The notes beneath the pieces are model-generated. The model saw only the letters and a program-made list of their open reading frames with translations. It made no database searches and had not been told where the DNA came from. A stretch of DNA of 64,000 nucleotides from an uncultured Roseovarius sp. GTDB taxonomy: Bacteria; Pseudomonadota; Alphaproteobacteria; Rhodobacterales; Rhodobacteraceae. The number at the start of each line of letters is the position of its first letter. Position 1 is the stretch's first letter. Position numbers and translations under genes: made by a program. Location: positions 2,708,001-2,772,000 of the forward strand of contig OX638333.1 of NCBI GenBank assembly GCA_951812895.1, given 5' to 3'. Positions 1-64,000 of the stretch are shown here, piece after piece.

Positions 1-958
1 CGAGCACGCCGTATCCAAACAGGATTTTGTCAACCAACTCTTGTCGGTCGATGCCGTATTTCATCGCAAGGCGTACGTTCGGGTCGTCAAACGGGGCTTG
101 ATTGGTCGACATGGCAAAGGTAAAATGCTGGCTGCCCGCGACCGAATGAATGGTGACATTCGGGTTGCGTCCCATCAGACCAGCAGTTTTCAGATCCAGC
201 TTATCTATCGCGTGTACATCGCCTGAAACAAATGCAGTCGTTCTTGCATTCGGATCGGCAATTGAAAGCAATTCGATCTCTTCGAACCAGCCGCGGTTTT
301 GATCCCAATCTTCATGGTTACGGGCAAACTTCGCCGAGATGCCCGGATCCAGCGAAACAAGTTTGTAAGGACCACATCCAACACCCGATTTCCAATCCAC
401 TTCACCATCGGCAGAAGGAAGAATTGGCATATGATAATCGGTAAATGTGAAGGGGAAGTCCGCATTGCCAGCATCGAGAACAAATTCGACGACTTCGCCG
501 TCAGCTTTGACACTCTCGATGGACGCTAGAAGTGATTTAACCGCTGATGTCGAATCTTCCTTAGTGTGATAGTTGATTGTCGCGACAACATCATCAGCAT
601 TCAATGCTTTGCCATTGTGGAAAGCCACGCCGCTTCTGAGTTTGAAACGCCATGTTTTCGCATCAGCAGACGCCTCCCAGCTTTCTGCTAGCTGTGGTTC
701 AATGTCGCCGTCCGTGCCTATGCCGGTCAAGAATCCATGAATACCATAAGCCGTAGCAACCATGAAGCTGCCAGCGAACGTTGCGGGATCAAGTGTATCC
801 GTTGTTGCACCATCGCCCTTTGCTACGCGTAGGCTGCCGCCCCTCGTAGGTGCTGCATATGCGCTGGACGCAAATGATGAAGCCGCCATTGCGGACAATC
901 CCAGGGCTGTGGAGCCTTGTAAGAAGCCACGTCGTGATGGGGTTTTGTAGTTGGTCAT
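1..958 (-). CDS. ABC transporter substrate-binding protein, peptide type (SBP family 5), partial
   Basis: Periplasmic binding protein of a peptide/dipeptide ABC importer. Translating the minus strand from the ATG at 958-956 gives an N-terminus with a twin-arginine motif (PSRRGFLQG), a short hydrophobic stretch and a likely cleavage site after SSAYA, so Tat export is predicted. The mature start GGSLRVAKGD followed by DTLDPA is typical of SBP family 5. The frame stays open to the left edge, so only about 319 residues of an expected 500 or so are seen. A GGAGG ribosome site lies at about 966-973. It is the last visible gene of a minus-strand run after a CocE-like hydrolase and an OppF-type ATPase remnant. 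The ligand cannot be told from sequence. Confidence 0.88.
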   Translation of the reverse strand, partial: MTNYKTPSRRGFLQGSTALGLSAMAASSFASSAYAAPTRGGSLRVAKGDGATTDTLDPATFAGSFMVATAYGIHGFLTGIGTDGDIEPQLAESWEASADAKTWRFKLRSGVAFHNGKALNADDVVATINYHTKEDSTSAVKSLLASIESVKADGEVVEFVLDAGNADFPFTFTDYHMPILPSADGEVDWKSGVGCGPYKLVSLDPGISAKFARNHEDWDQNRGWFEEIELLSIADPNARTTAFVSGDVHAIDKLDLKTAGLMGRNPNVTIHSVAGSQHFTFAMSTNQAPFDDPNVRLAMKYGIDRQELVDKILFGYGVL

Positions 959-1067
959 ATTTGGTCTCCTCCGTTTTATTCGATTGAATTCACCGTTGTG
1001 CAGACATGCCATAGCTGCTTGCGCGCCTGCGTGTTTTGGCCAGCATCTGTTTCGCTAGACCCTTTCG

Positions 1068-3107
1068 TCAGAACACTGTTCGTGGAATTTCTACGTCCCA
1101 GTCTCGCTCGAAGACTCGTGTTTTTCCCTCGTAGGCAGCGATCCTGCCTTTCAGGAAAAAATTGGATGCATCGCAGGTAACAACTAGTTCGCTTTCGGTG
1201 CGAACGCACCAATCATCGCGGACAAAACTGAAATCTGCTTTGTATTTGATGCGTGCTGATAGCGGGTCACCATCAGCGATCGTATATCGCTGTGAATTCT
1301 TGGATCCGTAGTCTAAATCCGCCATATTGAAACGGACTACTCCACTGTCAGACTGAACGTCATACACTATCTGACCAGTCTCAATATCTTGTTGAATACG
1401 ACGTGAACCGGTGCCTGGCTTGATCACGTCATGATCCAATGGCTCAGCTGCAACCGGTGGACCGAAAGGAGTTTCAATCTCACCGCCGGCTAGTGCGCGC
1501 CTGACTGGCAGCTCCAGATGGCAATGCGCCAAATCAAGGCTGATTGTCGCGCGCTCTTCTACAGGCCAAGCCATCGGCCAAAGTTGGCTAGAGAGCGCTA
1601 ACCTTAGCTTGTGCCCTGGCTTAAGCGACCAGCCCGTATCGTTGAGTCGAACGACTACATCCACACTCTCACCTGGTGTGACTTCAGCAAGGACTTCGCG
1701 ACCCTCGCGTTGCTTCAGGTTAAGAACGCCGTAGCTGATCAGCGTTGATGCACCATCCGGTGCAACGTCACAGATGCGGGCGGCGATCAGGCCACAGGTG
1801 CAGTCACTGGATAGGCGTAAATGAACTTTTGTTGTCCCCAAGATATCCATTGGCATTGTGAGTGGCTCGCCGTCGTAACAGACTGATCGCTCATCATCAC
1901 CGCTTTGATCCTGCGGCAGTTCAGCGACGCCTGAAATCGGCATGTACTCGCCTGTTTTCAAACCAAGAGTAACCGGAGAGCAAACTGATGCGGTGCCATG
2001 TCCGGTATCACCATCCAACAGGACGCCTGTGCAAAGGCCAAAGTTCCGAATTGAAACGTCCTTACTTGGCCAATCCGCTTCGCCAACCCATCTGCCGGGT
2101 CGTTCGTTGGGGGTGGGATCGGGATTGTGACTATCTTGGAGATAGGCAAGAAAGGCCGGAGCATCCATGACTCCGTTGTCGATCCCCTTTAACCAGTGAT
2201 CGAACCACTCTTTAGCAAGTTGTAGAAAGCCGACCATCGGTCCTGGTCCGCCGAGATTAGGGAAGACGTGCGCCCAGGCCCCCGACACGGCCCGGCATGG
2301 GGCATCAATATTTTCTAGAAGTCGGATCATTGTATTGGGCCAGCAGTCGTTCCAGCCACTTACCCCTAATACAGGTACCTTAATCTTATCGAAATTCTCG
2401 CAAACAGAACCCTGTTTCCACGTTTCGTCACGTAACTGGTGATTCAGCCATTTTTCAGCAAACATCGGCGTATTTTCGAGGCGTTCCATCCACATGGCAC
2501 GCCAGTCGTTTCCAACAACCGCTGGATCGGGGGGCCTGATGCAATAGCCAAACATGACACCGCCCCAGCCAAGACCTTGGCCAGCATAACCGCCGACCAA
2601 ATAACCTCCGTCATCGTAATAGCGGTCAACAGAGGCACCGACAGGAATGATCGCCTTGAGTGCTGGTGGCTGCTGGATAGCGGCCTGCATGCTGGCTATG
2701 CCACCCCAAGACAGGCCCATCATACCAACATTGCCGCTGCACCATTTTTGGTCGGCCAGCCACTCAATAACTTCGACTGTATCTTGTTGTTCACGCGGCG
2801 AGTATTCATCCAGCATGATACCTTCAGAGTCTCCATGTCCCCGCATGTCGGGTCGGATGCACGCATAACCGCGCGCCGCCAGCCAGGCGTGATTTCGGTG
2901 ATCCCGCATCGCATAGGAATCCCGTTTACGGTATGGAATGATTTCTAGAATTGCAGGAACCGGCTTTTCATCAGTGTTCACCGGCAACCACATTTTGGCA
3001 GATAGCCGAACACCATCTGACATTTCGATCCAGACATGTTCAACGATTTTGATATCGTTCAGGGGTGCTGGTTCACCATGTTCGATACTATCGTTCTTCT
3101 TCAACAT
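1068..3107 (-). CDS. CocE/NonD family hydrolase (X-Pro dipeptidyl-peptidase S15-like)
   Basis: Alpha/beta hydrolase of the CocE/NonD family, which cleaves esters, amides or X-Pro peptides. The nucleophile elbow G-L-S-W-G-G follows SGNVGMM in the first third; RPDMRGHGDSEG upstream is the usual family block. The C-terminal half carries the jelly-roll domain of PepX/CocE enzymes (GHKLRLALSS, then PVRRALAGGEIETPFGPP). No signal peptide is seen, so a cytoplasmic place is likely. I chose the ATG at 3107 because AGGAAAG lies just upstream; an in-frame ATG at 3119 adds four residues. Sitting between a peptide-transporter ATPase and a binding protein, it probably processes the imported compound (inference). 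Confidence 0.85.
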   Translation of the reverse strand: MLKKNDSIEHGEPAPLNDIKIVEHVWIEMSDGVRLSAKMWLPVNTDEKPVPAILEIIPYRKRDSYAMRDHRNHAWLAARGYACIRPDMRGHGDSEGIMLDEYSPREQQDTVEVIEWLADQKWCSGNVGMMGLSWGGIASMQAAIQQPPALKAIIPVGASVDRYYDDGGYLVGGYAGQGLGWGGVMFGYCIRPPDPAVVGNDWRAMWMERLENTPMFAEKWLNHQLRDETWKQGSVCENFDKIKVPVLGVSGWNDCWPNTMIRLLENIDAPCRAVSGAWAHVFPNLGGPGPMVGFLQLAKEWFDHWLKGIDNGVMDAPAFLAYLQDSHNPDPTPNERPGRWVGEADWPSKDVSIRNFGLCTGVLLDGDTGHGTASVCSPVTLGLKTGEYMPISGVAELPQDQSGDDERSVCYDGEPLTMPMDILGTTKVHLRLSSDCTCGLIAARICDVAPDGASTLISYGVLNLKQREGREVLAEVTPGESVDVVVRLNDTGWSLKPGHKLRLALSSQLWPMAWPVEERATISLDLAHCHLELPVRRALAGGEIETPFGPPVAAEPLDHDVIKPGTGSRRIQQDIETGQIVYDVQSDSGVVRFNMADLDYGSKNSQRYTIADGDPLSARIKYKADFSFVRDDWCVRTESELVVTCDASNFFLKGRIAAYEGKTRVFERDWDVEIPRTVF

Positions 3108-3159
3108 TTCTTTCCTCATTAATTCGACTGTCGGATTGCGAGATAGTGCGTGTTTTATG

Positions 3160-3382
3160 TTATCTAGGCGTTAGGCAGCGAATGCCGTGACCGCCCGCGA
3201 TTTCCCAAATCGGTTTTTGCGCGCACACTTCGCTTGCGACAGGACAGCGTTCGCGAAATTCGCAACCGGATGGGCGATTGATAAGGCTTGGAGGTTCGCC
3301 CTTCAGTGAAATACGCTCCAGTTGCGCATCCGGGTCGGGCTCGGGGTTCGCACTCAGAAGGCAGTGCGTATGGGCGGGGTGG
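3160..3382 (-). pseudogene. Remnant: C-terminus of OppF/DppF-type peptide ABC transporter ATPase
   Basis: Only the last 73 or so codons remain. The frame reads HPAHTHCLLSANPEPDPD, then KGEPPSLINRPSGCEFRERC, ending IRCLTPR. This is the C-terminal oligopeptide-binding tail (oligo_HPY type) found on OppD/OppF/DppF ATPases, with its usual Cys pattern. The ATP-binding domain with Walker motifs is absent. At about 3380-3390 the homology stops abruptly and sequence in a different frame continues as an integrase. It ends about 50 bp before the hydrolase gene and must once have been its operon partner. Non-functional. Confidence 0.75.
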
Positions 3383-3760
3383 GGCCGCGCGGGCCTCTGC
3401 TTCATCCCGCCGGGACAAATTGAAGTAATCCGCGTCCGCCGCTTTGATACGGCTGCGGAACCCATCCTGCTGAGAAAGCCAAAGGACAAATTCGCGCAAA
3501 GTGGCCAAAACAGACCGCATTGTTGATTTGCCCAAGGGCTTTCCGGCTTTTGTTTTGCTTTGCTCCAAGTGGGTGCGGAACCCCATCGCCTGTTCAATAT
3601 GAAAACGGGCAAAATCCTTGCGCCCGTTCCAGACGTCAAACCGTTCAAGAGCTGCGATCTCTCGATCCAGTGTTTTTTCTGAAAGCTGGCGGGCGAACTT
3701 GCGATACTCCAGAAAGCGGCGTTTCAGGCGTTCGTTCTTTTCATTGGGTCGTTTGGTCAT
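3383..3760 (-). pseudogene. Remnant: N-terminal part of a phage-type (tyrosine) integrase
   Basis: The frame from the ATG at 3760 has a GGAG ribosome site six bases upstream. It reads RRFLEYRKFARQLSEKT, later STMRSVLATLREFVLWLS and ADYFNLSRRDEAEARAA. These match the SAM-like core-binding domain at the front of tyrosine recombinases and the linker that leads to the catalytic domain. The catalytic domain with its R-H-R-Y residues is missing, because the gene is fused at about 3385 to the tail of a peptide-transporter ATPase. The open frame runs on to 3164 only by chance through the ATPase tail. The junction looks like a deletion that removed the rest of the mobile element and most of the transporter operon. 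Confidence 0.65.
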
Positions 3761-4527
3761 GGTAGGCTCCTATGCTTGGGGGCAGCTTTGGGTTGGGGAG
3801 TTTTGGTGGGCCAGCGCAGTATCGGCAGTGAAATTCCGAGTTTTTGGTAATCAGAGAACACCCACCATTCCTGCATTGCCCGCACTAGAGTTGGCGCTCT
3901 CAATAGAAGGTTCAAAACTGTGCGGGGCGGGTGGCTTTTGACGGCAGCAAGGGTTGGTGGCGCAAAGGGAAATACAGGGGGGCGTATGTCCACCATTATA
4001 TATTGGTTTTGACGAATGGAAGAAATGGCGCTCATGTTTATCGCGCCATCGTCGAAGCATCCCTCGGCTTTCTACCCGAAGCACTTGAAGTCGAGTACAT
4101 TCAGTACTGAGCGAAGCGACCCACGGCCGTTGGGGGTCTGCGCGACCGGTCGGAAACAGGACCTGCGGTGTGTAGCCCCGAAGTCTAGAGACGTTGCATG
4201 CCCTGTATATTCGGGTACTTCAGTTGCTGTGCGGGTTATGAATGTCCGTTTTTGGGAAGCTGTGCCGCGGCGACTACCATCTACGTGAATGTCTTGTGTG
4301 GATGGCTCCTGCATTGCAAGATGTTTTTGCGATTGCGATGGTCTGTCAGTACAGTCGTGTGTCCGGCCTGTTTGCGTGGCGATTGCCACTGGCCATGATG
4401 AGTTCCGCAAGCAAGGTTCCTATCGGCTAAACGACCTCAGAGGCCACGACATCCATCGGAGTGTCCTTACTCTTGGTTGACTTCTTTTCGCATCATCACA
4501 TCAAGCGTCTTGCGTCTCTTGGCAGGA
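3761..4527. other. Spacer between integrase remnant and IS110 element
   Basis: No convincing complete gene on either strand. Short minus-strand frames of 77-112 codons (3851-4084, 4072-4410) look like random translations rich in Ser, Thr, Arg and Cys. The only hint of coding is the serine-hydrolase-like tail at 3907-4110. The right boundary of the IS110 element should lie in the part next to 4528, but I cannot place it. Confidence 0.4.
3907..4110 (+). pseudogene. Possible C-terminal remnant of a beta-lactamase-like serine hydrolase
   Basis: After a TAG at 3904-3906 the plus strand stays open for 67 codons to TGA at 4108. It reads GSKGWWRKGKYRGAYV, then ILVLTNGRNGAHVYRAIVEA, then SLGFLPEALEVEYIQY. 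The pattern 'hydrophobic-LTNG-x-N-G-x-x-x-x-x-R-A-I' near a C-terminus resembles the last strand and helix of beta-lactamase/PBP-like serine hydrolases (family knowledge). There is no start codon, no catalytic SxxK and nothing homologous upstream. It could be chance coding in a spacer. It sits between an integrase fragment and an IS element, a likely place for gene debris. Confidence 0.25.
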
Positions 4528-5546
4528 TCAGGCGATTGGCTGCCGGTATTCTTCTCCCTTTGTCAGGATCGCCCAGATGATCCGGGCAGATTTGTTGGCC
4601 ATGGCGACTGTGGCCAGCCTAAAGGGTTTCTGATCGAGTAATTTCGCTGTCCAGATTCAGCCTTCTCAGGCTTGTTCCTCGCCATGAGCGCCCGCGATGT
4701 CATTCCGACGATCAAAAGCTTGCGGATGTATCGGTCACCCTTTTTGGTTATGCGACCAAGGCGTTCCTTACCACCACTGGACTTGTTCAGCGGTGTGAGG
4801 CCCAGCCAAGCCGCCAGATCACGCCCGGTTTCGAGCTGTTTCGCGTCGCCAATGGTGGCAACAACAGCTGAAGCTGTGATCGGGCCGATCCCTGGCATGC
4901 GCATCAACCGCCGCGCATCGGTATCCAGCCATGCGTGCCGTTCGATCAGTTTCGTCAGCCCGTCGATCCGAGCATTGAGGCCATTCAGCTGATGACACAT
5001 CACACCGAGAATGCCGTCTGCGATCTCGGGCATTTCCGACTGCTCTTCGGTGCCGTGTTCTCGTGCGAACTTGGACACCGCTTCGATACCCGTTGGCAGG
5101 ATGTGACCAAACTCACGAAGTATGCTGCGGATCATGTTCACGACCTGAGTGCGCTGCCTGACGACCAGATCGCGCGCCCGATGGATCGCAAGAACCGCCT
5201 GCTGGTCTTCGGACTTGATCTCGACAAAGCGCATGGTGGGGCGGCGCACAGCTTCGCAGATCGCTTCTGCATCGGCCGCGTCCGTCTTGCCACGCTTCAC
5301 ATAGGGTTTGACATAGGCCGCTGGCATCAACCGGACGTCATGACCAAGCTTGCGTAGTTCGCGGCCCCAGTGATGGGCCGACCCGCAGGTCTCCATGCCG
5401 ACGACGCAGCGCGGCAGCGTCTCCAAGAACGCCAGCAGCTTCGCGCGTTTGATCTTTTTGTTGATGAACTTGCGCCCCGTGGCTGAAACGCAGTGAACTT
5501 GAAAAACGTCCTTGGCCAAATCCAGGCCTACGGTCTTTACTGTCAT
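4528..5546 (-). pseudogene. IS110 family transposase, frameshifted near the C-terminus
   Basis: DEDD-type transposase of the IS110 family. The frame from the ATG at 5546 has the RuvC-like start VGLDLAKDVF (first Asp), VVGMETCGSAHHWG (Glu) and KTDAADAEAI (two Asp). The C-terminal Tnp20 block is MRMPGIGPITASAV, with AAWLGLTPLNKSSGGKERLG after it. After ARNKPEKAE the frame goes out of register and ends at 4563. The minus-strand reading in a neighbouring frame restores the expected tail (WTAKLLDQKPFRLATVAMAN, then WAILTKGEEYRQPIA) with a TGA at 4528-4530. A single-base change near 4650 therefore breaks the gene. The essential Ser region lies before the shift, so residual activity cannot be excluded, but it is probably dead. 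Confidence 0.85.
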
Positions 5547-5596
5547 TGGGTGGCTCCTTTCCTAGCAGTCGATGACAACTGCACTTTGGCACGTTC

Positions 5597-5629
5597 GATG
5601 CCGGTGGAGCAGGAGCCATCCACCTCATC
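5597..5629 (-). other. Stem-loop upstream of IS110 transposase (bridge-RNA candidate)
   Basis: On the minus strand, 50-83 bases before the transposase ATG, GATG-A-GGTGGA pairs with TCCACC-GG-CATC around a ten-base loop. This makes a stem with an asymmetric internal loop. IS110-group elements are known to encode a structured bridge RNA in the non-coding end before the transposase. The position and shape fit, but the guide loops cannot be verified here. Confidence 0.35.
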
Positions 5630-5688
5630 CGCATTGGGCCGTCCATGACTGGCAAACTGGTGCCTTGGTCGGGAATGCTGCGCCGCCT

Positions 5689-5934
5689 CCGATGGCGGCA
5701 GTGAGCCGATTTTGTTGAAAAACTCCGAAATCTGAAATCAGTGATTTTCCGCTAAAACCCCATCGACAGCGAAAGTCAGACCGGATTGTGGATCAGAGAT
5801 CACGAGGTGGTCCAAGAGGGCCTGAGATTGAATTTGGTCGACCCCCTCGCCAAAATTTTTTTATCAGTCTGTGGCGTGAAAAAATTCGCCAATCAGTCCC
5901 GAAATAGGAGTTTTTCAACACAATCAGCCCAAAG
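5689..5934. mobile_element. Short inverted-repeat element, copy 1 (IS end remnant or MITE)
   Basis: The left end CCGATGGCGGCAGTGAGCCG is followed by ATTTTGTTGAAAAACTCC. The right end GGAGTTTTTCAACACAATCA then GCCCAAAG is its imperfect inverse complement. A second copy with the same two ends and the same 246-bp span lies at 14699-14944. Interiors of the two copies do not obviously match and neither codes for a transposase. They look like non-autonomous derivatives of one DDE-type IS family. Confidence 0.6.
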
Positions 5935-5990
5935 CGACCAAACATAACCTAAACTGCGAACGATCGCAATCCCTTCCAAGCGACCGTTGC

Positions 5991-6878
5991 TTAAGACGGT
6001 CGGTTGAAGGCTGAAAGCACCTGTGCTGCCAGCGCTTTTGCATTTTTGTCAGGTTTGTCAGAGATTCGGAGCACGATTTGCGTGTATGGAAGCTTGGGCA
6101 GGTCCTCGTTTATACAAATTGATTGGTTACATTTTGTAATGCGGCTGAGCGGTAGCGCGGCAACCGCAAGATCCGCCCGGATCGCCGCGAGCTGTGATTC
6201 TGAAACATTTGAAAGATAGGCAATTTGATAGGGAATACCGGCGCGTTTCAAAACATCGAGCGCGGCAAGACGCCATGGGCAACCGACAGATGCGACTGCC
6301 AGGCGCAGCGGGCGTTCCTGACTGCGTTGACCGTTTTTATGCGAAGCCCAAACCAGAGGCTGCTCATGGAGCAGTCGATCTCCTTCTTCAGGTGGCGCAC
6401 CCCCGCCGATCGTCAGAATTGCAACATCCAGCTCTTCTTCCGCCAGCATCACAGCCAAATCCTGTGCGTCGCCCGAGACGATCTCAACAGTGACGCCCGA
6501 ATGTGCTTGTGAGAACCCGGCCAAAATCTCTGGCATTCGCGTCTCGGCATTTTCCAGACATATCCCTACGCGCACTACCCCTTCGATATCCGGGCTTTGC
6601 ATTTCGGCAATAGCGGTATCGTTTGCCTGCACAATGCGGTGCGCATGCGGCATCAAACGTTCGCCAACTACAGACAGGCGCATGGCACCCTCAGCACGTT
6701 TGAACACCGGGGCCCCAACCAGATTTTCCAGCTTTTTCATCTGCATAGACACAGCAGCAGAGGATCGCGCCACCCGTTCAGAGGCCAGCTTTACCGAGCC
6801 GGTATCCGCCACGGCAATGAAGGTTTTGAGCACGTCAATTTCAAATCGCATCGAGCCGGGGATCATGGGTGCATTCAT
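5991..6878 (-). CDS. LysR family transcriptional regulator
   Basis: DNA-binding regulator of 295 residues, the normal LysR length. The winged helix-turn-helix is at the N-terminus: FIAVADTGSVKLASERVARS, then SAAVSMQMKKLENLVGAPVF. The effector-binding domain follows (VRVGICLENAETRMPEILAG onward). Starts at the ATG at 6878 or, more in keeping with the family, at MRFEIDVLKTF nine codons later. It is divergent from selA with about 175 bp between, so it could act on the selenium genes, but LysR control of selAB is not established and this is only positional. No operator (T-N11-A) could be picked with confidence. Confidence 0.88.
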   Translation of the reverse strand: MNAPMIPGSMRFEIDVLKTFIAVADTGSVKLASERVARSSAAVSMQMKKLENLVGAPVFKRAEGAMRLSVVGERLMPHAHRIVQANDTAIAEMQSPDIEGVVRVGICLENAETRMPEILAGFSQAHSGVTVEIVSGDAQDLAVMLAEEELDVAILTIGGGAPPEEGDRLLHEQPLVWASHKNGQRSQERPLRLAVASVGCPWRLAALDVLKRAGIPYQIAYLSNVSESQLAAIRADLAVAALPLSRITKCNQSICINEDLPKLPYTQIVLRISDKPDKNAKALAAQVLSAFNRPS

Positions 6879-7052
6879 GTAAAAAATTCAGCATCTCTAA
6901 ATCTTCCTGTCAACTAATTTTGCTTGCCTAAATCAACTGTGGCCGATCAAACTGGCTGATATGCCATTTTGGACGGTCTGATGGACGAGGCGATCTATAA
7001 CGATATGATCGCCTGAGTAACTTCGGATCGCGGCAAAGCCAAAGGAGCTGAG

Positions 7053-8447
7053 ATGATGCGCATTGATGCGCCAAAACACCTGCCTTCGGTGGATCGGCTC
7101 GTGAACGCGCAGGCCGTGCAGGGCCTGGTGCAAGATCATGGCGCGCCATTGGTCACGCGCTCTGCGCAGGGCATCCTGGAACAGGCGCGCCAGAGCGTAC
7201 TTGCGGGCGGGACGACGGATATGGCGGCGCTGGTCCGGGCGCTTCGTGACGATATTGAACGGGTTTTGCGCCCCTCGCTCCGGCCTGTCTATAATCTGAC
7301 CGGCACAGTGCTGCACACCAATCTGGGCCGCGCGCCGTTGCCGCAATCGGCGATACAGGCGATGGTGGAGGTCGCGCGCGGGGCCAGCAATGTGGAGTTT
7401 GATCTGGACGCAGGCAAGCGTGGGGATCGCCACCGACACGCCGAAGCGCTGCTGTGTCAACTGACCGGGGCCGAAAGCGCGCTGGTTGTGAACAATAACG
7501 CAGCCGCCGTGCTCTTGACGCTCAATACCCTGGCGCGGCGCAAAGAGGTGCCGGTGTCACGGGGCGAGCTGATTGAGATCGGCGGAGCCTTCCGCATGCC
7601 CGATATCATGGCCCGTGCCGGGTGCAAGCTGGTGGAAGTTGGCACCACCAACCGCACACATAGGACCGATTTTGAGGCTTCTATCGGTCCCAGAACCGCC
7701 TTGCTGATGAAGGTCCATACCAGCAATTTTGAGATTAAGGGATTTACCAAAGAGGTTTCTGAACAAGACCTTGCCAGGATCGCACATGCCCATGATCTGC
7801 CCCTTGTCACGGATTTGGGCAGCGGCACGCTGATTGATCTGGAGCCCTATGATCTGCCACATGAAACAACTGTCACCGAGGCCCTGCACGCCGGGGCTGA
7901 TCTGGTCACGTTTAGTGGTGACAAACTGCTTGGCGGGCCACAGGCCGGTATCATTGCCGGCCGCCGCGATCTGATCGACAAGCTCAAACGCAACCCCATG
8001 ACCCGCGCCATGCGACCCGACAAAGTCACCCTTGCCGCCCTGCAAGCCGTTCTGCGGCTCTACACCAATCCCGCGCGTTTGGTGCATGAGCTGCCCGCGC
8101 TGCGCCTGCTGGCCCGCGACCCGGCGGAGATTGAACACTTGACGAGCCGTCTGGTCACCCCCGTTCAGGCGCGGTGCCAAGCCTTCGACGTAGCGGTTGC
8201 GCAAACCTTTTCCCAGGTGGGCAGCGGGGCCTTGCCCGTTGATAGATTGCAAAGCGCGGCTTTGAAGATCACGCGGCCTGATCTGCGCCGTCCCGGCGGC
8301 ACCCTGAACCGGCTTGCCAAGACCTTTCGGGATCTGCCGGTTCCGGTGATCGGGCGCATTTCTGAGGACGCGTTGTGGTTTGATCTGAGGTGTCTGGAAG
8401 ACGAAGAGGGCTTTGTCCAGAACCTGAAGGATCTGACCCTGCCATGA
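7053..8447 (+). CDS. selA: L-seryl-tRNA(Sec) selenium transferase
   Basis: SelA converts Ser-tRNA(Sec) to selenocysteinyl-tRNA(Sec) with selenophosphate, using PLP. The 464-residue protein has the expected length. Visible family blocks are [18 protein letters not shown], the glycine-rich GIAG-type turn, [20 protein letters not shown] and the PLP site [13 protein letters not shown], where the Schiff-base lysine is Lys291. AAGGAG at 7042-7047 precedes two adjacent ATG codons (7053, 7056); either may start. The stop overlaps the selB start in an ATGA, so the two are translationally coupled. First gene of selA-selB-tRNA(Sec)-selD. Confidence 0.97.
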
Positions 8448-10378
8448 TCATCGCAACGGCAGGGCATGTGGACCACGGAAAAACCGAACTGGTCAAGGCG
8501 CTGACAGGCATAGACACGGACCGTTTGCCCGAGGAAAAGGCGCGTGGGTTGTCCGTTGATCTCGGGTTTGCCTACCACAGGTTGCCCGATGGCCGGATTT
8601 TGGGGTTCGTTGATGTTCCGGGGCATGAGAAGTTCATTCGCAACATGCTGGCCGGGGTCGCGGGCATCGACCTTGGTTTGCTTGTGATTGCCGCCGATGA
8701 TGGCGTGATGCCCCAAACACGCGAGCATCTGTCGATCCTCGGCCTGTTGGGTATTCGCGAATATATCGTCGCCCTGACCAAGATTGATCGCGTCGCACCC
8801 GCACGCGTTCAGGACGTCACGGATCAGGTCGCCAGGCTTCTGGCAGGAACCGGGCGTGTCGACACCGCGATCTATCCCGTCTGCGCCCCCGATAACGAGG
8901 GTATCGGCGCGCTGATGAGCGCACTCTGCGAAAGGGCGAAAGCCGCGAATGCCCAGACCGTTGAGCAGCATTTTCGTATGGCGATTGATCGGGTTTTCAC
9001 GCTCAATGGTGTCGGCCTGATCGTCACAGGCATGGTGTTTTCCGGGACCGTCCAAACAGGGGAAACCCTGACACTTTCGGCAGACGGATCCCAAGTCAGG
9101 GTGCGAGGGATCAAGGTGCACAACAGGGCAAGCGCGTGTGCAAAAGCTGGTGAGAGATGTGCCATCAACATCGCCGGTCGCGGCCTGAGTGAAAAGTCCG
9201 CCCGGCGCGGAAACTGGTTGATGCAATCCAGCCTATACGTCCCGACCCGGCGTATCGACGTCGAATTGCAGGTTCTGGAAAGCGAAACCGTCCCGTTGAA
9301 ACACTGGACGCCCACCCATCTGCATATCGGTGCCGATCACCTGTCCGCGCGCGTCGCGGTCTTGTCGGGCGGTGCCATTCCTGCGGGCGCGTGCGGATTG
9401 GCACAACTGGTGGTGCCGCGCGACGCCTTTGCACTTCACGGTGATCATTTCGTGCTGCGCGATCAATCTGCCCGACGCACAATTGCGGGCGGGTGTGTGA
9501 TTGATCCGTTTTCGCCCAAACGTGGCCGGGCAAGACCCGCCCGGATTGCGGCCCTGAACGCGTTGCGGCACCGAACCCCGGCGGATGCCCTGACCGCGCT
9601 GACAGATATTAGCGAAACCGGCGTCTTGCTTGCCCCCTTTGCTGTTGCACGCAATATTCCCGCACCTCGTTTGGACAGTTTGATCGAAACGCTGGGATTG
9701 CGGCGGGTCGGTCCGCACGCAAAACAATGGGCTTTTGCCGAGACACAATGGCGCGCATTGCTGGCCAAAATCATCCAGGCGGTCGAGGCGTTTCACCTGT
9801 CCAGCCCAATGGCCCCCGGCGCGAGCATCAAGGACATTCAGCGGGCACTTTCCCCCAGGGTTGAGGCCGCGATCCTTGAAGAGGCGCTTGCCGCATTAAC
9901 CTATCAACAGCGGCTGCATATGCACGGCACCCGCTTTCATATGCCGTCACATTACGCCCAAATTCCCAAGCGAGACCAGCAGCTTCTGGCGCGTGCGATC
10001 CCCAAACTGGCCCCGGCCTCTGGCACCCCGCTCAGCCTGCATCAGGCTGCGAAGGACCTGAGCGTTGATGTCAGAACCCTTGAAGCCGCGTTGAAAGCGG
10101 CCTGCAAATATGGCGATATGGTTCTGATTGGTAAAAACCGCTATGTCCCGAAACCCTATCTGGCCACGCTCGGGGTCATTGCCGCGCGGCTGGCCAAACT
10201 TTCCCCCGATGGTCAGTTCACGACGGCCGAGTATCGGGATCAGACGAAATTGGGCCGAAATTTTATCATTGAATTTCTGGAGTATTTTGATCGGCAGGGT
10301 TTCACAGAACGGAATGGCAATGCACGTCGCATTCGGCGTTCCGGGGGGGATGTTTTTAAGGTAACACATGATGGTTGA
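8444..10378 (+). CDS. selB: Selenocysteine-specific elongation factor SelB
   Basis: SelB carries Sec-tRNA(Sec) to ribosomes halted at a UGA that is followed by a SECIS hairpin. The protein of 644 residues starts with an EF-Tu-like GTPase: G1 [15 protein letters not shown]3 [12 protein letters not shown] and G4 TKID. OB-fold domains follow. The C-terminal 250 or so residues have the winged-helix repeats that bind the SECIS RNA. The start at 8444 is set by the ATGA overlap with selA and by the usual [12 protein letters not shown] beginning; the open frame to 8390 is not used. The gene ends only three bases before tRNA(Sec), so the tRNA is probably cotranscribed. Confidence 0.97.
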
Positions 10379-10381
10379 TAT

Positions 10382-10477
10382 GGAAGAGGATCGCACCCCG
10401 GTGGGGCGCCTGGATTTCAAATCCAGTGAGGGGCGTACAACGTCTCTGGTGGGTTCGACTCCCACGCTCTTTCGCCA
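10382..10477 (+). tRNA. selC: tRNA-Sec (anticodon TCA), selC
   Basis: 96-nt tRNA. It starts GGAAGAGG and ends GCTCTTTC-G-CCA with CCA encoded. The anticodon loop GGATTTCAAATCC gives anticodon TCA, which reads UGA. The D arm has the long CCCC-GGT-GGGG stem typical of Sec tRNA. The variable arm is long (GAGGGGCGTACAACGTCTC) and the T arm is GTGGG-TTCGACT-CCCAC. It lies between selB and selD in the same direction. Confidence 0.96.
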
Positions 10478-10483
10478 ACCTTA

Positions 10484-12706
10484 TTGGATGCCCTTTACAG
10501 AATGGCCCGGACAATGAAGCAATCGCACCCTATCGCGCATGATCTGGTGTTGGTGGGCGGCGGGCATACCCATGTCGAAGTGCTGCGCCAATTTGCCATG
10601 CGCCGCCCGGACGGTATCAGGCTGACGCTGATTTCACGGGATATCGAAACACCTTATTCCGGCATGTTGCCCGGATATCTGGCGGGACATTACCGGTTTG
10701 AAGAGTGTCACGTTGACCTGTCCCCCCTTGCGATGGCGGCGGGCGCGCGGCTGTATCAATCCAACGCGGTCGGTTTGGATTTATCAGCGGGTCGCGTGTT
10801 GTGCCCGGATCGTCCATCAGTGGCATTTGACACGGTGTCTTTCGATATCGGCTCCACCCCTGCGCGGGCCGCGATAAGCGGGCATGAACACGCTTTGGCC
10901 ATTAAACCCGTTCATGCCTTTCTGGATCAATGGCGCCGCGTTGAACCTGGCCTGCTTGCCCTTGGCCGAGAGGTTGAAATTGCCATCGTGGGCGGTGGTA
11001 CCGGCGGTGTCGAACTGGCCTTGTGCCTGCATCACCGCATTCGTACGGCGTTTAAGGCGGCGCAAAAGTCCAACCGCGTCAACGTGCATATCATCACGGA
11101 CAAAGCCGACATCCTGACCACCCATTCCGCAGCTGTGCGTCGGCGCCTGCACGCAGCGCTTCGGCGCAAAAACATACGGGTTCACACGGGCCAAACGGTG
11201 GATTGCATACAACAGAACGCGGTTCATGGATTGGATGGTTTCAGGTTGGGCACGGATGTCACGGTTATCGCAACACATGCCAGCGCACCGGGCTGGTTAC
11301 AGGACACCGGCCTTGCGCTGGATGATGCCGGGTTCATCCGTGTGAACAACCAACTTCGATCTGTTTCGGACCCACGGGTCTTTGCCGCAGGTGATATCGC
11401 GTCGTTCAATCCGTCGCTGGCCAAGAATGGCGTCTACGCCGTGCGGCAAGGTCCGGTTCTGGCGCAAACGCTGCGGACGCTTCCGGGCCCCAAACCTGCG
11501 GAAGTCTTTTCGCCGCAAAAACGGACCCTTGCGCTGATCTCCACAGGGGATCGCAATGCGATTGCCTCTTACGGGCCGCTGGCGGTGCAAGGTGCCTGGG
11601 TTTGGCGTCTGAAGAATTGGATAGATCAGCGTTGGATGGACAAATACCGTTCGTTGAAGATGGGCAGCACCTCAGAGATGTCTGCGATGCGCTGTGGTGG
11701 GTGCGGTGCGAAAGTGCCCGCAGACCTGTTGGGTCAGGTGCTGTCAGAGTTTCAGACCGACGAAGATGACGACATCCTGATTGGTCTTCGCGCATCGGAC
11801 GATGCTGCGGTGACGCGCCCGCCGCCGGGGAAGGTCGCGGTGCAGACTGTGGATCATTTCCGAACGTTCATGGACGATCCGTATCTTTTGGGCCGTGTTG
11901 CCGCGACCCATGCGCTGAGCGATGTCTATGCCATGGGCGCTGACCCCAGCACTGCGCTGGCGCTGGTCACATTGCCTTTCGCAAAAGAGGCGGTTTTGGC
12001 GGAAGACCTAAGGCAGCTGCTGCACGGCGCACAGGAGACCCTGCGCGCGGCAGAGGTCAGGCTGGTCGGTGGTCATACTGGCGAAGGACAAGAATTGGCC
12101 TTCGGCCTGTCCGTCACCGGATATGCCGACGAAGATAAATTGATGAAGAAATCAGGCTTGCACGCGGGTGATGTGCTGATCCTGACAAAGCCGCTGGGCA
12201 CGGGGGCGCTGTTGGCGGGCTGGATGCAAGGCCGCGTCAGGCATGATGATCTTAAGCCCGCAATCCAATCTATGCTGATTTCAAACCGGCAGGCCGCCCG
12301 TATTCTGGTCGCCCACGGGGTGTCCACCTGTACGGACGTGACAGGCTTTGGACTGCTGGGGCATCTGGGGGAAATCGTCACCGCGTCGAACGCCCATGCC
12401 GTGATTGACCCGCACTGCATTCCGATACTGCCGGGGGCCGCGGCGTTGCTGCGGGATGGCGTCAAAAGCACATTGCATCCCGGCAATATCGACGCCGCCG
12501 GACGGTATATGAAGGCAGATACTGACCTTGCCAATGCGGATATCCTGTTTGACCCGCAAACCTCGGGCGGATTGCTGGGCGCGATTCCGAGCGCGTCGGC
12601 TGACAAGGTGATAGATGCCCTAAGGCTAAACGGTGCACACCACGCGGCCGCCATTGGCCGCGTGACCGAAGGCGAATCCGGGCGTATCAGCCTGGAGCGC
12701 CTTTAA
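10484..12706 (+). CDS. selD: Fusion of FAD/NAD(P)-dependent oxidoreductase with selenophosphate synthase SelD
   Basis: Two-domain protein of up to 740 residues. About residues 1-385 form a pyridine nucleotide-disulfide oxidoreductase-like domain: dinucleotide site LVLVGGGHTHVEVLRQFA, a second site IAIVGGGTGGVELALCLHH, and the FAD-binding motif VFAAGDIASFNPS. About residues 400-740 are SelD, which makes selenophosphate from selenide and ATP. It opens with MRCGGCGAKVP (the catalytic Cys and a following Lys) and includes LVGGHTGEGQELAFG and FDPQTSGGLLG. Starts at 10484, 10502 or 10514 are possible. Fusions of this kind are known. The N-terminal domain may supply reduced selenium to SelD (inference). 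Confidence 0.93.
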   Translation: MDALYRMARTMKQSHPIAHDLVLVGGGHTHVEVLRQFAMRRPDGIRLTLISRDIETPYSGMLPGYLAGHYRFEECHVDLSPLAMAAGARLYQSNAVGLDLSAGRVLCPDRPSVAFDTVSFDIGSTPARAAISGHEHALAIKPVHAFLDQWRRVEPGLLALGREVEIAIVGGGTGGVELALCLHHRIRTAFKAAQKSNRVNVHIITDKADILTTHSAAVRRRLHAALRRKNIRVHTGQTVDCIQQNAVHGLDGFRLGTDVTVIATHASAPGWLQDTGLALDDAGFIRVNNQLRSVSDPRVFAAGDIASFNPSLAKNGVYAVRQGPVLAQTLRTLPGPKPAEVFSPQKRTLALISTGDRNAIASYGPLAVQGAWVWRLKNWIDQRWMDKYRSLKMGSTSEMSAMRCGGCGAKVPADLLGQVLSEFQTDEDDDILIGLRASDDAAVTRPPPGKVAVQTVDHFRTFMDDPYLLGRVAATHALSDVYAMGADPSTALALVTLPFAKEAVLAEDLRQLLHGAQETLRAAEVRLVGGHTGEGQELAFGLSVTGYADEDKLMKKSGLHAGDVLILTKPLGTGALLAGWMQGRVRHDDLKPAIQSMLISNRQAARILVAHGVSTCTDVTGFGLLGHLGEIVTASNAHAVIDPHCIPILPGAAALLRDGVKSTLHPGNIDAAGRYMKADTDLANADILFDPQTSGGLLGAIPSASADKVIDALRLNGAHHAAAIGRVTEGESGRISLERL

Positions 12707-12714
12707 GCGTAAAT

Positions 12715-13950
12715 CTACCACCCAGCGGCTGACGTGCCCGGCAACGGACCCTCGGACCAGAAACGCGGCGCCATCAGCGACATCTCAACAATCTGAAGCA
12801 TCACCTTATTGTCAGACGCGACTGACACAGCTTCGAGCAACAGCAGCATTCGCCCGGTCCTGGTTTCCTCCCAGAACCATTTGCCCATCAGCTCCAGATC
12901 ATCAATGCCGTCGCGGTGGGTACGCGTTTCGGTGAAATAGGCCTCAAGATCCTCAACCACGAGTTTCAGCAGCGGAATGGCCGGCATGCCTTTTCTGGGG
13001 CTTTGGGGAATTTCCCCGCCCAGAAACCCGGCCACAAAGGGCGCAAGCTCTTCTATGGCAAGCTCGCTGGCCCCGACCGTGGTGCGCCCCCGCGCGGCCA
13101 CGGCGGCATCGTAATCCGGTCGCAGCGCCTGCATTTCGGCATTCACCTCGGCCAGAACGGCCCCCACATCGCCGATATCATCAACGCTCAGAACCAGCTC
13201 AGGCGGCAATGCATAGCCCATGCGCCCGTATTTCACCGGAATGACCTCGGGGAAATCTTCGATCACCGGTCCTTCCGTGGCATCAAACAGCTCAAATGCG
13301 GCGCGGATCACCTTTTTCTGGAACGCCGGATCATTGGGTTTGCCCATGCCACGCCCCATTGGGAAATCCAGAAACAGGGACCGGGGCGGTTTGATCGCCT
13401 CGATATGCTCGCGGACAAAGCCGACCAGAACAGTCGATAAGCCCTCAGATTCAAAGTAATGAGCCAGCCCGCACACGGCGCGCGTGCAAAACGGTCATAT
13501 GGGGATCAGGAAGACCGTATTCACACCTTCCTGCTTCATTTGTGCGGCAGCTTTCCGGGCGGATTTTTCCATGGTGACGGGATCAGCAGCCCCCATAAAG
13601 GAATAGTGTTCTTCTGCAACTGAACCGAGTTCGCCCTCACTGGCCATCTCTTCAAGCCGGTCAAGCGGGATGATTGTATTCAGGTCCTGCTGCCAGGCCG
13701 AACGGTCAAACTCAACCGCGACATGGGTCATCACCAGATCGCGGTCGGATTTGTGAAAGGCCCGGTAATCCTTGGCCAGCCAGGAAAACGGTTTGTCCCC
13801 CCGTATGTGCACGGCTGCGGTAGAAACAATTGATATGCGCCGCTCATTCGCGGGCAGGGGGGGCACCCACGAAGGATCCTCTATGACCGGCAAGTCGAGA
13901 TTTGAAATGAACCCCCGGCCGACAGCAGGCATCTCTGAAATTCTGGTCAC
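12715..13950 (-). CDS. Selenoprotein of the glycine/sarcosine/betaine reductase B (GrdB) family, with in-frame UGA (Sec)
   Basis: One gene read through an in-frame TGA at 13497-13495. Upstream half: ISIVSTAAVHIRGDKPF, HVAVEFDRSAWQQDLNTIIP, LDRLEEMASEGELGSVAEEH, YSFMGAAD, ending NTVFLIPI. Then Sec, and PFCTRAVCGLAHYFESEG, VREHIEAIKPPRSLFLDFP and GRGMGKPNDPAFQKKV without any break. Both halves match the GrdB family in order, and neither makes sense alone. Sec152-Pro-Phe-Cys155 is a selenenylsulfide-type redox motif. The start is the GTG at 13950, with GCAGGAG seven bases upstream and an N-terminus (TRISEMPAVGR) like family members. Total 411 residues. It converges on selD eight bases away. No GrdA or GrdE partner is in the window, so the substrate is unknown. 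Confidence 0.9.
13468..13494 (-). promoter_or_regulatory. Bacterial SECIS-like hairpin after the Sec UGA
   Basis: Directly downstream of the UGA (13497-13495) the mRNA reads CCGUUUU, then GCACGC-GCGCC-GUGUGC. This makes a six-pair stem (one G·U) with a five-base loop, extendable by weak U·G pairs. Bacterial SECIS elements lie inside the coding region starting a few bases after UGA, as here. The loop was not compared with a covariance model. Confidence 0.6.
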
Positions 13951-14289
13951 ATCAATACTCCTGCGTTGGATCACGCACTGTGTTGCCCGATAATGAAACG
14001 TCAACAGCGATGCAGCAAGCTAAACATATTGAACTCAGTATTCAGCTTGGCTGAATCACAGATGAACAACCTGGAGCGTATGTTAACCTCAAAGACAGCA
14101 CCAATCCCGGTATGGCCCAAATCACGGACAAAAGTGCAGTATTGGCAACACTGCCGGACTGACAACACAGTGAACTTAGGTTCCGTCGAGTTGTCTGGGC
14201 GATCTTCGCTATTCTAACCCCGCCAAAAGCCCTACTCGGGTGTCGGCCAACACACCAAAGCCTGCGATTTTTCAGTTGCCAAGTTTATT

Positions 14290-14406
14290 CTAAAGCGGTT
14301 TTCGTTAAACCTGAATCAGGTCTGGCGAAAAACGTCCCGCCAACGCATTGATGTTGCACCGTTTCCCAAAAAGCTAATGGCTCAGGTTTATTGCGAAACG
14401 CTTTAG
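14290..14406 (-). mobile_element. 117-bp MITE-like element, copy A
   Basis: Ends are CTAAAGCG at 14290 and CGCTTTAG at 14406. The terminal repeats run on for about 30 bases with mismatches (GTTTTCGTTAAACCTGAATC against GTTTCGCAATAAACCTGAGC). On the opposite strand it aligns over its full length with 17491-17607, matching at about 102 of 117 positions by hand count. No coding capacity. Confidence 0.75.
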
Positions 14407-14698
14407 CATGCGCCACAGAAGTGGTCGCAATATGCCGGAAACAGTTATTTGAGCGATGTGCAGCCAAAGCTTGGATTTTCCGCGATGTGTAAAGTTGTCG
14501 GAACAATGATCTTGCGCGATCAGCGAGGCCTGGCCTGGTATGCAAAGTGTGTATATCGCGAGACTTCTTAATAGCATTCGCGGCGAGTGTCTCATCTAAC
14601 GAGCCGCACCGCAGCATCTTCGGTAGCATCTGGCTTTCTCGTTTGGGCTGTCCTCATCAGCTAGGTCGATTGCTGCTAGGCACAATGCTACAAGGGTG

Positions 14699-14944
14699 CC
14701 GATGGCGGCAATGAGCCGATTTCGTTGAAAAACTCCGTTTTTAGGGCACAACGCGCAATTTTTTGCCGCACAGGCCGAGTAGTTGGTTTTAGCCAAGGGG
14801 TCGGCCAAATTTCAGCATATGGCGTTGGTGAGCACCCTCATCATCACTCAACCACAATTCAAACTGACTTCCGCAGATTAAGCCATTTAACCCGAAAAAC
14901 ACGAGCTTTGCGTTTTGGCGTTTTCCAACACAATCAGCCCAAAG
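14699..14944. mobile_element. Short inverted-repeat element, copy 2
   Basis: The left end CCGATGGCGGCAATGAGCCG is followed by ATTTCGTTGAAAAACTCC, and the right end is GCGTTTTCCAACACAATCAG then CCCAAAG. Both ends match those of 5689-5934 and the span is the same, 246 bp. The right end is more degenerate here. No transposase frame inside. Confidence 0.55.
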
Positions 14945-15107
14945 TGTCAAATTCTGCGTTTAGCACTGACCCAGCCCTCTGATCCGGGCCGTTCAGGTGT
15001 AGAATCCGTTCTTGTTTCTTTCTTTTGATTGCGTTGCGGTCAAGGCCTGATGAGTCATCATGCATATTTCGCCTATTTTTCAGGCTATATCCGTATTGTG
15101 CCCAAGC

Positions 15108-15125
15108 TTTGTGCATTAGCACAAA
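15108..15125. promoter_or_regulatory. Perfect palindrome upstream of glnK, candidate operator
   Basis: TTTGTGC-ATTA-GCACAAA is a perfect seven-base inverted repeat about 100 bp before the glnK start, in the promoter region of a nitrogen-regulated operon. It is not the NtrC consensus, whose half-sites face the other way (GCAC…GTGC). A regulator cannot be named. Confidence 0.35.
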
Positions 15126-15225
15126 TTGCAATCCCCTAAATTACCGCACCAGCTTTACGCCGCGCCGCAGAAATTTCTACGCTGCAGTTGCAACAAAGCA
15201 GTGCGGAAATTCGGAAGGAGAGATT

Positions 15226-15564
15226 GTGAAACTCATAACAGCAACAATAAAACCGTTCAAACTCAACGAGGTGCGCGAGGCCCTTACCGACGTTGGCGTT
15301 CGCGGCATGATGGTGCATGAAATCAAGGGATTCGGCGCGCAATCCGGTCACACCGAAATCTACCGCGGCGCGGAATACACTGTGAATTTTATACCGAAGA
15401 TCAAGCTCGAAATCGCCGTGGATGCATCCATGGCCGATCAGGTTATCGAGGCCATCACCTCAACCGCCCGTACCGGCAAGATAGGCGACGGGAAGATATT
15501 TGTTCAGGACATTGAGCAAACAATTCGGGTGCGCACTGGTGAAACCAACATAGACGCGCTGTAG
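15226..15564 (+). CDS. glnK: Nitrogen regulatory protein P-II (GlnK)
   Basis: PII signal protein of exactly 112 residues. It senses 2-oxoglutarate and ATP/ADP and controls AmtB, NtrB and GlnE in this family. The sequence starts MKLITATIKPFKLNEVREAL. The T-loop is HTEIYRGAEYTVNFIPKIK with the uridylylation tyrosine at Tyr51. The C-terminal block is GKIGDGKIFVQDIEQTIRVR. The GTG at 15226 has a GGAAGGAG site just upstream; the longer open frame from 15025 is not used. Paired with amtB 23 bases downstream, which marks it as GlnK rather than GlnB. Confidence 0.96.
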   Translation: MKLITATIKPFKLNEVREALTDVGVRGMMVHEIKGFGAQSGHTEIYRGAEYTVNFIPKIKLEIAVDASMADQVIEAITSTARTGKIGDGKIFVQDIEQTIRVRTGETNIDAL

Positions 15565-15587
15565 CGCGAAGGACAAGGAGAATGGAT

Positions 15588-16909
15588 ATGCAAAATTTTG
15601 GAAAAATCGGCCTTGCTGCTGCGATAATCGTGCTGCCTCAGATGGGAGCTGCTCAAGACACAGATACGACACCACTGAATGCCGATATTGGCTTTATATT
15701 TACGACTTTCATGTTTTTGGTCTCAGGCTTTTTAGTCTTCTTCATGGCCGCCGGATTCGCCATGCTGGAAGCCGGGCTTGTCCGTGGCAAAAATGTTGCC
15801 ATGCAGTTGACGAAGAACGTAGCGCTCTTTTCGCTCGCGTCACTCTTTTACTACATTTTGGGCTATAACCTGATGTACCCCGGTGACGCTTGGACGATAT
15901 CCAGCATCCTTGGCGCGTTTTCGATAACCGGATTGGAACCTGTGGGCCTTGAGGGCACAGAAGCAGATCTTACCTACGCATCAGTTGGTTCTGACTTCTT
16001 TTTCCAGCTGATGTTCTGTGCTGCTACCGCATCGATCGTTTCTGGTGCATTGGCTGAACGGATCAAGCTGTGGCCATTTCTTGCCTTTGTGGTGCTGTTG
16101 ACTGCGGTGATCTACCCGATCCAGGCCAGCTGGAAATGGGGCGGGGGTTTTCTGGACGCGATGGGCTTTCAGGACTTCGCCGGTTCAACAGTGGTGCATT
16201 CGGTGGGCGGCTGGGCCGCGTTGACCGGGGCGATCATTCTGGGGCCGCGGCTGGGCAAGTACAAAAATGGCAAGGTCAACCCGTTTCCTGGTTCCAATCT
16301 GGACTGGCAACGCTGGGCACGTTCATTCTGTGGCTGGGCTGGTTCGGCTTCAACGGTGGTTCACAATTGTACATGGATACCGCCGGTAATGTCGCCGATA
16401 TCAGCCGCATCTTTTCGAACACCAATACCGCAGCGGCGGCTGGGGCATTTACCGTGCTGATCTTGACGCAGGTGATGTACAAGAAGCCTGACCTCACCAT
16501 GATCCTGAACGGTGCGCTGGCGGGCCTGGTTTCAATCACAGCCGAGCCACTGACCCCCACGCTGGTTGAAGCGACACTCATTGGTGGTGTTGGCGGTGCG
16601 ATTGTGGTCTTCGCGGTGCCCTTGCTTGACAAGATGAAAATTGACGATGTTGTCGGCGCAATTCCGGTGCATCTGTTCGCAGGTATCTGGGGTACCATTG
16701 CTGTTGTCTTTACCAATGATGCCGCGAATGTGCTCACGCAGCTTTACGCGATCATGATTGTCGGGGTTTTCGTTTGTGTAACATCGGCTCTTGCTTGGAT
16801 GGCTCTCAAATTGACAGTAGGTTTGCGGGTCGACGAAGAGGCCGAAATCAACGGCCTTGACATGGCCGAACTGGGCATGGAAGCCTATCCGGAGTTCAAT
16901 CCGGTATAA
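15588..16909 (+). pseudogene. amtB: Ammonium transporter AmtB, with a frameshift
   Basis: Inner-membrane ammonium channel, normally paired with GlnK. The first frame (from the ATG at 15588, with AAGGAG seven bases before) gives a signal peptide ending at GAAQ, and then FMAAGFAMLEAGLVRGKNVA and STVVHSVGGWAALTGAIILG (pore region). Near 16300 the frame breaks: after GKVNPFPGSN the continuation ATLGTFILWLGWFGFNGGSQ is in the next frame and runs to the TAA at 16907-16909 through PVHLFAGIWGTIAVVF. One base appears to be lost in AATCTGGACTGG compared with what the family needs. Joined, the two parts give about 440 residues, a full AmtB. Either a true recent mutation or a sequencing error. Confidence 0.85.
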
Positions 16910-16932
16910 ACCGCAAAACACCCTTTGCCCAA

Positions 16933-16959
16933 GGCCTCCGGCGATTATCGCCGGAGGCC
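16933..16959 (+). terminator. Terminator hairpin after amtB
   Basis: GGCCTCCGGCGA-TTA-TCGCCGGAGGCC is a perfect 12-bp stem with a three-base loop, followed by AATTTTATAAAG. It ends the glnK-amtB transcript 23 bases after the amtB stop. Confidence 0.85.
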
Positions 16960-17100
16960 AATTTTATAAAGTCATCGCACTGTCGCGATGCGTTTTCGAT
17001 CTGCCGACAGGTTCAACATGCAACGATATCCTTCAACTCAGCTTGATAATGGACATTGGGAAAAGTGCAACGACGGGCAGCATTGTCCTGTGTGGATGTA

Positions 17101-17132
17101 TATGGACCCCGCCCGAGGGGGCGGGGTCCATA
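17101..17132. other. Perfect 14-bp hairpin in spacer
   Basis: TATGGACCCCGCCC and GGGCGGGGTCCATA pair perfectly around a GAGG loop. No T-run follows on either side. It lies between the amtB terminator and the IS3 remnant. It could be a terminator, an IS subterminal structure or a protein-binding site. The remaining spacer 16960-17256 shows no gene. Confidence 0.5.
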
Positions 17133-17256
17133 CCATTGCTCCTGCAAAGCAAGACTTTTTTGAAGCTATTGGCGATTTGTCAGATACGGTTTTTGGACCT
17201 GTCCCGGAATTGTTCCGCTCCTTTGACTTAGTATTTTGCCACAAAGGAGAAACATC

Positions 17257-17892
17257 ATGGCACGGAAACCAGCCCCGGAATTCCACGCCGAAGCAGTGCG
17301 CGTAGAGTTGACGAGCGGCTTGCCGCGTAAACAGATGGCTGCAGATTTTGGGATCGGCTTCTCAACACTGAGCCGCTGGATCCAGCAGGATCGGCGCAAC
17401 CCAGAGAAGCCAACCGTCCAGTCCGATCTCGAACGCGAGGTCGCGGAGTTGCGGAAAGAGAAACGTATACTCCGGGAGGAGAGGGATGTTCTAAAATCGT
17501 TTGCAATAAACCTGAGGCATCAGATTTTTGGGAAACGTCGCAACATCAATACGTTGTCGGGACGTTTTTCGCCAAACCTGATTCAGGTTTAACGAAATCC
17601 GCTTTAAAAAAGGCCACGGATAGCAAGCACAGCTTCAACATCGCGCCGAACCTGCTGAACCGGGGCTTCCATGCAGACCGCCCGAACCAGAAATGGGCCG
17701 GTGACATCAGCTACGTCTGGACGCAGGAGGGGTGGTTGTATTTGGCCGTCATCCTCGATTTGTATTCCCGGCGCGTCATTGGTTGGGCCGTCAGTAACCG
17801 GATGAAGCGCGACCTTGCGATCCGGGCTCTGAACATGGCCATCGCTTTGCGCAGAACGTCGAAGGGCTGCATCCATCACACGGATCGCGGAA
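17257..17892 (+). pseudogene. IS3 family transposase, OrfA and part of OrfB, interrupted
   Basis: OrfA starts at the ATG at 17257 after AAAGGAG. It has the helix-turn-helix ELTSGLPRKQMAADFGIGFS and the leucine-zipper-like tail REVAELRKEKRILREERDVL. At DVLK the 117-bp element (17491-17607) begins. After it, OrfB integrase-core sequence resumes: DSKHSFNIAPNLLNRGFHAD, NQKWAGDISYVWT (first Asp), LAVILDLYSRRVIGWAVSNR and GCIHHTDRG (second Asp). The front of OrfB (HTH_21) and everything after HTDRG, including the last Glu, are missing. Dead remnant. Confidence 0.85.
17491..17607 (+). mobile_element. 117-bp MITE-like element, copy B, inside the IS3 remnant
   Basis: Ends CTAAAATCGTTTGCAATAAA and AACGAAATCCGCTTTAA. 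It aligns over its full length with the inverse complement of 14290-14406. It interrupts the IS3 OrfA frame at the codons for DVLK, so it arrived after the IS3 copy. Confidence 0.75.
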
Positions 17893-17987
17893 TCGGATAT
17901 TTTGAACTTCTCAATAACGAACACTGCATTTGGCGATGTAAGTAAATTGGTCAGTTTGCACTGCGAAATGCTAATTCGGTTACGACA

Positions 17988-20900
17988 TCAATAATCCCGT
18001 TCAAAAAAGATCCCCACGCCACTGGACCCATCAGAGCCGGCACTGCCTTTGAGGGTTAAGCTGGGAGAGAGATCCAGATTTAAATTGATCTCTCGTGTCC
18101 CGTCTTGCCCGGCAGTGACTTCTGAGTAGATGTTTTCCGAGATGTAAGCCCCGGCACGAACCTGTGTTTCGCCACTTTCACTGGAAGTGACGTCCAGGTC
18201 GCTAAGGCCAAACAGGTTTCGTATGCGCCCTGTAATCCCTTCACCACCACCCCCGGTCAATGTTGCGATCGAGGAGGCCAGTTGTGCTGCCTGAAATGGG
18301 GAAATGGAATCGAGACCACGGCCAAACAGAAGTCGCGCCACCACTTCTTCCTGCGGAAGCTCGGGTTGAGAGGCAAATGTGATTTCTGGGGCACTGGCCA
18401 GCCCCTCAATTATGATCTGGACGAGAAAGTCGTTTGATGTGGTTTCGGCCACGAAGCGAAGATAGGGGTCAAACGCTCCCCGCAAATCAATCAAACCTTC
18501 GCTCAGGTCGAGCCGCTTCCCAAGTATATCCAGCCGCCCGCGGATAAGTTCGAAAACGCCACTTGGGATGACGTCGTTTGTGGTGCCACTCAGCCGAATG
18601 CTACCGGAAAGTTCACTGTCCAGCCCACGTCCCCGAACGAAGACACCTCTGGGGGCATTCACCGTTATGTCGAGCGGATAACTCGCAGAACGGCCCGAGG
18701 TGGTTTTGATCAACCCGGCCCGGCGCCGGGTGGTGCGCACATCTCGCGGCTCATGGATATGACGGATATCCACGGCCGTTCCGATCCCGGGCGTTCCCGA
18801 TGGAATGCGGATTTCTGTTTCAGACAGTTCCAGCCTTCCGGAAATCAGCGCGCCCCCGGTCAAAGGACCATTTACCGATAAACCGCCATCAACGCGGGTT
18901 TGATACAGGTTCGGATCCCGCAGCACGATACGTTCCAATCCGACATCGATGTTCGCCGAGTACGGGGCGCTTAGGGCAAGTGGCCCGCTGATCGTTAGAT
19001 TACCGCCCGCCTGGACCCGGGTGTTTATGTCGAGCACAGCCTGACGTCCCGATAGGCTGATCGTTCCCCGTAGATCCTGCAATGCCGTGTTAAGCCCGGG
19101 CAATGCCACCCGGGCAGGACCTAAATCGACCCGGCCCGACACAGCGTCCAAAGTGGCAGGACCCGTCATTGCAAGATTGAACACGGCCATGCCCTGCACC
19201 GATCGCGGCGAAATGAAACGATTAACAAGTCCAAGAGGCGCCCTGCCGGTTATTTGCAGATCGTTGTCAGCGCCAAATTCCCGAACCTCTCCGTTCACTT
19301 TGACACTGCCCCCATTGGGGCCAGTCGCATCAACAGAGAGCAAGATGTTTCCGTCATTCAGGTCTTGCAGTGTAAAGGCCCCATCAACACCCAACGGCCC
19401 GCCAAATCCGGGGGCAAATAAACCCAGGTTGGCCAACCTGGCATTCAGATCGACCGGCGCACCGGGGCCTGACCCCTGCATATCCAGCGCCAGTTGAGGT
19501 GTTTTCAGACGGACATAAACGATTTCAGCCTCCTGCCCGGCAAGCGCGCCATCGGCAGAAAACGTCAACACACCTTCAGTGAGTGCATCCAGCTCAGAGA
19601 TGCCGGTTTCAAATCCCTCCGCATTCAACTCTGCCTTGCCGCTGAACCGGGTGTTTTTCAGCTCTCCGTTTCCTCGCAGGACCAGGTCAATCTGCCCCGC
19701 AAGCGGGTGTTGGGTCAGGTCGGCAAATGCTGACAGATCGCTTACCTTCAAATCGAGGGTTCCGCTGACCGGCAGATCGGGATCTTGTGGGGACAATTCG
19801 CCAATGGCCGACAGGGTTGCGGCGTCGGTGGCAATGTCCAATTGCTGAAGACTTAACACACCGCCGTCGACCCAGTTGCCACGCAGGTCGACCCGCGCCG
19901 GACCGGACAAGGTTGGTTCTGCCAAAGAGAGATCGGAAAGGCGCGCAGAGAGTGTCAGTTTGCCCCGGTCAGTATTTAACTGCGCGCTGGCCTTTGCATC
20001 CAGAGCCGGGTTCTGCAGTGTCAAATTCCGGAGTGTCGTGCCGTCGGCATCTCGTTTCACGTCCGCCAAAAGCCGGGTGACCCCGGTCAAAAGTGGGTCA
20101 AGGCGGGCCTCTCCGGTGTGTAAATCTGTTGCTTGCCCTTCAAGTTCTAGATCGAATTCACCGCTGAGCAGGGTGAATTGTCCGTCAATCATAATCTCGG
20201 CGCTGCCGCCTAATTCGCGCTGCACAACAGTGGCAAAACGGGATAGGTCTTTCGCTTCGATCTGTAGGTTTGCCAGAACCGGAACACCCTGTGCGACGCT
20301 GTCGATCTGCCCCTGTCCGGATAGCGTGACATTACCACTGCGAAGATTCAGCTGATCAACCACAATCGGCTTGCCGTCCTGCCAACGCAGATCAACCGAT
20401 CCGGTCGCGGCTTGTCCGACGGCGTCTGATAGGTTTTTATCGGCAAGTTCCAACCCCAACAGTTCAAACAAAAGCACCGCGGTAATCGCATTTTCGGGGT
20501 TTTGTGCAATTACCCCTCTGCCTGAAAGGTGCGCCTTTGCAAGTGTCGCTTCGGGGCTGTGAAACTCGCTAACGGTGATATCCGCTTTCCAGGCCTCGCC
20601 GTGCTCATGATCATATTCCAATGAGAGCTGGGCGCTTTCGATCTGGGTTTTCCCCCCCGAAACAGGAAGCGTAACAGGCCCGCCTCCTGCAATGAGGCCA
20701 TTGAGTTTGAAACGTTGCGGCCAACCTTCTTTCGACAGGTGCAGGTCCCCGTTCAGGTTCAGCATTGCAGATCTCAGAAGCAGCGTTTCAATTTGCGTTC
20801 CGGTTTCCGAATTATTTTGCCCCGCAAGATGCAGCATCGTTTCTTCACCAAAGAAAGCCCGCATTTCCGGTGAGAACAATGGACGTATATCGCCTTCCAA

Positions 20901-21734
20901 TCGGGCGTCGAACTTTTGAACAAGGGAGGGGTCGTCAATTTCGCCCTGCGCCTGCATTTCCTCATAAAGCCGCACCTGGCCCCCCAGGCGCAGTTGCTGA
21001 TCCGTGCGCAGGGCAACATCGGCGGTGAAATCTGACAAAGGTGCGTCGCCCGTGACAGTTAGCTCCAGCGATGGTCGCTCGCTCATGCCCAAGAGGCCAG
21101 AGATTAACCCTCCGCTGCCCTCGTTTACACCCATATCAATCATCAGAACGCGGCCGTCGTTTGCATAGGTCGTGTTCAGGGCAATCTGATCTTCCGTACC
21201 AATCCGCGCCACGTTGAAACGGGCAGCTCCTTCACCAGCGTCAAGCGAGACCTTTCCGTCAAAGTTAAGCCGCACCGCTTCGCCCAAGACCGGAGCACCG
21301 AGGTCGACAACGTCGATCTTTACAGAATCGATGTTTATGGAGATCGGTAACTCGGGCAGTGCAAAGGGCTGTGCCACCGCATCTTCGGTGCTGACACTGC
21401 CAGCCGTCTGAGGCTTTCTTGGAATAATGATCTCTGCCGCGGTCAGTTTTTCGACCTCCAGACGGCCCCGCAACAACGCCGTCCGCGACCAGATAAGCGA
21501 AACCTCTTTGAGCGTTAACCAAACACCTTCGTCATCGGCGATCGTCAATTCGTCTAGTTCTGCGTTTGAAGATAATGCACCGCGAAATCCGGTAATTCTG
21601 ACCTCTCGTCCTGCATCAGACAAAGCATCTTCCAAAAGCTCCTGAAGATATCCTTTGTCTTCATCCGCGGCGGATTGGGCCCCTGCGGGAACGGCCGCCC
21701 AGAACAGCAGGCATATGAACGCAATGAACCGCAT
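17988..21734 (-). CDS. tamB: Translocation and assembly module inner-membrane component TamB
   Basis: TamB spans the periplasm from the inner membrane to TamA and serves in outer-membrane protein or lipid delivery. At 1248 residues it has the family length. The N-terminus is a signal anchor (MRFIAFICLLFWAAVPAGA). The centre is a long run of repeated beta strands (AsmA/TamB type, such as LTVTGDAPLSDFTADVAL). The last 350 residues are the conserved TamB domain: LDLSEGLIDLRGAFDPYLRF, EITFASQPELPQEEVVARLL, LFGRGLDSISPFQAAQLAS, ending GVGIFFERDY. Its ATG overlaps the tamA stop (ATGA), so the two are coupled. Confidence 0.93.
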   Translation of the reverse strand: MRFIAFICLLFWAAVPAGAQSAADEDKGYLQELLEDALSDAGREVRITGFRGALSSNAELDELTIADDEGVWLTLKEVSLIWSRTALLRGRLEVEKLTAAEIIIPRKPQTAGSVSTEDAVAQPFALPELPISINIDSVKIDVVDLGAPVLGEAVRLNFDGKVSLDAGEGAARFNVARIGTEDQIALNTTYANDGRVLMIDMGVNEGSGGLISGLLGMSERPSLELTVTGDAPLSDFTADVALRTDQQLRLGGQVRLYEEMQAQGEIDDPSLVQKFDARLEGDIRPLFSPEMRAFFGEETMLHLAGQNNSETGTQIETLLLRSAMLNLNGDLHLSKEGWPQRFKLNGLIAGGGPVTLPVSGGKTQIESAQLSLEYDHEHGEAWKADITVSEFHSPEATLAKAHLSGRGVIAQNPENAITAVLLFELLGLELADKNLSDAVGQAATGSVDLRWQDGKPIVVDQLNLRSGNVTLSGQGQIDSVAQGVPVLANLQIEAKDLSRFATVVQRELGGSAEIMIDGQFTLLSGEFDLELEGQATDLHTGEARLDPLLTGVTRLLADVKRDADGTTLRNLTLQNPALDAKASAQLNTDRGKLTLSARLSDLSLAEPTLSGPARVDLRGNWVDGGVLSLQQLDIATDAATLSAIGELSPQDPDLPVSGTLDLKVSDLSAFADLTQHPLAGQIDLVLRGNGELKNTRFSGKAELNAEGFETGISELDALTEGVLTFSADGALAGQEAEIVYVRLKTPQLALDMQGSGPGAPVDLNARLANLGLFAPGFGGPLGVDGAFTLQDLNDGNILLSVDATGPNGGSVKVNGEVREFGADNDLQITGRAPLGLVNRFISPRSVQGMAVFNLAMTGPATLDAVSGRVDLGPARVALPGLNTALQDLRGTISLSGRQAVLDINTRVQAGGNLTISGPLALSAPYSANIDVGLERIVLRDPNLYQTRVDGGLSVNGPLTGGALISGRLELSETEIRIPSGTPGIGTAVDIRHIHEPRDVRTTRRRAGLIKTTSGRSASYPLDITVNAPRGVFVRGRGLDSELSGSIRLSGTTNDVIPSGVFELIRGRLDILGKRLDLSEGLIDLRGAFDPYLRFVAETTSNDFLVQIIIEGLASAPEITFASQPELPQEEVVARLLFGRGLDSISPFQAAQLASSIATLTGGGGEGITGRIRNLFGLSDLDVTSSESGETQVRAGAYISENIYSEVTAGQDGTREINLNLDLSPSLTLKGSAGSDGSSGVGIFFERDY

Positions 21735-23533
21735 CAGAAGGCCTGTCCGATCCCTATGTAGAATTCAAACTGGCTGCCTGCATCGCTGTCCAGGGGTGTG
21801 CCCACATCAAGACGGATGGGGCCGATGCCGGTATCATAGCGGATGCCGAAACCGGAACCTCCCTGCCATTCCCCATTGTCAAATCCTATGCTGTCTTCTC
21901 CGATATATCCCGCGTCAACGAAGGCGACGGCAGATATTTTCTCACTGACCGGTGCCCGCACTTCGCCGGAGAGCCCCAGGAATGAACGCCCGCCAATTTC
22001 CAGCCCGCCACCTAGGTTGACCGACAAAGATTGATATGGTTGTCCCCGCACGGTGCCCGCCCCACCGGAAAAGAACAGGAATTCAGGCGGCACATCCGCA
22101 CTGCTTGCGCCCATAACCGACCCGACTTGCACCCGCCCGGCCAATACGACGCCGTTTTCGGACGCTCCAAGGGCCTGGTACTTTCGAACATCCGCGAAAA
22201 TGCGGGCGCCGGCGATATTTCGGTTGAGTCCGATAAAGGGTGTTGCATCCAGGGCCAGGAAGGATCCCCGCCGGGCGTCCAGTTCATTGTCTCTGCTGTC
22301 CCACGTCAGCTTTGAAGGCAGCAAGATATATTGGAGCGTTCGAGAACCCAGATCGTCGTTGATGTCAGAAAAACGGTAAGACAGGCCAGTCTCGCCTGAA
22401 AGATGGCTTGAAAACCTGTGTTTCAGCCCTCCGCCAATCTGGACGCTGCGCTCACGAAAATCCGGCTCATCACTTTGCTGGATGCGGAAATCCAGAAACA
22501 GGTCTGTGTTCGGAGAAAATGTAGCCGGGCGTTCAAATCGTGCCCCGAACGAGTAATCGATCCCTCCGGAATCTCCGCCGATCCCGCCGATCTCAGCATC
22601 CAGGCGAAGCCGTTCAGCACCTCCAAATAGATTCCGGTGTAACCAGAAAGAACTCAGTGTGACGCCTTCCAGTGAAGACAGCTCTGCCCCAAATCCAATC
22701 CTGCGCGGTGTCGCGGCGGTCAGTTCCGCCGTCACATCAAGGCTACCATCAGGATTGGGCGTATCCGCCTCACCCAATGCCACAGATTGAAAACTGCCCG
22801 TACGACGCAGGTTCTCGGCAGCGGTTTTGAGCACATCCGGCGAAAACACCTCGCCTGTGGGCAGGGCTGCAATCTCTTTTATCCGCTTTGCACGTACATT
22901 GCCGTCATTACCTACCTCAAGATCACCAAACCGCAATCTTGGGCCGGGTGAAAGTTGAATATCGGCAGACAATGTGTCGCTCCGATGATCCGCCGTTATG
23001 GTCTGCTTCGATACGTCCGCTTTAGCATGGCCCTCTTCGCGCCAGCCCTCTACACCAGCGCGCGCCGCGTCCACGATAAGATCACTTTTGGCAAGCTGAC
23101 CGGGTAAGAAACCCTCTGGTAACTCCGTCCCCGGGGCCAATGGCGACACACGTGCATGTGAAAACACAAAATGAGGGCCTGACTTAACGTGAAGCACAAT
23201 TTTTTGAACATCCGGCGGAGCGTTGAGCAAAGACAAATTGGCAGCTTCACGCCCGTCTACCAAGATACTCACTGTTCCACCATAATATCCGGAACTGTAT
23301 AGAACGCTTACCAGCCGGCCATAATCCGCTCGCGCTGCCGCTATCAGGTCCTGCGCTGATGCGGTTTCTTCATTGGACGCCTTGATGCTGACCGATGCAG
23401 AAATCAGCCGGTCGGTTACTGTGTCCGGCAGGTCCGGCGCCTGCAGCGTAACCTCAGCAGCTCCGGCGGGCAGGCAGGACACGAACAGGTAAAAGACGCC
23501 AAAACGTAGATATCTTCGAATAGAAGCAATCAC
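21734..23533 (-). CDS. tamA: Outer-membrane assembly factor TamA (BamA/Omp85 family)
   Basis: Omp85 outer-membrane protein of 599 residues, partner of TamB. A signal peptide ends at LPAGAAEV. POTRA-type repeats fill about residues 25-270, with YGRLVSVLYSSGYYGGTVSI as a clear POTRA block. The C-terminal beta-barrel contains the family motif FFSGGAGTVRGQPYQSL (the VRGY/F-like loop segment) and GSGFGIRYDTGIGPIRLDVG. It ends in IGIGQAF, with the terminal Phe needed for BAM recognition. Upstream gene of the pair; about 100 bp of spacer lies before its start. Confidence 0.93.
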   Translation of the reverse strand: MIASIRRYLRFGVFYLFVSCLPAGAAEVTLQAPDLPDTVTDRLISASVSIKASNEETASAQDLIAAARADYGRLVSVLYSSGYYGGTVSILVDGREAANLSLLNAPPDVQKIVLHVKSGPHFVFSHARVSPLAPGTELPEGFLPGQLAKSDLIVDAARAGVEGWREEGHAKADVSKQTITADHRSDTLSADIQLSPGPRLRFGDLEVGNDGNVRAKRIKEIAALPTGEVFSPDVLKTAAENLRRTGSFQSVALGEADTPNPDGSLDVTAELTAATPRRIGFGAELSSLEGVTLSSFWLHRNLFGGAERLRLDAEIGGIGGDSGGIDYSFGARFERPATFSPNTDLFLDFRIQQSDEPDFRERSVQIGGGLKHRFSSHLSGETGLSYRFSDINDDLGSRTLQYILLPSKLTWDSRDNELDARRGSFLALDATPFIGLNRNIAGARIFADVRKYQALGASENGVVLAGRVQVGSVMGASSADVPPEFLFFSGGAGTVRGQPYQSLSVNLGGGLEIGGRSFLGLSGEVRAPVSEKISAVAFVDAGYIGEDSIGFDNGEWQGGSGFGIRYDTGIGPIRLDVGTPLDSDAGSQFEFYIGIGQAF

Positions 23534-23641
23534 ACGAGGGCTCCGTCACCTGGTCCATCACAACTTACAGACATGCAACCAAGGTCAATGTAAAGCTTAC
23601 TTTGGAAGATCAGCGGAACCCAACCGATCTTTTTCTATCCG

Positions 23642-23884
23642 TCAGCAATCCAAGCGATTGCTAAGCTCGTCTGGCAAGCAAGGAGCAGTTAGCACTTTTC
23701 GATAAAGAATTGCATTTGTTGGAATTCTGCTCGGAAGCCAAAAACTCAACATTGTTTCCCGGGCGAACAGCCACCAATCATGCTTCTGAATCCAATGTTG
23801 AATTTGTACATGGGTCCGTTCGTTTCCAGGGTGAAAATGCTGAGCGATGGATAAACGCAGGTCCAGCGGTTCGATCCGCAACAT
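23642..23884 (-). CDS. Small hypothetical protein, uncertain
   Basis: An 80-codon frame that I do not recognise: rich in Leu, His and Arg, with segments LDLRLSIAQHFHPGNE and WWLFARETMLSFWLPSRIP. No signal peptide or clear ribosome site. It lies upstream of tamA in the same direction. It may be a decayed gene or chance. Confidence 0.2.
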   Translation of the reverse strand: MLRIEPLDLRLSIAQHFHPGNERTHVQIQHWIQKHDWWLFARETMLSFWLPSRIPTNAILYRKVLTAPCLPDELSNRLDC

Positions 23885-24550
23885 AAGATCATCATGCAGA
23901 ATGGCCGTAATAGCCCACGTTGTTCAGGGGAGAGCGAGCAGTTAGGAACCCAATATTTTCAGCGCTCTTTCAAGAATAATTTGCTTCGTCGTCAGCGTAG
24001 TGTACTTCCAGATATCACCAATAGCCCTTCGTGCTTTGTTCAGTGGTCGCCAAGAACCATGCGCATCCGGGCGCCTGTTTCCAAGGCTACAATCTGCATT
24101 TCCCATACACAGCCGATCACTTGCGGAACACCGTCGTTGAACTGAGTTGGCGTTTTCCGGCTCGCGCGCATCTGTCTGATGTTGGTCAGGACACTGCCCC
24201 GTGGCAAATAAGATACCAGCGACACTGTTGCCGTTTGCTCTGCAAAATGAACTATTTGAAATTCCACACCGTGGTTACTTCCGGTGTTTTGCAAGTCTCC
24301 TGCCAAAGTGGGGCTCATTATCGCGCCCAGTGCCGCAGCACCTGCTACGGCTTCATCAAAATCCCGGGCGTCTTATAAAGTCGCTTAGCGTTTCGAGCGC
24401 CAGCCATTGTCGTTGACCAGAGGGAGCTAGCGTGTTTGCCGTGTTCGAAACGGTTTGATGTGAACCATAAGGTTCATGATCGACTGATGACGCCCCTGGT
24501 GAAGAAACATTGTTGGACGACGCTGATCGTCTACGCCCCGTATCGGAGCA
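23885..24550. other. Spacer with no firm gene
   Basis: About 665 bp. The best candidate is a 92-codon minus-strand frame at 24040-24318 (SLVSYLPRGSVLTNIRQMRA, later QVIGCVWEMQIVALETGARM). It has a somewhat protein-like composition but no family I know and no good ribosome site. Otherwise nothing recognisable. Confidence 0.35.
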
Positions 24551-25030
24551 TCAGTAATCCTCGCCAGCATAACGATTTGGCAAACCGACAGCATCTTCGC
24601 GTCCGATAAACGATGCCCAGTCATCGCCCGGCCGCCAGATACTCTCCATATTTCCGAAGGCCTCCACCTCGGGTATTTCAAAGCCGGTTTTGGCATATCG
24701 GTAGAAAAAGGCGCTGACACGTGCGTTGTAGATGCAGTGCACATGGATTTTTGCATCAGGCAGCCCTTCGATGGCGGATCTAAAATCTTCAAAATTCTGA
24801 TCGGTCGGACGCTCAAATTCAACCGGGATGTAGATGTAGGCCATGCCGAGCGACGCGATAGTACCCGCTTCATCTTTTAGCGCGCCTTTGTTGTGGTGAG
24901 GGCCCAAATTGATGATGTGGCTCACGCCAAGATTCTGGATTTCGACCAGTTGTTTCCCTGTCGGTTGGCCAGAGGTTGTAAGTCGCGCATTAATCCGACG
25001 CCAGTTCAGGATATCAGTCAGTTCTGTCAT
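24551..25030 (-). CDS. Protein tyrosine phosphatase-like (DUF442 / beta-lactamase-hydrolase-like) protein
   Basis: 159 residues. It starts MTELTDILNWRRINARLTTS, with GQPTGKQLVEIQNLGVSHII next, the usual front of DUF442/BLH-type phosphatase domains (sTSGQPt…). The active-site loop reads VHCIYNARVSAFFYRYA: the catalytic Cys and the Arg are in place, but the loop is C-I-Y-N-A-R, one residue short of the usual C-x5-R. This is typical of a side branch of these enzymes and may change activity. Cytosolic. It overlaps the upstream DUF1272 gene by four bases (ATGA), so the pair is an operon. Substrate unknown. Confidence 0.75.
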   Translation of the reverse strand: MTELTDILNWRRINARLTTSGQPTGKQLVEIQNLGVSHIINLGPHHNKGALKDEAGTIASLGMAYIYIPVEFERPTDQNFEDFRSAIEGLPDAKIHVHCIYNARVSAFFYRYAKTGFEIPEVEAFGNMESIWRPGDDWASFIGREDAVGLPNRYAGEDY

Positions 25031-25299
25031 TTTACTTCCTCAAAATTGCCTTGCAGCTCCAAACAAGTGGCATGTCTTTTCGTGAAGCGTTTTGTAGACG
25101 CTGGATACTCGTGCAATTTTGCTGCGGGTCGAATGGGGCGCGGCACAAAACTGCCACCACAGTTGGGGCATTGATTGCCAAATCTCTCTTCGGCGCATTT
25201 AGCGCAGAACGTACATTCGAAAGTACATATCCGAGCATCTGGCGCCGATGGTGGCAAGTCCTTATCGCAGCATTCGCAGTCGGGTTTCAGCACAAGCAT
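25027..25299 (-). CDS. DUF1272 domain protein, small zinc-binding type
   Basis: 90 residues from the ATG at 25299, chosen because GGAG lies nine bases before it and because the family starts at M-L-x-L-[KR]-P-x-C-E-C-C. An ATG at 25314 would add five residues. Cysteine pairs are CECC, CTFECTFCAKCAEE and QCPNCGGSFVPRPIRP, a likely zinc-ribbon pattern. The tail after residue 55 is basic. Function of DUF1272 proteins is not known. Coupled to the phosphatase-like gene downstream and divergent from a GlxA-type regulator 60 bp away. Confidence 0.8.
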   Translation of the reverse strand: MLVLKPDCECCDKDLPPSAPDARICTFECTFCAKCAEERFGNQCPNCGGSFVPRPIRPAAKLHEYPASTKRFTKRHATCLELQGNFEEVK

Positions 25300-25362
25300 G
25301 AGTCTAGTCTCCATTTCATTTACCAGTAGATTACCTGAATTGCGCGTGGCAGAAATGACAAT

Positions 25363-26367
25363 ATGACCGCAATATCTGCCAAATCAAAATCTTCACCAGC
25401 AAAACCGCGCCTGGTCGTCTTTGTCGTGTACCCCAATATTGTATTGTTGGATCTGGTCGGCCCGTTGCAGGTTTTTTCTCACGCACAGGATCCAGCAAGT
25501 GGGCAAAACGGATACGAATGCATAGTCGCTTCTGTTGAAGGAGATCTCACCGAAACGAACACCGTTGTGTCCATTCCAAGCGTTCCGGCATCAAGTCTCG
25601 GGGACCGACAGATTCATACGCTGGTCGTGGTCGGAGGGGATGGCGCCATTCCGGGTATGCAAAACACCGAGCTGGTCGAGACCATCGCCAAGCTTGCAGA
25701 CGGGTCGTCGCGTGTCTGTTCTGTCTGTTCCGGCGCTTTGATTTTGGCCGCAACCCGATTGCTTGATGGTCGCAGGGCGGTCACTCATTGGGAGGACTGC
25801 AATATGCTGGCAGAGACCTATTTAAACATTCAGGTTGAAATGGATCCCATTTTCATCAAGGACGGGCCTATGTGGACGTCTGCCGGGATCACGGCGGGCA
25901 TCGACATGGCTTTGGCGATCGTGTCAGAGGATTTGGGTCGAGCGGCAAGCTTTGAAATGGCACGATCCATGGTGGTTCAGATGGTCCGCTCAGGCGGACA
26001 GTCCCAATTCAGCCCCACGTTGGGACGTCAGTTGCGCGATCAGACAAACCAGTTCGAAGAGCTGCATTCTTGGATCTCGGGGAACCTGCATTTACCCCTG
26101 CCGGTCGAAACACTTGCCGAGAGGGTAAACATGAGCGCTCGCAACTTTGCCCGTGTTTATGCAGCAGTAATGGGTGTCACTCCCGCGAAAGCAGTAGAGG
26201 CCATGCGCGTTGAAAAGGCACAGAATATGCTGCAGTTCACCAACCGCAGCATCAAATTAATTTCCGCCGAATGCGGATTCAACGAAGAAGACCGCATGCG
26301 GCGCGCATTCCTTCGCTTAGTGAACGTGTCTCCGTCTGACTATCGGCAAAACTTCAGGGTGGCATGA
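25363..26367 (+). CDS. GlxA family transcriptional regulator (DJ-1/PfpI domain + AraC HTH)
   Basis: 334 residues. Residues about 15-190 form a glutamine-amidotransferase-like domain (LVVFVVYPNIVLLDLVGPLQ, TLVVVGGDGAIPGMQ, VCSVCSGALILAATRLLDGR with the nucleophile-elbow Cys, and RAVTHWEDC). Residues about 230-330 form an AraC helix-turn-helix (VETLAERVNMSARNFARVYA, then RSIKLISAECGFNEEDRMRR). Proteins of this kind sense a small metabolite and activate nearby operons. It is divergent from the DUF1272-phosphatase pair, which is the obvious target candidate (inference). No ligand can be named. Confidence 0.9.
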   Translation: MTAISAKSKSSPAKPRLVVFVVYPNIVLLDLVGPLQVFSHAQDPASGQNGYECIVASVEGDLTETNTVVSIPSVPASSLGDRQIHTLVVVGGDGAIPGMQNTELVETIAKLADGSSRVCSVCSGALILAATRLLDGRRAVTHWEDCNMLAETYLNIQVEMDPIFIKDGPMWTSAGITAGIDMALAIVSEDLGRAASFEMARSMVVQMVRSGGQSQFSPTLGRQLRDQTNQFEELHSWISGNLHLPLPVETLAERVNMSARNFARVYAAVMGVTPAKAVEAMRVEKAQNMLQFTNRSIKLISAECGFNEEDRMRRAFLRLVNVSPSDYRQNFRVA

Positions 26368-26724
26368 AGTAATTCTCACCATATCAAGCGTTTCGGCAAC
26401 CTAGGTATCCCGATGTTACGCTGCCGATCACAGTCAGATTTAGGGCACGAATCGCTGAATTAGAACACGTATTCAGACGTGGTCTTTGAGCGTGAGTAAC
26501 TAACACTGTCTCGGCAATGAGAAGTGATACAGCGCCCGTATGTGACCGGTTAGTGTCCAAACTGCAGAATGTTGCATTAGACAGGAACGACAGCGTCGTT
26601 CGCGTTGCAGACACCTGATAATTCGAAACGCTGCGCACAGCACAGGTGTCTGGTTAGTGGAAATTGGCGATTCGAAAATTCGGCGCCACGAATGTCACCT
26701 GCACGCCGAATTCGATGGTGTTAA
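26368..26724. other. Spacer between convergent genes
   Basis: 357 bp between the GlxA-type regulator and the ankyrin gene, which face each other. A short minus-strand frame (26384-26638) is Ser/Thr-rich and has no recognisable similarity. The segments GACACCTG (26610) and CAGGTGTC (26643) are inverse complements about 25 bases apart and could form a weak hairpin. Confidence 0.4.
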
Positions 26725-27885
26725 CTATATCGAGATTAAAGCTGTTAATAGAGCTTCGGCACCAGGTTTCTTTGATCTTCGAACGAGAAACGATACAGAT
26801 TGCCCAAGGTAATTGGCGTGGTCAATGTCCGCACCTGACGCCAAAATCTGCTTGACCATCTCGACACGCCCTGCCCGAACCGCATCAAATAGAGGTGTTT
26901 CACCCTTTGCGTCTGTTGCGTTGAGCTGCGCGCCAGCACTCATCAACAAGGAAAAGGTCTCCAGGAAGCCTGCCTGAGCCGCTCGATGCAAGGGCGTCTT
27001 GCCTTTGTGATCTCTGACGTTGACATCGGCGCCCATGGCCAACAGCTTGGTCACCTCTTCCAAATCGTCCTTGGCGTTATGATTGCCGCGGCATGCTTCG
27101 ACCAATGGAGGGAAGCCATGTCGATCCGGGGCATCAATGTTCAGTTCGTATTCGTAGGGTGCAAAAATCGAGGCCCACTTTGGGTCCAGGCATGCTTCAT
27201 TCGCGTCTCCTGGCCGCGGCTTGGCGCCCATCGCCAATAGAATTTCCAGGATTGAGGTTTCCTCGATATCCAATGCCCATGAAACCAACCGCCCACCGTC
27301 TTCGGTCACATCTGCGCCTCTGGAAATCAGCTCTCTTACAATTTGGAGATGTCCACCCGAAACTGCATAATGTATCGGCCTGAACCCGGTTTCGCCGGAT
27401 GCGCATTTAACGGGGCGGTCAACGAGACTAGGATATTCGCTGATAATATTCTGAACGGTTTTTAGATCGCCAAGATAGCACGCTGAATCCAAGGAGTATG
27501 TTGCGCCGCTTTCTTTCAGAAAATCCGAAACCAATGACTTTTCAAAGATCGTTGCTATACACCAAGGCGTGACTTCAACTTTGGTTTCCCTGAAATACCC
27601 ACCGCGAACTTCCAGCCCCACGCCTTTATTGACAAGGAACCGAACAGTGCCCAACCGTCCCTTCCGGGCCGCCTCCCAAAGCAATGTACGTCCATGCGGT
27701 CCTACAGCTCGTAAGAAGCGGGGTTCTTTCTTCAAATAAATTTGTAACGCCGGAAGGTTGCCCGCCGACGCCGCAGGAAGAACGATCTCAAGAAAGTCGC
27801 GCGATCTTCCGGTTAAGGGTTTAATTGGTCTTCGTGACGAATTCAACATTTGAACCGATTGGTGTGCTGCTTCTAGGTCGCACAA
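26725..27885 (-). CDS. Ankyrin-repeat protein
   Basis: 386 residues with at least five ankyrin repeats: HGRTLLWEAARKGRLGTVRF; GFRPIHYAVSGGHLQIVREL ISRGADV; HGFPPLVEACRGNH; KGKTPLHRAAQAGFLETFSL; KGETPLFDAVRAGRVEMVKQ ILASGADIDHANYLGQS. No signal peptide and no enzymatic domain, so a cytosolic protein-interaction role is likely. The partner is unknown. Stand-alone, convergent with the regulator gene. Its base composition looks more AT-rich than the sel or tam genes, possibly from transfer (not measured). Confidence 0.88.
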   Translation of the reverse strand: MCDLEAAHQSVQMLNSSRRPIKPLTGRSRDFLEIVLPAASAGNLPALQIYLKKEPRFLRAVGPHGRTLLWEAARKGRLGTVRFLVNKGVGLEVRGGYFRETKVEVTPWCIATIFEKSLVSDFLKESGATYSLDSACYLGDLKTVQNIISEYPSLVDRPVKCASGETGFRPIHYAVSGGHLQIVRELISRGADVTEDGGRLVSWALDIEETSILEILLAMGAKPRPGDANEACLDPKWASIFAPYEYELNIDAPDRHGFPPLVEACRGNHNAKDDLEEVTKLLAMGADVNVRDHKGKTPLHRAAQAGFLETFSLLMSAGAQLNATDAKGETPLFDAVRAGRVEMVKQILASGADIDHANYLGQSVSFLVRRSKKPGAEALLTALISI

Positions 27886-28360
27886 AAGCTAGCTGCCTCG
27901 GCGAAATTGCGCAATCCAATGGAAATTTAATTCGAACACCGGCGAAATGATGGTTGCCATATTTTCCCTATTGCGATTGCTGCTCACTGATTGGTTTACG
28001 AATGTCCGAATACGGGAATTAATAGATGGCTTAGGGACATGGTCGAATGCAGGCGAAAGGCCGCCTTTAGCGACTTGTCGGGCAGGGTTGTCGGCTGATA
28101 CCGCAATGCATTTGACTCCGCTTCGAACTCTAAATGGCTGATGCAGCAATTTCAATGATGGGCTCTCGAGTTCCAGCATTAGTCGCTCTCTAAAGGATTC
28201 CGAAGATCGAGAATTTCAATGAAGTGGCAAAAAGTCCTTGATCTGTCTGCGATAGATGTGTTGCCTGGCAGATTTCTATTTGTAGTAGTTATGATAAAAT
28301 AAAGACTATAAATTTTCTAAATTTAAGCGCCGATGATACCTTCGGTCAAATCCTACGACC
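27886..28360. other. AT-rich spacer, likely promoter region for the 28.4-29.7 kb genes
   Basis: About 475 bp without a supported gene. The last 120 bp (28250-28340) are notably AT-rich (AGTTATGATAAAATAAAGAC and similar), as expected of a promoter before the BtpA-like gene. A 96-codon minus-strand frame here has no gene-like features. Confidence 0.4.
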
Positions 28361-28372
28361 ATGGGGCGAGAG

Positions 28373-29110
28373 ATGGACCGGCACGACTTTCAACAAAGAT
28401 TCAGAGCCACTGGTGCGGTCGTGCTTCCGGTTATCCATGTGCTTGACGCGGAACAGGCGAAAAGAAACATCCAGGCCGCTATCGACGTTGGGTGTCCTGG
28501 CGTTTTTCTGATCAACCATGATTTCGAGAAAGAAAAGCTCTTCCCGATCATCAGGGAAATGCGCCAGAAGTTTCCGGACTACTGGATCGGCGTGAATTTT
28601 TTGGCCGTGACGGGCAAGTTCGCATTTCCCATTCTGGGTCAGCTGCAGGCCGAGGGTGTTCAGGTTGATGGCTATTGGGCTGACGACGCTCGTATAGATG
28701 AACGCCGCTCTGATGATGACCAGCCCGAAGCGGAAGAGATTGCTGACATCCGTGAAAAAAGCGGTTGGAATGGTCTGTATATAGGCGGCACGGCCTTCAA
28801 GAAACAGCGCGAGGTCGCGCCCGCTCAGTACGGGAAAAGTGCCCGCATCGCCGCACGCTACATGGATGTTGTGGTGACCTCGGGCGTGGCGACCGGACAT
28901 GCTGCAGATGTAGATAAAATCAACACGTTCCGAAAAAACTGCGGAGATACCGCACTTGGCCTGGCATCCGGCATCACTCCCCAAAACGCAGCAGAGTACG
29001 CCGATGCGGTTGATCTTTTCATGGTAGCTACCGGCATCAATTTCGATGGGGATTTCTACAACATTGATCCAGATCGCCTGAATCACCTCATGAGCCTGAC
29101 ACAAGAATAA
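28373..29110 (+). CDS. BtpA-like TIM-barrel protein
   Basis: 245 residues. It resembles the BtpA/SgcQ family of TIM-barrel proteins: AVVLPVIHVLDAEQAKRNIQ, GVFLINHDFE, DYWIGVNFLA, YMDVVVTSGVATGHAADVDK, LGLASGITPQNAAEYADAVD and LFMVATGINFDGDF, which forms a phosphate-binding-like end of the barrel. The start could be 28361 or 28373; I used the second because GGGGCGAG precedes it. It lies 13 bases before a phosphoribosyltransferase gene, so the two probably act together on a ribosyl or phosphoribosyl compound (inference). The family name alone does not give a reaction, and BtpA annotation as a photosystem factor should not be carried over. Confidence 0.65.
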   Translation: MDRHDFQQRFRATGAVVLPVIHVLDAEQAKRNIQAAIDVGCPGVFLINHDFEKEKLFPIIREMRQKFPDYWIGVNFLAVTGKFAFPILGQLQAEGVQVDGYWADDARIDERRSDDDQPEAEEIADIREKSGWNGLYIGGTAFKKQREVAPAQYGKSARIAARYMDVVVTSGVATGHAADVDKINTFRKNCGDTALGLASGITPQNAAEYADAVDLFMVATGINFDGDFYNIDPDRLNHLMSLTQE

Positions 29111-29123
29111 GGGAGCATATCAG

Positions 29124-29744
29124 ATGACACGTGACAAAGGACCCAGAGACGACCGTTGGTATTTCTCACTCATGGCCCCCAACACCAAGGGTGATAAATT
29201 CGCCTGGCTGGACCCGACATCCATCTACATCAACGGCAAGGCCTATCACGATTTGCTGGATGATCTTTGTGCTGATCTGGAAACGGACGAGATTGATGTT
29301 GTGGCGGGCCTTGATGCCATGGGATTTGTCTTGGCGGCCGGCATTGCCGCGCGGATCGGCCGAGGGTTTCTGCCTATTCGCAAGGCGGGTAAACTCTGTG
29401 TCGACACGGACAGCTCCACAATGACCAACTATTCCGGTAAAACACAGAATATGGAAATGCGCGTGCCCGCCTTCGCACCGGGTACCCGTGTATTGCTGGT
29501 GGATCAGTGGGTGGAAACCGGTGGCACCATGCAAGGGGCCGTCCAACTTGTCGAGCAGCAAAAAGGCGTCGTCGCGGGCATGGTTGCCGTGGTCATAGAG
29601 GATAATGATGCCACTGCTGAATATCGCAAGAAATACAAATGCGTCACCGCCATTCAGCCGGGTACAGAGTGGCAGCGCCAAGCCAACGCGCAGTATCTCG
29701 AAAGCTTCAAGACCTACAAACCCGAGATGGCATTCCCGATCTAA
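29124..29744 (+). CDS. Phosphoribosyltransferase (adenine phosphoribosyltransferase-like)
   Basis: Type I PRTase fold, 206 residues. The PRPP-binding loop is RVLLVDQWVETGGTMQGAVQ, where the usual pair of acidic residues is D and E, followed by T-G-G-T. Upstream VVAGLDAMGFVLAAGIAARI, then GRGFLPIRKAGKL, matches the APRT block (G-x-d-a-r-G-f…p-x-r-K-x-g-K-L). The N-terminus is longer than in plain APRT. Product would be a nucleotide from a free base and PRPP, but the base is uncertain. Probably cotranscribed with the BtpA-like gene. Confidence 0.8.
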   Translation: MTRDKGPRDDRWYFSLMAPNTKGDKFAWLDPTSIYINGKAYHDLLDDLCADLETDEIDVVAGLDAMGFVLAAGIAARIGRGFLPIRKAGKLCVDTDSSTMTNYSGKTQNMEMRVPAFAPGTRVLLVDQWVETGGTMQGAVQLVEQQKGVVAGMVAVVIEDNDATAEYRKKYKCVTAIQPGTEWQRQANAQYLESFKTYKPEMAFPI

Positions 29745-29998
29745 AGAGCGGTCAATGCGTAGCAGTGCAGATTTGCCTGAAAACAGGTGCGACAGATGAA
29801 AATCACCTGTGAAACAATTGCCCGCCGGCATTGTCGGCGCTCCGAAATATTTCCATCATACGGGCACCTTTCAGGACCATAGCGTCATCGCGCGCAGCAA
29901 CCCCATGGGCATTTTGCTGGAGAAAAAAGGAGGGCCTGGCGGTCATTCGCATTGTTAATGGTTGCCCGGTTGATATTTTGAGCATTAATGTTTCCGAT

Positions 29999-30883
29999 AT
30001 GCGCGTCGTCAACCTTTCAACCGAGCTTTTGCGGACATTCGTAACCGTTATCGAAGTGGAAAGCTTCACGCGTGCGGCTGAGATTCTGGGGCGAACCCAG
30101 CCCGCGATCAGCCTGCAGGTGAAACGGCTTGAACAAACGGTCGGGTACGATCTGATCAGGCGAAAAGGCAAGGACATCTCTCTGACTGAGCGCGGTGAAG
30201 CCTTGGCAATTCATGCTCGGCAGATCCTCCGCCTGAACGATCTTGCTGTGGCACAGTTCGAACATCAGAAAAAATCTGCCAAATTGCGGGTCGGCTTGCC
30301 TGTGGACTATGCGGTCAATACGCTTCAATCCTGTCTGACCGATGTGGTGCGACAGTACACTGATGTTCAGATCGAGATACGCTGTGATTTGTCAAAGCAC
30401 CTGCTTTCTGCCCTGCGCAGCAATGAAATCGACATAGCAGTGGCCCTCTTTGACGGTGACGACCAACAGTTCCTGTTCCGCAACTGGAAAGAACAGCCCA
30501 CCTGGGTAGGTGCCACAGATTTCGTAATCCCAGATCAATCCGATATACCCCTTGTGGTGCATCCCTATGGCTGTGTTTACAGGGATCGTATGGCCACCGC
30601 TCTGAAGCTGGCCGGGCAAAACTGGCGCGTCGCCTATTCCAGCCCCGGCATCGGCGGTGTTCAGCATGCGGTGCGCGATGGGCTGGGCCTGTCCTGCCTG
30701 ACAGGCCCCACCATACAGAGCGGAATGCGCAGATTTTCCGAAAGAGACGGCCTGCCGGCCTTGGCGCCCTTACATATTGGACTCTTTGCACGTCAGGCGC
30801 AGTTGGGGTCAGGAGGATACGCGGCTATCGATGCAATTGTACAGACGCTTGAAGAGTACACTACGGGTAGTGAGTTTGGATAA
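29999..30883 (+). CDS. LysR family transcriptional regulator
   Basis: 294 residues from the ATG at 29999 (MRVVNLSTELLRTFVTVIEV). The open frame to 29831 is rejected because LysR proteins start about here. Helix-turn-helix: VESFTRAAEILGRTQPAISL, QVKRLEQTVGYDLIRRKG. The effector domain follows (LRVGLPVDYAVNTLQSCL onward). It lies between the phosphoribosyltransferase and an amine-type ABC operon, all on the plus strand, so it probably controls one of them. It is not divergent from a target, which is less usual for the family. Confidence 0.88.
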   Translation: MRVVNLSTELLRTFVTVIEVESFTRAAEILGRTQPAISLQVKRLEQTVGYDLIRRKGKDISLTERGEALAIHARQILRLNDLAVAQFEHQKKSAKLRVGLPVDYAVNTLQSCLTDVVRQYTDVQIEIRCDLSKHLLSALRSNEIDIAVALFDGDDQQFLFRNWKEQPTWVGATDFVIPDQSDIPLVVHPYGCVYRDRMATALKLAGQNWRVAYSSPGIGGVQHAVRDGLGLSCLTGPTIQSGMRRFSERDGLPALAPLHIGLFARQAQLGSGGYAAIDAIVQTLEEYTTGSEFG

Positions 30884-31032
30884 GCATCTATTATGCGACT
30901 ATATAGACGATAAATTTCCTTTTGCCGGATTGGTAGAATAGACTTTTTCTTAAATCAGCGGCCACAGACCAAATCCGGCGGTGGCGTCGTGCCAATAGAA
31001 TGAGCCGCTACACGATAACTCGGAGGAAAAAA

Positions 31033-32172
31033 ATGAAATCGAAATATCTGAATACCCGTCCCATAGTACCAACGCGTCGTGATGTGTTGCGAATTGGTGG
31101 CGGCATCGCGTTGTCAGCACCGTTTGTCGGTCGGGCCTGGGCTTCGACCACAGAAATCAACATGCTGGCCTGGTATGGTCATGGCGAGCCTGACATGGTC
31201 GGCGCCTTTGAGGAGACCAACAACGTCAAATTTGTTCCCAAATACTACGCGGGCGGCGACAATATGCTGGCGCTGATCGCGCAGTCGCCACCGGGCACCT
31301 ATGACATCATCCTGTCTGATGCGGAATTCGTTCAGCAGCTGAACGCTGCAGGGTATATTGAGGCGCTGAACTCGGACGATTACCCGTTCGATGACATGCT
31401 GCATGAGGATTTCACCAAATTCCCTGGCCACTGGGACGGCGATACACTCTTTTCGATGATCCTGCGTGGCGGGCATTTGGGTGTGAGTTACAACACCACA
31501 GCCATCAGCGCCGAAGAGGCGACCAGCTATGATGCCTTCTGGAAGCACGAGGTAGAGGGCAAGGTTGGCCATTTCGACTGGCATCTGCCCAACCTCGGCA
31601 TGATGAGCCTGAAGAATGGCAATGGCGCTAACCTTTGGAACGTTGACGATGCCGCGTGGCAGGCGGTGCAGGACACAACGATGAGCCTGCGGCCCCAGAT
31701 TGGCGGCTATTTTGACTATGGCGGCACGTTCAATGGTCTCAAGAACGGCGAGATGCTGGCGATGTGCGGTATCGGCGATTGGATCACCGGTGTGCTGGAA
31801 CGTGATGGCGCGCCCGTGGCATCGGCTATCCCGCAAGAGGGCGGCATCCAGTTCACCGAAAGCTATTGCATCGGCAAGGGCTCGGGCAAGGCGGATATTG
31901 TTACCAAGTTCATCCAGTATATGTTGTCACCCGAGGGGCAGGTGAAATCGGCTCAGATGCTGGCCTATCCGGGTTTCTGCGTGACCAAGGGTGGTCGGGC
32001 AGCCTTGCAGGAGCAAGATCCGGCTGAAGCCGAGCGTAGCCATCAGGTTGAGGGCATGGCAAACGAGCCGATCGCTCTTATCAACGAGGGTCGCATCCAC
32101 TATCGCAACATTCCCCAGCAGCAGACGCTTGAAGATTGGAACGATTTCTGGTCCGAATACAAGAACGCCTGA
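31033..32172 (+). CDS. ABC transporter substrate-binding protein, spermidine/putrescine type, Tat-exported
   Basis: 379 residues from the ATG at 31033, set by a GGAGG site at 31022-31026. The N-terminus carries PTRRDVLRIGGGIALSAP, a twin-arginine signal, with likely cleavage after GRAWA. The mature part (STTEINMLAWYGHGEPDMVG, ESYCIGKGSGKADIVTKFIQ) is of the PotD/PotF-like SBP type. First gene of a five-gene plus-strand run: binding protein, two permeases, ATPase and deacetylase-fold enzyme. A hairpin follows its stop, which often keeps binding-protein mRNA more abundant than the rest. The ligand is likely an amine or amino-alcohol, given a copper amine oxidase further on. Confidence 0.87.
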   Translation: MKSKYLNTRPIVPTRRDVLRIGGGIALSAPFVGRAWASTTEINMLAWYGHGEPDMVGAFEETNNVKFVPKYYAGGDNMLALIAQSPPGTYDIILSDAEFVQQLNAAGYIEALNSDDYPFDDMLHEDFTKFPGHWDGDTLFSMILRGGHLGVSYNTTAISAEEATSYDAFWKHEVEGKVGHFDWHLPNLGMMSLKNGNGANLWNVDDAAWQAVQDTTMSLRPQIGGYFDYGGTFNGLKNGEMLAMCGIGDWITGVLERDGAPVASAIPQEGGIQFTESYCIGKGSGKADIVTKFIQYMLSPEGQVKSAQMLAYPGFCVTKGGRAALQEQDPAEAERSHQVEGMANEPIALINEGRIHYRNIPQQQTLEDWNDFWSEYKNA

Positions 32173-32197
32173 CTGGCCAATTCGAACGAACAAACCG

Positions 32198-32224
32198 GGA
32201 AGCGGCCTGAACCGGGTCGCTTTC
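32198..32224 (+). other. Intercistronic hairpin after the binding-protein gene
   Basis: GGAAGCG and CGCTTTC pair (one G·U) around a 13-base loop with GCC/GGG inner pairs. It sits between the binding protein and the first permease, where such hairpins often protect or attenuate mRNA. Confidence 0.35.
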
Positions 32225-32248
32225 TGATGTGCACAAGGGCCAAGCCTC

Positions 32249-33097
32249 GTGAAACGCAAGTTTGATCTTTATGCCATGACCTGGCGGTTGCCGATCATCT
32301 TCTGGCAGGCGCTGTTTTTTGTCGGGCCGCTGCTGTTCATGATCGCGATTTCGTTCTTTGTCGTGAAGAACTATCGCATGACCGAGGCTTTCGAGTTCGT
32401 GAACTGGCAGAAGATGCTGACACGCAACTATTTCTGGGACAGCTACGGCTATACTATTTTCATCGCGGGCATCAGCACTATCGTGGCGATGGTTCTTGCA
32501 TTTCCAGCGTCGTTTGCGCTGGCGTTTCGAGCCTCTGACAATCTGCGTCGCTGGGCGATTTTCCTGCTGATTATCCCGTTTTTCACTTCTTATCTGGTGC
32601 GTACATTTTCATGGTATGTGATTTTGGCCGAAAGTGGTGTGGTCAATGCGATGTTGGGCTATGTCGGGCTGGGGCCGTTTAAAATGCTCAACACCCATTT
32701 TGGTACGGTTGTCGGCTATCTGACCCTGACCTTGCCGCTGGTTGTGATCCTGCAGACTGTCACCATGGCAAATGTGGACAAGACCCTGATCGAGGCAGCC
32801 CGCAACCTGGGCTGTAAGCCGCTCGCTACCATCTGGCGCGTGGTGCTTCCGCTGTCGAAGACCGGACTGATTGTGGCTGCACTGTTTTGCTTTATCTTGT
32901 CCTTCGGTGATTTTGTGGCTCCTTTCTATCTGGGAGGCTCGCAGGAGCCGACATTGCCGATCCTGATCCTAGATACCACCAAATCCGGACAGCAATGGCC
33001 CCGGGCTGCGGTAGTGGCCATCATGATGATGGCCACCTTGTTTACCATCGCCTTTGCCGCGATCGCGCTGGCCTACAGAAAGGGCGGGGCACGATGA
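32249..33097 (+). CDS. ABC transporter permease, PotB type
   Basis: Inner-membrane permease of 282 residues with six hydrophobic segments, the first at FWQALFFVGPLLFMIAISFF. The cytoplasmic EAA loop reads EAARNLGCKPLATIWRVVLP and contacts the ATPase. Starts at a GTG at 32249. It overlaps the next permease by an ATGA. The family imports spermidine, putrescine or similar cations. Confidence 0.9.
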   Translation: MKRKFDLYAMTWRLPIIFWQALFFVGPLLFMIAISFFVVKNYRMTEAFEFVNWQKMLTRNYFWDSYGYTIFIAGISTIVAMVLAFPASFALAFRASDNLRRWAIFLLIIPFFTSYLVRTFSWYVILAESGVVNAMLGYVGLGPFKMLNTHFGTVVGYLTLTLPLVVILQTVTMANVDKTLIEAARNLGCKPLATIWRVVLPLSKTGLIVAALFCFILSFGDFVAPFYLGGSQEPTLPILILDTTKSGQQWPRAAVVAIMMMATLFTIAFAAIALAYRKGGAR

Positions 33098-33891
33098 AAC
33101 AGAACCGCCTGCTGAACATCATCCTGATGATTTATGTGCTGTGCATCTTTGCGTTCATCTTCGCGCCGATCCTGTTTTCGCTGGTGTTCTCGTTCAATTC
33201 GCAACGCTTCCCCACGATCCCTTTGGGAAATTTTACGACAGAATGGTATGCCAAGATTTTCGCAGACCCTGACGTCTGGCTCGCGGCCCGCAATTCGCTG
33301 ATCGTTTCGGTCAGCACTGCGCTGCTGGCGACGTTTCTTGGGTTTTGCACCGCCTATTCGGATTTCCGCTATAACTTTCGCTTCAAGGGTCCCTATCTGG
33401 CACTGATCCTGCTGCCGCCGACCATTCCGCTGATCATCATGGCGCTGGCGATGCTGGCCTGGTTGTCGCGACTGGGGCTCTCGGGGCAGCTCTGGTCGAT
33501 CATTCTGGCACATTCTGTTCTTACGGCGCCCTTTGCCATGGCGATCATCCGGCTGAGGCTTAATCAGATGGATCCCGATCTTGAGGCCGCTGCCTGGAAT
33601 CTGGGCAGCAGTGAATGGCAGGCGATGCGCCATATAATCATTCCGTTCTGTGCACCGGCGATTGTATCCGGCCTGTGTCTGACTGCGGCCGTGTCCTTTG
33701 ACGAATTTGCAATTTCGTGGTTTGTGTCCGGCCTGAACAAGACCGTGCCGGTGATCATTTTGGAAATCGTCCAGGGCAACATCGACCCGCAGGTCAATGC
33801 CATCGGCACATTCGTATTCCTTACCTCCATGACGCTGGTGATCCTCGCTCAGGTGTTTTTCATCAGCCGCCAAGTGAAGAGCCATTCTTGA
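33094..33891 (+). CDS. ABC transporter permease, PotC type
   Basis: 265 residues. The ATG at 33094 overlaps the stop of the previous permease; the longer frame from 32995 is not used. Six membrane segments begin with IILMIYVLCIFAFIFAPILF. The EAA loop is EAAAWNLGSSEWQAMRHIII. It also has the family stretch FDEFAISWFVSG. Forms the channel together with the PotB-type permease. Confidence 0.9.
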   Translation: MKQNRLLNIILMIYVLCIFAFIFAPILFSLVFSFNSQRFPTIPLGNFTTEWYAKIFADPDVWLAARNSLIVSVSTALLATFLGFCTAYSDFRYNFRFKGPYLALILLPPTIPLIIMALAMLAWLSRLGLSGQLWSIILAHSVLTAPFAMAIIRLRLNQMDPDLEAAAWNLGSSEWQAMRHIIIPFCAPAIVSGLCLTAAVSFDEFAISWFVSGLNKTVPVIILEIVQGNIDPQVNAIGTFVFLTSMTLVILAQVFFISRQVKSHS

Positions 33892-33892
33892 T

Positions 33893-34978
33893 ATGACAGA
33901 GCCTCTCGTTACCTTTCGCAACGTAAAGAAACACTTTGGCGACTTTGTTGCTGTTCGCGAGATGGATCTGGATATCCACACAGGCGAGTTTCTTGCCATC
34001 ATGGGCTCCTCGGGCTGTGGCAAAACCACGACATTGCGGATGCTGGCCGGTTTGGAAGCGCCTACATCCGGTGAGATCCGCATAGGCGGTGATTTGATGA
34101 ATGACGTCAAACCGCACGAACGTGACACTCCGCTGGTGTGGCAGTCGCTGGCGCTGTTTCCCTTTCTAAGCGCGCGCGAGAATGTCGAGTTTGGCCTGAA
34201 AATGCGTGGTGTGGACAAGGACGAGCGCAAGCGCCGGGCACTGGAATGGCTGGATCGGATGGAGATCGGCGAATTTGCCGACCGTAACATTACCACTCTT
34301 TCGGGCGGTCAGAAACAGCGTGTGGCGCTGGCGCGTTCACTGGTGATGGAACCCCAGATGCTGCTGCTGGACGAACCGCTTTCGGCGCTTGATGCCAACC
34401 TGGTAATCCGCATGCAGGCCGTGTTGACGCGGCTGCAAAAGGAGCTCGGGATAACCTTCGTCTATGTCACCCATTCGCAATCCGAAGCCTTCGCCATGGC
34501 AGACCGTGTAGTGATCATGAGTCAGGGCGAAATCGCGCAGGTCGGCTCGCCCAAAGATATCTACCGTTCACCCGCCAACCGGTTCGTGGCCGAGTTTGTG
34601 GGCCGCAACAACATTCTGGGAGGTACGGTGATATCGCAGTCCAGCGAAACCGTTTCTGTGTCAACTACGTCCGGCGATTTCACCGCTGTAGCCCCTGCGG
34701 ACCAGCGAACCACGGGCAGCGATTTGACATTTTCTGTCTCTGCCGATCTGGTTTCGGTTTCGATCGATCAACCTGATGCCCTGAACAAGGTGCAATGCAA
34801 CGTGATTTCCGAAGAATTCATCGGCTCGGTTGTAACGCTGTTTCTGGAAAGTGCGGACGGCCACGAATTCAAGGTTCAGATGCAGGAACGCGATCTGATC
34901 GAGCTGGATTTGCGCAGTGGCAGTCAGATATGGCTGAGTTGGCTGCCTGAGAACGCCCACGTACTGGACGGGGATTAG
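33893..34978 (+). CDS. ABC transporter ATP-binding protein, PotA type
   Basis: 361 residues. Walker A GSSGCGKTT, Q-loop VWQSLALFPFLSARENV, signature LSGGQKQRVALARSL, Walker B MLLLDEPLSALDANL and H-loop YVTHSQSEAFAMAD are all present. The last 110 residues form a TOBE/OB regulatory domain as in PotA and FbpC. The Q-loop carries W where most relatives have F before Q, a minor change. Two bases separate it from the permease stop. Powers the transporter of this operon. Confidence 0.93.
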   Translation: MTEPLVTFRNVKKHFGDFVAVREMDLDIHTGEFLAIMGSSGCGKTTTLRMLAGLEAPTSGEIRIGGDLMNDVKPHERDTPLVWQSLALFPFLSARENVEFGLKMRGVDKDERKRRALEWLDRMEIGEFADRNITTLSGGQKQRVALARSLVMEPQMLLLDEPLSALDANLVIRMQAVLTRLQKELGITFVYVTHSQSEAFAMADRVVIMSQGEIAQVGSPKDIYRSPANRFVAEFVGRNNILGGTVISQSSETVSVSTTSGDFTAVAPADQRTTGSDLTFSVSADLVSVSIDQPDALNKVQCNVISEEFIGSVVTLFLESADGHEFKVQMQERDLIELDLRSGSQIWLSWLPENAHVLDGD

Positions 34979-34981
34979 GCG

Positions 34982-35878
34982 ATGATCCGAAACCTGATCC
35001 CTTGGCCCAATGGCGCCAAATGTGCGGTAGCGATCAGTTTTGACATGGATGCCGACAGTCTGATCCATGTGGCACGGCCCCATGACAGCCATCGGCGCCT
35101 GTACCCCACGTCCATGGGGCGCTATGGCCCCAATGTCGCCCTGCCTCGTATTCTGGACACTTATCGGCGTTTTGGCTTGAAACAATCCTTCTTCATTCCG
35201 GGATGGTGTCTGGAGCAATACCCCGAAACCGCCGAGGCGATCCTGAATGACGGCCACGAGATTGGCCATCACGGCTATCTGCACGAAGATCCGATTGCGA
35301 CCTATGGCAATCAGCGAGAGTGGTTTGAACGCGCTCTGGATGCTCATAAGCGTATCTGCGGAAAACTGCCCGAAGGTTACCGTGCACCGGTGTACAATAT
35401 CACCGATGAAGTGGTTAACCTGATGCAGGAAAATGGATTTCGGTATGACAGCTCAATGATGGCTGAAGACATTCCTTACGCAATCGAAACCTCTAGGGGA
35501 CAGCTTTACGAAATGCCGGTCCACTGGGGTACGGATGACTGGCCCCCCTTCGCGCATTACGAGGAAATTGGCTATATGATGCCGGTCAGATCACCCTCTG
35601 CTGCGCTGGAAGGATTTTGGGAAGAGTTCGAAGCGCAATATGAAACTGGCGGTTTTTTCATGCTGATACTTCACCCGTTTCTGACCGGGCGCCTTGCGCG
35701 GTGGCGGCTTGTTGAACAATGGATCGAAGACACGCTGAAAACGCGCAAAGTCTGGTTTTCAACGCTTGCAGGCATTGCGGATCACATGGATGCACTACAG
35801 AAATCAGGCACTTGGTCGCCCTCGGTTGAAAAGTTGCCTTATTTCAACGCACCACCGTTAGGATTACAAAATTCCTGA
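34982..35878 (+). CDS. Polysaccharide deacetylase family (CE4) hydrolase, PuuE/HpPgdA-like
   Basis: 298 residues of the NodB/CE4 fold. The metal triad appears as SFDMDADS (Asp) and GHEIGHHGYLHE (two His). Other blocks are KQSFFIPGWCLEQYPE and EGYRAPVYNITDEVVNLMQ. There is no signal peptide, so it acts in the cytosol on a small amide or ureide rather than on cell wall; PuuE allantoinases and HpPgdA are the nearest known types. It starts four bases after the ATPase stop, so it belongs to the transport operon and probably hydrolyses the imported compound or its product (inference). Confidence 0.82.
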   Translation: MIRNLIPWPNGAKCAVAISFDMDADSLIHVARPHDSHRRLYPTSMGRYGPNVALPRILDTYRRFGLKQSFFIPGWCLEQYPETAEAILNDGHEIGHHGYLHEDPIATYGNQREWFERALDAHKRICGKLPEGYRAPVYNITDEVVNLMQENGFRYDSSMMAEDIPYAIETSRGQLYEMPVHWGTDDWPPFAHYEEIGYMMPVRSPSAALEGFWEEFEAQYETGGFFMLILHPFLTGRLARWRLVEQWIEDTLKTRKVWFSTLAGIADHMDALQKSGTWSPSVEKLPYFNAPPLGLQNS

Positions 35879-36137
35879 AAAAAATATCAACCCGCAACCA
35901 AATCCAATGTGGTTGGTGCTAACAGGTTGAAAATTCCATTTGGCTTCTATCTGATTTGCCAACATCACCGCAATTCATCTACGGGCCGCGATAAATCTTT
36001 AATGCGCTTTATCTGATGCCGGAACTACAAGCGAAAGCCTCTACAAATCTGGGGGCACCTCACATCTAGAAATTTGCGGGTTAACATTGTTGTTTCCGTT
36101 ATTGTGCACTGTCGTCTTCTAATTCTATGCTCAACTT

Positions 36138-38027
36138 ATGTCTGAAAATTCCACATCCCATCCACTTGATCCGCTACAGAGGCAGGAAATTGCTCGAGCA
36201 GTTGAGATCGTTAAGCGCGACTCTGGATTAGATTCTACTGGATGGTTCGAAACCATAACGCTTGACGAACCGAGGCTCGCGCTTCCTGAATTCAATGCCG
36301 CTCCCCGACAAGTGCCTCGGCGTGCATTTGTTTGTTGTTATGAACCGTCTTCAAACCGCACGCTGAACGGGATTGTTAACCTCGATGAAGACCGGGTCGA
36401 GCGATGGCAAAATGTAAAGGGTGCTCAGGCTAGAATTGTGCCGGATGAGTTCGCGGCGGGTGACAAACTCGTCAAACAGGACATGCAGTTCATCGAGGCG
36501 CTCAGGAAACGCGGGATCACTGATCTTGAAACGGTATTGGTGGAAACTTGGGCGGCCGGAAATTTCGATGCGAAGGAAGAACAAGGCGAACGGCTCGCGT
36601 ATTGTCACTGCTGGGTCAGCAATGACGCAGGGGACAATCGTTATGGTCGGCCCATCGCTAACCTTCACCCTGTGGTCGATCTTCGCCGAGGGAAGGTAAT
36701 TCGCATTGATGATTTTGGTGTTGTGCCATTGCCGCCAGATACAAAGTCAATTCGACCTACGGAAAATCTGCGTACTGACATCAAACCGCTGGAGATAACG
36801 CAGCCAGACGGTCCAAGCTTTAAAGTCGATGGACACGCAGTGGAGTGGCAGCGATGGCATGTCCGGGTTGGGTTCAATCAACGTGAAGGCCTTGTATTGC
36901 ACAACATCGCCTACGAGGATGATGGCCGACTGAGACCAATTATGCGGCGTGCTTCGATGGCAGAGATGGTCGTTCCCTATGGCGACCCAACCGGTGGGAA
37001 CTATCGTCGCAATGCATTCGATACCGGAGAGTATGGTCTTGGCGCCAGCTTAGACTCGCTTCAGTTGGGCTGTGATTGCCTTGGGCACATTCACTATTTT
37101 GATCTCTTTACTCACGATTGGACCGGCACCCCGTTGGAGATTAAAAATGCGGTTTGTATGCACGAGGAGGATTTTGGACTTCTCTGGAAACATACGGATG
37201 CAAAAACTGGTAAAATGCGTGCCGTGCGCTCGCGCCGGCTGGTGATTTCATCGATCTGCACAATTGGAAATTATGTTTACGGGTTCTTCTGGTATTTCTA
37301 TCAGGATGGAACAATTGGGGTTGAAGTAAAGGCAACGGGAATTCCGTTTCCATCCGCAATCGCAACCGGTGAGAAATCAGAGTTTGGGACCTTAGTCGCG
37401 CCAGGCATCGAGTCGCATGTTCACCAGCATACGTTTTGCTTCCGTTTTGATATGAGTGTGGACGGCCCTGGAAATTCCGTGCACGAAGTGGAGTTTGAAG
37501 CGGCTCCTCTCGGTCCAGAAAATCCGTATGGCAATGCAGTTAAGATCAACGACAGGTCGCTCAAGAGCGAGGCCGGGGCGGCGCGAGAGCTTGACCTCGC
37601 AAAAGGGCGCTATTGGAAAGTGATAAATCCGGGTTCAAAAAATAAACTGGGTAACGCGGTCGCCTATAAACTCGCACCTAGCAGTAATGCCCTACCACTG
37701 CTTGACAAAGAAGCACCTGTCGCCAAACGCGCAGGTTTTATGTTCAGGCATTTTTGGGCGACGTCTTTTGACCCAAAAGAGCTTTATCCAGCAGGCTGGT
37801 ATCCAAATCAAAGTGAACCAGGTGAAGGACTGCCTAAATGGATCAAAGCTGACCGTTCACTTGAGAACACGGAAGTCGTTACCTGGTATACGCTCAGCTT
37901 CAATCATCTACCCCGGCCGGAAGATTGGCCCGTACAGCCTGTCGTTTACGCCGGGTTCCACTGGATGCCTGACGGCTTTTTTGATGAAAATCCCGCCCTC
38001 GATGTGCCTCCTGGAAATGGCGGATGA
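36138..38027 (+). CDS. Copper amine oxidase (primary-amine oxidase)
   Basis: Copper/TPQ amine oxidase of 629 residues, converting a primary amine to aldehyde, ammonia and H2O2. The C-terminal catalytic domain shows YGLGASLDSLQLGCDCLG, with the catalytic-base Asp, ICTIGNYVYGFFWYFYQDGT, with the Tyr that becomes TPQ, and HVHQHTFCFRFDM, with the H-x-H copper ligands. The TPQ motif is N-Y-V-Y rather than the common N-Y-D/E-Y. No signal peptide is seen, so it would be cytosolic unless exported otherwise. About 260 bp after the amine ABC operon in the same direction; together they suggest uptake and oxidation of an amine. Confidence 0.92.
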   Translation: MSENSTSHPLDPLQRQEIARAVEIVKRDSGLDSTGWFETITLDEPRLALPEFNAAPRQVPRRAFVCCYEPSSNRTLNGIVNLDEDRVERWQNVKGAQARIVPDEFAAGDKLVKQDMQFIEALRKRGITDLETVLVETWAAGNFDAKEEQGERLAYCHCWVSNDAGDNRYGRPIANLHPVVDLRRGKVIRIDDFGVVPLPPDTKSIRPTENLRTDIKPLEITQPDGPSFKVDGHAVEWQRWHVRVGFNQREGLVLHNIAYEDDGRLRPIMRRASMAEMVVPYGDPTGGNYRRNAFDTGEYGLGASLDSLQLGCDCLGHIHYFDLFTHDWTGTPLEIKNAVCMHEEDFGLLWKHTDAKTGKMRAVRSRRLVISSICTIGNYVYGFFWYFYQDGTIGVEVKATGIPFPSAIATGEKSEFGTLVAPGIESHVHQHTFCFRFDMSVDGPGNSVHEVEFEAAPLGPENPYGNAVKINDRSLKSEAGAARELDLAKGRYWKVINPGSKNKLGNAVAYKLAPSSNALPLLDKEAPVAKRAGFMFRHFWATSFDPKELYPAGWYPNQSEPGEGLPKWIKADRSLENTEVVTWYTLSFNHLPRPEDWPVQPVVYAGFHWMPDGFFDENPALDVPPGNGG

Positions 38028-38587
38028 CCAAACCGAAGTTTGTTCCTTTAAATCCAAAAGAAATTTCTGGATAGTTTATTACCTTTCGGTTGTTCGCGAT
38101 CTTCGAAAGAATTGACCCGACATTCCGGAAGCGTTGCGTTTTTCGGTAACGGCTCTGAGGTTGCCCTGACAGGGCCACGTGGAAATGCGGCTTCGAAATT
38201 TTCCGACACATGAGCTTTTCACCGGTCGATTTTTCACAGGGAAATCTGTGGTGCAGCGGCCGGGCAGGCTGCTTTATCTTTTCAACTGGCGACGGTGATT
38301 TCCTCTACACAACGCCAGATCCACTGGAAGAGCGGTTCGTCGCCATGACCTTGAATTGGGATAACCAACAGTCCGTGTTACATAGGAATTTTCTAAAAGA
38401 AGTATCGGTATTACCGCTCATTTTGGCAGCGGTCTGAGGGTGACTATCCGGATTTTTCTTCATCCGTCCGGCACGGTGCTTGACGCGCTGAAATCCAGAT
38501 TTGTCAGCATCTTGTATACAACATTCTCGGATCACGCTGAACTTTGTACAAAATTTTGGGCCTAAAAAGGTCGCGCAAAAAGCGGGA
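38028..38587. other. Spacer between convergent genes
   Basis: 560 bp between the amine oxidase and the minus-strand 808-residue protein gene. Frames at 38210-38437 (plus) and 38305-38766 (minus) have no recognisable similarity or ribosome site. No strong terminator was spotted. Confidence 0.4.
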
Positions 38588-41014
38588 TCACCCTTTAGGC
38601 ATTTTAAGCAAAACAGAGCGGCCACTTTTGACATATCGCAGCTCGCCTTCGCCAATGGCAGCAACGCGTCCACCATCAAGTCGATCACCGACCTGAACTT
38701 TTTTGTAACGACCGTTGGCCAGCCGTACCAGTGCTCGGCGGCTGCTCGGAGTGCCGTAGACGCCAATAAGGTTGACTTTGCGCAGTTTGATCACGTTTTT
38801 TTCAGTCGCTGCGCGGGCAACAGAGGCAGTAGTGGGGATTTTGGGCGCAACACGCTGAGCTGCACTAACCGGCGTGGCGCTGGCCTTTTCCTTGCTTTTC
38901 TCAATGAGCGCCGCGAAATTTTTGGGCCGTGACTGTGGTTTGATCGAAGTGGTCACGGCCTGTGTGGTTGCGCCGGCGAGGGGATCATTGGTCGCATTAG
39001 CCGTACCGTCCGCGGTTGCTGCGGCAATCTCAGCGGCGAGTTCTTGTGCGCTCTTGGGCCGGAGTTTTGGGCGGATGGCTCCTAGCTCAGACAGTGTGCG
39101 ACCACCCAGCTGGCTGCGCTCTGCTTGTTCTACGAGGTTAGCAGGGCGAAGACGGGGGCGCGTAGTGGCAGATTGCGGGGCAGCAGCCTGAGCTACGGTT
39201 TGTGGCTCGTCTGTGGTGTCGCGTTGGGGGGTCGAAGGGGGCACTGACGATGGGCGCCCGGCGAACACCAAAACACCATCAGGGGTAATCGTCCCATCTG
39301 GCGTTGCCCGAACAAATCCGCGTTCGTCAAATTCAAACGTCTCATTTGGACCAGGTGGAATTGCGGGCGTATCGGGTCTTACGTCTGAGAGCAGCTCTGC
39401 TGGGTTCTGTAAAGCGACGACATCAGAAGAGGAAATTGTGGGGTCAATGGAGGTCTGATAAAAATCTTCAAGTGTCGTCAATCCTGGGGCGCGTGGCGGG
39501 CGCGGCGCCATCAACCAGATACCAGTGGCGGCATATCGCGCGCGCGCCTCGTCATCGGTAAGCTCTGCCGGGCTGGCTTCGATCACGGGCGTTCTGCGGA
39601 TTTCAACAATATCGTCAGTGGTTTGGGGAAGGGACGCGATAACTATGTCTTCAGCTTGCTCTACGGTTTCTCCATCAGCGAGCGCTTCTATCTCGGCTTC
39701 GGTTTGCCTGTCTTCTTCTGAAAGATCAGGCACCACTGCTATCTGGCTGTCCTGCGGCGCACGGAAGAACCGCGCAAGCCCGTCATCCAGGAAGATAGAG
39801 GCCCAGGCGGCGACTGCCACAAGGAAGAACAACAACACTGCGGTAAGGATCAGGCCTAGAAAGCGGGGCCGGCCACGCGCATCAGATTTGTCGCGTGCGC
39901 CGAACATCGTCATGCGCTGTTTTTCGTCTGCAGGCTTAGGCACTCTGCGGGCTGTGTCGGTCTTGTCTCGCCGCAGGCTGAGCGAGCGGCGGGTTGAGAA
40001 TGCCGGTGCGACGTTTTCTGGTTCCGGCTCAGATTCTGCCGATGCAACTGCCGGGGCAGGGGGGATAGCGTTCAGGCGCTCTTCGGGTAGGGCGCGCAAA
40101 GAGCTATCAGGGACCGTCTCCGGAACCGGCTCTGGTTCCGCCGTCAAGATTGGCTCTGGGTTTGGTTCCTTTACAGACGTTGGCTCTGGGGTTGGCTCAG
40201 ATGTGACGGCGGGTATCGGATCACGGCGCGCACCTGAAAGCGGTGGGGTAACATCAGGTGAATCGTTGCGCCGCGCACGGATTGACGAGAAGGCAACCGG
40301 CTGGGATTTTTCGGGTTCGGGTTCGGGTTCGGGTTCGGGTTCGGGTTCGGAGACACGATCGTTTATCTGTCCTGTATCTTCTAAAGTAGCCTCCGCCTTT
40401 GGTTCCGGCGTGTCTTCCTCCTCCGGGGGCTCCGGTTCGGGCAAGTGTGCCGCTCCGATGATCCGCACTGCAGCTGTATCCCTTTCCACGCTGCCACCAT
40501 CTGGGAGAAGTGTAGCCGCTTTCGTGGTTTCGCCAAAAAACGGTTCGCCCAAAAATTCAGAGGATTCAGGAATGGCAACAAAGCTTAACGGGTTAAACTG
40601 GTGGTCGGCAGCAAAGCTTTCAGCTTCGGCCAATGTTTGTTTGTAAACCGCAGCGACATAGACCTGCCCGGCACTTACTGACCAGTCATAGGCCAGATCA
40701 TCCACTGCATAAGGGGTGGCCCCTTCAAGCGCGTCCCGCACTGCGTCGCCAAGGTTTTCATAGGCGATATCTGTACCATCGAATTGTAAATAGCGGATCT
40801 GGTCGTTCGGGATGATCAGTTTGGTGTGCAGCCCGCTTTGGTCAAGCAGCCGTGCCTTATCTCGTAGCTCGGTAAGCTCTGCGCCAAGGTCTGTGCTATC
40901 AAGTTGAACCTCGCCCACAAGGTGCCAACCCGGAAAAGTCCGGTGTAATAGTCCGATGCCTTCGAACGAAAGGGAGAGGGCAAAATTCGGTTTCATTGCA
41001 TGTGTTTCTGGCAC
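38588..41014 (-). CDS. Large proline/glutamate-rich one-TM protein with PilP-like C-terminal domain
   Basis: Up to 808 residues (GTG at 41014; ATG at 40996 is an alternative). Residues 1-170 form a folded domain resembling the actin-like/GspL-PilM type (ALSLSFEGIGLLHRTFPGWH, VAAVYKQTLAEAESFAA). Then comes a long disordered Glu-Pro stretch, a single membrane helix (FLGLILTAVLLFFLVAVAAW) at about residue 390, another disordered part, and a compact tail: VNLIGVYGTPSSRRALVRLA, NGRYKKVQVGDRLDGGRVAA, RSVLLKMPKG. The tail resembles PilP-type domains. It may be a divergent inner-membrane component of an envelope or pilus-like assembly, but no such genes are nearby. Confidence 0.7.
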   Translation of the reverse strand: MPETHAMKPNFALSLSFEGIGLLHRTFPGWHLVGEVQLDSTDLGAELTELRDKARLLDQSGLHTKLIIPNDQIRYLQFDGTDIAYENLGDAVRDALEGATPYAVDDLAYDWSVSAGQVYVAAVYKQTLAEAESFAADHQFNPLSFVAIPESSEFLGEPFFGETTKAATLLPDGGSVERDTAAVRIIGAAHLPEPEPPEEEDTPEPKAEATLEDTGQINDRVSEPEPEPEPEPEPEKSQPVAFSSIRARRNDSPDVTPPLSGARRDPIPAVTSEPTPEPTSVKEPNPEPILTAEPEPVPETVPDSSLRALPEERLNAIPPAPAVASAESEPEPENVAPAFSTRRSLSLRRDKTDTARRVPKPADEKQRMTMFGARDKSDARGRPRFLGLILTAVLLFFLVAVAAWASIFLDDGLARFFRAPQDSQIAVVPDLSEEDRQTEAEIEALADGETVEQAEDIVIASLPQTTDDIVEIRRTPVIEASPAELTDDEARARYAATGIWLMAPRPPRAPGLTTLEDFYQTSIDPTISSSDVVALQNPAELLSDVRPDTPAIPPGPNETFEFDERGFVRATPDGTITPDGVLVFAGRPSSVPPSTPQRDTTDEPQTVAQAAAPQSATTRPRLRPANLVEQAERSQLGGRTLSELGAIRPKLRPKSAQELAAEIAAATADGTANATNDPLAGATTQAVTTSIKPQSRPKNFAALIEKSKEKASATPVSAAQRVAPKIPTTASVARAATEKNVIKLRKVNLIGVYGTPSSRRALVRLANGRYKKVQVGDRLDGGRVAAIGEGELRYVKSGRSVLLKMPKG
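40310..40350. repeat. TTCGGG hexanucleotide tandem repeat inside the 808-residue protein gene
   Basis: Nearly seven perfect TTCGGG units on the plus strand, encoding the run of Glu-Pro pairs on the minus strand. Because the unit is six bases, slippage would change length without shifting frame. Confidence 0.9.
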
Positions 41015-41135
41015 AGACAGCTGGGATACGGGAGAATTCCCCGTAATGGTGTGATTTTACAGCAGAGTCCCGCCGAGGGGAAGGAAAAGCCTGTCGTGCG
41101 GGACCACGACTGGCTTTGGCCTCCGCATTCTGCCG

Positions 41136-42428
41136 TCAGGCCGACGCTTTGGACAGCGCCTGATCGAGATCTGCTATGATGTCATCGGGATCTTCGATGC
41201 CAATGGAAATGCGTACAACATTCGGTGCGGCCCCGGCTGCGGTCTGTTGCTCCGGCGTAAGTTGGCGGTGCGTGGTTGAGGCAGAGTGGATGATCAGCGA
41301 ACGAGTGTCGCCGAGGTTGGCGACATGGCTGAAAAGTTCCAGGTTGTCGACCAACCTAACACATCCCTCGTAGCCAGATTTCAACGCTACGGTGAACAGC
41401 GCGCCTGCTCCGCGTGGGCAGACTGATTTGATCCGGCTGTAGTAGGGCGAGGATTTCAAACCAGCATAGGTTACTGACTCCACTCGGTCATCCTTTTCCA
41501 GCCATTCCGACACGATCTGCGCGTTCTCCACGTGTTTTTGCATCCGCAATGACAAGGTTTCGATCCCCATCAATGTATAATGCGCAGCCTGTGGATTCAG
41601 CGTCATGCCGAGATCACGTAGGCCAATCGCGATGCCATGGAAAGTAAAGGCCAAAGGGCCGAAAGTTTCATGGAATTTCATACCGTGATAGGCGGGCTCT
41701 GGTTCGCTGAGCGAGGGGAATTTGTCCGACGCAGACCAGTCAAACGTGCCGGAATCAACAACACACCCCCCCGTTACGGTGCCATTGCCCGTCAGGTACT
41801 TGGTCAGCGAATGAACCACCAGCGTGGCACCATGCTCGATGGGACGGCATAGATATGGCGTGGCAGATGTGTTGTCGACGATCAGCGGCAGGCCAGCGTC
41901 ATCGGCAACTTTGGCAATCGCACCAAGATCAGCAATATGGCCACCTGGGTTGGCAATGGATTCACAGAACACGGCACGGGTGTCATCGTCAATTGCAGCT
42001 ACAACAGCATCTAGGTCATCGATATCAACAAACTTAGCGGACCAGCCGAACCGTTTGATTGTCTGGCTGAACTGCGTGACAGAGCCGCCATAAAGCCGTG
42101 TGGACACAACAACGTTGAGACCGGGACCCATCAGAGGGAACAGTGCCATGATCTGGGCCGCATGTCCTGATGAACAGCAAACTGCACCAACGCCGCCTTC
42201 TAGCGTCGCGACACGTTCCTGAAGGGAGGCTACGGTCGGGTTGGTCAGGCGGGAATAAATGTAGCCAACTTCCTGCAAGTTGAAGAGGGCGGCGGCATGT
42301 TCTGCATCACGGAACACATAGGCTGTTGACTGGTAGATTGGCACCTGCCGCGCGCCCGTGGCCGGGTCAGGCCGAGCGCCCGCGTGAATCTGCAATGTAT
42401 CAAAACCAAATACGTGACCGTCTTTCAT
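41136..42428 (-). CDS. metY: O-acetylhomoserine aminocarboxypropyltransferase (sulfhydrylase)
   Basis: PLP enzyme of the Cys/Met metabolism family, 430 residues, making homocysteine from O-acetylhomoserine and sulfide. Blocks seen: TLQIHAGARPDPATGARQVP, YIYSRLTNPTVASLQERVAT, the PLP-lysine motif HSLTKYLTGNGTVTGG, and the MetY-specific insert around DKFPSLSEPEPAYHGMKF. The C-terminal SIGIEDPDDIIADLDQAL is standard. A GGGAGG ribosome site lies upstream of the ATG. Stand-alone gene. Confidence 0.93.
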   Translation of the reverse strand: MKDGHVFGFDTLQIHAGARPDPATGARQVPIYQSTAYVFRDAEHAAALFNLQEVGYIYSRLTNPTVASLQERVATLEGGVGAVCCSSGHAAQIMALFPLMGPGLNVVVSTRLYGGSVTQFSQTIKRFGWSAKFVDIDDLDAVVAAIDDDTRAVFCESIANPGGHIADLGAIAKVADDAGLPLIVDNTSATPYLCRPIEHGATLVVHSLTKYLTGNGTVTGGCVVDSGTFDWSASDKFPSLSEPEPAYHGMKFHETFGPLAFTFHGIAIGLRDLGMTLNPQAAHYTLMGIETLSLRMQKHVENAQIVSEWLEKDDRVESVTYAGLKSSPYYSRIKSVCPRGAGALFTVALKSGYEGCVRLVDNLELFSHVANLGDTRSLIIHSASTTHRQLTPEQQTAAGAAPNVVRISIGIEDPDDIIADLDQALSKASA

Positions 42429-42512
42429 CTGTCATCCTCCCAGAAAGCTGTTGCTAAAAGGGTTAGGGGAAACGACAGGAAGGAACAACCGTTGTTTGTG
42501 TTTGTGACAGCG

Positions 42513-43547
42513 TCAGGCGGTGCTTAGACGGGCCTGAGAAAAGGACAACAGTTTCTTAGATTTTTCGTCCCACAAATGCAGGCGCGCACCTGCAAAGCTT
42601 TCCCGGATCGTGAGCCGGTTGCCTTCTGCAAGCTCGGCATGGTCACGAAGTACTTCGGGCAGGCGGTAAAACGGTATGCGGCTATAAAGATGATGCACGT
42701 GATGGATACCAATATTTGCACTGAACCAGTTCAGGACCGACGGTAAAATGTAATGCGAGCTGCCGTGCAGCGCGGAATCGTGCAATTGCCAGTCTTCGTC
42801 TTTGTCCCAATTGGTGGTTTCAAACTGATGCTGAACATAAAACAGCCAAACCCCTGCAATCGCGGCAATCATCGTAGAGGGTAGGAAAATCAGCAGAACA
42901 GGTTTCAGACCACCAAAGTAATAGATCGCGGTCAGGGCGATCAGGATCGCCGCGTTTGTGCCCATTGCGCTGACCCAATATTTTGCCTTGGCCATCAAGC
43001 CAATAGGCACACGGTTTTGCAGTAGGAACAGGTAACCAGGCCCCAGTCCAAATAGAACAATTGGGTGACGGTAGAGGCGATAGATTAGCCGATCAAATCG
43101 TTTCAGCTTCTGATATTCTGCCACGGTCAGTGTGTGAATGTCGCCCATGCCCCGTTTGTCTAGATTTCCGGAACTGCTGTGATGCACTGAATGAGTATGC
43201 CGCCAGACATCATAGGGCGTCAGCGTAAGCACACCAATCGCACGCCCTAACCAATCGCTGACCGACCGGTTTTTGAAAAATGCACCGTGTCCACAATCAT
43301 GCTGAATAGCAAACAGACGCAGCAGAAAACCAGCATTCACAATAGATATTGCAAATGCCAGCCAGTAACTAATTGACATGGTCCACCATGCAAGGCCCCA
43401 CAACAGAATGTAGGGACCCAACGTAACCGCCAGTTCGAACGCGCTGCGAAACTGATTGGGTTCTCGGTAGTTGGAAAGGACCTTCATCCAGTCGCGCGGG
43501 GCGCGGGTGGGGGTTAGTTGTTCGGGGGCATCGATAGTTTCGAGCAT
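42513..43547 (-). CDS. Fatty acid desaturase (membrane di-iron)
   Basis: 344 residues with the three histidine boxes of acyl-lipid desaturases: HDCGH in AIQHDCGHGAFFKN, HSVHH in THSVHHSSSGN, and HVHH in IGIHHVHHLYSRIPFYRLP. Four membrane helices surround them. It introduces a double bond into a membrane fatty acyl chain (Delta-12/omega-6-like by overall pattern, but position cannot be told). Divergent partner: none. A LysR gene lies upstream in the same direction, 140 bp away. Confidence 0.9.
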   Translation of the reverse strand: MLETIDAPEQLTPTRAPRDWMKVLSNYREPNQFRSAFELAVTLGPYILLWGLAWWTMSISYWLAFAISIVNAGFLLRLFAIQHDCGHGAFFKNRSVSDWLGRAIGVLTLTPYDVWRHTHSVHHSSSGNLDKRGMGDIHTLTVAEYQKLKRFDRLIYRLYRHPIVLFGLGPGYLFLLQNRVPIGLMAKAKYWVSAMGTNAAILIALTAIYYFGGLKPVLLIFLPSTMIAAIAGVWLFYVQHQFETTNWDKDEDWQLHDSALHGSSHYILPSVLNWFSANIGIHHVHHLYSRIPFYRLPEVLRDHAELAEGNRLTIRESFAGARLHLWDEKSKKLLSFSQARLSTA

Positions 43548-43688
43548 TCGCCTGCTTTTTCGCTGAAGTTGCAGCGATGGATATAGTACTCACCAGACTT
43601 AGCAAGCTGTATCTGGCTCTATGCCCATAAAAGTGTTGATATGGCACTTGCAAATTTGGCAAACGCTTCTGAATTCTCTGCTGGTCGG

Positions 43689-44600
43689 TCAGATTTCAGG
43701 TTGCATAATCGCATCAGTATTAGGTTCTGCGAATTCTGATATTAGCCACTCCTCAAACAGTTGTTTCGCAGATTCATTTCCGTCTCTGGCTGATATCCCC
43801 ATCAGATAGTGACTCTGGTCGATTGATATTGGTTTGCCGACGATGTTGATTGGCTTTCCAGTGTTAATTGCCGTCTGCGCAAAACGCTCCAACACCACTG
43901 TGTGCCCACCGCCTGCCGCCACGATATCCAAGGCCGCCACGGTTGTATCAACTGCGTATGGAGTTGTTTCTTCTACCGGAGGCAGATTGTGCGCGTTTAG
44001 GTAACGCGTCAACATGTCCTCGAAGCCCAGGATCTGCACTAAGGGCCCCAAGCGTAATTTTTCTGCGCTGATGGTCCCTTGATGCAAAGAGGCGCTGGCG
44101 ACCGGCACAATTGCTTCCTTTGAGACCTTTCGCGAAGATATGCTTGGCCATCCGCCGTTGCCCAGCCTGATTTCGACATCGACATCTTCCTGTTCAGTAG
44201 GCTCTGCCCAAATATTCGAGACAAGCCGGATCGAAATTTCTGGATGCGCTGCACTGAATTTCGGCAACCTGTGGGTCAACCACAAGCTGGCGGTCGAGAC
44301 GGGGGCCCGCAGCGACAAAACCTGTGATGTGGCGACCCCGAACAGGCTGGAAGTGGAAAGTGCGATGTCACCCAATGTTCGGCGCAGTATCAGAGAATAG
44401 GCTTGCCCGGTTTCAGTTAGGGTGAGGCGTCGAGCAGCCCGGGTAAAGAGTTTGCGGTCCAAACTGGCCTCAAGCGACCGGATATGAAGACTCACGGCCG
44501 TTTGGGTGAGGCCTAGCTCATTTGCCGCAGAGGTGAAACTCAGGTGCCTAGCCGCGGCTTCGAAGGATCGAAGCCAGATCAGATTGGGAGTTTTAAGCAT
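43689..44600 (-). CDS. LysR family transcriptional regulator, GcvA-like
   Basis: 303 residues. Starts LKTPNLIWLRSFEAAARHLS, then FTSAANELGLTQTAVSLHIR, SLEASLDRKLFTR; this opening is typical of the GcvA branch. The effector-binding part has EDVDVEIRLGNGGWPSIS. It is divergent from the 3-hydroxyisobutyrate dehydrogenase-like gene at 44734, with 133 bp between, the usual arrangement for a LysR gene and its target. Confidence 0.9.
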   Translation of the reverse strand: MLKTPNLIWLRSFEAAARHLSFTSAANELGLTQTAVSLHIRSLEASLDRKLFTRAARRLTLTETGQAYSLILRRTLGDIALSTSSLFGVATSQVLSLRAPVSTASLWLTHRLPKFSAAHPEISIRLVSNIWAEPTEQEDVDVEIRLGNGGWPSISSRKVSKEAIVPVASASLHQGTISAEKLRLGPLVQILGFEDMLTRYLNAHNLPPVEETTPYAVDTTVAALDIVAAGGGHTVVLERFAQTAINTGKPINIVGKPISIDQSHYLMGISARDGNESAKQLFEEWLISEFAEPNTDAIMQPEI

Positions 44601-44733
44601 TTATCACCAAATAAATTTTGCGATTATGGCCAACATTACTCGTTTTACTTTGCATGTGCTATGGCTCTTTATTGCACAAGAACAGAAATTGTCATGCGAC
44701 GCCCGTAGCGGGGCTGCAAAAGGGAGAGTGACT

Positions 44734-45699
44734 ATGAAAGTAGGATTTATTGGTCTTGGCAATGTGGGCGGTAAGCTGTCAGGGTCGCTGCTGCGAAATG
44801 GGATTGACCTGACGGTTCACGATCTGAATGCCGGTTTGGTTGCCAATTTTGTTGAACGTGGAGCAACGGCAGCGGAAGGCCCGGCGCAGCTGATGCGAGA
44901 TTGTGATGCAGTCATAACGTGCCTGCCGTCACCGGCGGCATCGGATGCTGTAATGCAGCAGATGCTTCCAGAGGTCACTCATGGCAAGATCTGGATGGAA
45001 ATGTCCACCACCGATGAAGCCGAAGTACGCAGGTTGGGTGCCATGGTGATCGAGGCTGGTGGTGCAGCGGTGGATTGTCCGGTTTCCGGAGGTTGTCACC
45101 GTGCTGATACGGGAAACATCGCTATCTTTGCCGGTTGCGACCGTGCGACTTTTGAACGAATTTTACCTTTCCTGACCACGATGGGCCGCCGTATTCTGCA
45201 CACTGGTGAACTGGGCAGTGCGTCGGTTTTGAAAGTCGTGACCAACTTTCTTGCCACGGCCAACCTTATTACCTGTGCAGAAGCATTGGTAACCTGCAAA
45301 GCGGCCGGGATGGATCTGAACACCGCTTATGAGGCGATCAAGATCAGCTCGGGCACATCTTTTGTGCATGAAACGGAAAGTCAGGTGATCCTCAACGGGT
45401 CGCGCGATATCTCCTTTACCATGGATTTGGTCAAGAAGGATATTGGCCTGTTTCAGGAGGTTGCAGACCGGGCCGGGGTGCCGCTGGAAATGAACCCGTT
45501 GATGATGAAAATAATGGATGACGGGATCGCACGGTATGGTCCCCGCGAATTGTCACCCAACATTATCAGGCGTCTCGAAGACACTACGGGTCTGGATATC
45601 CGCGCGCCTGGATTTCCACCAGAGATGACAGATGATGAACCTGAAGAGCCCGGGTATGAGGTTATACCACAGGGCGCGCATCTGAAGGCGGCAGAATAA
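44734..45699 (+). CDS. NAD(P)-dependent oxidoreductase, 3-hydroxyisobutyrate dehydrogenase family
   Basis: 321 residues from the ATG at 44734 (AGGGAGAG upstream); the open frame from 44506 overlaps the LysR gene and is not used. Rossmann site KVGFIGLGNVGGKLSGSLL. Substrate-binding block VDCPVSGGCHRADTGNIAIF resembles D-C/A-P-V-S-G-G. Catalytic Lys in VLKVVTNFLATANLITCAEA. Family members oxidise beta-hydroxy acids. Next to the carnitine-type cluster but facing it, so its link to that pathway is unclear; a role in a beta-hydroxy acid step is plausible. Confidence 0.88.
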   Translation: MKVGFIGLGNVGGKLSGSLLRNGIDLTVHDLNAGLVANFVERGATAAEGPAQLMRDCDAVITCLPSPAASDAVMQQMLPEVTHGKIWMEMSTTDEAEVRRLGAMVIEAGGAAVDCPVSGGCHRADTGNIAIFAGCDRATFERILPFLTTMGRRILHTGELGSASVLKVVTNFLATANLITCAEALVTCKAAGMDLNTAYEAIKISSGTSFVHETESQVILNGSRDISFTMDLVKKDIGLFQEVADRAGVPLEMNPLMMKIMDDGIARYGPRELSPNIIRRLEDTTGLDIRAPGFPPEMTDDEPEEPGYEVIPQGAHLKAAE

Positions 45700-45701
45700 G
45701 C

Positions 45702-45742
45702 AAAAAAGGTGGCTGGTGCTGTGACTATGTGCCAGCCACCTT
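45702..45742 (-). terminator. Rho-independent terminator of the acyl-CoA synthetase gene
   Basis: On the minus strand AAGGTGGCTGG and CCAGCCACCTT pair perfectly over 11 bp and are followed by a run of T (complement of AAAAAA at 45702-45707). The 5' arm overlaps the last codons of the synthetase. It separates that gene from the convergent dehydrogenase gene. Confidence 0.85.
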
Positions 45743-47818
45743 ATGTAGAAGAACATCAACCGCGACTACGTGGTCTTGATAGACAAAAAGCGGGTTGATC
45801 TCGACTTCGGCCACGGATTCGCATTCGCTCAGGTATGCTTGGCAAAGTCGATGAATGCTTTGCGCGATCTTGTTGACATCGGCGGCAGGCCGCCCCCGGA
45901 ACCCCTGCAGAAGTTTGGCCGCTCGCAACTGTTGCAACACCCGTTCAATGTCATCTTTGGTCGCTGGCAGTAGCAATGTGACAGCATCGCCTACAAGTTC
46001 GACCAATACGCCACCACTTCCCAATACTAACGCGTGGCCGAACTGAGCATCACGGCGCAGCGTGACGATTAACTCCGCCAGCGGACTGGGACTCATTTCT
46101 TCGATCAGAAAACTGTCAGTGGCTTTGGACTGATCATAGGCCGAGACATCGGCGATCATCATCGTCAGAGCGTTCGAAAGGTTCTCATCTGTTTTGAGAT
46201 TAATCGCGACGGCCCCTGCCTCGGTCTTATGGGCGAGGTCCTGGCTCATCATTTTGAGAGCGACCGGATAACCGACGTTGTCTGCGACTTCGACCGCATT
46301 TTCGACGGAAGTGACAACGCCGTTGGGCACTGGAAATCCGATGGATTTCAACCAGCTTTTTCCCGCATCTTCGGTCAACATGGTCAGCGGGGATTCTGGT
46401 ACGGGTTTGGCCAAAGGCTCTGGTGTCGTTTTGTTTATGCGGTCGCGTGCGTACTGCCACCCCGCCGCGTGAGACAAGGCATTCAACGTTTCATGGATTC
46501 CTTGCATCGGGGCTATGCTCTTTTCGATCAGGAATTGCCTCGTTTCCACATCAAGATTTTCCGGTAGTGTCGCGCAAATCGCTGCCGGAACACCCAGTTC
46601 AAATGCTGCCCGGCCAAAGGCCTCTGCATCGTTTTGATAGTAGATTTTTGAATCATCCAGCCCGGGCGCCGGGTAATCCTGAACCAGCACGGCCGACCCC
46701 GCATCCATGGCCGAGATGGTGCTTGCGAATACCGGATAGGTCAGCTCTGCATGCCCCCAAATTGGCGTGGTGTAGTCAAGTGGGTTCGACACCGTTGCAA
46801 TATCCGGCAGCAACTCGGACAAAGCGTCACGTCTCGATCGGACTATTTCCGGGAATGTGAGGTCGATTTTTTCAGCATAATCGGCGAGCATGGTCGCCCC
46901 GCCACCCGAGCAAGTGAAGCCTGCAACCTTTCTGTTCCGGGGCGCGCCGACAACGCACAGGTATTTGAGTGTCTCCAGAAACTGTGAGGGGTTGGAAACG
47001 CTAATCACACCAGTGCGCTCAAACAGCGATTCATATAGTTCGTTTGATCCCGAAAGAGAACCTGTATGACTAACCGTCAATGAGGCACCGATGGCGGAGC
47101 TGCCGGTTTTTAGCGCAACAATGGGAACACCTTTTTGCAAGGCCTTCAGAGCTGCGTGTTCAAATTTTTGGACATCTTGCAACCCTTCTATATGCAGCCC
47201 GATCGCGCGCACAGCTGGGTCGTCTGAGAACACGTCCAAAAAATCTTCGAGCCCTATAACAGCCTGATTTCCTGCAGAAACCATATAGGCCAGGGGGAGT
47301 GAGCGTTGGCTCATCGTGATGTCGGATGAGAACATGCCCGACTGGGTAACAATCGCGGCACCATAACCCGGAGACCAGCCTCCATGTTCAAAAGACCACA
47401 GTGCCGATTGCCCTACATAATTGATCAACCCATAACAATTCGGTCCGATCAGGGCCATATCGCCTGTGGCTTCGATCAGCGCGGTTTCAGCCGCGGTATC
47501 GCCGGTTTCTTTGAAGCCAGCAGTGAAGCACACAACACCGCCTGCGCCCATATTGTTCAGGGTTTCGAGCGCATCAACCACACCTCCGACAGGTATCGCC
47601 AGGTAAACCGCATCAGGCGCCTCTGGCAAATCTGAAATGGATTTGACACAAGGCAGACCGGCCAGATCGGCACGTTTGGGATTTACGGCCCACATCTGCC
47701 CCTGAAAGCCGCGGCGGCGCGCTTCTTTGATTGCGATCGCCGCATCGCGCCCGCCGATAAATGCGATATGCCGGGGGTTCAAAAGCCGCTGGAAATTCTT
47801 GCGCCGTTCAGGGGTCAT
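45725..47818 (-). CDS. Acyl-CoA synthetase, NDP/ADP-forming type (acetate-CoA ligase family)
   Basis: 697 residues with the domain order of single-chain NDP-forming acyl-CoA synthetases: CoA-binding domain (RHIAFIGGRDAAIAIKEARR), succinyl-CoA ligase-like domain (GPNCYGLINYVGQSALWSFE, then the phospho-His region VSHTGSLSGSNELYESLFER), and an ATP-grasp domain (GYPVALKMMSQDLAHKTEAG, LVLGSGGVLVELVGDAVTLL). The stop of the acyl-CoA dehydrogenase gene upstream overlaps its ATG by four bases. In this setting it could activate gamma-butyrobetaine, crotonobetaine or carnitine as CoA thioesters (inference from neighbours). Confidence 0.9.
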   Translation of the reverse strand: MTPERRKNFQRLLNPRHIAFIGGRDAAIAIKEARRRGFQGQMWAVNPKRADLAGLPCVKSISDLPEAPDAVYLAIPVGGVVDALETLNNMGAGGVVCFTAGFKETGDTAAETALIEATGDMALIGPNCYGLINYVGQSALWSFEHGGWSPGYGAAIVTQSGMFSSDITMSQRSLPLAYMVSAGNQAVIGLEDFLDVFSDDPAVRAIGLHIEGLQDVQKFEHAALKALQKGVPIVALKTGSSAIGASLTVSHTGSLSGSNELYESLFERTGVISVSNPSQFLETLKYLCVVGAPRNRKVAGFTCSGGGATMLADYAEKIDLTFPEIVRSRRDALSELLPDIATVSNPLDYTTPIWGHAELTYPVFASTISAMDAGSAVLVQDYPAPGLDDSKIYYQNDAEAFGRAAFELGVPAAICATLPENLDVETRQFLIEKSIAPMQGIHETLNALSHAAGWQYARDRINKTTPEPLAKPVPESPLTMLTEDAGKSWLKSIGFPVPNGVVTSVENAVEVADNVGYPVALKMMSQDLAHKTEAGAVAINLKTDENLSNALTMMIADVSAYDQSKATDSFLIEEMSPSPLAELIVTLRRDAQFGHALVLGSGGVLVELVGDAVTLLLPATKDDIERVLQQLRAAKLLQGFRGRPAADVNKIAQSIHRLCQAYLSECESVAEVEINPLFVYQDHVVAVDVLLHKVAGT

Positions 47819-48975
47819 GCACCAAGGGGCCGCAAAATGGATCGTGTAATGATATGGCGCTGAATCTCGCTGGTGCCGTCCCAGATGCGTTCTAGCCGAC
47901 TATCACGCCAGAAGCGCTGAATCGGTAGTTCTTCCATCAGCCCCATGCCGCCGTATATCTGCACGGTGTCATCGGCAATCTGGTTTAGCATTTCAGAGCA
48001 GTAGACCTTGACCATCGCGGCATCCGCATCAGTCATGATACCCTTGTCGGCACGGGTGACCGCGTCTGATACAAGCAAATCTGCCGCACGCAAATTCATC
48101 GCGCCATTGGCAAGCCTGAAACCTGTGGCCTGAAATGCCCCGATGGGTTTTCCGAACTGACGGCGGGTGGCGGCCCATTCGGTTGCCATGCCAAGGATAC
48201 GCTCTGCCTTGCCACAGCAGGTGGCGCCCACCCAGATACGTCCCATCCCCAACCATTTTCCAGAAAGCTCGAGCCCGCGACCCTCTTCGCCCAAAACCTG
48301 TTCAGGACCAAGACGGACATTGTCAAAGCTCAGTTGGTACGTTTTGTAGCCCCGATAGCTTACGCATTTGTTACCTTCCTGGCAGGTGAAGCCGGGGGTT
48401 CCGGTATCAACCAGAAATGCGGTGACCCGTTTGCGCGGGCCACGCGGTGTTTCATCTTCGCCGGTTGCCGCAAAGACAATTGCAAAATCAGGCATGCATG
48501 GGCCAGAGATGAAATGTTTAGACCCGTTGAGTATCCAGTCATCCCCATCACGTCTGGCGTTGGATTTCATACCCATAACATCCGACCCTGCTTCTGGTTC
48601 AGTTAGGGCAAAAAGCTCTCGTTTCTCACCGCGTACCGCGGGCAGCAGATACTTTTCTCGCTGGTCCCCTTCGCAAGCCAAAAGAAGCTCCGTCGGACGG
48701 GCGGCCCAGCTTTGAAGCGCGTGACTGGTCTTGCCGTATTCACGCTCAATCAGGGCCATCGCGGTATAGCCAAGGCCCCCACCACCAACCTCTTCGGGTA
48801 GGTTGCAGGCATAAAGCCCTAGCTCTTGGGACTTCGCTTCGATCTGGCGGCCAATCTCTCCGGGAACATAGCCCAGACGGTCCACTTCATCTTCATGTGG
48901 AAACATTTCTGATTCCACAAATCGACGCACGGTGCTGACCAGAAGTTCAGTTTCGTGATCTGTTTCCATACTCAT
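47815..48975 (-). CDS. Acyl-CoA dehydrogenase
   Basis: FAD acyl-CoA dehydrogenase, 386 residues. Family blocks: LFALTEPEAGSDVMGMKSNA, DWILNGSKHFISGPCMPDFA, RRQFGKPIGAFQATGFRLAN, QIYGGMGLMEELPIQRFWRD and SRLERIWDGTSEIQRHIITR. The position of the catalytic Glu in the usual Y-E-G-T is W-D-G-T-S here, which occurs in some branches including CaiA-like enzymes. Coupled to the acyl-CoA synthetase (ATGA). A gamma-butyrobetainyl-CoA to crotonobetainyl-CoA step would fit the cluster; electrons would go to ETF. Confidence 0.9.
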   Translation of the reverse strand: MSMETDHETELLVSTVRRFVESEMFPHEDEVDRLGYVPGEIGRQIEAKSQELGLYACNLPEEVGGGGLGYTAMALIEREYGKTSHALQSWAARPTELLLACEGDQREKYLLPAVRGEKRELFALTEPEAGSDVMGMKSNARRDGDDWILNGSKHFISGPCMPDFAIVFAATGEDETPRGPRKRVTAFLVDTGTPGFTCQEGNKCVSYRGYKTYQLSFDNVRLGPEQVLGEEGRGLELSGKWLGMGRIWVGATCCGKAERILGMATEWAATRRQFGKPIGAFQATGFRLANGAMNLRAADLLVSDAVTRADKGIMTDADAAMVKVYCSEMLNQIADDTVQIYGGMGLMEELPIQRFWRDSRLERIWDGTSEIQRHIITRSILRPLGA

Positions 48976-49074
48976 TAAACCTCGTTGTTTTAGGCGCCTT
49001 CAGTAAGATCGCTGAATAGCCGCGGCCGGGTTTTGGCGTGCCTATGGTTATCGGCAAAGAGCGGGTAGGCGGTT

Positions 49075-49965
49075 TTAACCTTCTGCGCCGCGAAGTTTGA
49101 GCTTGTTTCGGGCTTCCTGCGGTGACAGAAGCCGCCCGCCCATCCGCTCAATGATCTCTTTTGCCCGGGTTACCAATTGGCCGTTGGTGGCCAGAACGCC
49201 GCGATCCAGATAGATATTATCTTCCAGCCCCACACGGACATTGCCGCCCAATGCAACTGCCGCGGCCGCCATTGGGATCTGTCCGCGGCCAATTCCGAAA
49301 CTTGCCCAGCTTGCCTCCTGCGGAAGCTGGGATTTCATCGCGCACATGGTTTCAACATCCTGATCGGCCCCCCATGGAATGCCTAGGCATAGCTGGAACA
49401 TCGGAGGTGCATCAATCAGACCCTCGGCAACCATTGCTTTGGCAAATCGGATGTGCCCGAGATCGAAAACTTCCAGTTCTGGCTTGACGCCCCATTCCTG
49501 AACCATGGCGGCCATTTTGCGCAGGGTGGGAGGGGTTGAGATATAAATCATATCCGTGTCGGAGAAGTTCAGAGTACCACAATCCAAAGAACAGATGTCG
49601 GGCATGCATTCCTTGATATGGGCCAGTCGATCTTCGGGGCCGATCATATCTGTACCTGCGCCGGGCATTGCCGGATTTTCCGGATCGGGGGCCCAGTCGC
49701 CGCCCATGCCGGCGGTCAGATTAATGACCACATCCGTGCCGCTGTCGCGCACTCGGTCAACGATTTCCTTGAACAGTTTCGGGTCGCGTGACCCCTGTCC
49801 GGTTTCAGGGTCCCGCGCATGAATATGGGCAATCGCAGCCCCGGCATTCGCAGCCTCGATCGCCGCATTAGCGATCTCTTCTGGTGTAACCGGTACGTGG
49901 GGGCTTTTTCCAGTTGTGTCACCCGCACCAGTGACCGCGCATGTTAGTACAACTTCATAATTCAT
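49075..49965 (-). CDS. Beta-keto acid cleavage enzyme (BKACE, DUF849), dehydrocarnitine-type candidate
   Basis: 296 residues of the BKACE family, zinc enzymes that exchange a beta-keto acid with acetyl-CoA to give acetoacetate and a new acyl-CoA. Zn-site and substrate blocks: [40 protein letters not shown] (H-x-H), [41 protein letters not shown] and [25 protein letters not shown] members that cut 3-dehydrocarnitine are known and usually sit beside a carnitine dehydrogenase, as here (51177-52127). It would yield betainyl-CoA, hence glycine betaine. Divergent from a GATase-AraC regulator. Confidence 0.88.
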
Positions 49966-50088
49966 GAGATTCTTCTTCTGATTTTGTCTTGTTGATTAGG
50001 CGGAATGAGTGGATAAAAAACTGTCGATTATTCGCCGTGTTTCACCTAAATATGACGAAAATTCTTACGCCATGGAAGGAAAGTAGTT

Positions 50089-51158
50089 TGCAGATTGATA
50101 TGTCATCGCCTTCTGAACGTGGCCAGACTCATACCGTTTTTGTGGTTGTGCCGCGTTTCAACATTGCCACTCTGATCACAATGATCGAAACGATGAGGAT
50201 CGCCAACTATCTATCCAGTCAAAAGGCATATTCCTGGGAGATTGCATCGTTTGACGGACCGTCGATCACGGCCAGCAACGGCATGAAAACAGCGGTAAAC
50301 GATGAAATAGATACCACATCGCGTGCAGATATCTTGTTTGTTTTGGGCAGTTGGGGAGCGGAGAATTATCACAACACCAAGCTTATCGCCTGGCTGCGTA
50401 AATTCGCCCGTCAGGGGGGAAGAATTTGTTCGGTGGAATTAGGTTGTTACCTTGTTGCAAAGGCCGGGTTGCTTGATGGTAGGCAGGCCACAGCGCATTG
50501 GTCCTGGCTGAACGGGTTTCAGGAAAAGTTTATCGACGTGGAGGTGAGTGAATGTCTGTACACGATTGACAATCGGGTTATGACTTGTGCCGGTGGCGTG
50601 GCGGGTGTTGATCTTATGCTTCGATTGATTGAGGCCTATCATGGAGCAGCATTCGCAGGCGAGATTGCCGACCAGATGCTGCACCACCCTGTGCGCGATG
50701 GTGCGACCCCCCAACGGCGAACAATGGGCCGGGGGACCGAGACTATGTTGCCGCTGGTGCGTCAGGCGATGGCATTGATCGAACAGAATATCGAAGAACC
50801 CTTAACAGTGCCAGAGATCGCAGCTGAGCTGCATGTGTCTCTGCGCCAGCTGGAACGAAAGTTTAAGCAGCATGTGGGGTGTACTGTTGTGCAGTTCGGC
50901 CTGTTGCGGCGGCTGCAAAACGCGCGGGTTTTATTGAATTCGACAGAATTGAGCGTGCGTGAAATTGCAACAGCGTCCGGTTTTAACACGCTGTCACATT
51001 TTGCATATTCCTTTGGTAAATTCTTTGGGCGCCGTCCGTCAGAATACAGAGAGGCGTGGCCAAAGAATGAGTCTGCCCCGACATGGCCCGGAACGTTGGC
51101 CGAGTTTGTCGAGGCTCTCAGAAAAAACAGCCACAAAGAAACAAATTTGAAACGCTAA
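50089..51158 (+). CDS. GlxA/CdhR-like transcriptional regulator (GATase1-like + AraC HTH)
   Basis: N-terminal amidotransferase-like domain (TVFVVVPRFNIATLITMIET, RICSVELGCYLVAKAGLLDG, RQATAHWSWLNGF) and C-terminal AraC domain (TVPEIAAELHVSLRQLERKF, then LSVREIATASGFNTLSHFAY). The start is uncertain: I use TTG at 50089, which has AAGGA seven bases before, but ATG at 50101, 50052 or 49989 are possible. Relatives such as CdhR activate carnitine dehydrogenase genes in Pseudomonas when carnitine is present. Here it is divergent from BKACE and convergent with the dehydrogenase gene, so it is the probable regulator of the cluster. Confidence 0.88.
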
Positions 51159-51176
51159 CAATTCGTATGGCGCTTA

Positions 51177-52127
51177 TCAGCCTAAACGGGCCTCCTTTAA
51201 TGCGTTGAGGACGGCCACAATTTCTTTGTCGCGCTGTTCTGCCATGTCGGCAAAATGTCGGTCACCTGCTATCTGATTGCACCCGTTGACCATATCATTC
51301 CGCAACTCCTTGGTCAGTTCCGGGGCTTCGAGCCGTGTCCATGGAAGTTTAAGCGCTGGTCCAAACTGATCAAGATTGGTTGCCATCCCACCAGCGCCGC
51401 ATGCTACATGAAATGCCATGCATTGCCCTTGGGAAACCATGCGCGGAGCAGGGCCGTTCATCAGGGCGACGTCTATGTCTTCGGGTGTGGCTTCACCATT
51501 GGCCACCATGTGCAGGGCTTCGCGCCAAAGCGCCTCTTGCAGTCTTGTAGCCACAAAACCCGGTATTTCCTTTTTCATCTGGAGCGGGGCTTTGCCGGCG
51601 ACTTCATAAAACTCTCCCGCCCATGCCACAGCTTCAGGCGAAGATTTATCACCGCCGACAATCTCGACGAGTGGCAGCAGATAAGGCGGATTGAACGGAT
51701 GACCGATCACTGTGCGCTCAGGAGTGCTGCAATTGGCCTGTATGTCTGTCATCGTCAGCCCGGAAGTCGACGAACCGATGACCACAGAGCTCGGCAGTAA
51801 TTCTCCCAACTTCGCATACAAAGCCTGCTTAATATCCAGCCGCTCAGGTGCGCTTTCCTGAATGAATTCAGCCCCTTCCAGAGATTCCTCCAGATCGGTG
51901 GCGATGCGAAGGCGATCCAGCGATGCGCCGGGCGCCAACCCCAGATCTGTCAGGCTGCGCCAGGCCGTTTCCAAGATGGTCATAAAAGCTGGAGTTTCGG
52001 CTTCATCATGCAGATAGCTGGTGACATCGTAGCCGCGCGCCAGAAAATGCGCGGTCCAACCACCGCCAATTGGGCCAGCGCCGATACTGGTCACTCGGGT
52101 AACAGAATTTGGATCGGGATACATCAT
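51177..52127 (-). CDS. L-carnitine dehydrogenase-like (3-hydroxyacyl-CoA dehydrogenase family)
   Basis: 316 residues. NAD site VTSIGAGPIGGGWTAHFLAR. Catalytic region RTVIGHPFNPPYLLPLVEIV, with the His of the H-P-F-N-P motif, then GKAPLQMKKEIPGFVATRLQ and EALWREALHMVANGEATPED. These segments, with no thiolase or hydratase domain, match L-carnitine dehydrogenases, which turn carnitine to 3-dehydrocarnitine. Its product is the expected substrate of the BKACE enzyme. The ATG overlaps the stop of the CaiD-like gene, so both are in one operon. Confidence 0.85.
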   Translation of the reverse strand: MMYPDPNSVTRVTSIGAGPIGGGWTAHFLARGYDVTSYLHDEAETPAFMTILETAWRSLTDLGLAPGASLDRLRIATDLEESLEGAEFIQESAPERLDIKQALYAKLGELLPSSVVIGSSTSGLTMTDIQANCSTPERTVIGHPFNPPYLLPLVEIVGGDKSSPEAVAWAGEFYEVAGKAPLQMKKEIPGFVATRLQEALWREALHMVANGEATPEDIDVALMNGPAPRMVSQGQCMAFHVACGAGGMATNLDQFGPALKLPWTRLEAPELTKELRNDMVNGCNQIAGDRHFADMAEQRDKEIVAVLNALKEARLG

Positions 52128-52927
52128 TCGCCCCTGAAATTTGGTTCGCGTTTCTCGACGAATGCTGCGACGCCTTCCTTGGCGTCATCGGATTTCAGCA
52201 TCTTGCGATAGGTCGGCATCGGATCGGTCCGCATCTTGTGGAAAGCCTGTTCCAGAGGAGCACATTCAATTTCACGCTGCACCTCCTTCACGCTCTGCAT
52301 CGCCAATGGGGCAGACCATGCGATGGATGCGGCCCATTCGCGGGCGGCGTCCATTAACTGTTCCTTCGGAACCACCTTGTTGACCAAGCCATAATGGGCA
52401 GCCTCTGTCGCTGTCATGCGGCGGCCCAGAAGAAACATTTCCATCGCTATGTTGTGTGGAATGCGGCGTGGCAGGCGTTGTAGGGCACCGGCATCTGGCA
52501 CAATGCCAAGCGGCATTTCGGGCAGGCCAAATTCGACATGTTCCGATGCGATCAACAGATCGCAACCCATTGCCATCTCAAATCCGCCGCCAATGGCCAG
52601 CCCATTAATCGCGGCGATGACGGGTTTGTTGAGTGCCCAGTTTTCAGTCAACCCGGTAAAGCCACCAAAACCGTAGTCATCAGTTTCCCACCAGTTATCG
52701 AGCTGCATTTCCCCGTCATTCAGCGCCTTCAAATCCCAACCGGCCGAGAAGATCTTTTCTCCGCCCCCGGTAAGAATGGCACAGCGCAGGTCTTTGTCTT
52801 CGTGCAACTCTTGAAAGGCAGCAGCCAGCGCCTGAGATGTAGGAACATCTATTGCGTTGACCTTGCCACGGTCCAAAGTCACCTCAAGAACGTGCCCTTC
52901 CCGGTGAACGCGAACACCTTCTGACAT
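52124..52927 (-). CDS. CaiD-like enoyl-CoA hydratase (crotonobetainyl-CoA hydratase candidate)
   Basis: Crotonase-fold protein of 267 residues. It follows E. coli CaiD closely in pattern: GKVNAIDVPTSQALAAAFQE, GEKIFSAGWDLKALNDGE, FGGFTGLTENWALNKPVIAA, INGLAIGGGFEMAMGCDLLI (oxyanion hole), LPEMPLGIVPDAGALQRLPR and the C-terminal EGVAAFVEKREPNFRG. The catalytic Glu region PEMPLGIVPD is intact. It would interconvert crotonobetainyl-CoA and carnitinyl-CoA. A thioesterase or CoA transferase needed to release carnitine is not in the window. Confidence 0.86.
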   Translation of the reverse strand: MSEGVRVHREGHVLEVTLDRGKVNAIDVPTSQALAAAFQELHEDKDLRCAILTGGGEKIFSAGWDLKALNDGEMQLDNWWETDDYGFGGFTGLTENWALNKPVIAAINGLAIGGGFEMAMGCDLLIASEHVEFGLPEMPLGIVPDAGALQRLPRRIPHNIAMEMFLLGRRMTATEAAHYGLVNKVVPKEQLMDAAREWAASIAWSAPLAMQSVKEVQREIECAPLEQAFHKMRTDPMPTYRKMLKSDDAKEGVAAFVEKREPNFRGE

Positions 52928-52939
52928 GTGGTTTTCTCC

Positions 52940-53974
52940 TTATGAAAATTCGGGAATTACGTTGTCGCAGAACATTTTCAGCGACCGTTTTTGTGCTGCG
53001 TGATCCAAGCCCATTGAGGCATAGTAAATGTATTCTGTGACGCCGAGAGATTGATAACGTTTCAATTTTTCGATGACGGTCTCAGGCGAGCCAAACATCA
53101 GGTTTTCTTCGAGCATGGTTGGATCATACTGCTCTCGTCGTTCGAGCTCATTCAAAGGGATCGAAGCAGGAAAACCATTGTGTACGTCGCCTGCATTGCG
53201 GAACAGGTTTTCAAACTGGCTGAGGACAGTGCGAATTGCGTCCAAGGCACCCTGGCGTTCGGCCTCGGTCCCATACAAGCAGGTGTGGCGCATCAAGGCA
53301 AAACGCGGATTCCATCCATTGTCAGCTTTGGCGATTGCTTCGTCCAGCTGTTGTTTATAGAGCTCTGCTTCGGCATGTGGTCGGGTTAATGGCCAGCACA
53401 TAATGTGCGCCCGTTCTCGCATGGCATAGTCATAGGTGATGGGCGATCTGGCTGCGACCCAGACCGGCACCTCTGACTGAACCGGCTTTGGTACAGAGGT
53501 TGATTTTGGGAAAGACCAGAACTGTCCGTCGTGGGTGTAGTCCCCTTTCCACAGCTCTCGCAGGGCTGGCAGCATTTCCTGCATGTATTGCCAGGCATCG
53601 GATTGTTTCAGGCCGGGTTGCATACGGTCAAATTCGCGCTGATAGGCGCCTGAACCAATCCCGAACTCAAGCCGCCCACCGCTTATCAAATCAAGAAAAG
53701 CGGCTTCTCCGGCCAGGTTGATCGGATGCCAATAGGCAGCAGTAGCAACGGCGGTACCGAGCCGAATTTTACTGGTTTCACCCGCCCACCAAGTCAGGAT
53801 TTGAAATGGATTGGGGGCGATGGTCATTTCCAATGCATGATGCTCTGCGGCCCAGGCGATCTCAAACCCGCCATCCTCGGCCAGCTGGACCATTTCCAGT
53901 GTGTGACGCGTCACGTCATTCATATCCAGGCTGTCGTCGATACGTTCCAGATTAACAGCGAGTTGAAATTTCAT
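52940..53974 (-). CDS. LLM-class flavin-dependent oxidoreductase (luciferase-like monooxygenase)
   Basis: 344 residues from the ATG at 53974 (GAAGGAA upstream; a longer start at 54019 is less likely). TIM-barrel of the bacterial luciferase family: MKFQLAVNLERIDDSLD, GFEIAWAAEHHALEMTIAPN, TSKIRLGTAVATAAYWHPIN, GGRLEFGIGSGAYQREFDRM and PEVPVWVAARSP-like VPVWVAARSPITYDYA. It uses FMNH2 and O2 on an unknown substrate and needs a flavin reductase, which is not nearby. Between the CaiD-like and aldehyde dehydrogenase genes, so a role on a quaternary amine or its aldehyde is possible. Confidence 0.87.
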   Translation of the reverse strand: MKFQLAVNLERIDDSLDMNDVTRHTLEMVQLAEDGGFEIAWAAEHHALEMTIAPNPFQILTWWAGETSKIRLGTAVATAAYWHPINLAGEAAFLDLISGGRLEFGIGSGAYQREFDRMQPGLKQSDAWQYMQEMLPALRELWKGDYTHDGQFWSFPKSTSVPKPVQSEVPVWVAARSPITYDYAMRERAHIMCWPLTRPHAEAELYKQQLDEAIAKADNGWNPRFALMRHTCLYGTEAERQGALDAIRTVLSQFENLFRNAGDVHNGFPASIPLNELERREQYDPTMLEENLMFGSPETVIEKLKRYQSLGVTEYIYYASMGLDHAAQKRSLKMFCDNVIPEFS

Positions 53975-54050
53975 TTCTGGATTCCTTCTCTTTGCGCTGC
54001 GCGCAGTATGCGAATGCAATGTGGCGAGTTGCGTTGCGGTGTCAGAAGGC

Positions 54051-55532
54051 TCATCGCATCACAAACGGATTTGCCATGGGTTCGTCAGATGTGTTCATCC
54101 AAACCGTTTTCGGGCGGGTATAATCATAGATCGCCTGAAACCCACTTTCCCGGCCATAACCCGATCCCTTGGTGCCGCCAAATTCAGCAATGGGGGACAC
54201 CACCCGATAGGTATTAACCCAGACGATTCCTGCCCGTACAGCGTTGGCCATGCGTAAGGAACGTGCGCTGTTCTGAGTGAATATGCCCGCGGCCAGCCCG
54301 TGCTCTGTGTCATTTGCAAGGGCAAGCACTTCGTCTTCGGTCTTGAATCTTTGCACACATAGGACGGGGCCAAAAAGCTCGGTATCGACAATCCGCAAAT
54401 CCTGACGCGGGCAATCGATGATCGTGGGCTCGTAGAACAGGCCCGACATCCCATCTGGTTGCTTGCCGCCGACCAGAACTTCGCCGCCCTCGGTTTGGGC
54501 ATGTGCAACTTCACGCTGGATGTGATCCAGCTGCCCTTGGGTGCATAGCGGGCCCATCTGGGTTTCGTCTTCCAGCGGGTCGCCAATTTTAATCTGGCGT
54601 GCCTGCCCGGTCATCTTTTCAAGGAATTCATCGGCGATGTCTTCGTGCAAATAGAGCCGCGACCCTGCGACACAGCTTTGCCCGGTGGCCCCAAAAATTC
54701 CGGCGATAGAAGCGTTCACGGCACTTTCCAGATTTGCATCTTCAAAGACAATGAATGGTGACTTCCCACCCAACTCTAAAGACACTTCGGCAAAGTTTTG
54801 TTTCACGTTATCAAGTACATGGCGCGCTGCACCAGGGCCGCCGGTAAAGGACACCCGCGCCACCAGTGGGTGCGACGTCAGCGCGCGGCCACACGGTTCA
54901 CCATGGCCAGTGACAATATTGACAACACCAGGCGGAAACCCGGCTTCTTCGATCAATTGACCAAATTCAAGCATTGCCGCGCTGGCATGCTCAGAGGCTT
55001 TCAAAACCATGGTATTGCCCGCGGCGAGTGCAGGGCCGAGTTTTACAGCCACCAAAAAGAGCTGAGAGTTCCACGGCACCACTGCCGCAACAACACCCAA
55101 TGGTTCGCGCTTGGTGAAAACGAACATGTCAGGCTTATCAATGGGCAGGGTCTCTCCGCTCACCTTGTCAGCGCATCCGGCGAAAAAGTGGAAGAATTCG
55201 GCAATGTATTTAGCCTGCCAGCGGGTTTCCTTGAGCATCTTACCTGTGTCTACGGATTCAGTCCGACCCAGCTGTTCAGAGCGGTCGGCCAGAAGATCGC
55301 CCAACTTGCGCAGATACCTGCCACGTTCTGTCGGCGTCAGCTTTGCCCACGGACCTGTTGAATATGCCCGATGCGCCGCGGTCACCGCGCGATTGATATC
55401 TTCTTCAGTTGCTTCCGGAACACGGCACCAGACTTTGCCATCCGCAGGATTTGTGCTTTCAAACATCTCCCCGTCCGATGCATCGACCCAGTCCCCGTCG
55501 ATTAGCATTTTGTAGCTTTGGATGTTCAGCAT
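54051..55532 (-). CDS. Aldehyde dehydrogenase, NAD(P)-dependent
   Basis: 493 residues from the ATG at 55532, which has GGAGGAAG just before it; the longer frame to 55688 is not used. Signature blocks: VPWNSQLFLVAVKLGPALAA, GVVNIVTGHGEPCGRALTSH, VSFTGGPGAARHV, VSLELGGKSPFIVFEDANLE (catalytic Glu) and IFGATGQSCVAGSRLYLHED (catalytic Cys). In this cluster it could oxidise 4-trimethylaminobutyraldehyde to gamma-butyrobetaine or betaine aldehyde to betaine; sequence alone does not decide. First gene of the minus-strand run ALDH, monooxygenase, hydratase, dehydrogenase. Confidence 0.92.
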   Translation of the reverse strand: MLNIQSYKMLIDGDWVDASDGEMFESTNPADGKVWCRVPEATEEDINRAVTAAHRAYSTGPWAKLTPTERGRYLRKLGDLLADRSEQLGRTESVDTGKMLKETRWQAKYIAEFFHFFAGCADKVSGETLPIDKPDMFVFTKREPLGVVAAVVPWNSQLFLVAVKLGPALAAGNTMVLKASEHASAAMLEFGQLIEEAGFPPGVVNIVTGHGEPCGRALTSHPLVARVSFTGGPGAARHVLDNVKQNFAEVSLELGGKSPFIVFEDANLESAVNASIAGIFGATGQSCVAGSRLYLHEDIADEFLEKMTGQARQIKIGDPLEDETQMGPLCTQGQLDHIQREVAHAQTEGGEVLVGGKQPDGMSGLFYEPTIIDCPRQDLRIVDTELFGPVLCVQRFKTEDEVLALANDTEHGLAAGIFTQNSARSLRMANAVRAGIVWVNTYRVVSPIAEFGGTKGSGYGRESGFQAIYDYTRPKTVWMNTSDEPMANPFVMR

Positions 55533-55779
55533 GATCGTCTTCCTCCGTTGCCGTGATTCCCATTCAAGGCCTGTTTGCAATTTTGCATATGCGTAAATTC
55601 GACACTTGATGTCGATAAATATGAAAATCTCGATTTCCGTATCATTCGCCAAGCGATCAATTGCGGAGGTAATTGCTCTGACAAACACATCTAACCTATG
55701 AAGACTAACTGTCCGTCATCAGATGGTTTGAGACAGATGTCTGTTTGACTTTGTTGTGTCATCGTTCATCTGGTTTCAG

Positions 55780-55962
55780 TTAAGCAGCGGATTTGGCGTG
55801 CTGCAAGCGCCTTAGTTTCATGGTTCTCCTTTTTGTTCTTTCGCGTTCGAGCAGTATTGTATGGCCGCGACCTGTGTAGACGTCGGCGGGCGTCAGTTTC
55901 CTCAAGCTCTCATGGTAGCGCTGATGGTTGTAGTGACCGACGAAGGCGGCGAGGTGTGCTTC
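55780..55962 (-). pseudogene. IS3 family transposase OrfB, C-terminal remnant
   Basis: 61 codons ending at TAA 55780-55782: EAHLAAFVGHYNHQRYHESL, RKLTPADVYTGRGHTILLER, ERTKRRTMKLRRLQHAKSAA. This is the end of an IS3 integrase core and includes the Y-H-x-S-L region after the last catalytic Glu. Upstream of the Glu codon the frame is closed by stops and BCCT transporter sequence on the other strand takes over. It is of a different subgroup from the IS3 copy at 17.3 kb. Confidence 0.8.
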
Positions 55963-56493
55963 ATTCTACCGCTAGGGGATTATTACGAATTCTATCTGCT
56001 GTGGTGGTTCGCATGGAGTATTATGATCGGCCAGTTCATGTCGAAATTTGCAACAAACACAAGCGTACGGATGCTGTTTGTGATGATGGTGATCTTTCCG
56101 TCAATCCCATTGTCGATCTGGTTCTCGGTTCTTTACATCTACCATTCCGGCGGTATTGAGATTTCGCCAACCTGGAACCTTGCGATGATGACTGTCGGTA
56201 TTGTGTTCGTCATCAATACTTTTGACAGCTTGATCCGGCTCTATACAGACAGCCTGAACCTGGCGACCAAACGGTTGGTCCGGGCCATGTTCATCGGCGG
56301 CAACTTTATCATCATGGCCGGCCTGACAGCCGCCTACGCCTTCCTTGGTCTGAAGATGGAGTATGTCGGATTGACGGTGATCTTCATCTACTGCGTCGTT
56401 TACTTCAACATTTTGCGGAACCGCCAGACGGTTTTCACAAATCTGAGCTGCCCAAATCTCGATGAAGAAAGCGAGCAGGAAACAGCCGCCTAG
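55963..56493 (+). pseudogene. BCCT family (betaine/carnitine/choline) transporter, C-terminal fragment
   Basis: About 170 C-terminal residues of a roughly 500-residue transporter. YYEFYLLWWFAWSIMIGQFM is the conserved W-W-x-x-W-S segment; then MMVIFPSIPLSIWFSVLYIY, TVGIVFVINTFDSLIRLYTD and two more membrane helices. The first eight or so helices are missing. The open frame continues left to 55861 only by reading the antisense of an IS3 remnant, so the true junction is at about 55963. It lies next to the carnitine-type cluster and was probably its uptake system. A stem at 56554-56584 ends the transcript. Confidence 0.8.
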
Positions 56494-56553
56494 TGCTTAA
56501 AAACTCAGATTAAAGCAAGTACTTTTCAACTAACGGAGGTGGTTGAAAGGTCC

Positions 56554-56584
56554 GGGCCGCCCGCTAGTCCTGTGTGGGCGGCCC
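56554..56584 (+). terminator. Hairpin after the BCCT fragment
   Basis: GGGCCGCCC and GGGCGGCCC pair perfectly over nine bases around a 13-base loop. It is 60 bases after the BCCT stop. The T-run is weak (AATAACTTCT), so it may be rho-independent only in part. Confidence 0.6.
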
Positions 56585-56657
56585 AATAACTTCTAAATCA
56601 GACAGAAATCTTTAAACTGCCAATTCTATTACCGCTGGATTTCAAAGGCTTGGAATA

Positions 56658-58070
56658 ATGAATAAAGAAGAGCTTGAGCTTTGCTTTGCATCTGCAACTG
56701 ACCTTTTACAACGGTTCAAATCCAAAGTCTTGTCGCCAACCGACCTTGCGGCCACGTTGATTAAACGGGCTGAAGAAATTAAACCCTCGAATAATCCTTA
56801 TGCGGATACATTTTTCGATCAAGCTATCGACGAAGCAAAACTTTCCGAACACAGATATCAAAACGGCACCGCCATGCATTTGGATGGAATACCGCTTTTG
56901 ATCAAAGATAACATTCCTATCAAAGGAACCCGTGCAACGGTCGGGTCGAAAATACACGTTAATACAATCGCCGATGCTTCGGACCCATCGGTAGCACGCC
57001 TTTTGGACAATGGCGCAGTCTTTTGGGCCCGTAGTACTTGCCCCGAATTTTGTTGGTTGTATTGTTGTTACTCTCCCCTGTGGGGTGTCACACGAAACCC
57101 TTGGCGCATAGATGTTTCACCGGGAGGGTCGTCCGGAGGGTCCGCAGCCGCTCTGGCCTGTGGTGGAGCTGTATTGGCCATCGGAACTGACAGTACCGGG
57201 TCAACGCGTCAACCAGCTTCGCAGTGTGGGGTTGTAGAGTATAAACCGCCATTCGGGCGCAATCCAGCCCATTATGCTGCTTCTTACCTGACTTACAACA
57301 GTGCCGGCCCCATGGCGCGGACTGTGGATGATATTATCTTGATGCAAAACATAATGTCCGGGCAACATGCGCTTGATCCGTATTCCCAACCACAAGAGGT
57401 GAAACTTGTAGTCCCAACAGGCGATCTCAAAGGAAAACGAATTGCGTGTTCGATGGATCTGGGGTGTTACGAGATTGACCCTGATGTGCGGCAAAGCCTG
57501 CAAGAAACCATCGCAGTCTTGGAAGATGCGGGGGCTACCGTCGAACACATCGAGATAGACTGGACAGAAGAGGCGATTGAACTCGCACACAAGAGCGAGA
57601 TTTTCCTGATGCTTAACGTTTTCGAAGATGTCTTGGAAAATCACCCAGACAAAATGAGTGATTATTTGCACGAGGTTATCGACTTAGCACGTTCAATTTC
57701 ACCTTTGGACTATGGGCGGGCCAAGTCAATTGCCGGTGAGATTTGGCATTCACACCTTGGTCCGCTTTTTACACAATATGACGCCTTGATAACGCCAACG
57801 GTTTCTTGTCCCGAAGTTCCTGTAGAGAACGGGCCTTTCGATCTGATCGAGGTCAATGGGAAAAAAGTGACCGATACGGAGACATCAATGAATGCGTTGT
57901 TCAATATGTTCAACCAATGCCCGGCGCTGAGCGTCCCTTGCGGTTTAACCAAAAATGGTTTGCCTGTGGGCACCCAAATCATTTCCGAGCCTTACGACGA
58001 TCAAACTGTGATGGACATCGGATGGGCGATCGAGATCGGGCTTCCGCCTCTTGGGCGCCCTGCATGTTAA
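56658..58070 (+). CDS. Amidase (amidase signature family)
   Basis: 470 residues. The Ser-cisSer-Lys triad can be traced: LLIKDNIPIKGTRATVGSKI (Lys), SPGGSSGGSAAALACGGAVL (cis-Ser) and GTDSTGSTRQPASQCGVVEY (nucleophile Ser in G-S-T-R). The common G-G-S-I-R is T-G-S-T-R here, a conservative change. It hydrolyses a carboxamide; the substrate is unknown. No GatB or GatC gene is nearby, so it is not tRNA amidotransferase. Base composition appears more AT-rich than the neighbouring core genes. A stand-alone gene with about 75 bp from the upstream hairpin. Confidence 0.88.
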   Translation: MNKEELELCFASATDLLQRFKSKVLSPTDLAATLIKRAEEIKPSNNPYADTFFDQAIDEAKLSEHRYQNGTAMHLDGIPLLIKDNIPIKGTRATVGSKIHVNTIADASDPSVARLLDNGAVFWARSTCPEFCWLYCCYSPLWGVTRNPWRIDVSPGGSSGGSAAALACGGAVLAIGTDSTGSTRQPASQCGVVEYKPPFGRNPAHYAASYLTYNSAGPMARTVDDIILMQNIMSGQHALDPYSQPQEVKLVVPTGDLKGKRIACSMDLGCYEIDPDVRQSLQETIAVLEDAGATVEHIEIDWTEEAIELAHKSEIFLMLNVFEDVLENHPDKMSDYLHEVIDLARSISPLDYGRAKSIAGEIWHSHLGPLFTQYDALITPTVSCPEVPVENGPFDLIEVNGKKVTDTETSMNALFNMFNQCPALSVPCGLTKNGLPVGTQIISEPYDDQTVMDIGWAIEIGLPPLGRPAC

Positions 58071-58290
58071 GGTCTGAAACGGCTTAAGGATTGTTGGCGA
58101 TTGGTTTTGATGTCTCAACTGCCTGAAGCTGTGCTTCATAAATGCTTGGAGATGTGTCGGATAGTTAATGTCTGAACAGGAATCGCTGGGCCGAGCTTCG
58201 ATTGATTGCGTGCGACTCAACAACGTGTTCAATAACGCCGTCGCCGAGCCATAAAAGTTAATTGATTAACGTATTTTTTTTACAATGAAA

Positions 58291-58365
58291 TGGCAGCCCG
58301 TAGGGGAATCGAACCCCTCTTTCCAGGTTGAAAACCTGGCGTCCTAACCGATAGACGAACGGGCC
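58291..58365 (-). tRNA. tRNA-Glu (anticodon TTC)
   Basis: Reading the minus strand: acceptor GGCCCGT pairs with ACGGGCT, D arm GTCTATCGGTTAGGAC, anticodon stem-loop CCAGG-TTTTCAA-CCTGG with anticodon TTC, T arm AGGGG-TTCGATT-CCCCT, and CCA encoded at the end. Confidence 0.97.
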
Positions 58366-58531
58366 ATATCAAAGCGTGAGCCGGTTCCTAGGGAAAACAG
58401 CAGCGCTGCGCAAGGGGCAATTTGGAAAAAAGCAGCGCCAGATTACGAATTTTCGACACTCTTATGAAATGCATGGCTGGCCTGCAAAATTCGACAGTGA
58501 AGCCGACATTCAATTTTCACCAATGTGACTT

Positions 58532-60277
58532 TTAAAAGACGGGCGCTGCATCCTCCAGCCGAAGCTGCGCTGATTGCCGCCCCTGCCAAGTGTTTATGTC
58601 GAGGCGTCCGGCGAGATGGAAGCGTTTGCCGCCATGTTGTTCTAGCCTCGGGCCCAGCTCTGTATCAAAGGCCCCGAACGCAATCGCATCAAGTTGCGGG
58701 CCGGCACCATCGCCAAACCGAAGTTTAAGGTGCGCATCGCCCACGCGTTTGGCAAACCCGATTGCCATTTGGGCAAACGCGAAACGCGGTGCCGGTGCGC
58801 CTGAACCATATGGTCCGGCTGTTTCTAATTGGGTTACCAATTCCGGCGTCGCCGCGCCGGGCATGAGCAGGCCGTCCAGTCGCAGGTCGGTTGGACCGGA
58901 CGTTCCCGCACCTTGCCGCGCCAGCAGGTCTGTTAACCGCGCCATGGCGGCCTCCAGCTGGGAACGCGCGACGGTAAGACCTGCGGCCATACGGTGCCCG
59001 CCACCTTTGATCAGCAACCCCTCAGAGGCAAGGCGCTGGATGCTGGCGCCCAGATCAATCCCGCTGATGGACCTGCCGGAACCTTTGCCCTCGTCGCCGT
59101 CAAAACCGATCACAATTGCAGGCCGGTTGGTTGCTTCTTTGAGGCGGCTTGCAACGATGCCAACCACGCCGGGGTGCCAGCCATCGTCAGCGGCCCAAAT
59201 CAGCGGCGCATCAAGCCCTCGGGCTTCGGCTTGTCCGAGTGCGGCAGCCCGCACTGAGGCCTCAACTTCGCGACGTTCAGTATTGAGCTGATCCAGTCGC
59301 TCGGCCATTGCCTGTGCCTCATGCGCGTTGCTGCATGCAAGAAGGCGCGCACCCAGATCTGCCTTGCCGATGCGCCCGCCCGCGTTGATGCGCGGGCCGA
59401 GCACAAATCCCAGATGATAAGAAGTTGGTGTCGTGTCGAGCCGTGATACATCGGCCAGAGCCGCCAGCCCGATGCGGGCGCGGCGGGCCATTACGCGCAG
59501 GCCTTGCTGAACAAATGCACGGTTCACACCACGGAGAGCGGCAACATCTGCGACCGTGGCCAGCGCCACAAGATCAAGCATGGACATCAAATCGGGGCCT
59601 TGCTGCCCGGCTTCGCGTAGTTGCCGGCCTGCCTCTACCAACATCAGGAAAACAACGCCTGCGGCACAAAGGTGGTCCAATTCACCATCTTCATCCTGTC
59701 GGTTCGGATTCACCACGGCGAGGGCAGGGGGCAAGGTTTCGCCACCCAAGTGATGGTCGAGCACTATGACATCTGCATCTGACACCGCGGCGAGCGCGTC
59801 ATGGCTGAGCGTGCCGCAATCCACGCAGATGATCAGATCATGAGACGCGGCCAGTTCTGCCATAGCGGGCGCGTTGGGGCCGTATCCTTCGTCAATCCTG
59901 TCAGGAACATACAGCGTAGCCGAATGGCCCGATTGCGCCAGCCAGTCGAGCAGCAGTGCCGCAGAGGCGCCGCCATCAACGTCATAGTCGGCAAAGATTG
60001 CGATCTTTTGCCGTTTGGATACCGCTTCGAGAAACCGGGCAGAGGCCGTTTCCATATCCTTCAGGCTACGAGGGTCAGGCAAAAGGTCACGCAACTTAGG
60101 TGACAGGTAAAGTTCTGCGGTTGAGCCGGTCACGCCAAGCCGTGCCAATGTTTGACACAATGGGCGCGGCAAAGTGGTTTCCTGGGCAATCGCCTCGGCC
60201 TGGCGGTCGGTCTCGACCGAAGGCCCGACCCAACGACGCCCCGTAAGGGAACTTTCTACGTTGAGATACGCGCTCAA
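58532..60277 (-). CDS. recJ: Single-stranded-DNA-specific exonuclease RecJ
   Basis: 5'-3' single-strand DNA exonuclease of the DHH family, 581 residues. Motif I IAIFADYDVDGGASAALLLD, motif II LIICVDCGT, motif III VIVLDHHLGG, motif IV VVNPNRQDED. The DHHA1 block has GGRIGKADLGARLL and, near the C-terminus, KGSGRSISGIDLGASIQRLA followed by KGGGHRMAAGLTV. Works in recombination and mismatch repair. The ATG overlaps the glpX stop, so the two genes are coupled. Confidence 0.95.
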   Translation of the reverse strand: MSAYLNVESSLTGRRWVGPSVETDRQAEAIAQETTLPRPLCQTLARLGVTGSTAELYLSPKLRDLLPDPRSLKDMETASARFLEAVSKRQKIAIFADYDVDGGASAALLLDWLAQSGHSATLYVPDRIDEGYGPNAPAMAELAASHDLIICVDCGTLSHDALAAVSDADVIVLDHHLGGETLPPALAVVNPNRQDEDGELDHLCAAGVVFLMLVEAGRQLREAGQQGPDLMSMLDLVALATVADVAALRGVNRAFVQQGLRVMARRARIGLAALADVSRLDTTPTSYHLGFVLGPRINAGGRIGKADLGARLLACSNAHEAQAMAERLDQLNTERREVEASVRAAALGQAEARGLDAPLIWAADDGWHPGVVGIVASRLKEATNRPAIVIGFDGDEGKGSGRSISGIDLGASIQRLASEGLLIKGGGHRMAAGLTVARSQLEAAMARLTDLLARQGAGTSGPTDLRLDGLLMPGAATPELVTQLETAGPYGSGAPAPRFAFAQMAIGFAKRVGDAHLKLRFGDGAGPQLDAIAFGAFDTELGPRLEQHGGKRFHLAGRLDINTWQGRQSAQLRLEDAAPVF

Positions 60278-61236
60278 CGGACCGGAAGTTGGCAGGTCAA
60301 CCGGCGCACTTCGCCGGTGGACGAACGCAGCAACAACGTTTCCGTTTCCATATAGTCAGAACGCGATTTAAGGCCTGCTACAATTGATCCGGTGGTCACG
60401 CCGGTCGCCGCAAAGATCACATCATCGGTGACCATGTCATCACGGCTGTAAATCCGGTCGAGATCGGTGATCCCGGCCTTGGCCGCGCGGCCACGCTCGT
60501 CATCGTTGCGGAACAACAGGCGGCCCCAGATCTGCCCCCCGAGGCATTTAAGTGCACCGGCGGCAAGAACACCCTCCGGAGCACCGCCAGAGCCCATATA
60601 CATGTCAATCCCGGTGTTTTCAGAGTCTGAACAATGCATAACACCAGCTACGTCGCCATCGCCGATAAGGTAAATCGCGGCGCCAGCCGCACGCAGCTCT
60701 GCAATGGTGTCTTCATGGCGGGGACGTTCCAGAACACAGACGGTTATATCAGAGACGGCACATCCTTTGGCCTTGGCCAGCGCCTCTACCCGCTCTGTCG
60801 GGCTCATATCAAGTGAAACGACGTCTTTCGGGAACCCCGGACCAATGGCCAGCTTATCCATATAGACGTCCGGTGCATGCAACATTGTGCCGCGTGGTGC
60901 CATTGAGATCACGGTCAATGCATTTGGCATGGCCTTGGCCGTGATTGTGGTGCCTTCCAGCGGGTCAAGTGCGATGTCAACTCCGGGTCCGTCACCGGTG
61001 CCGACCTCTTCGCCGATAAACAGCATCGGGGCTTCGTCCCGTTCACCCTCGCCGATTACCACCACGCCCTTGATGGCGAGCTTGTTAAGCTCTTCGCGCA
61101 TGGCATTCACGGCGGCCTGATCAGCGGCTTTTTCGTCACCGCGACCGATAAGCGGTGAACAGGCGATGGCGGCTTGCTCGCTCACACGGGCGAGGCAAAG
61201 GGAAAGCATGGCGTCATCAAATTGGGCGGCAGTCAT
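60274..61236 (-). CDS. glpX: Fructose-1,6-bisphosphatase class II
   Basis: 320 residues. The ATG at 61236 has AGGAG five bases upstream; an in-frame ATG at 61269 would add 11 residues. Class II FBPase/SBPase metal motif: VDIALDPLEGTTITAKAMPN. Other blocks are IKGVVVIGEGERDEAPMLFI and GGAPEGVLAAGALKCLGGQI. It removes the 1-phosphate of fructose-1,6-bisphosphate in gluconeogenesis. Order hom-glpX-recJ is common in Rhodobacterales. Confidence 0.95.
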   Translation of the reverse strand: MTAAQFDDAMLSLCLARVSEQAAIACSPLIGRGDEKAADQAAVNAMREELNKLAIKGVVVIGEGERDEAPMLFIGEEVGTGDGPGVDIALDPLEGTTITAKAMPNALTVISMAPRGTMLHAPDVYMDKLAIGPGFPKDVVSLDMSPTERVEALAKAKGCAVSDITVCVLERPRHEDTIAELRAAGAAIYLIGDGDVAGVMHCSDSENTGIDMYMGSGGAPEGVLAAGALKCLGGQIWGRLLFRNDDERGRAAKAGITDLDRIYSRDDMVTDDVIFAATGVTTGSIVAGLKSRSDYMETETLLLRSSTGEVRRLTCQLPVR

Positions 61237-61306
61237 GGCAGCTCCTAAAAGGGGGCGAAATCGTTGCAAGCATTAACGGCAGGTGATTTGCGGCACAAGG
61301 GTGGTC

Positions 61307-62593
61307 TCAGACAGATTCAATCCTTAGTGCCACGGGGTCCGTGGCTATAACATCGAGCGCAGACATGTCTGACAGAGCCTTATCCAGCGCGTCGCGGGTG
61401 GTTTTGTGTGTGACGATCAGAATAGGTGCGGTGCTGTCATCGTGCATATACTGACGCATGCGGTCGATCGAAACGCCTGCTGTTCCCAACACTGTTGCAA
61501 CCTTGGCCAGCGCACCGGGTTTGTCGTCAAGCGCCATGCGCAGATAATAGGGCGCAGGTGTGGCGGCCTTGGCAGGTTTTGCTTTGGTCAGTGCCGCAGC
61601 GGGGCGGCCAAATGTTTTGATCCTGAAGCCGCGTGTGATATCCATCACATCGCCCATAACAGCGCTGGCTGTAGGGCCTTCGCCTGCTCCGGGGCCGCGC
61701 AGGACCACCTGTTCCACCTGATCACCTTCCAGAACAACCATGTTGGTGCCACCTTCGAGTTGCCCCAACGGGCTGTTGGCGGGCACTAGGCAGGGCGACA
61801 TACGCTGTTCAAGCCCACGGCCTGTGAGCTGAGCAACGCCCAGCAATTTGATGCGAAAGCCCATGTCCGCGGCGTGATTGATGTCTTCGATCGTGATTCT
61901 TTCGATCCCCTCAAGCTCGACCGAGGCGAAATCCACCTCGCATCCGAAGGCTATTGAGGACAGCAGCGAAAGCTTGTGACCGGCATCAATGCCGCCAACA
62001 TCAAGTGTCGGGTCGGCTTCGAGATAGCCAAGTTGGTTGGCCTCTTCAAAGACATCTTCATAGGGCAGGCCGGCAGACTGCATGCGGGTCAGGATGTAAT
62101 TGCAGGTGCCATTCATAACCCCCATCACACGGGAAATTTCGTTGCCGGCCAATCCCTCTGTCAGTGCTTTGATCACGGGAATTCCGCCAGCGACCGCAGC
62201 TTCAAACCGGATGACACGACCAGCGTCCTCTGCGGCAAGGGCAAGCGCCTGACCGTGGTGGGCCAGCATGGCCTTGTTGGCCGTTACAACATCTTTGCCC
62301 GCTGCCAGCGCTGCTTCGGTTGCGGCTTTGGCAGGTCCATCACTGCCACCAACAAGTTCGACAAAGACGTCCACATCGTCGCGTTTTGCAAGTGCTACGG
62401 GATCATCTTCCCAAGCGTAAGAGGAAATATTGATCCCGCGGTCCTTGTCGCGCGTACGGGCAGAGACAGCGGTGATCGTTACAGGCCGGCCAGCACGCTC
62501 TGCCAGCAGGTTCGCCTTTTGACGAACGATTTTAACAACTCCGGTTCCGACCGTGCCTAATCCGGCAATGCCAAGACGCAGGGGGGTGCTCAT
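61307..62593 (-). CDS. hom: Homoserine dehydrogenase
   Basis: 428 residues. NAD(P) site GIAGLGTVGTGVVKIVRQK. Substrate region FEAAVAGGIPVIKALTEGLA, MGVMNGTCNYILTRMQ and ADPTLDVGGIDAGHKLSLLS, with the acid-base Asp and Lys. The last 80 residues are an ACT domain (MALDDKPGALAKVATVLGTA) for threonine feedback. Reduces aspartate semialdehyde to homoserine for Met and Thr synthesis, upstream of metY at 41 kb. Confidence 0.96.
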   Translation of the reverse strand: MSTPLRLGIAGLGTVGTGVVKIVRQKANLLAERAGRPVTITAVSARTRDKDRGINISSYAWEDDPVALAKRDDVDVFVELVGGSDGPAKAATEAALAAGKDVVTANKAMLAHHGQALALAAEDAGRVIRFEAAVAGGIPVIKALTEGLAGNEISRVMGVMNGTCNYILTRMQSAGLPYEDVFEEANQLGYLEADPTLDVGGIDAGHKLSLLSSIAFGCEVDFASVELEGIERITIEDINHAADMGFRIKLLGVAQLTGRGLEQRMSPCLVPANSPLGQLEGGTNMVVLEGDQVEQVVLRGPGAGEGPTASAVMGDVMDITRGFRIKTFGRPAAALTKAKPAKAATPAPYYLRMALDDKPGALAKVATVLGTAGVSIDRMRQYMHDDSTAPILIVTHKTTRDALDKALSDMSALDVIATDPVALRIESV

Positions 62594-62685
62594 AGATATC
62601 TCCGATTTACGCTGCCGCGGGTTATGGGTGCGGGGTGTAGCGATTCAAACGCAGGCATGCAACGCGGGTTTTTCCGAAGGCGGAC

Positions 62686-62985
62686 TTAACCTTCGGTGTT
62701 CTCAACCTCGTTCTGTAACCTTGCCTCTTCAGCCGGGCTAATCACGTCCTTTTTCAAGCCGGAAGCGCGTGATTTAAGGCGTTTGGCACGGGCGTCGAGG
62801 TTTTTGGCGGTATCTTCCTGGATAATCGTGTCAGGTGTTGCGGCACGCAGAACTTCTACGGGGACCAGGTCAGGGTAGGGCGCATTCCATGCGTCATCGC
62901 TGACGGCATCCTCCAGCATAGGAAAGGGTCCGCAACCGGCAAGCAGGCCAGCGGTGGCGAGAATGATCACGTGGCGCATTGCCAT
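62686..62985 (-). CDS. Small lipoprotein, unknown function
   Basis: 99 residues from the ATG at 62985; the longer frame to 63069 is rejected because the signal sequence starts here. MAMRHVIILATAGLLAGCG has a lipobox L-L-A-G-C, so it is a membrane-anchored lipoprotein. The mature part has PYPDLVPVEVLRAATPD and a charged helix (ARAKRLKSRASGLKK). Conserved small lipoproteins with 'YPDLVPV' are common in Rhodobacterales, role unknown. About 100 bp upstream of hom, same direction. Confidence 0.82.
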   Translation of the reverse strand: MAMRHVIILATAGLLAGCGPFPMLEDAVSDDAWNAPYPDLVPVEVLRAATPDTIIQEDTAKNLDARAKRLKSRASGLKKDVISPAEEARLQNEVENTEG

Positions 62986-63088
62986 GTTGGTGTTCCTGAA
63001 TTCGTACGCTGTTTCACTAATGCCACTTTTTGGCCCCCCGCGGCAAGTCAGGCTTTGATTTGAACACATGTTCAGTTAAGTCTGGCCT

Positions 63089-63676
63089 ATGGCAAGAACC
63101 CAGGGATCTCATTCTGATATCACCGGTCCGCGCGTGCGCGAAGCGGCGTTGTCATTGTTCGCGAGGCATGGTTATGCCGCTGTTTCGATGAGGAAAATAG
63201 CCGCTGAGGTTGGAGTGCAAGCGGGCGCGCTATATAATTACACGCCAGACAAGCAGAGCCTTTTGTTTGATTTGATGAACACCCATATGCAGGAGCTGCT
63301 TGCGTCATGGAAAGCACAGCCTAAGCGGCCTGACCCACTGGATCAGCTGGAAGATTTTACGCGGTTTCATATCCGGTTTCATTCAAAGCGGCCGGATGAA
63401 GTGTTTATTGCTTATATGGAGCTGCGCAATCTGTCAGAGGAAAACTATCGTAAAATCAGTGCCTTGCGTGATCTGTACGAAACTCAGATCGAGGATGTTT
63501 TTCGCGAAGGCATTCGAAGCGGTGTGTTCGACGTGGTCGACCCAAAAGTCGCCTCTATGGCAGTTATTGCGATGCTGACGGGCGTAAATACCTGGTTTCG
63601 CGAGGGCGGGCGTTTAAGTTTGCCTGACGTTGAAAATCTTTATTGTGACATGGTGCGCAGGTCGGTATCCGCGTGA
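63089..63676 (+). CDS. TetR family transcriptional regulator
   Basis: 195 residues. N-terminal TetR helix-turn-helix: RVREAALSLFARHGYAAVSM, RKIAAEVGVQAGALYNYTPD, KQSLLFDLMN. The C-terminal ligand domain resembles the TetR_C_33/AcuR-like kind (DFTRFHIRFHSKRPDEVFIA). It is divergent from the lipoprotein gene. Target unknown. Confidence 0.9.
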   Translation: MARTQGSHSDITGPRVREAALSLFARHGYAAVSMRKIAAEVGVQAGALYNYTPDKQSLLFDLMNTHMQELLASWKAQPKRPDPLDQLEDFTRFHIRFHSKRPDEVFIAYMELRNLSEENYRKISALRDLYETQIEDVFREGIRSGVFDVVDPKVASMAVIAMLTGVNTWFREGGRLSLPDVENLYCDMVRRSVSA

Positions 63677-63821
63677 AATGACATGCCTAAATTACCTGAG
63701 TTTTGTGGCCTCGCGATTAGCCGCAATGTGCAAATACTCTGCATGTTTTTGCACATCCGCCTGAATTTGCGTAGGCAGTACCAAAGGCGGTCATTTGAGA
63801 GCGGATTTGAGGAGAGACGGA

Positions 63822-64000
63822 ATGGAGCAGGAGGTTCTTGCACGGGCAAGGGCATCAGCCGGACGGAGAGGCCTTGGGGTCGGTACGTTGGGTTGTTTGG
63901 GGGCGCTGTTGATCTACCTTGCCTTTGCTCATCCGCCAGCCGAGATCGCCGGGAAAGCAATATTGGTTGTAATAGGTGTTCTGGCATTGTGGGCCGCAAA
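63822..64000 (+). CDS. Start of a small membrane protein, partial at right edge
   Basis: ATG at 63822 with GAGGAGAG ten bases upstream. The visible 59 residues include MEQEVLARARASAGRRGLGV and two hydrophobic segments (GTLGCLGALLIYLAFA and ILVVIGVLALWAA), so an inner-membrane protein. The gene runs off the window. Not recognised. Confidence 0.6.
   Translation, partial: MEQEVLARARASAGRRGLGVGTLGCLGALLIYLAFAHPPAEIAGKAILVVIGVLALWAA

Follow-up and report, generated by a model that had tools for sequence, protein, structure and literature searches.

The closest described relatives of the protein considered here are PrdB, a subunit of D-proline reductase, and the B proteins of glycine, sarcosine and betaine reductases. 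PrdB of the anaerobe Peptoclostridium acidaminophilum consists of 237 amino acids and contains selenocysteine (Sec), encoded by an in-frame UGA, in a UxxC motif; a PF09338 protein (PrdA/GrdE) is encoded directly upstream. GrdB, GrdF, GrdH and FarB belong to the same superfamily and carry Sec in a UxxC motif as well, and GrdE-type subunits serve the GrdB kinds. For the GrdB-like FarB, fluoroacetate reduction through a selenolate attack on the polar C-F bond has been proposed (PMC10838667).

Selenoproteins assigned to PrdB are also known from marine metagenomes. In 2005, 42 Sec-containing "PrdB" proteins with UxxC were reported from the Sargasso Sea (PMC1088965), and in 2008 the Global Ocean Sampling (GOS) survey listed 235 of them (PMC2398784); in a later survey, proline reductase accounted for 6.4% of selenoprotein genes (PMC9402790). 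By these counts, it ranks with the most abundant selenoproteins of the sea. D-proline reductase is entered under TIGR04483 (PMC13188914, PMC9312934). As for Alphaproteobacteria, FdhA was the only selenoprotein known there in 2006 (PMC1794560), and Sec in this class has been treated as serving formate dehydrogenase (PMC8124441). Here we describe a PrdB-like gene of an uncultured Roseovarius sp. that lies in a 64,000-nt stretch of DNA (the window) beside the genes for Sec synthesis and insertion.

A single gene with an in-frame UGA

The selA, selB, selC and selD genes all lie in one 7-kb part of the window, and each scores over the cut-off of its model (Table 1), in agreement with the sequence-only reading of this DNA, which had recognized the Sec machinery next to the gene. 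SelD is present as an ndh-selD fusion, a type described previously (PMC2398784), with 311 bits for the TIGR00476 selD model (cut-off 125), 424 bits for TIGR03169 (cut-off 310) and 443 bits for TIGR04369 ("fusion_not_SelD"), the last being under its cut-off of 700.

Mechanical ORF listing yields two ORFs of one frame next to selD, 14004..13495 and 13476..12715, parted by a single TGA. If this TGA is taken as Sec, one frame of 411 codons is open up to the TAG stop. No AGGAG-type sequence precedes GTG 13476, the would-be start of the downstream ORF. Pattern scans for promoters and terminators gave no excess over shuffles. The sequence-only reading had correctly located the gene, the Sec at residue 152 of a 411-residue read-through protein, and the eight bases that separate it from selD, but had not given the strand; the gene runs on the minus strand, and a plus-strand translation of the same interval was discarded as not being this gene.

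Table 1. Features of the Sec island and of the PrdB-like gene in the window (window coordinates)
Feature	Position	Strand	Remarks
LysR-type regulator	5991..6878	-	Pfam PF00126 and PF03466; divergent from selA
selA	7053..8447	+	TIGR00474, 585 bits (cut-off 268)
selB	8444..10378	+	TIGR00475, 411 bits (cut-off 242); ORF opens at 8390, 8444 is the likely start
tRNA-Sec, anticodon TCA	10382..10477	+	68.5 bits
ndh-selD fusion (selenophosphate synthetase with CGGC)	10484..12706	+	convergent with the selenoprotein gene, 8 nt from its stop
PrdB-like selenoprotein gene	12715..13950	-	411 aa; GTG start 13950-13948, TAG stop 12717-12715
20-nt invariant run	13466..13485	-	six frozen codons; 28 close rows
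SECIS hairpin (predicted)	13467..13483	-	17 nt, 11 nt after UGA; loop CGUGU; one G.G mismatch in the close clade
In-frame UGA (Sec152)	13495..13497	-	UPFC motif (Sec152-Pro-Phe-Cys155); UGA conserved, Cys in L111-L113
Shine-Dalgarno-like AGGAG	13958..13962	-	7 nt before the GTG start

Several further features surround the island. Ten of 27 close stretches, with Roseovarius and SAR116 both among them, have a LysR gene at the position divergent from selA (several stretches end before this place, and the match to the LysR gene of the window was judged by eye); it is possibly a regulator of the island. An IS110-family transposase gene (4563-5546, minus strand; 306 bits, over the cut-off) is found a few kb from the island, and a weak IS3-like transposase ORF (17236-17592, plus strand; 36 bits, under the cut-off) on its other flank. 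Downstream of a P-II gene, the gene for an ammonium transporter of the marine subtype TIGR03644 (15582-16909, plus strand) is broken into two frames that overlap, with model positions 1-207 in ORF 15582-16460 and positions 199-404 in ORF 16070-16909; the frame break lies near 16300. It is either a pseudogene or a sequencing error.

Conservation of the UGA and cysteine homologues

The UGA was found at the equivalent residue in 30 of 30 full-length rows, i.e., in all 25 loci of a pattern scan of genome contigs and in five full-length rows among the 16 recovered from 248 genomes of the family (counted among the 30 are the window and two duplicates, L002 = L023 and L003 = L036). The remaining 11 of these 16 rows represent shorter paralogues, and nine of these contain no stop. 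Over 27 rows, the residues before the UGA average 82.6% identity to the window protein and those after it 84.3%. The claim of the sequence-only reading that this is one gene rather than two is borne out: the UGA is present in all these rows, the two halves are equally conserved, and no ribosome-site-like sequence precedes the second ORF.

Outside the close relatives, we distinguish long forms, of the kind of the window protein, from short forms that cover residues ~30-227 only. Among 385 genomes sampled from the class, 49 (own included) possess a relative; there are 33 long rows with TGA in 30 genomes (own included), three full-length rows without TGA and many shorter paralogues (one of the 33 also contains TAG, one is frame-broken, and some stop at contig edges). 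In a sample of 398 genomes from the phylum, a relative is present in 16, the long form in the own genome only. No relative was found on viral contigs, and a plasmid search gave 24 records, none of which covers 80% of the query.

Three long-form genomes from three other families (L111-L113) carry Cys exactly at the Sec site, in a CPNCTR sequence and an uninterrupted frame. Such Cys homologues at position 152 had been named in the sequence-only reading as a point to look at, and these three full-length ones do align with Cys there. Since they fall within the Sec clade in a quick tree (23 forks of which stayed open), Sec is probably the earlier state in that clade. Several short forms also have Cys at this site. 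One of them (L160, G817:C1:2994380-2994946) still possesses the CCGTGAG apex of the hairpin described below; it appears to have switched from Sec to Cys recently, the SECIS being left as a relic. A short-form subgroup (L119, L120, L121, L123, L127) contains UPLDHQTVG, that is, Sec without the resolving Cys three residues on.

A predicted SECIS hairpin downstream of the UGA

In bacteria, the SECIS element has a G in the first two loop positions and is spaced 11 nt after the UGA in E. coli. The hairpin predicted here, close behind the UGA, agrees with this loop rule. In the 28 close rows, a run of 20 nt that begins at +12, counted from the U of the UGA, is invariant at the DNA level, whereas the next longest invariant run in the 400 codons is 5 nt; of the gene's 10 degenerate codons that are invariant, 6 fall in the 20-nt run.

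The hairpin was evaluated with 67 distinct UGA sequences, of which 17 are close, 32 distant long and 18 short forms. The best of 22 placements is a 17-nt hairpin that begins 11 nt past the UGA, with 90.0% of its 402 cells paired. The mean of the shuffles was 72.5%, with none of 500 as high, and slid partners reached at most 66.2%. Cells changed on both sides of the stem number 70 versus 15.2 in shuffles, although kinship inflates such counts. Most long forms have a GCGCGC-type stem and most short forms a TCAGAC-type one, the loop being CGUGN; the short forms with UGA have the element at the same place. Furthermore, 63 of 69 UGA rows possess the C-CGUGN-G apex, versus 1 of 35 among the Cys rows; the three inner pairs are present in 67 and 4 rows, respectively (by eye, one of these UGA rows and four of the Cys rows are spurious frames). 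We regard this contrast as decisive evidence for the predicted SECIS.

Some observations point the other way. The Cys rows keep 60% of the same cells paired, versus 89% in UGA rows, because related codons pair in part anyway, and the close clade has G.G throughout at one of the six pairs of the stem (0 of 17 sequences paired there). The hairpin of the window does not stand out when folded by itself (z -1.1 to -1.7), and the program favours another register; single-sequence folding was therefore dropped as a proof. Within the same genes, the mean fraction of equally stable windows is 0.08 for the close (n = 24), 0.25 for the distant long (n = 34) and 0.26 for the short forms (n = 16). As these energy tests are modest, the case for the SECIS rests on covariation and on the contrast to the Cys rows. 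A hairpin first read from the window alone, with a CGC loop, was replaced by the register with alignment support. Judged from these sequence patterns, the gene almost certainly encodes a selenoprotein with Sec at UGA 152.

Family assignment and domain structure

The best NCBIfam match of the protein is PrdB (TIGR04483; 98.1 bits, E 5e-28), below the cut-off of 300. The next models, GrdH, TIGR01918, GrdF and GrdB, give 43 to 26.6 bits (E 3e-11 to 3e-6), all under their cut-offs; for the glycine/sarcosine/betaine protein B models (TIGR01918, TIGR01917, GrdF, GrdH), 26.6-43 bits compare with cut-offs of 65-800. The Pfam family GRDB (PF07355) is matched with 33.1 bits, over the gathering score of 22, at residues 78-147 only, and residues ~228-411 have no match in Pfam or NCBIfam. 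The sequence-only reading had seen the GrdB-type family on both sides of the UGA; kinship with the GrdB/PrdB superfamily holds, but PrdB is closer than GrdB and the last ~180 residues are unmatched.

The predicted structure (pLDDT 77, pTM 0.73) consists of an alpha/beta domain followed by helices. Foldseek found no PDB match at E 0.001 or better, and a profile search of the PDB gave chance ferritin matches only. The 37 distant long forms and the window protein share 25 invariant positions, among them Sec/Cys152, P153, C155 and T156 around the motif, R63, H76, D82, R83, H115, R190 and Q211 elsewhere, and E272 and D334 in the additional C-terminal part.

The window protein is homologous to PrdB of P. 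acidaminophilum (L139) at residues 2-240, with 28% identity over 58% of its length. Unlike this PrdB, it possesses an extra, mostly helical part, and no PF09338 partner was found for it. It aligns only to positions ~268-379 of the ~430-residue GrdB-type models. The alphaproteobacterial short PrdB-like paralogues have the same N-terminal domain, with UPxC or UPLD and HQTV, but lack the C-terminal part, and many are Cys forms; two short Cys members are annotated as "glycine/sarcosine/betaine reductase selenoprotein B family protein".

The partner subunit (PF09338) was absent from 20 of 20 long-form carrier genomes including the own one, 17 of them at least 90% complete; in the positive control, the same search gave three matches on a clostridial plasmid, one of them just upstream of prdB. 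This agrees with the earlier statement that no GrdE-type partner is visible. In view of the PrdB score under the cut-off, the extra part and the missing PF09338 protein, we file the protein, by its sequence features, as a PrdB-like variant and not as a proline or glycine reductase; that it is no classical enzyme of either type appears very likely.

Linkage to sel genes in other genomes

Among the close stretches (L114 shares its contig with L023; L115 duplicates L036 and was excluded), 24 of 26 contain a sel gene. It is lacking in L032, which lies at a contig end, and in L116, a locus of a close relative (G033) with 8 kb on each side of the gene. In the distant long-form stretches, a sel gene is present in 13 of 37, from eight family-level groups outside the close clade, and all 10 clustering-based sel labels tested there pass their models. 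None of 21 short-form stretches has one; the sole flagged gene (L131) is EF-Tu. The gene orders differ between lineages: the gene is convergent with ndh-selD in the window and in Roseovarius, upstream of a single-domain selD in several open-ocean Rhodobacteraceae (L020 tested), convergent with selB in SAR116, in line with selA-selB in Granulosicoccaceae (L041) and divergent from selA at L079 and L080. That the linkage has outlasted such rearrangement suggests that the sel genes and the long form work together, as supplier and user of Sec. In the quick tree, the SAR116 rows stand beside, not within, the Rhodobacteraceae rows, and horizontal transfer of the Sec island is plausible.

The other neighbours are diverse. 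When 96 near neighbours of distant long forms were compared with 96 distal ones drawn at random from 149, the glutathione transferase N-terminal domain and zinc-dehydrogenase-like proteins each occurred in 4 of 96 near and in at most 1 of 96 distal neighbours (top 25 families); these enrichments are weak, come largely from single families, and none indicates one substrate. Catabolic genes (CoA-transferase III, glutathione transferase, molybdenum hydroxylase, quinone-reductase-like) adjoin the gene in some lineages, again with weak enrichment. A short Cys form on a plasmid of Roseomonas haemaphysalidis (L141) adjoins the protein adenylyltransferase SelO, and a SelO-like ORF, identified by eye, is located near the long form at L041.

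The Sec trait in the family

A tRNA-Sec of at least 65 bits is present in 7 of the 248 family genomes, the next best match having 54.5 bits. This line was set after the gap had been seen; Rfam's own cut-off, 47, is passed by 125 of the 248, and each of the 14 control genomes gives a match, in five of them over that cut-off. We read the matches below 65 bits as cross-matches to other long tRNAs. Three of the seven genomes (G000, G136, G224) possess the long form, and in two others (G023, G130) the gene of a PF00384 protein contains an in-frame TGA, as is the case for Sec formate dehydrogenase; on G130:C147, the PF00384 match with TGA (20846-22306) is 7 kb away from the tRNA-Sec (13519-13610). 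There thus seem to be two kinds of Sec island in this family. Two long-form carriers have no tRNA-Sec match of at least 65 bits, G033 (74% complete) and G245 (about 1,180 contigs). In G245 (L117/L005), the UGA long form lies beside selD while no tRNA-Sec match exceeds 54.5 bits; binning or assembly gaps may account for the missing tRNA-Sec.

In the own genome, seven PF00384, nine PF00578, six PF02627 and five PF01323 matches contain no in-frame TGA, and PF10262 has no match. The PrdB-like protein may therefore be its sole selenoprotein. The earlier description of it as the only evident Sec user in the window may thus extend to the genome, as far as these five families go, in which selenoproteins are common.

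Proposed function

We propose that SelA, SelB, tRNA-Sec and SelD from the adjoining genes supply Sec for the 411-residue protein, and that SelB would place it at UGA 152 with the aid of the SECIS hairpin. An alpha/beta domain of the PrdB/GrdB type would be formed by the first ~227 residues, its Sec152 selenolate acting with Cys155 as a two-electron redox pair. The last ~180 residues might replace the pyruvoyl subunit (PrdA/GrdE) or make it unnecessary; this role is a guess, given the middling structure model and the lack of a significant PDB match. The protein would then act alone as a reductase driven by thiols (thioredoxin or glutathione): the selenolate would attack a small electrophilic substrate, with cleavage of a C-X bond (X = N, S or halogen) or reduction of an oxidised group, both substrate and bond being guessed, and Cys155 would resolve the selenenyl intermediate. 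The Sec-x-x-Cys motif together with the charged residues of both parts would fit a reductase with a substrate pocket of its own. For an enzyme lacking a pyruvoyl subunit, one would naturally guess at substrates that react without a Schiff base.

We consider this proposal as a whole, a single selenoprotein with a Sec152/Cys155 pair working as a stand-alone thiol-driven reductase, to be probable. Its functional part, the stand-alone thiol-driven reductase with a redox role deduced from the motif and the domain, is taken to be rather likely; C-X cleavage specifically is a tentative guess.

Among the alternatives, the most probable is a general thiol-disulfide or peroxide reductase with a thioredoxin-like role, which would need no specific small substrate. 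Besides the UxxC motif itself, which in the case of PrdB has been counted among thiol-dependent redox motifs (PMC1088965), it could draw on the glutathione transferase among the neighbours in the f102 genomes and on a sub-threshold NCBIfam match to the protein disulfide oxidoreductase TIGR02187 (E 0.033). However, Pfam, PDB profile and Foldseek searches gave no significant match to a thioredoxin fold, and the invariant Arg, His and Asp residues across both parts suggest a specific substrate pocket, so that we regard this role as rather unlikely.

A role in selenium handling, as a selenium carrier to SelD or a sensor of Sec supply, would account for the repeated adjacency to selD: 9 of 37 distant long-form stretches have a selD no more than 600 nt away, its orientation varying, and in the window selD converges with the gene at 8 nt. 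It is nevertheless improbable: 24 of these 37 stretches contain no sel gene, selA adjoins the gene at L041, L079 and L080, G440, G543 and G551 each have two long forms, Cys versions exist, and a Sec protein required for making Sec would be circular.

Slightly less probable still is a conventional D-proline (or glycine/sarcosine/betaine) reductase subunit whose pyruvoyl partner is encoded elsewhere. PrdB is indeed the best NCBIfam match, PF07355 is over its gathering score, the UxxC motif is in common, and published surveys class such marine proteins as proline reductase; yet the PrdB score of 98 is far from 300, PF09338 is missing from all 20 carrier genomes with a positive control, and the protein has 411 residues rather than the 237 of P. 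acidaminophilum PrdB, with the extra C-terminal part. Two separate genes, or a pseudogene with a nonsense mutation, as the two listed ORFs might indicate, can practically be dismissed in view of the UGA in 30 of 30 rows, the equal conservation of both halves, the lack of a ribosome-site-like sequence before the second ORF, and the covarying hairpin with an apex mostly missing from Cys homologues.

Significance

The gene is a clean case of a selenoprotein broken in two by plain ORF calling, and in this sense the earlier description of it as hidden is justified. Its kind is not new, however, since marine selenoproteins assigned to PrdB were reported in 2005 and 2008, and the window protein is a variant of this known kind. 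The Sargasso Sea and GOS proteins likewise carry UxxC, belong to pfam07355 and come from surface-ocean bacteria (PMC1088965, PMC2398784), and, as far as these features go, they very probably include the protein family described here. In the portions of these reports consulted, there is no mention of a C-terminal part, a missing PrdA or linkage to selD or selB. Likewise, a search of open-access literature turned up no description of these three features, which does not prove that none exists.

Roseovarius aestuarii KCTC 22174 (L040), a carrier with a strain number, should allow culture tests of the proposed reductase. If it was the long form that the surveys counted, selenium has a major use in the surface ocean that is filed under an enzyme for which no partner was found, and the true reaction may be a different one. 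It is quite possible, if somewhat short of probable, that one of the commonest "proline reductases" of the surface ocean is in fact a single-subunit selenoenzyme with a helical partner domain of its own that probably cleaves C-X bonds, and that it is the main or only reason why some marine Rhodobacteraceae and SAR116 keep and acquire Sec, the whole travelling as one island.
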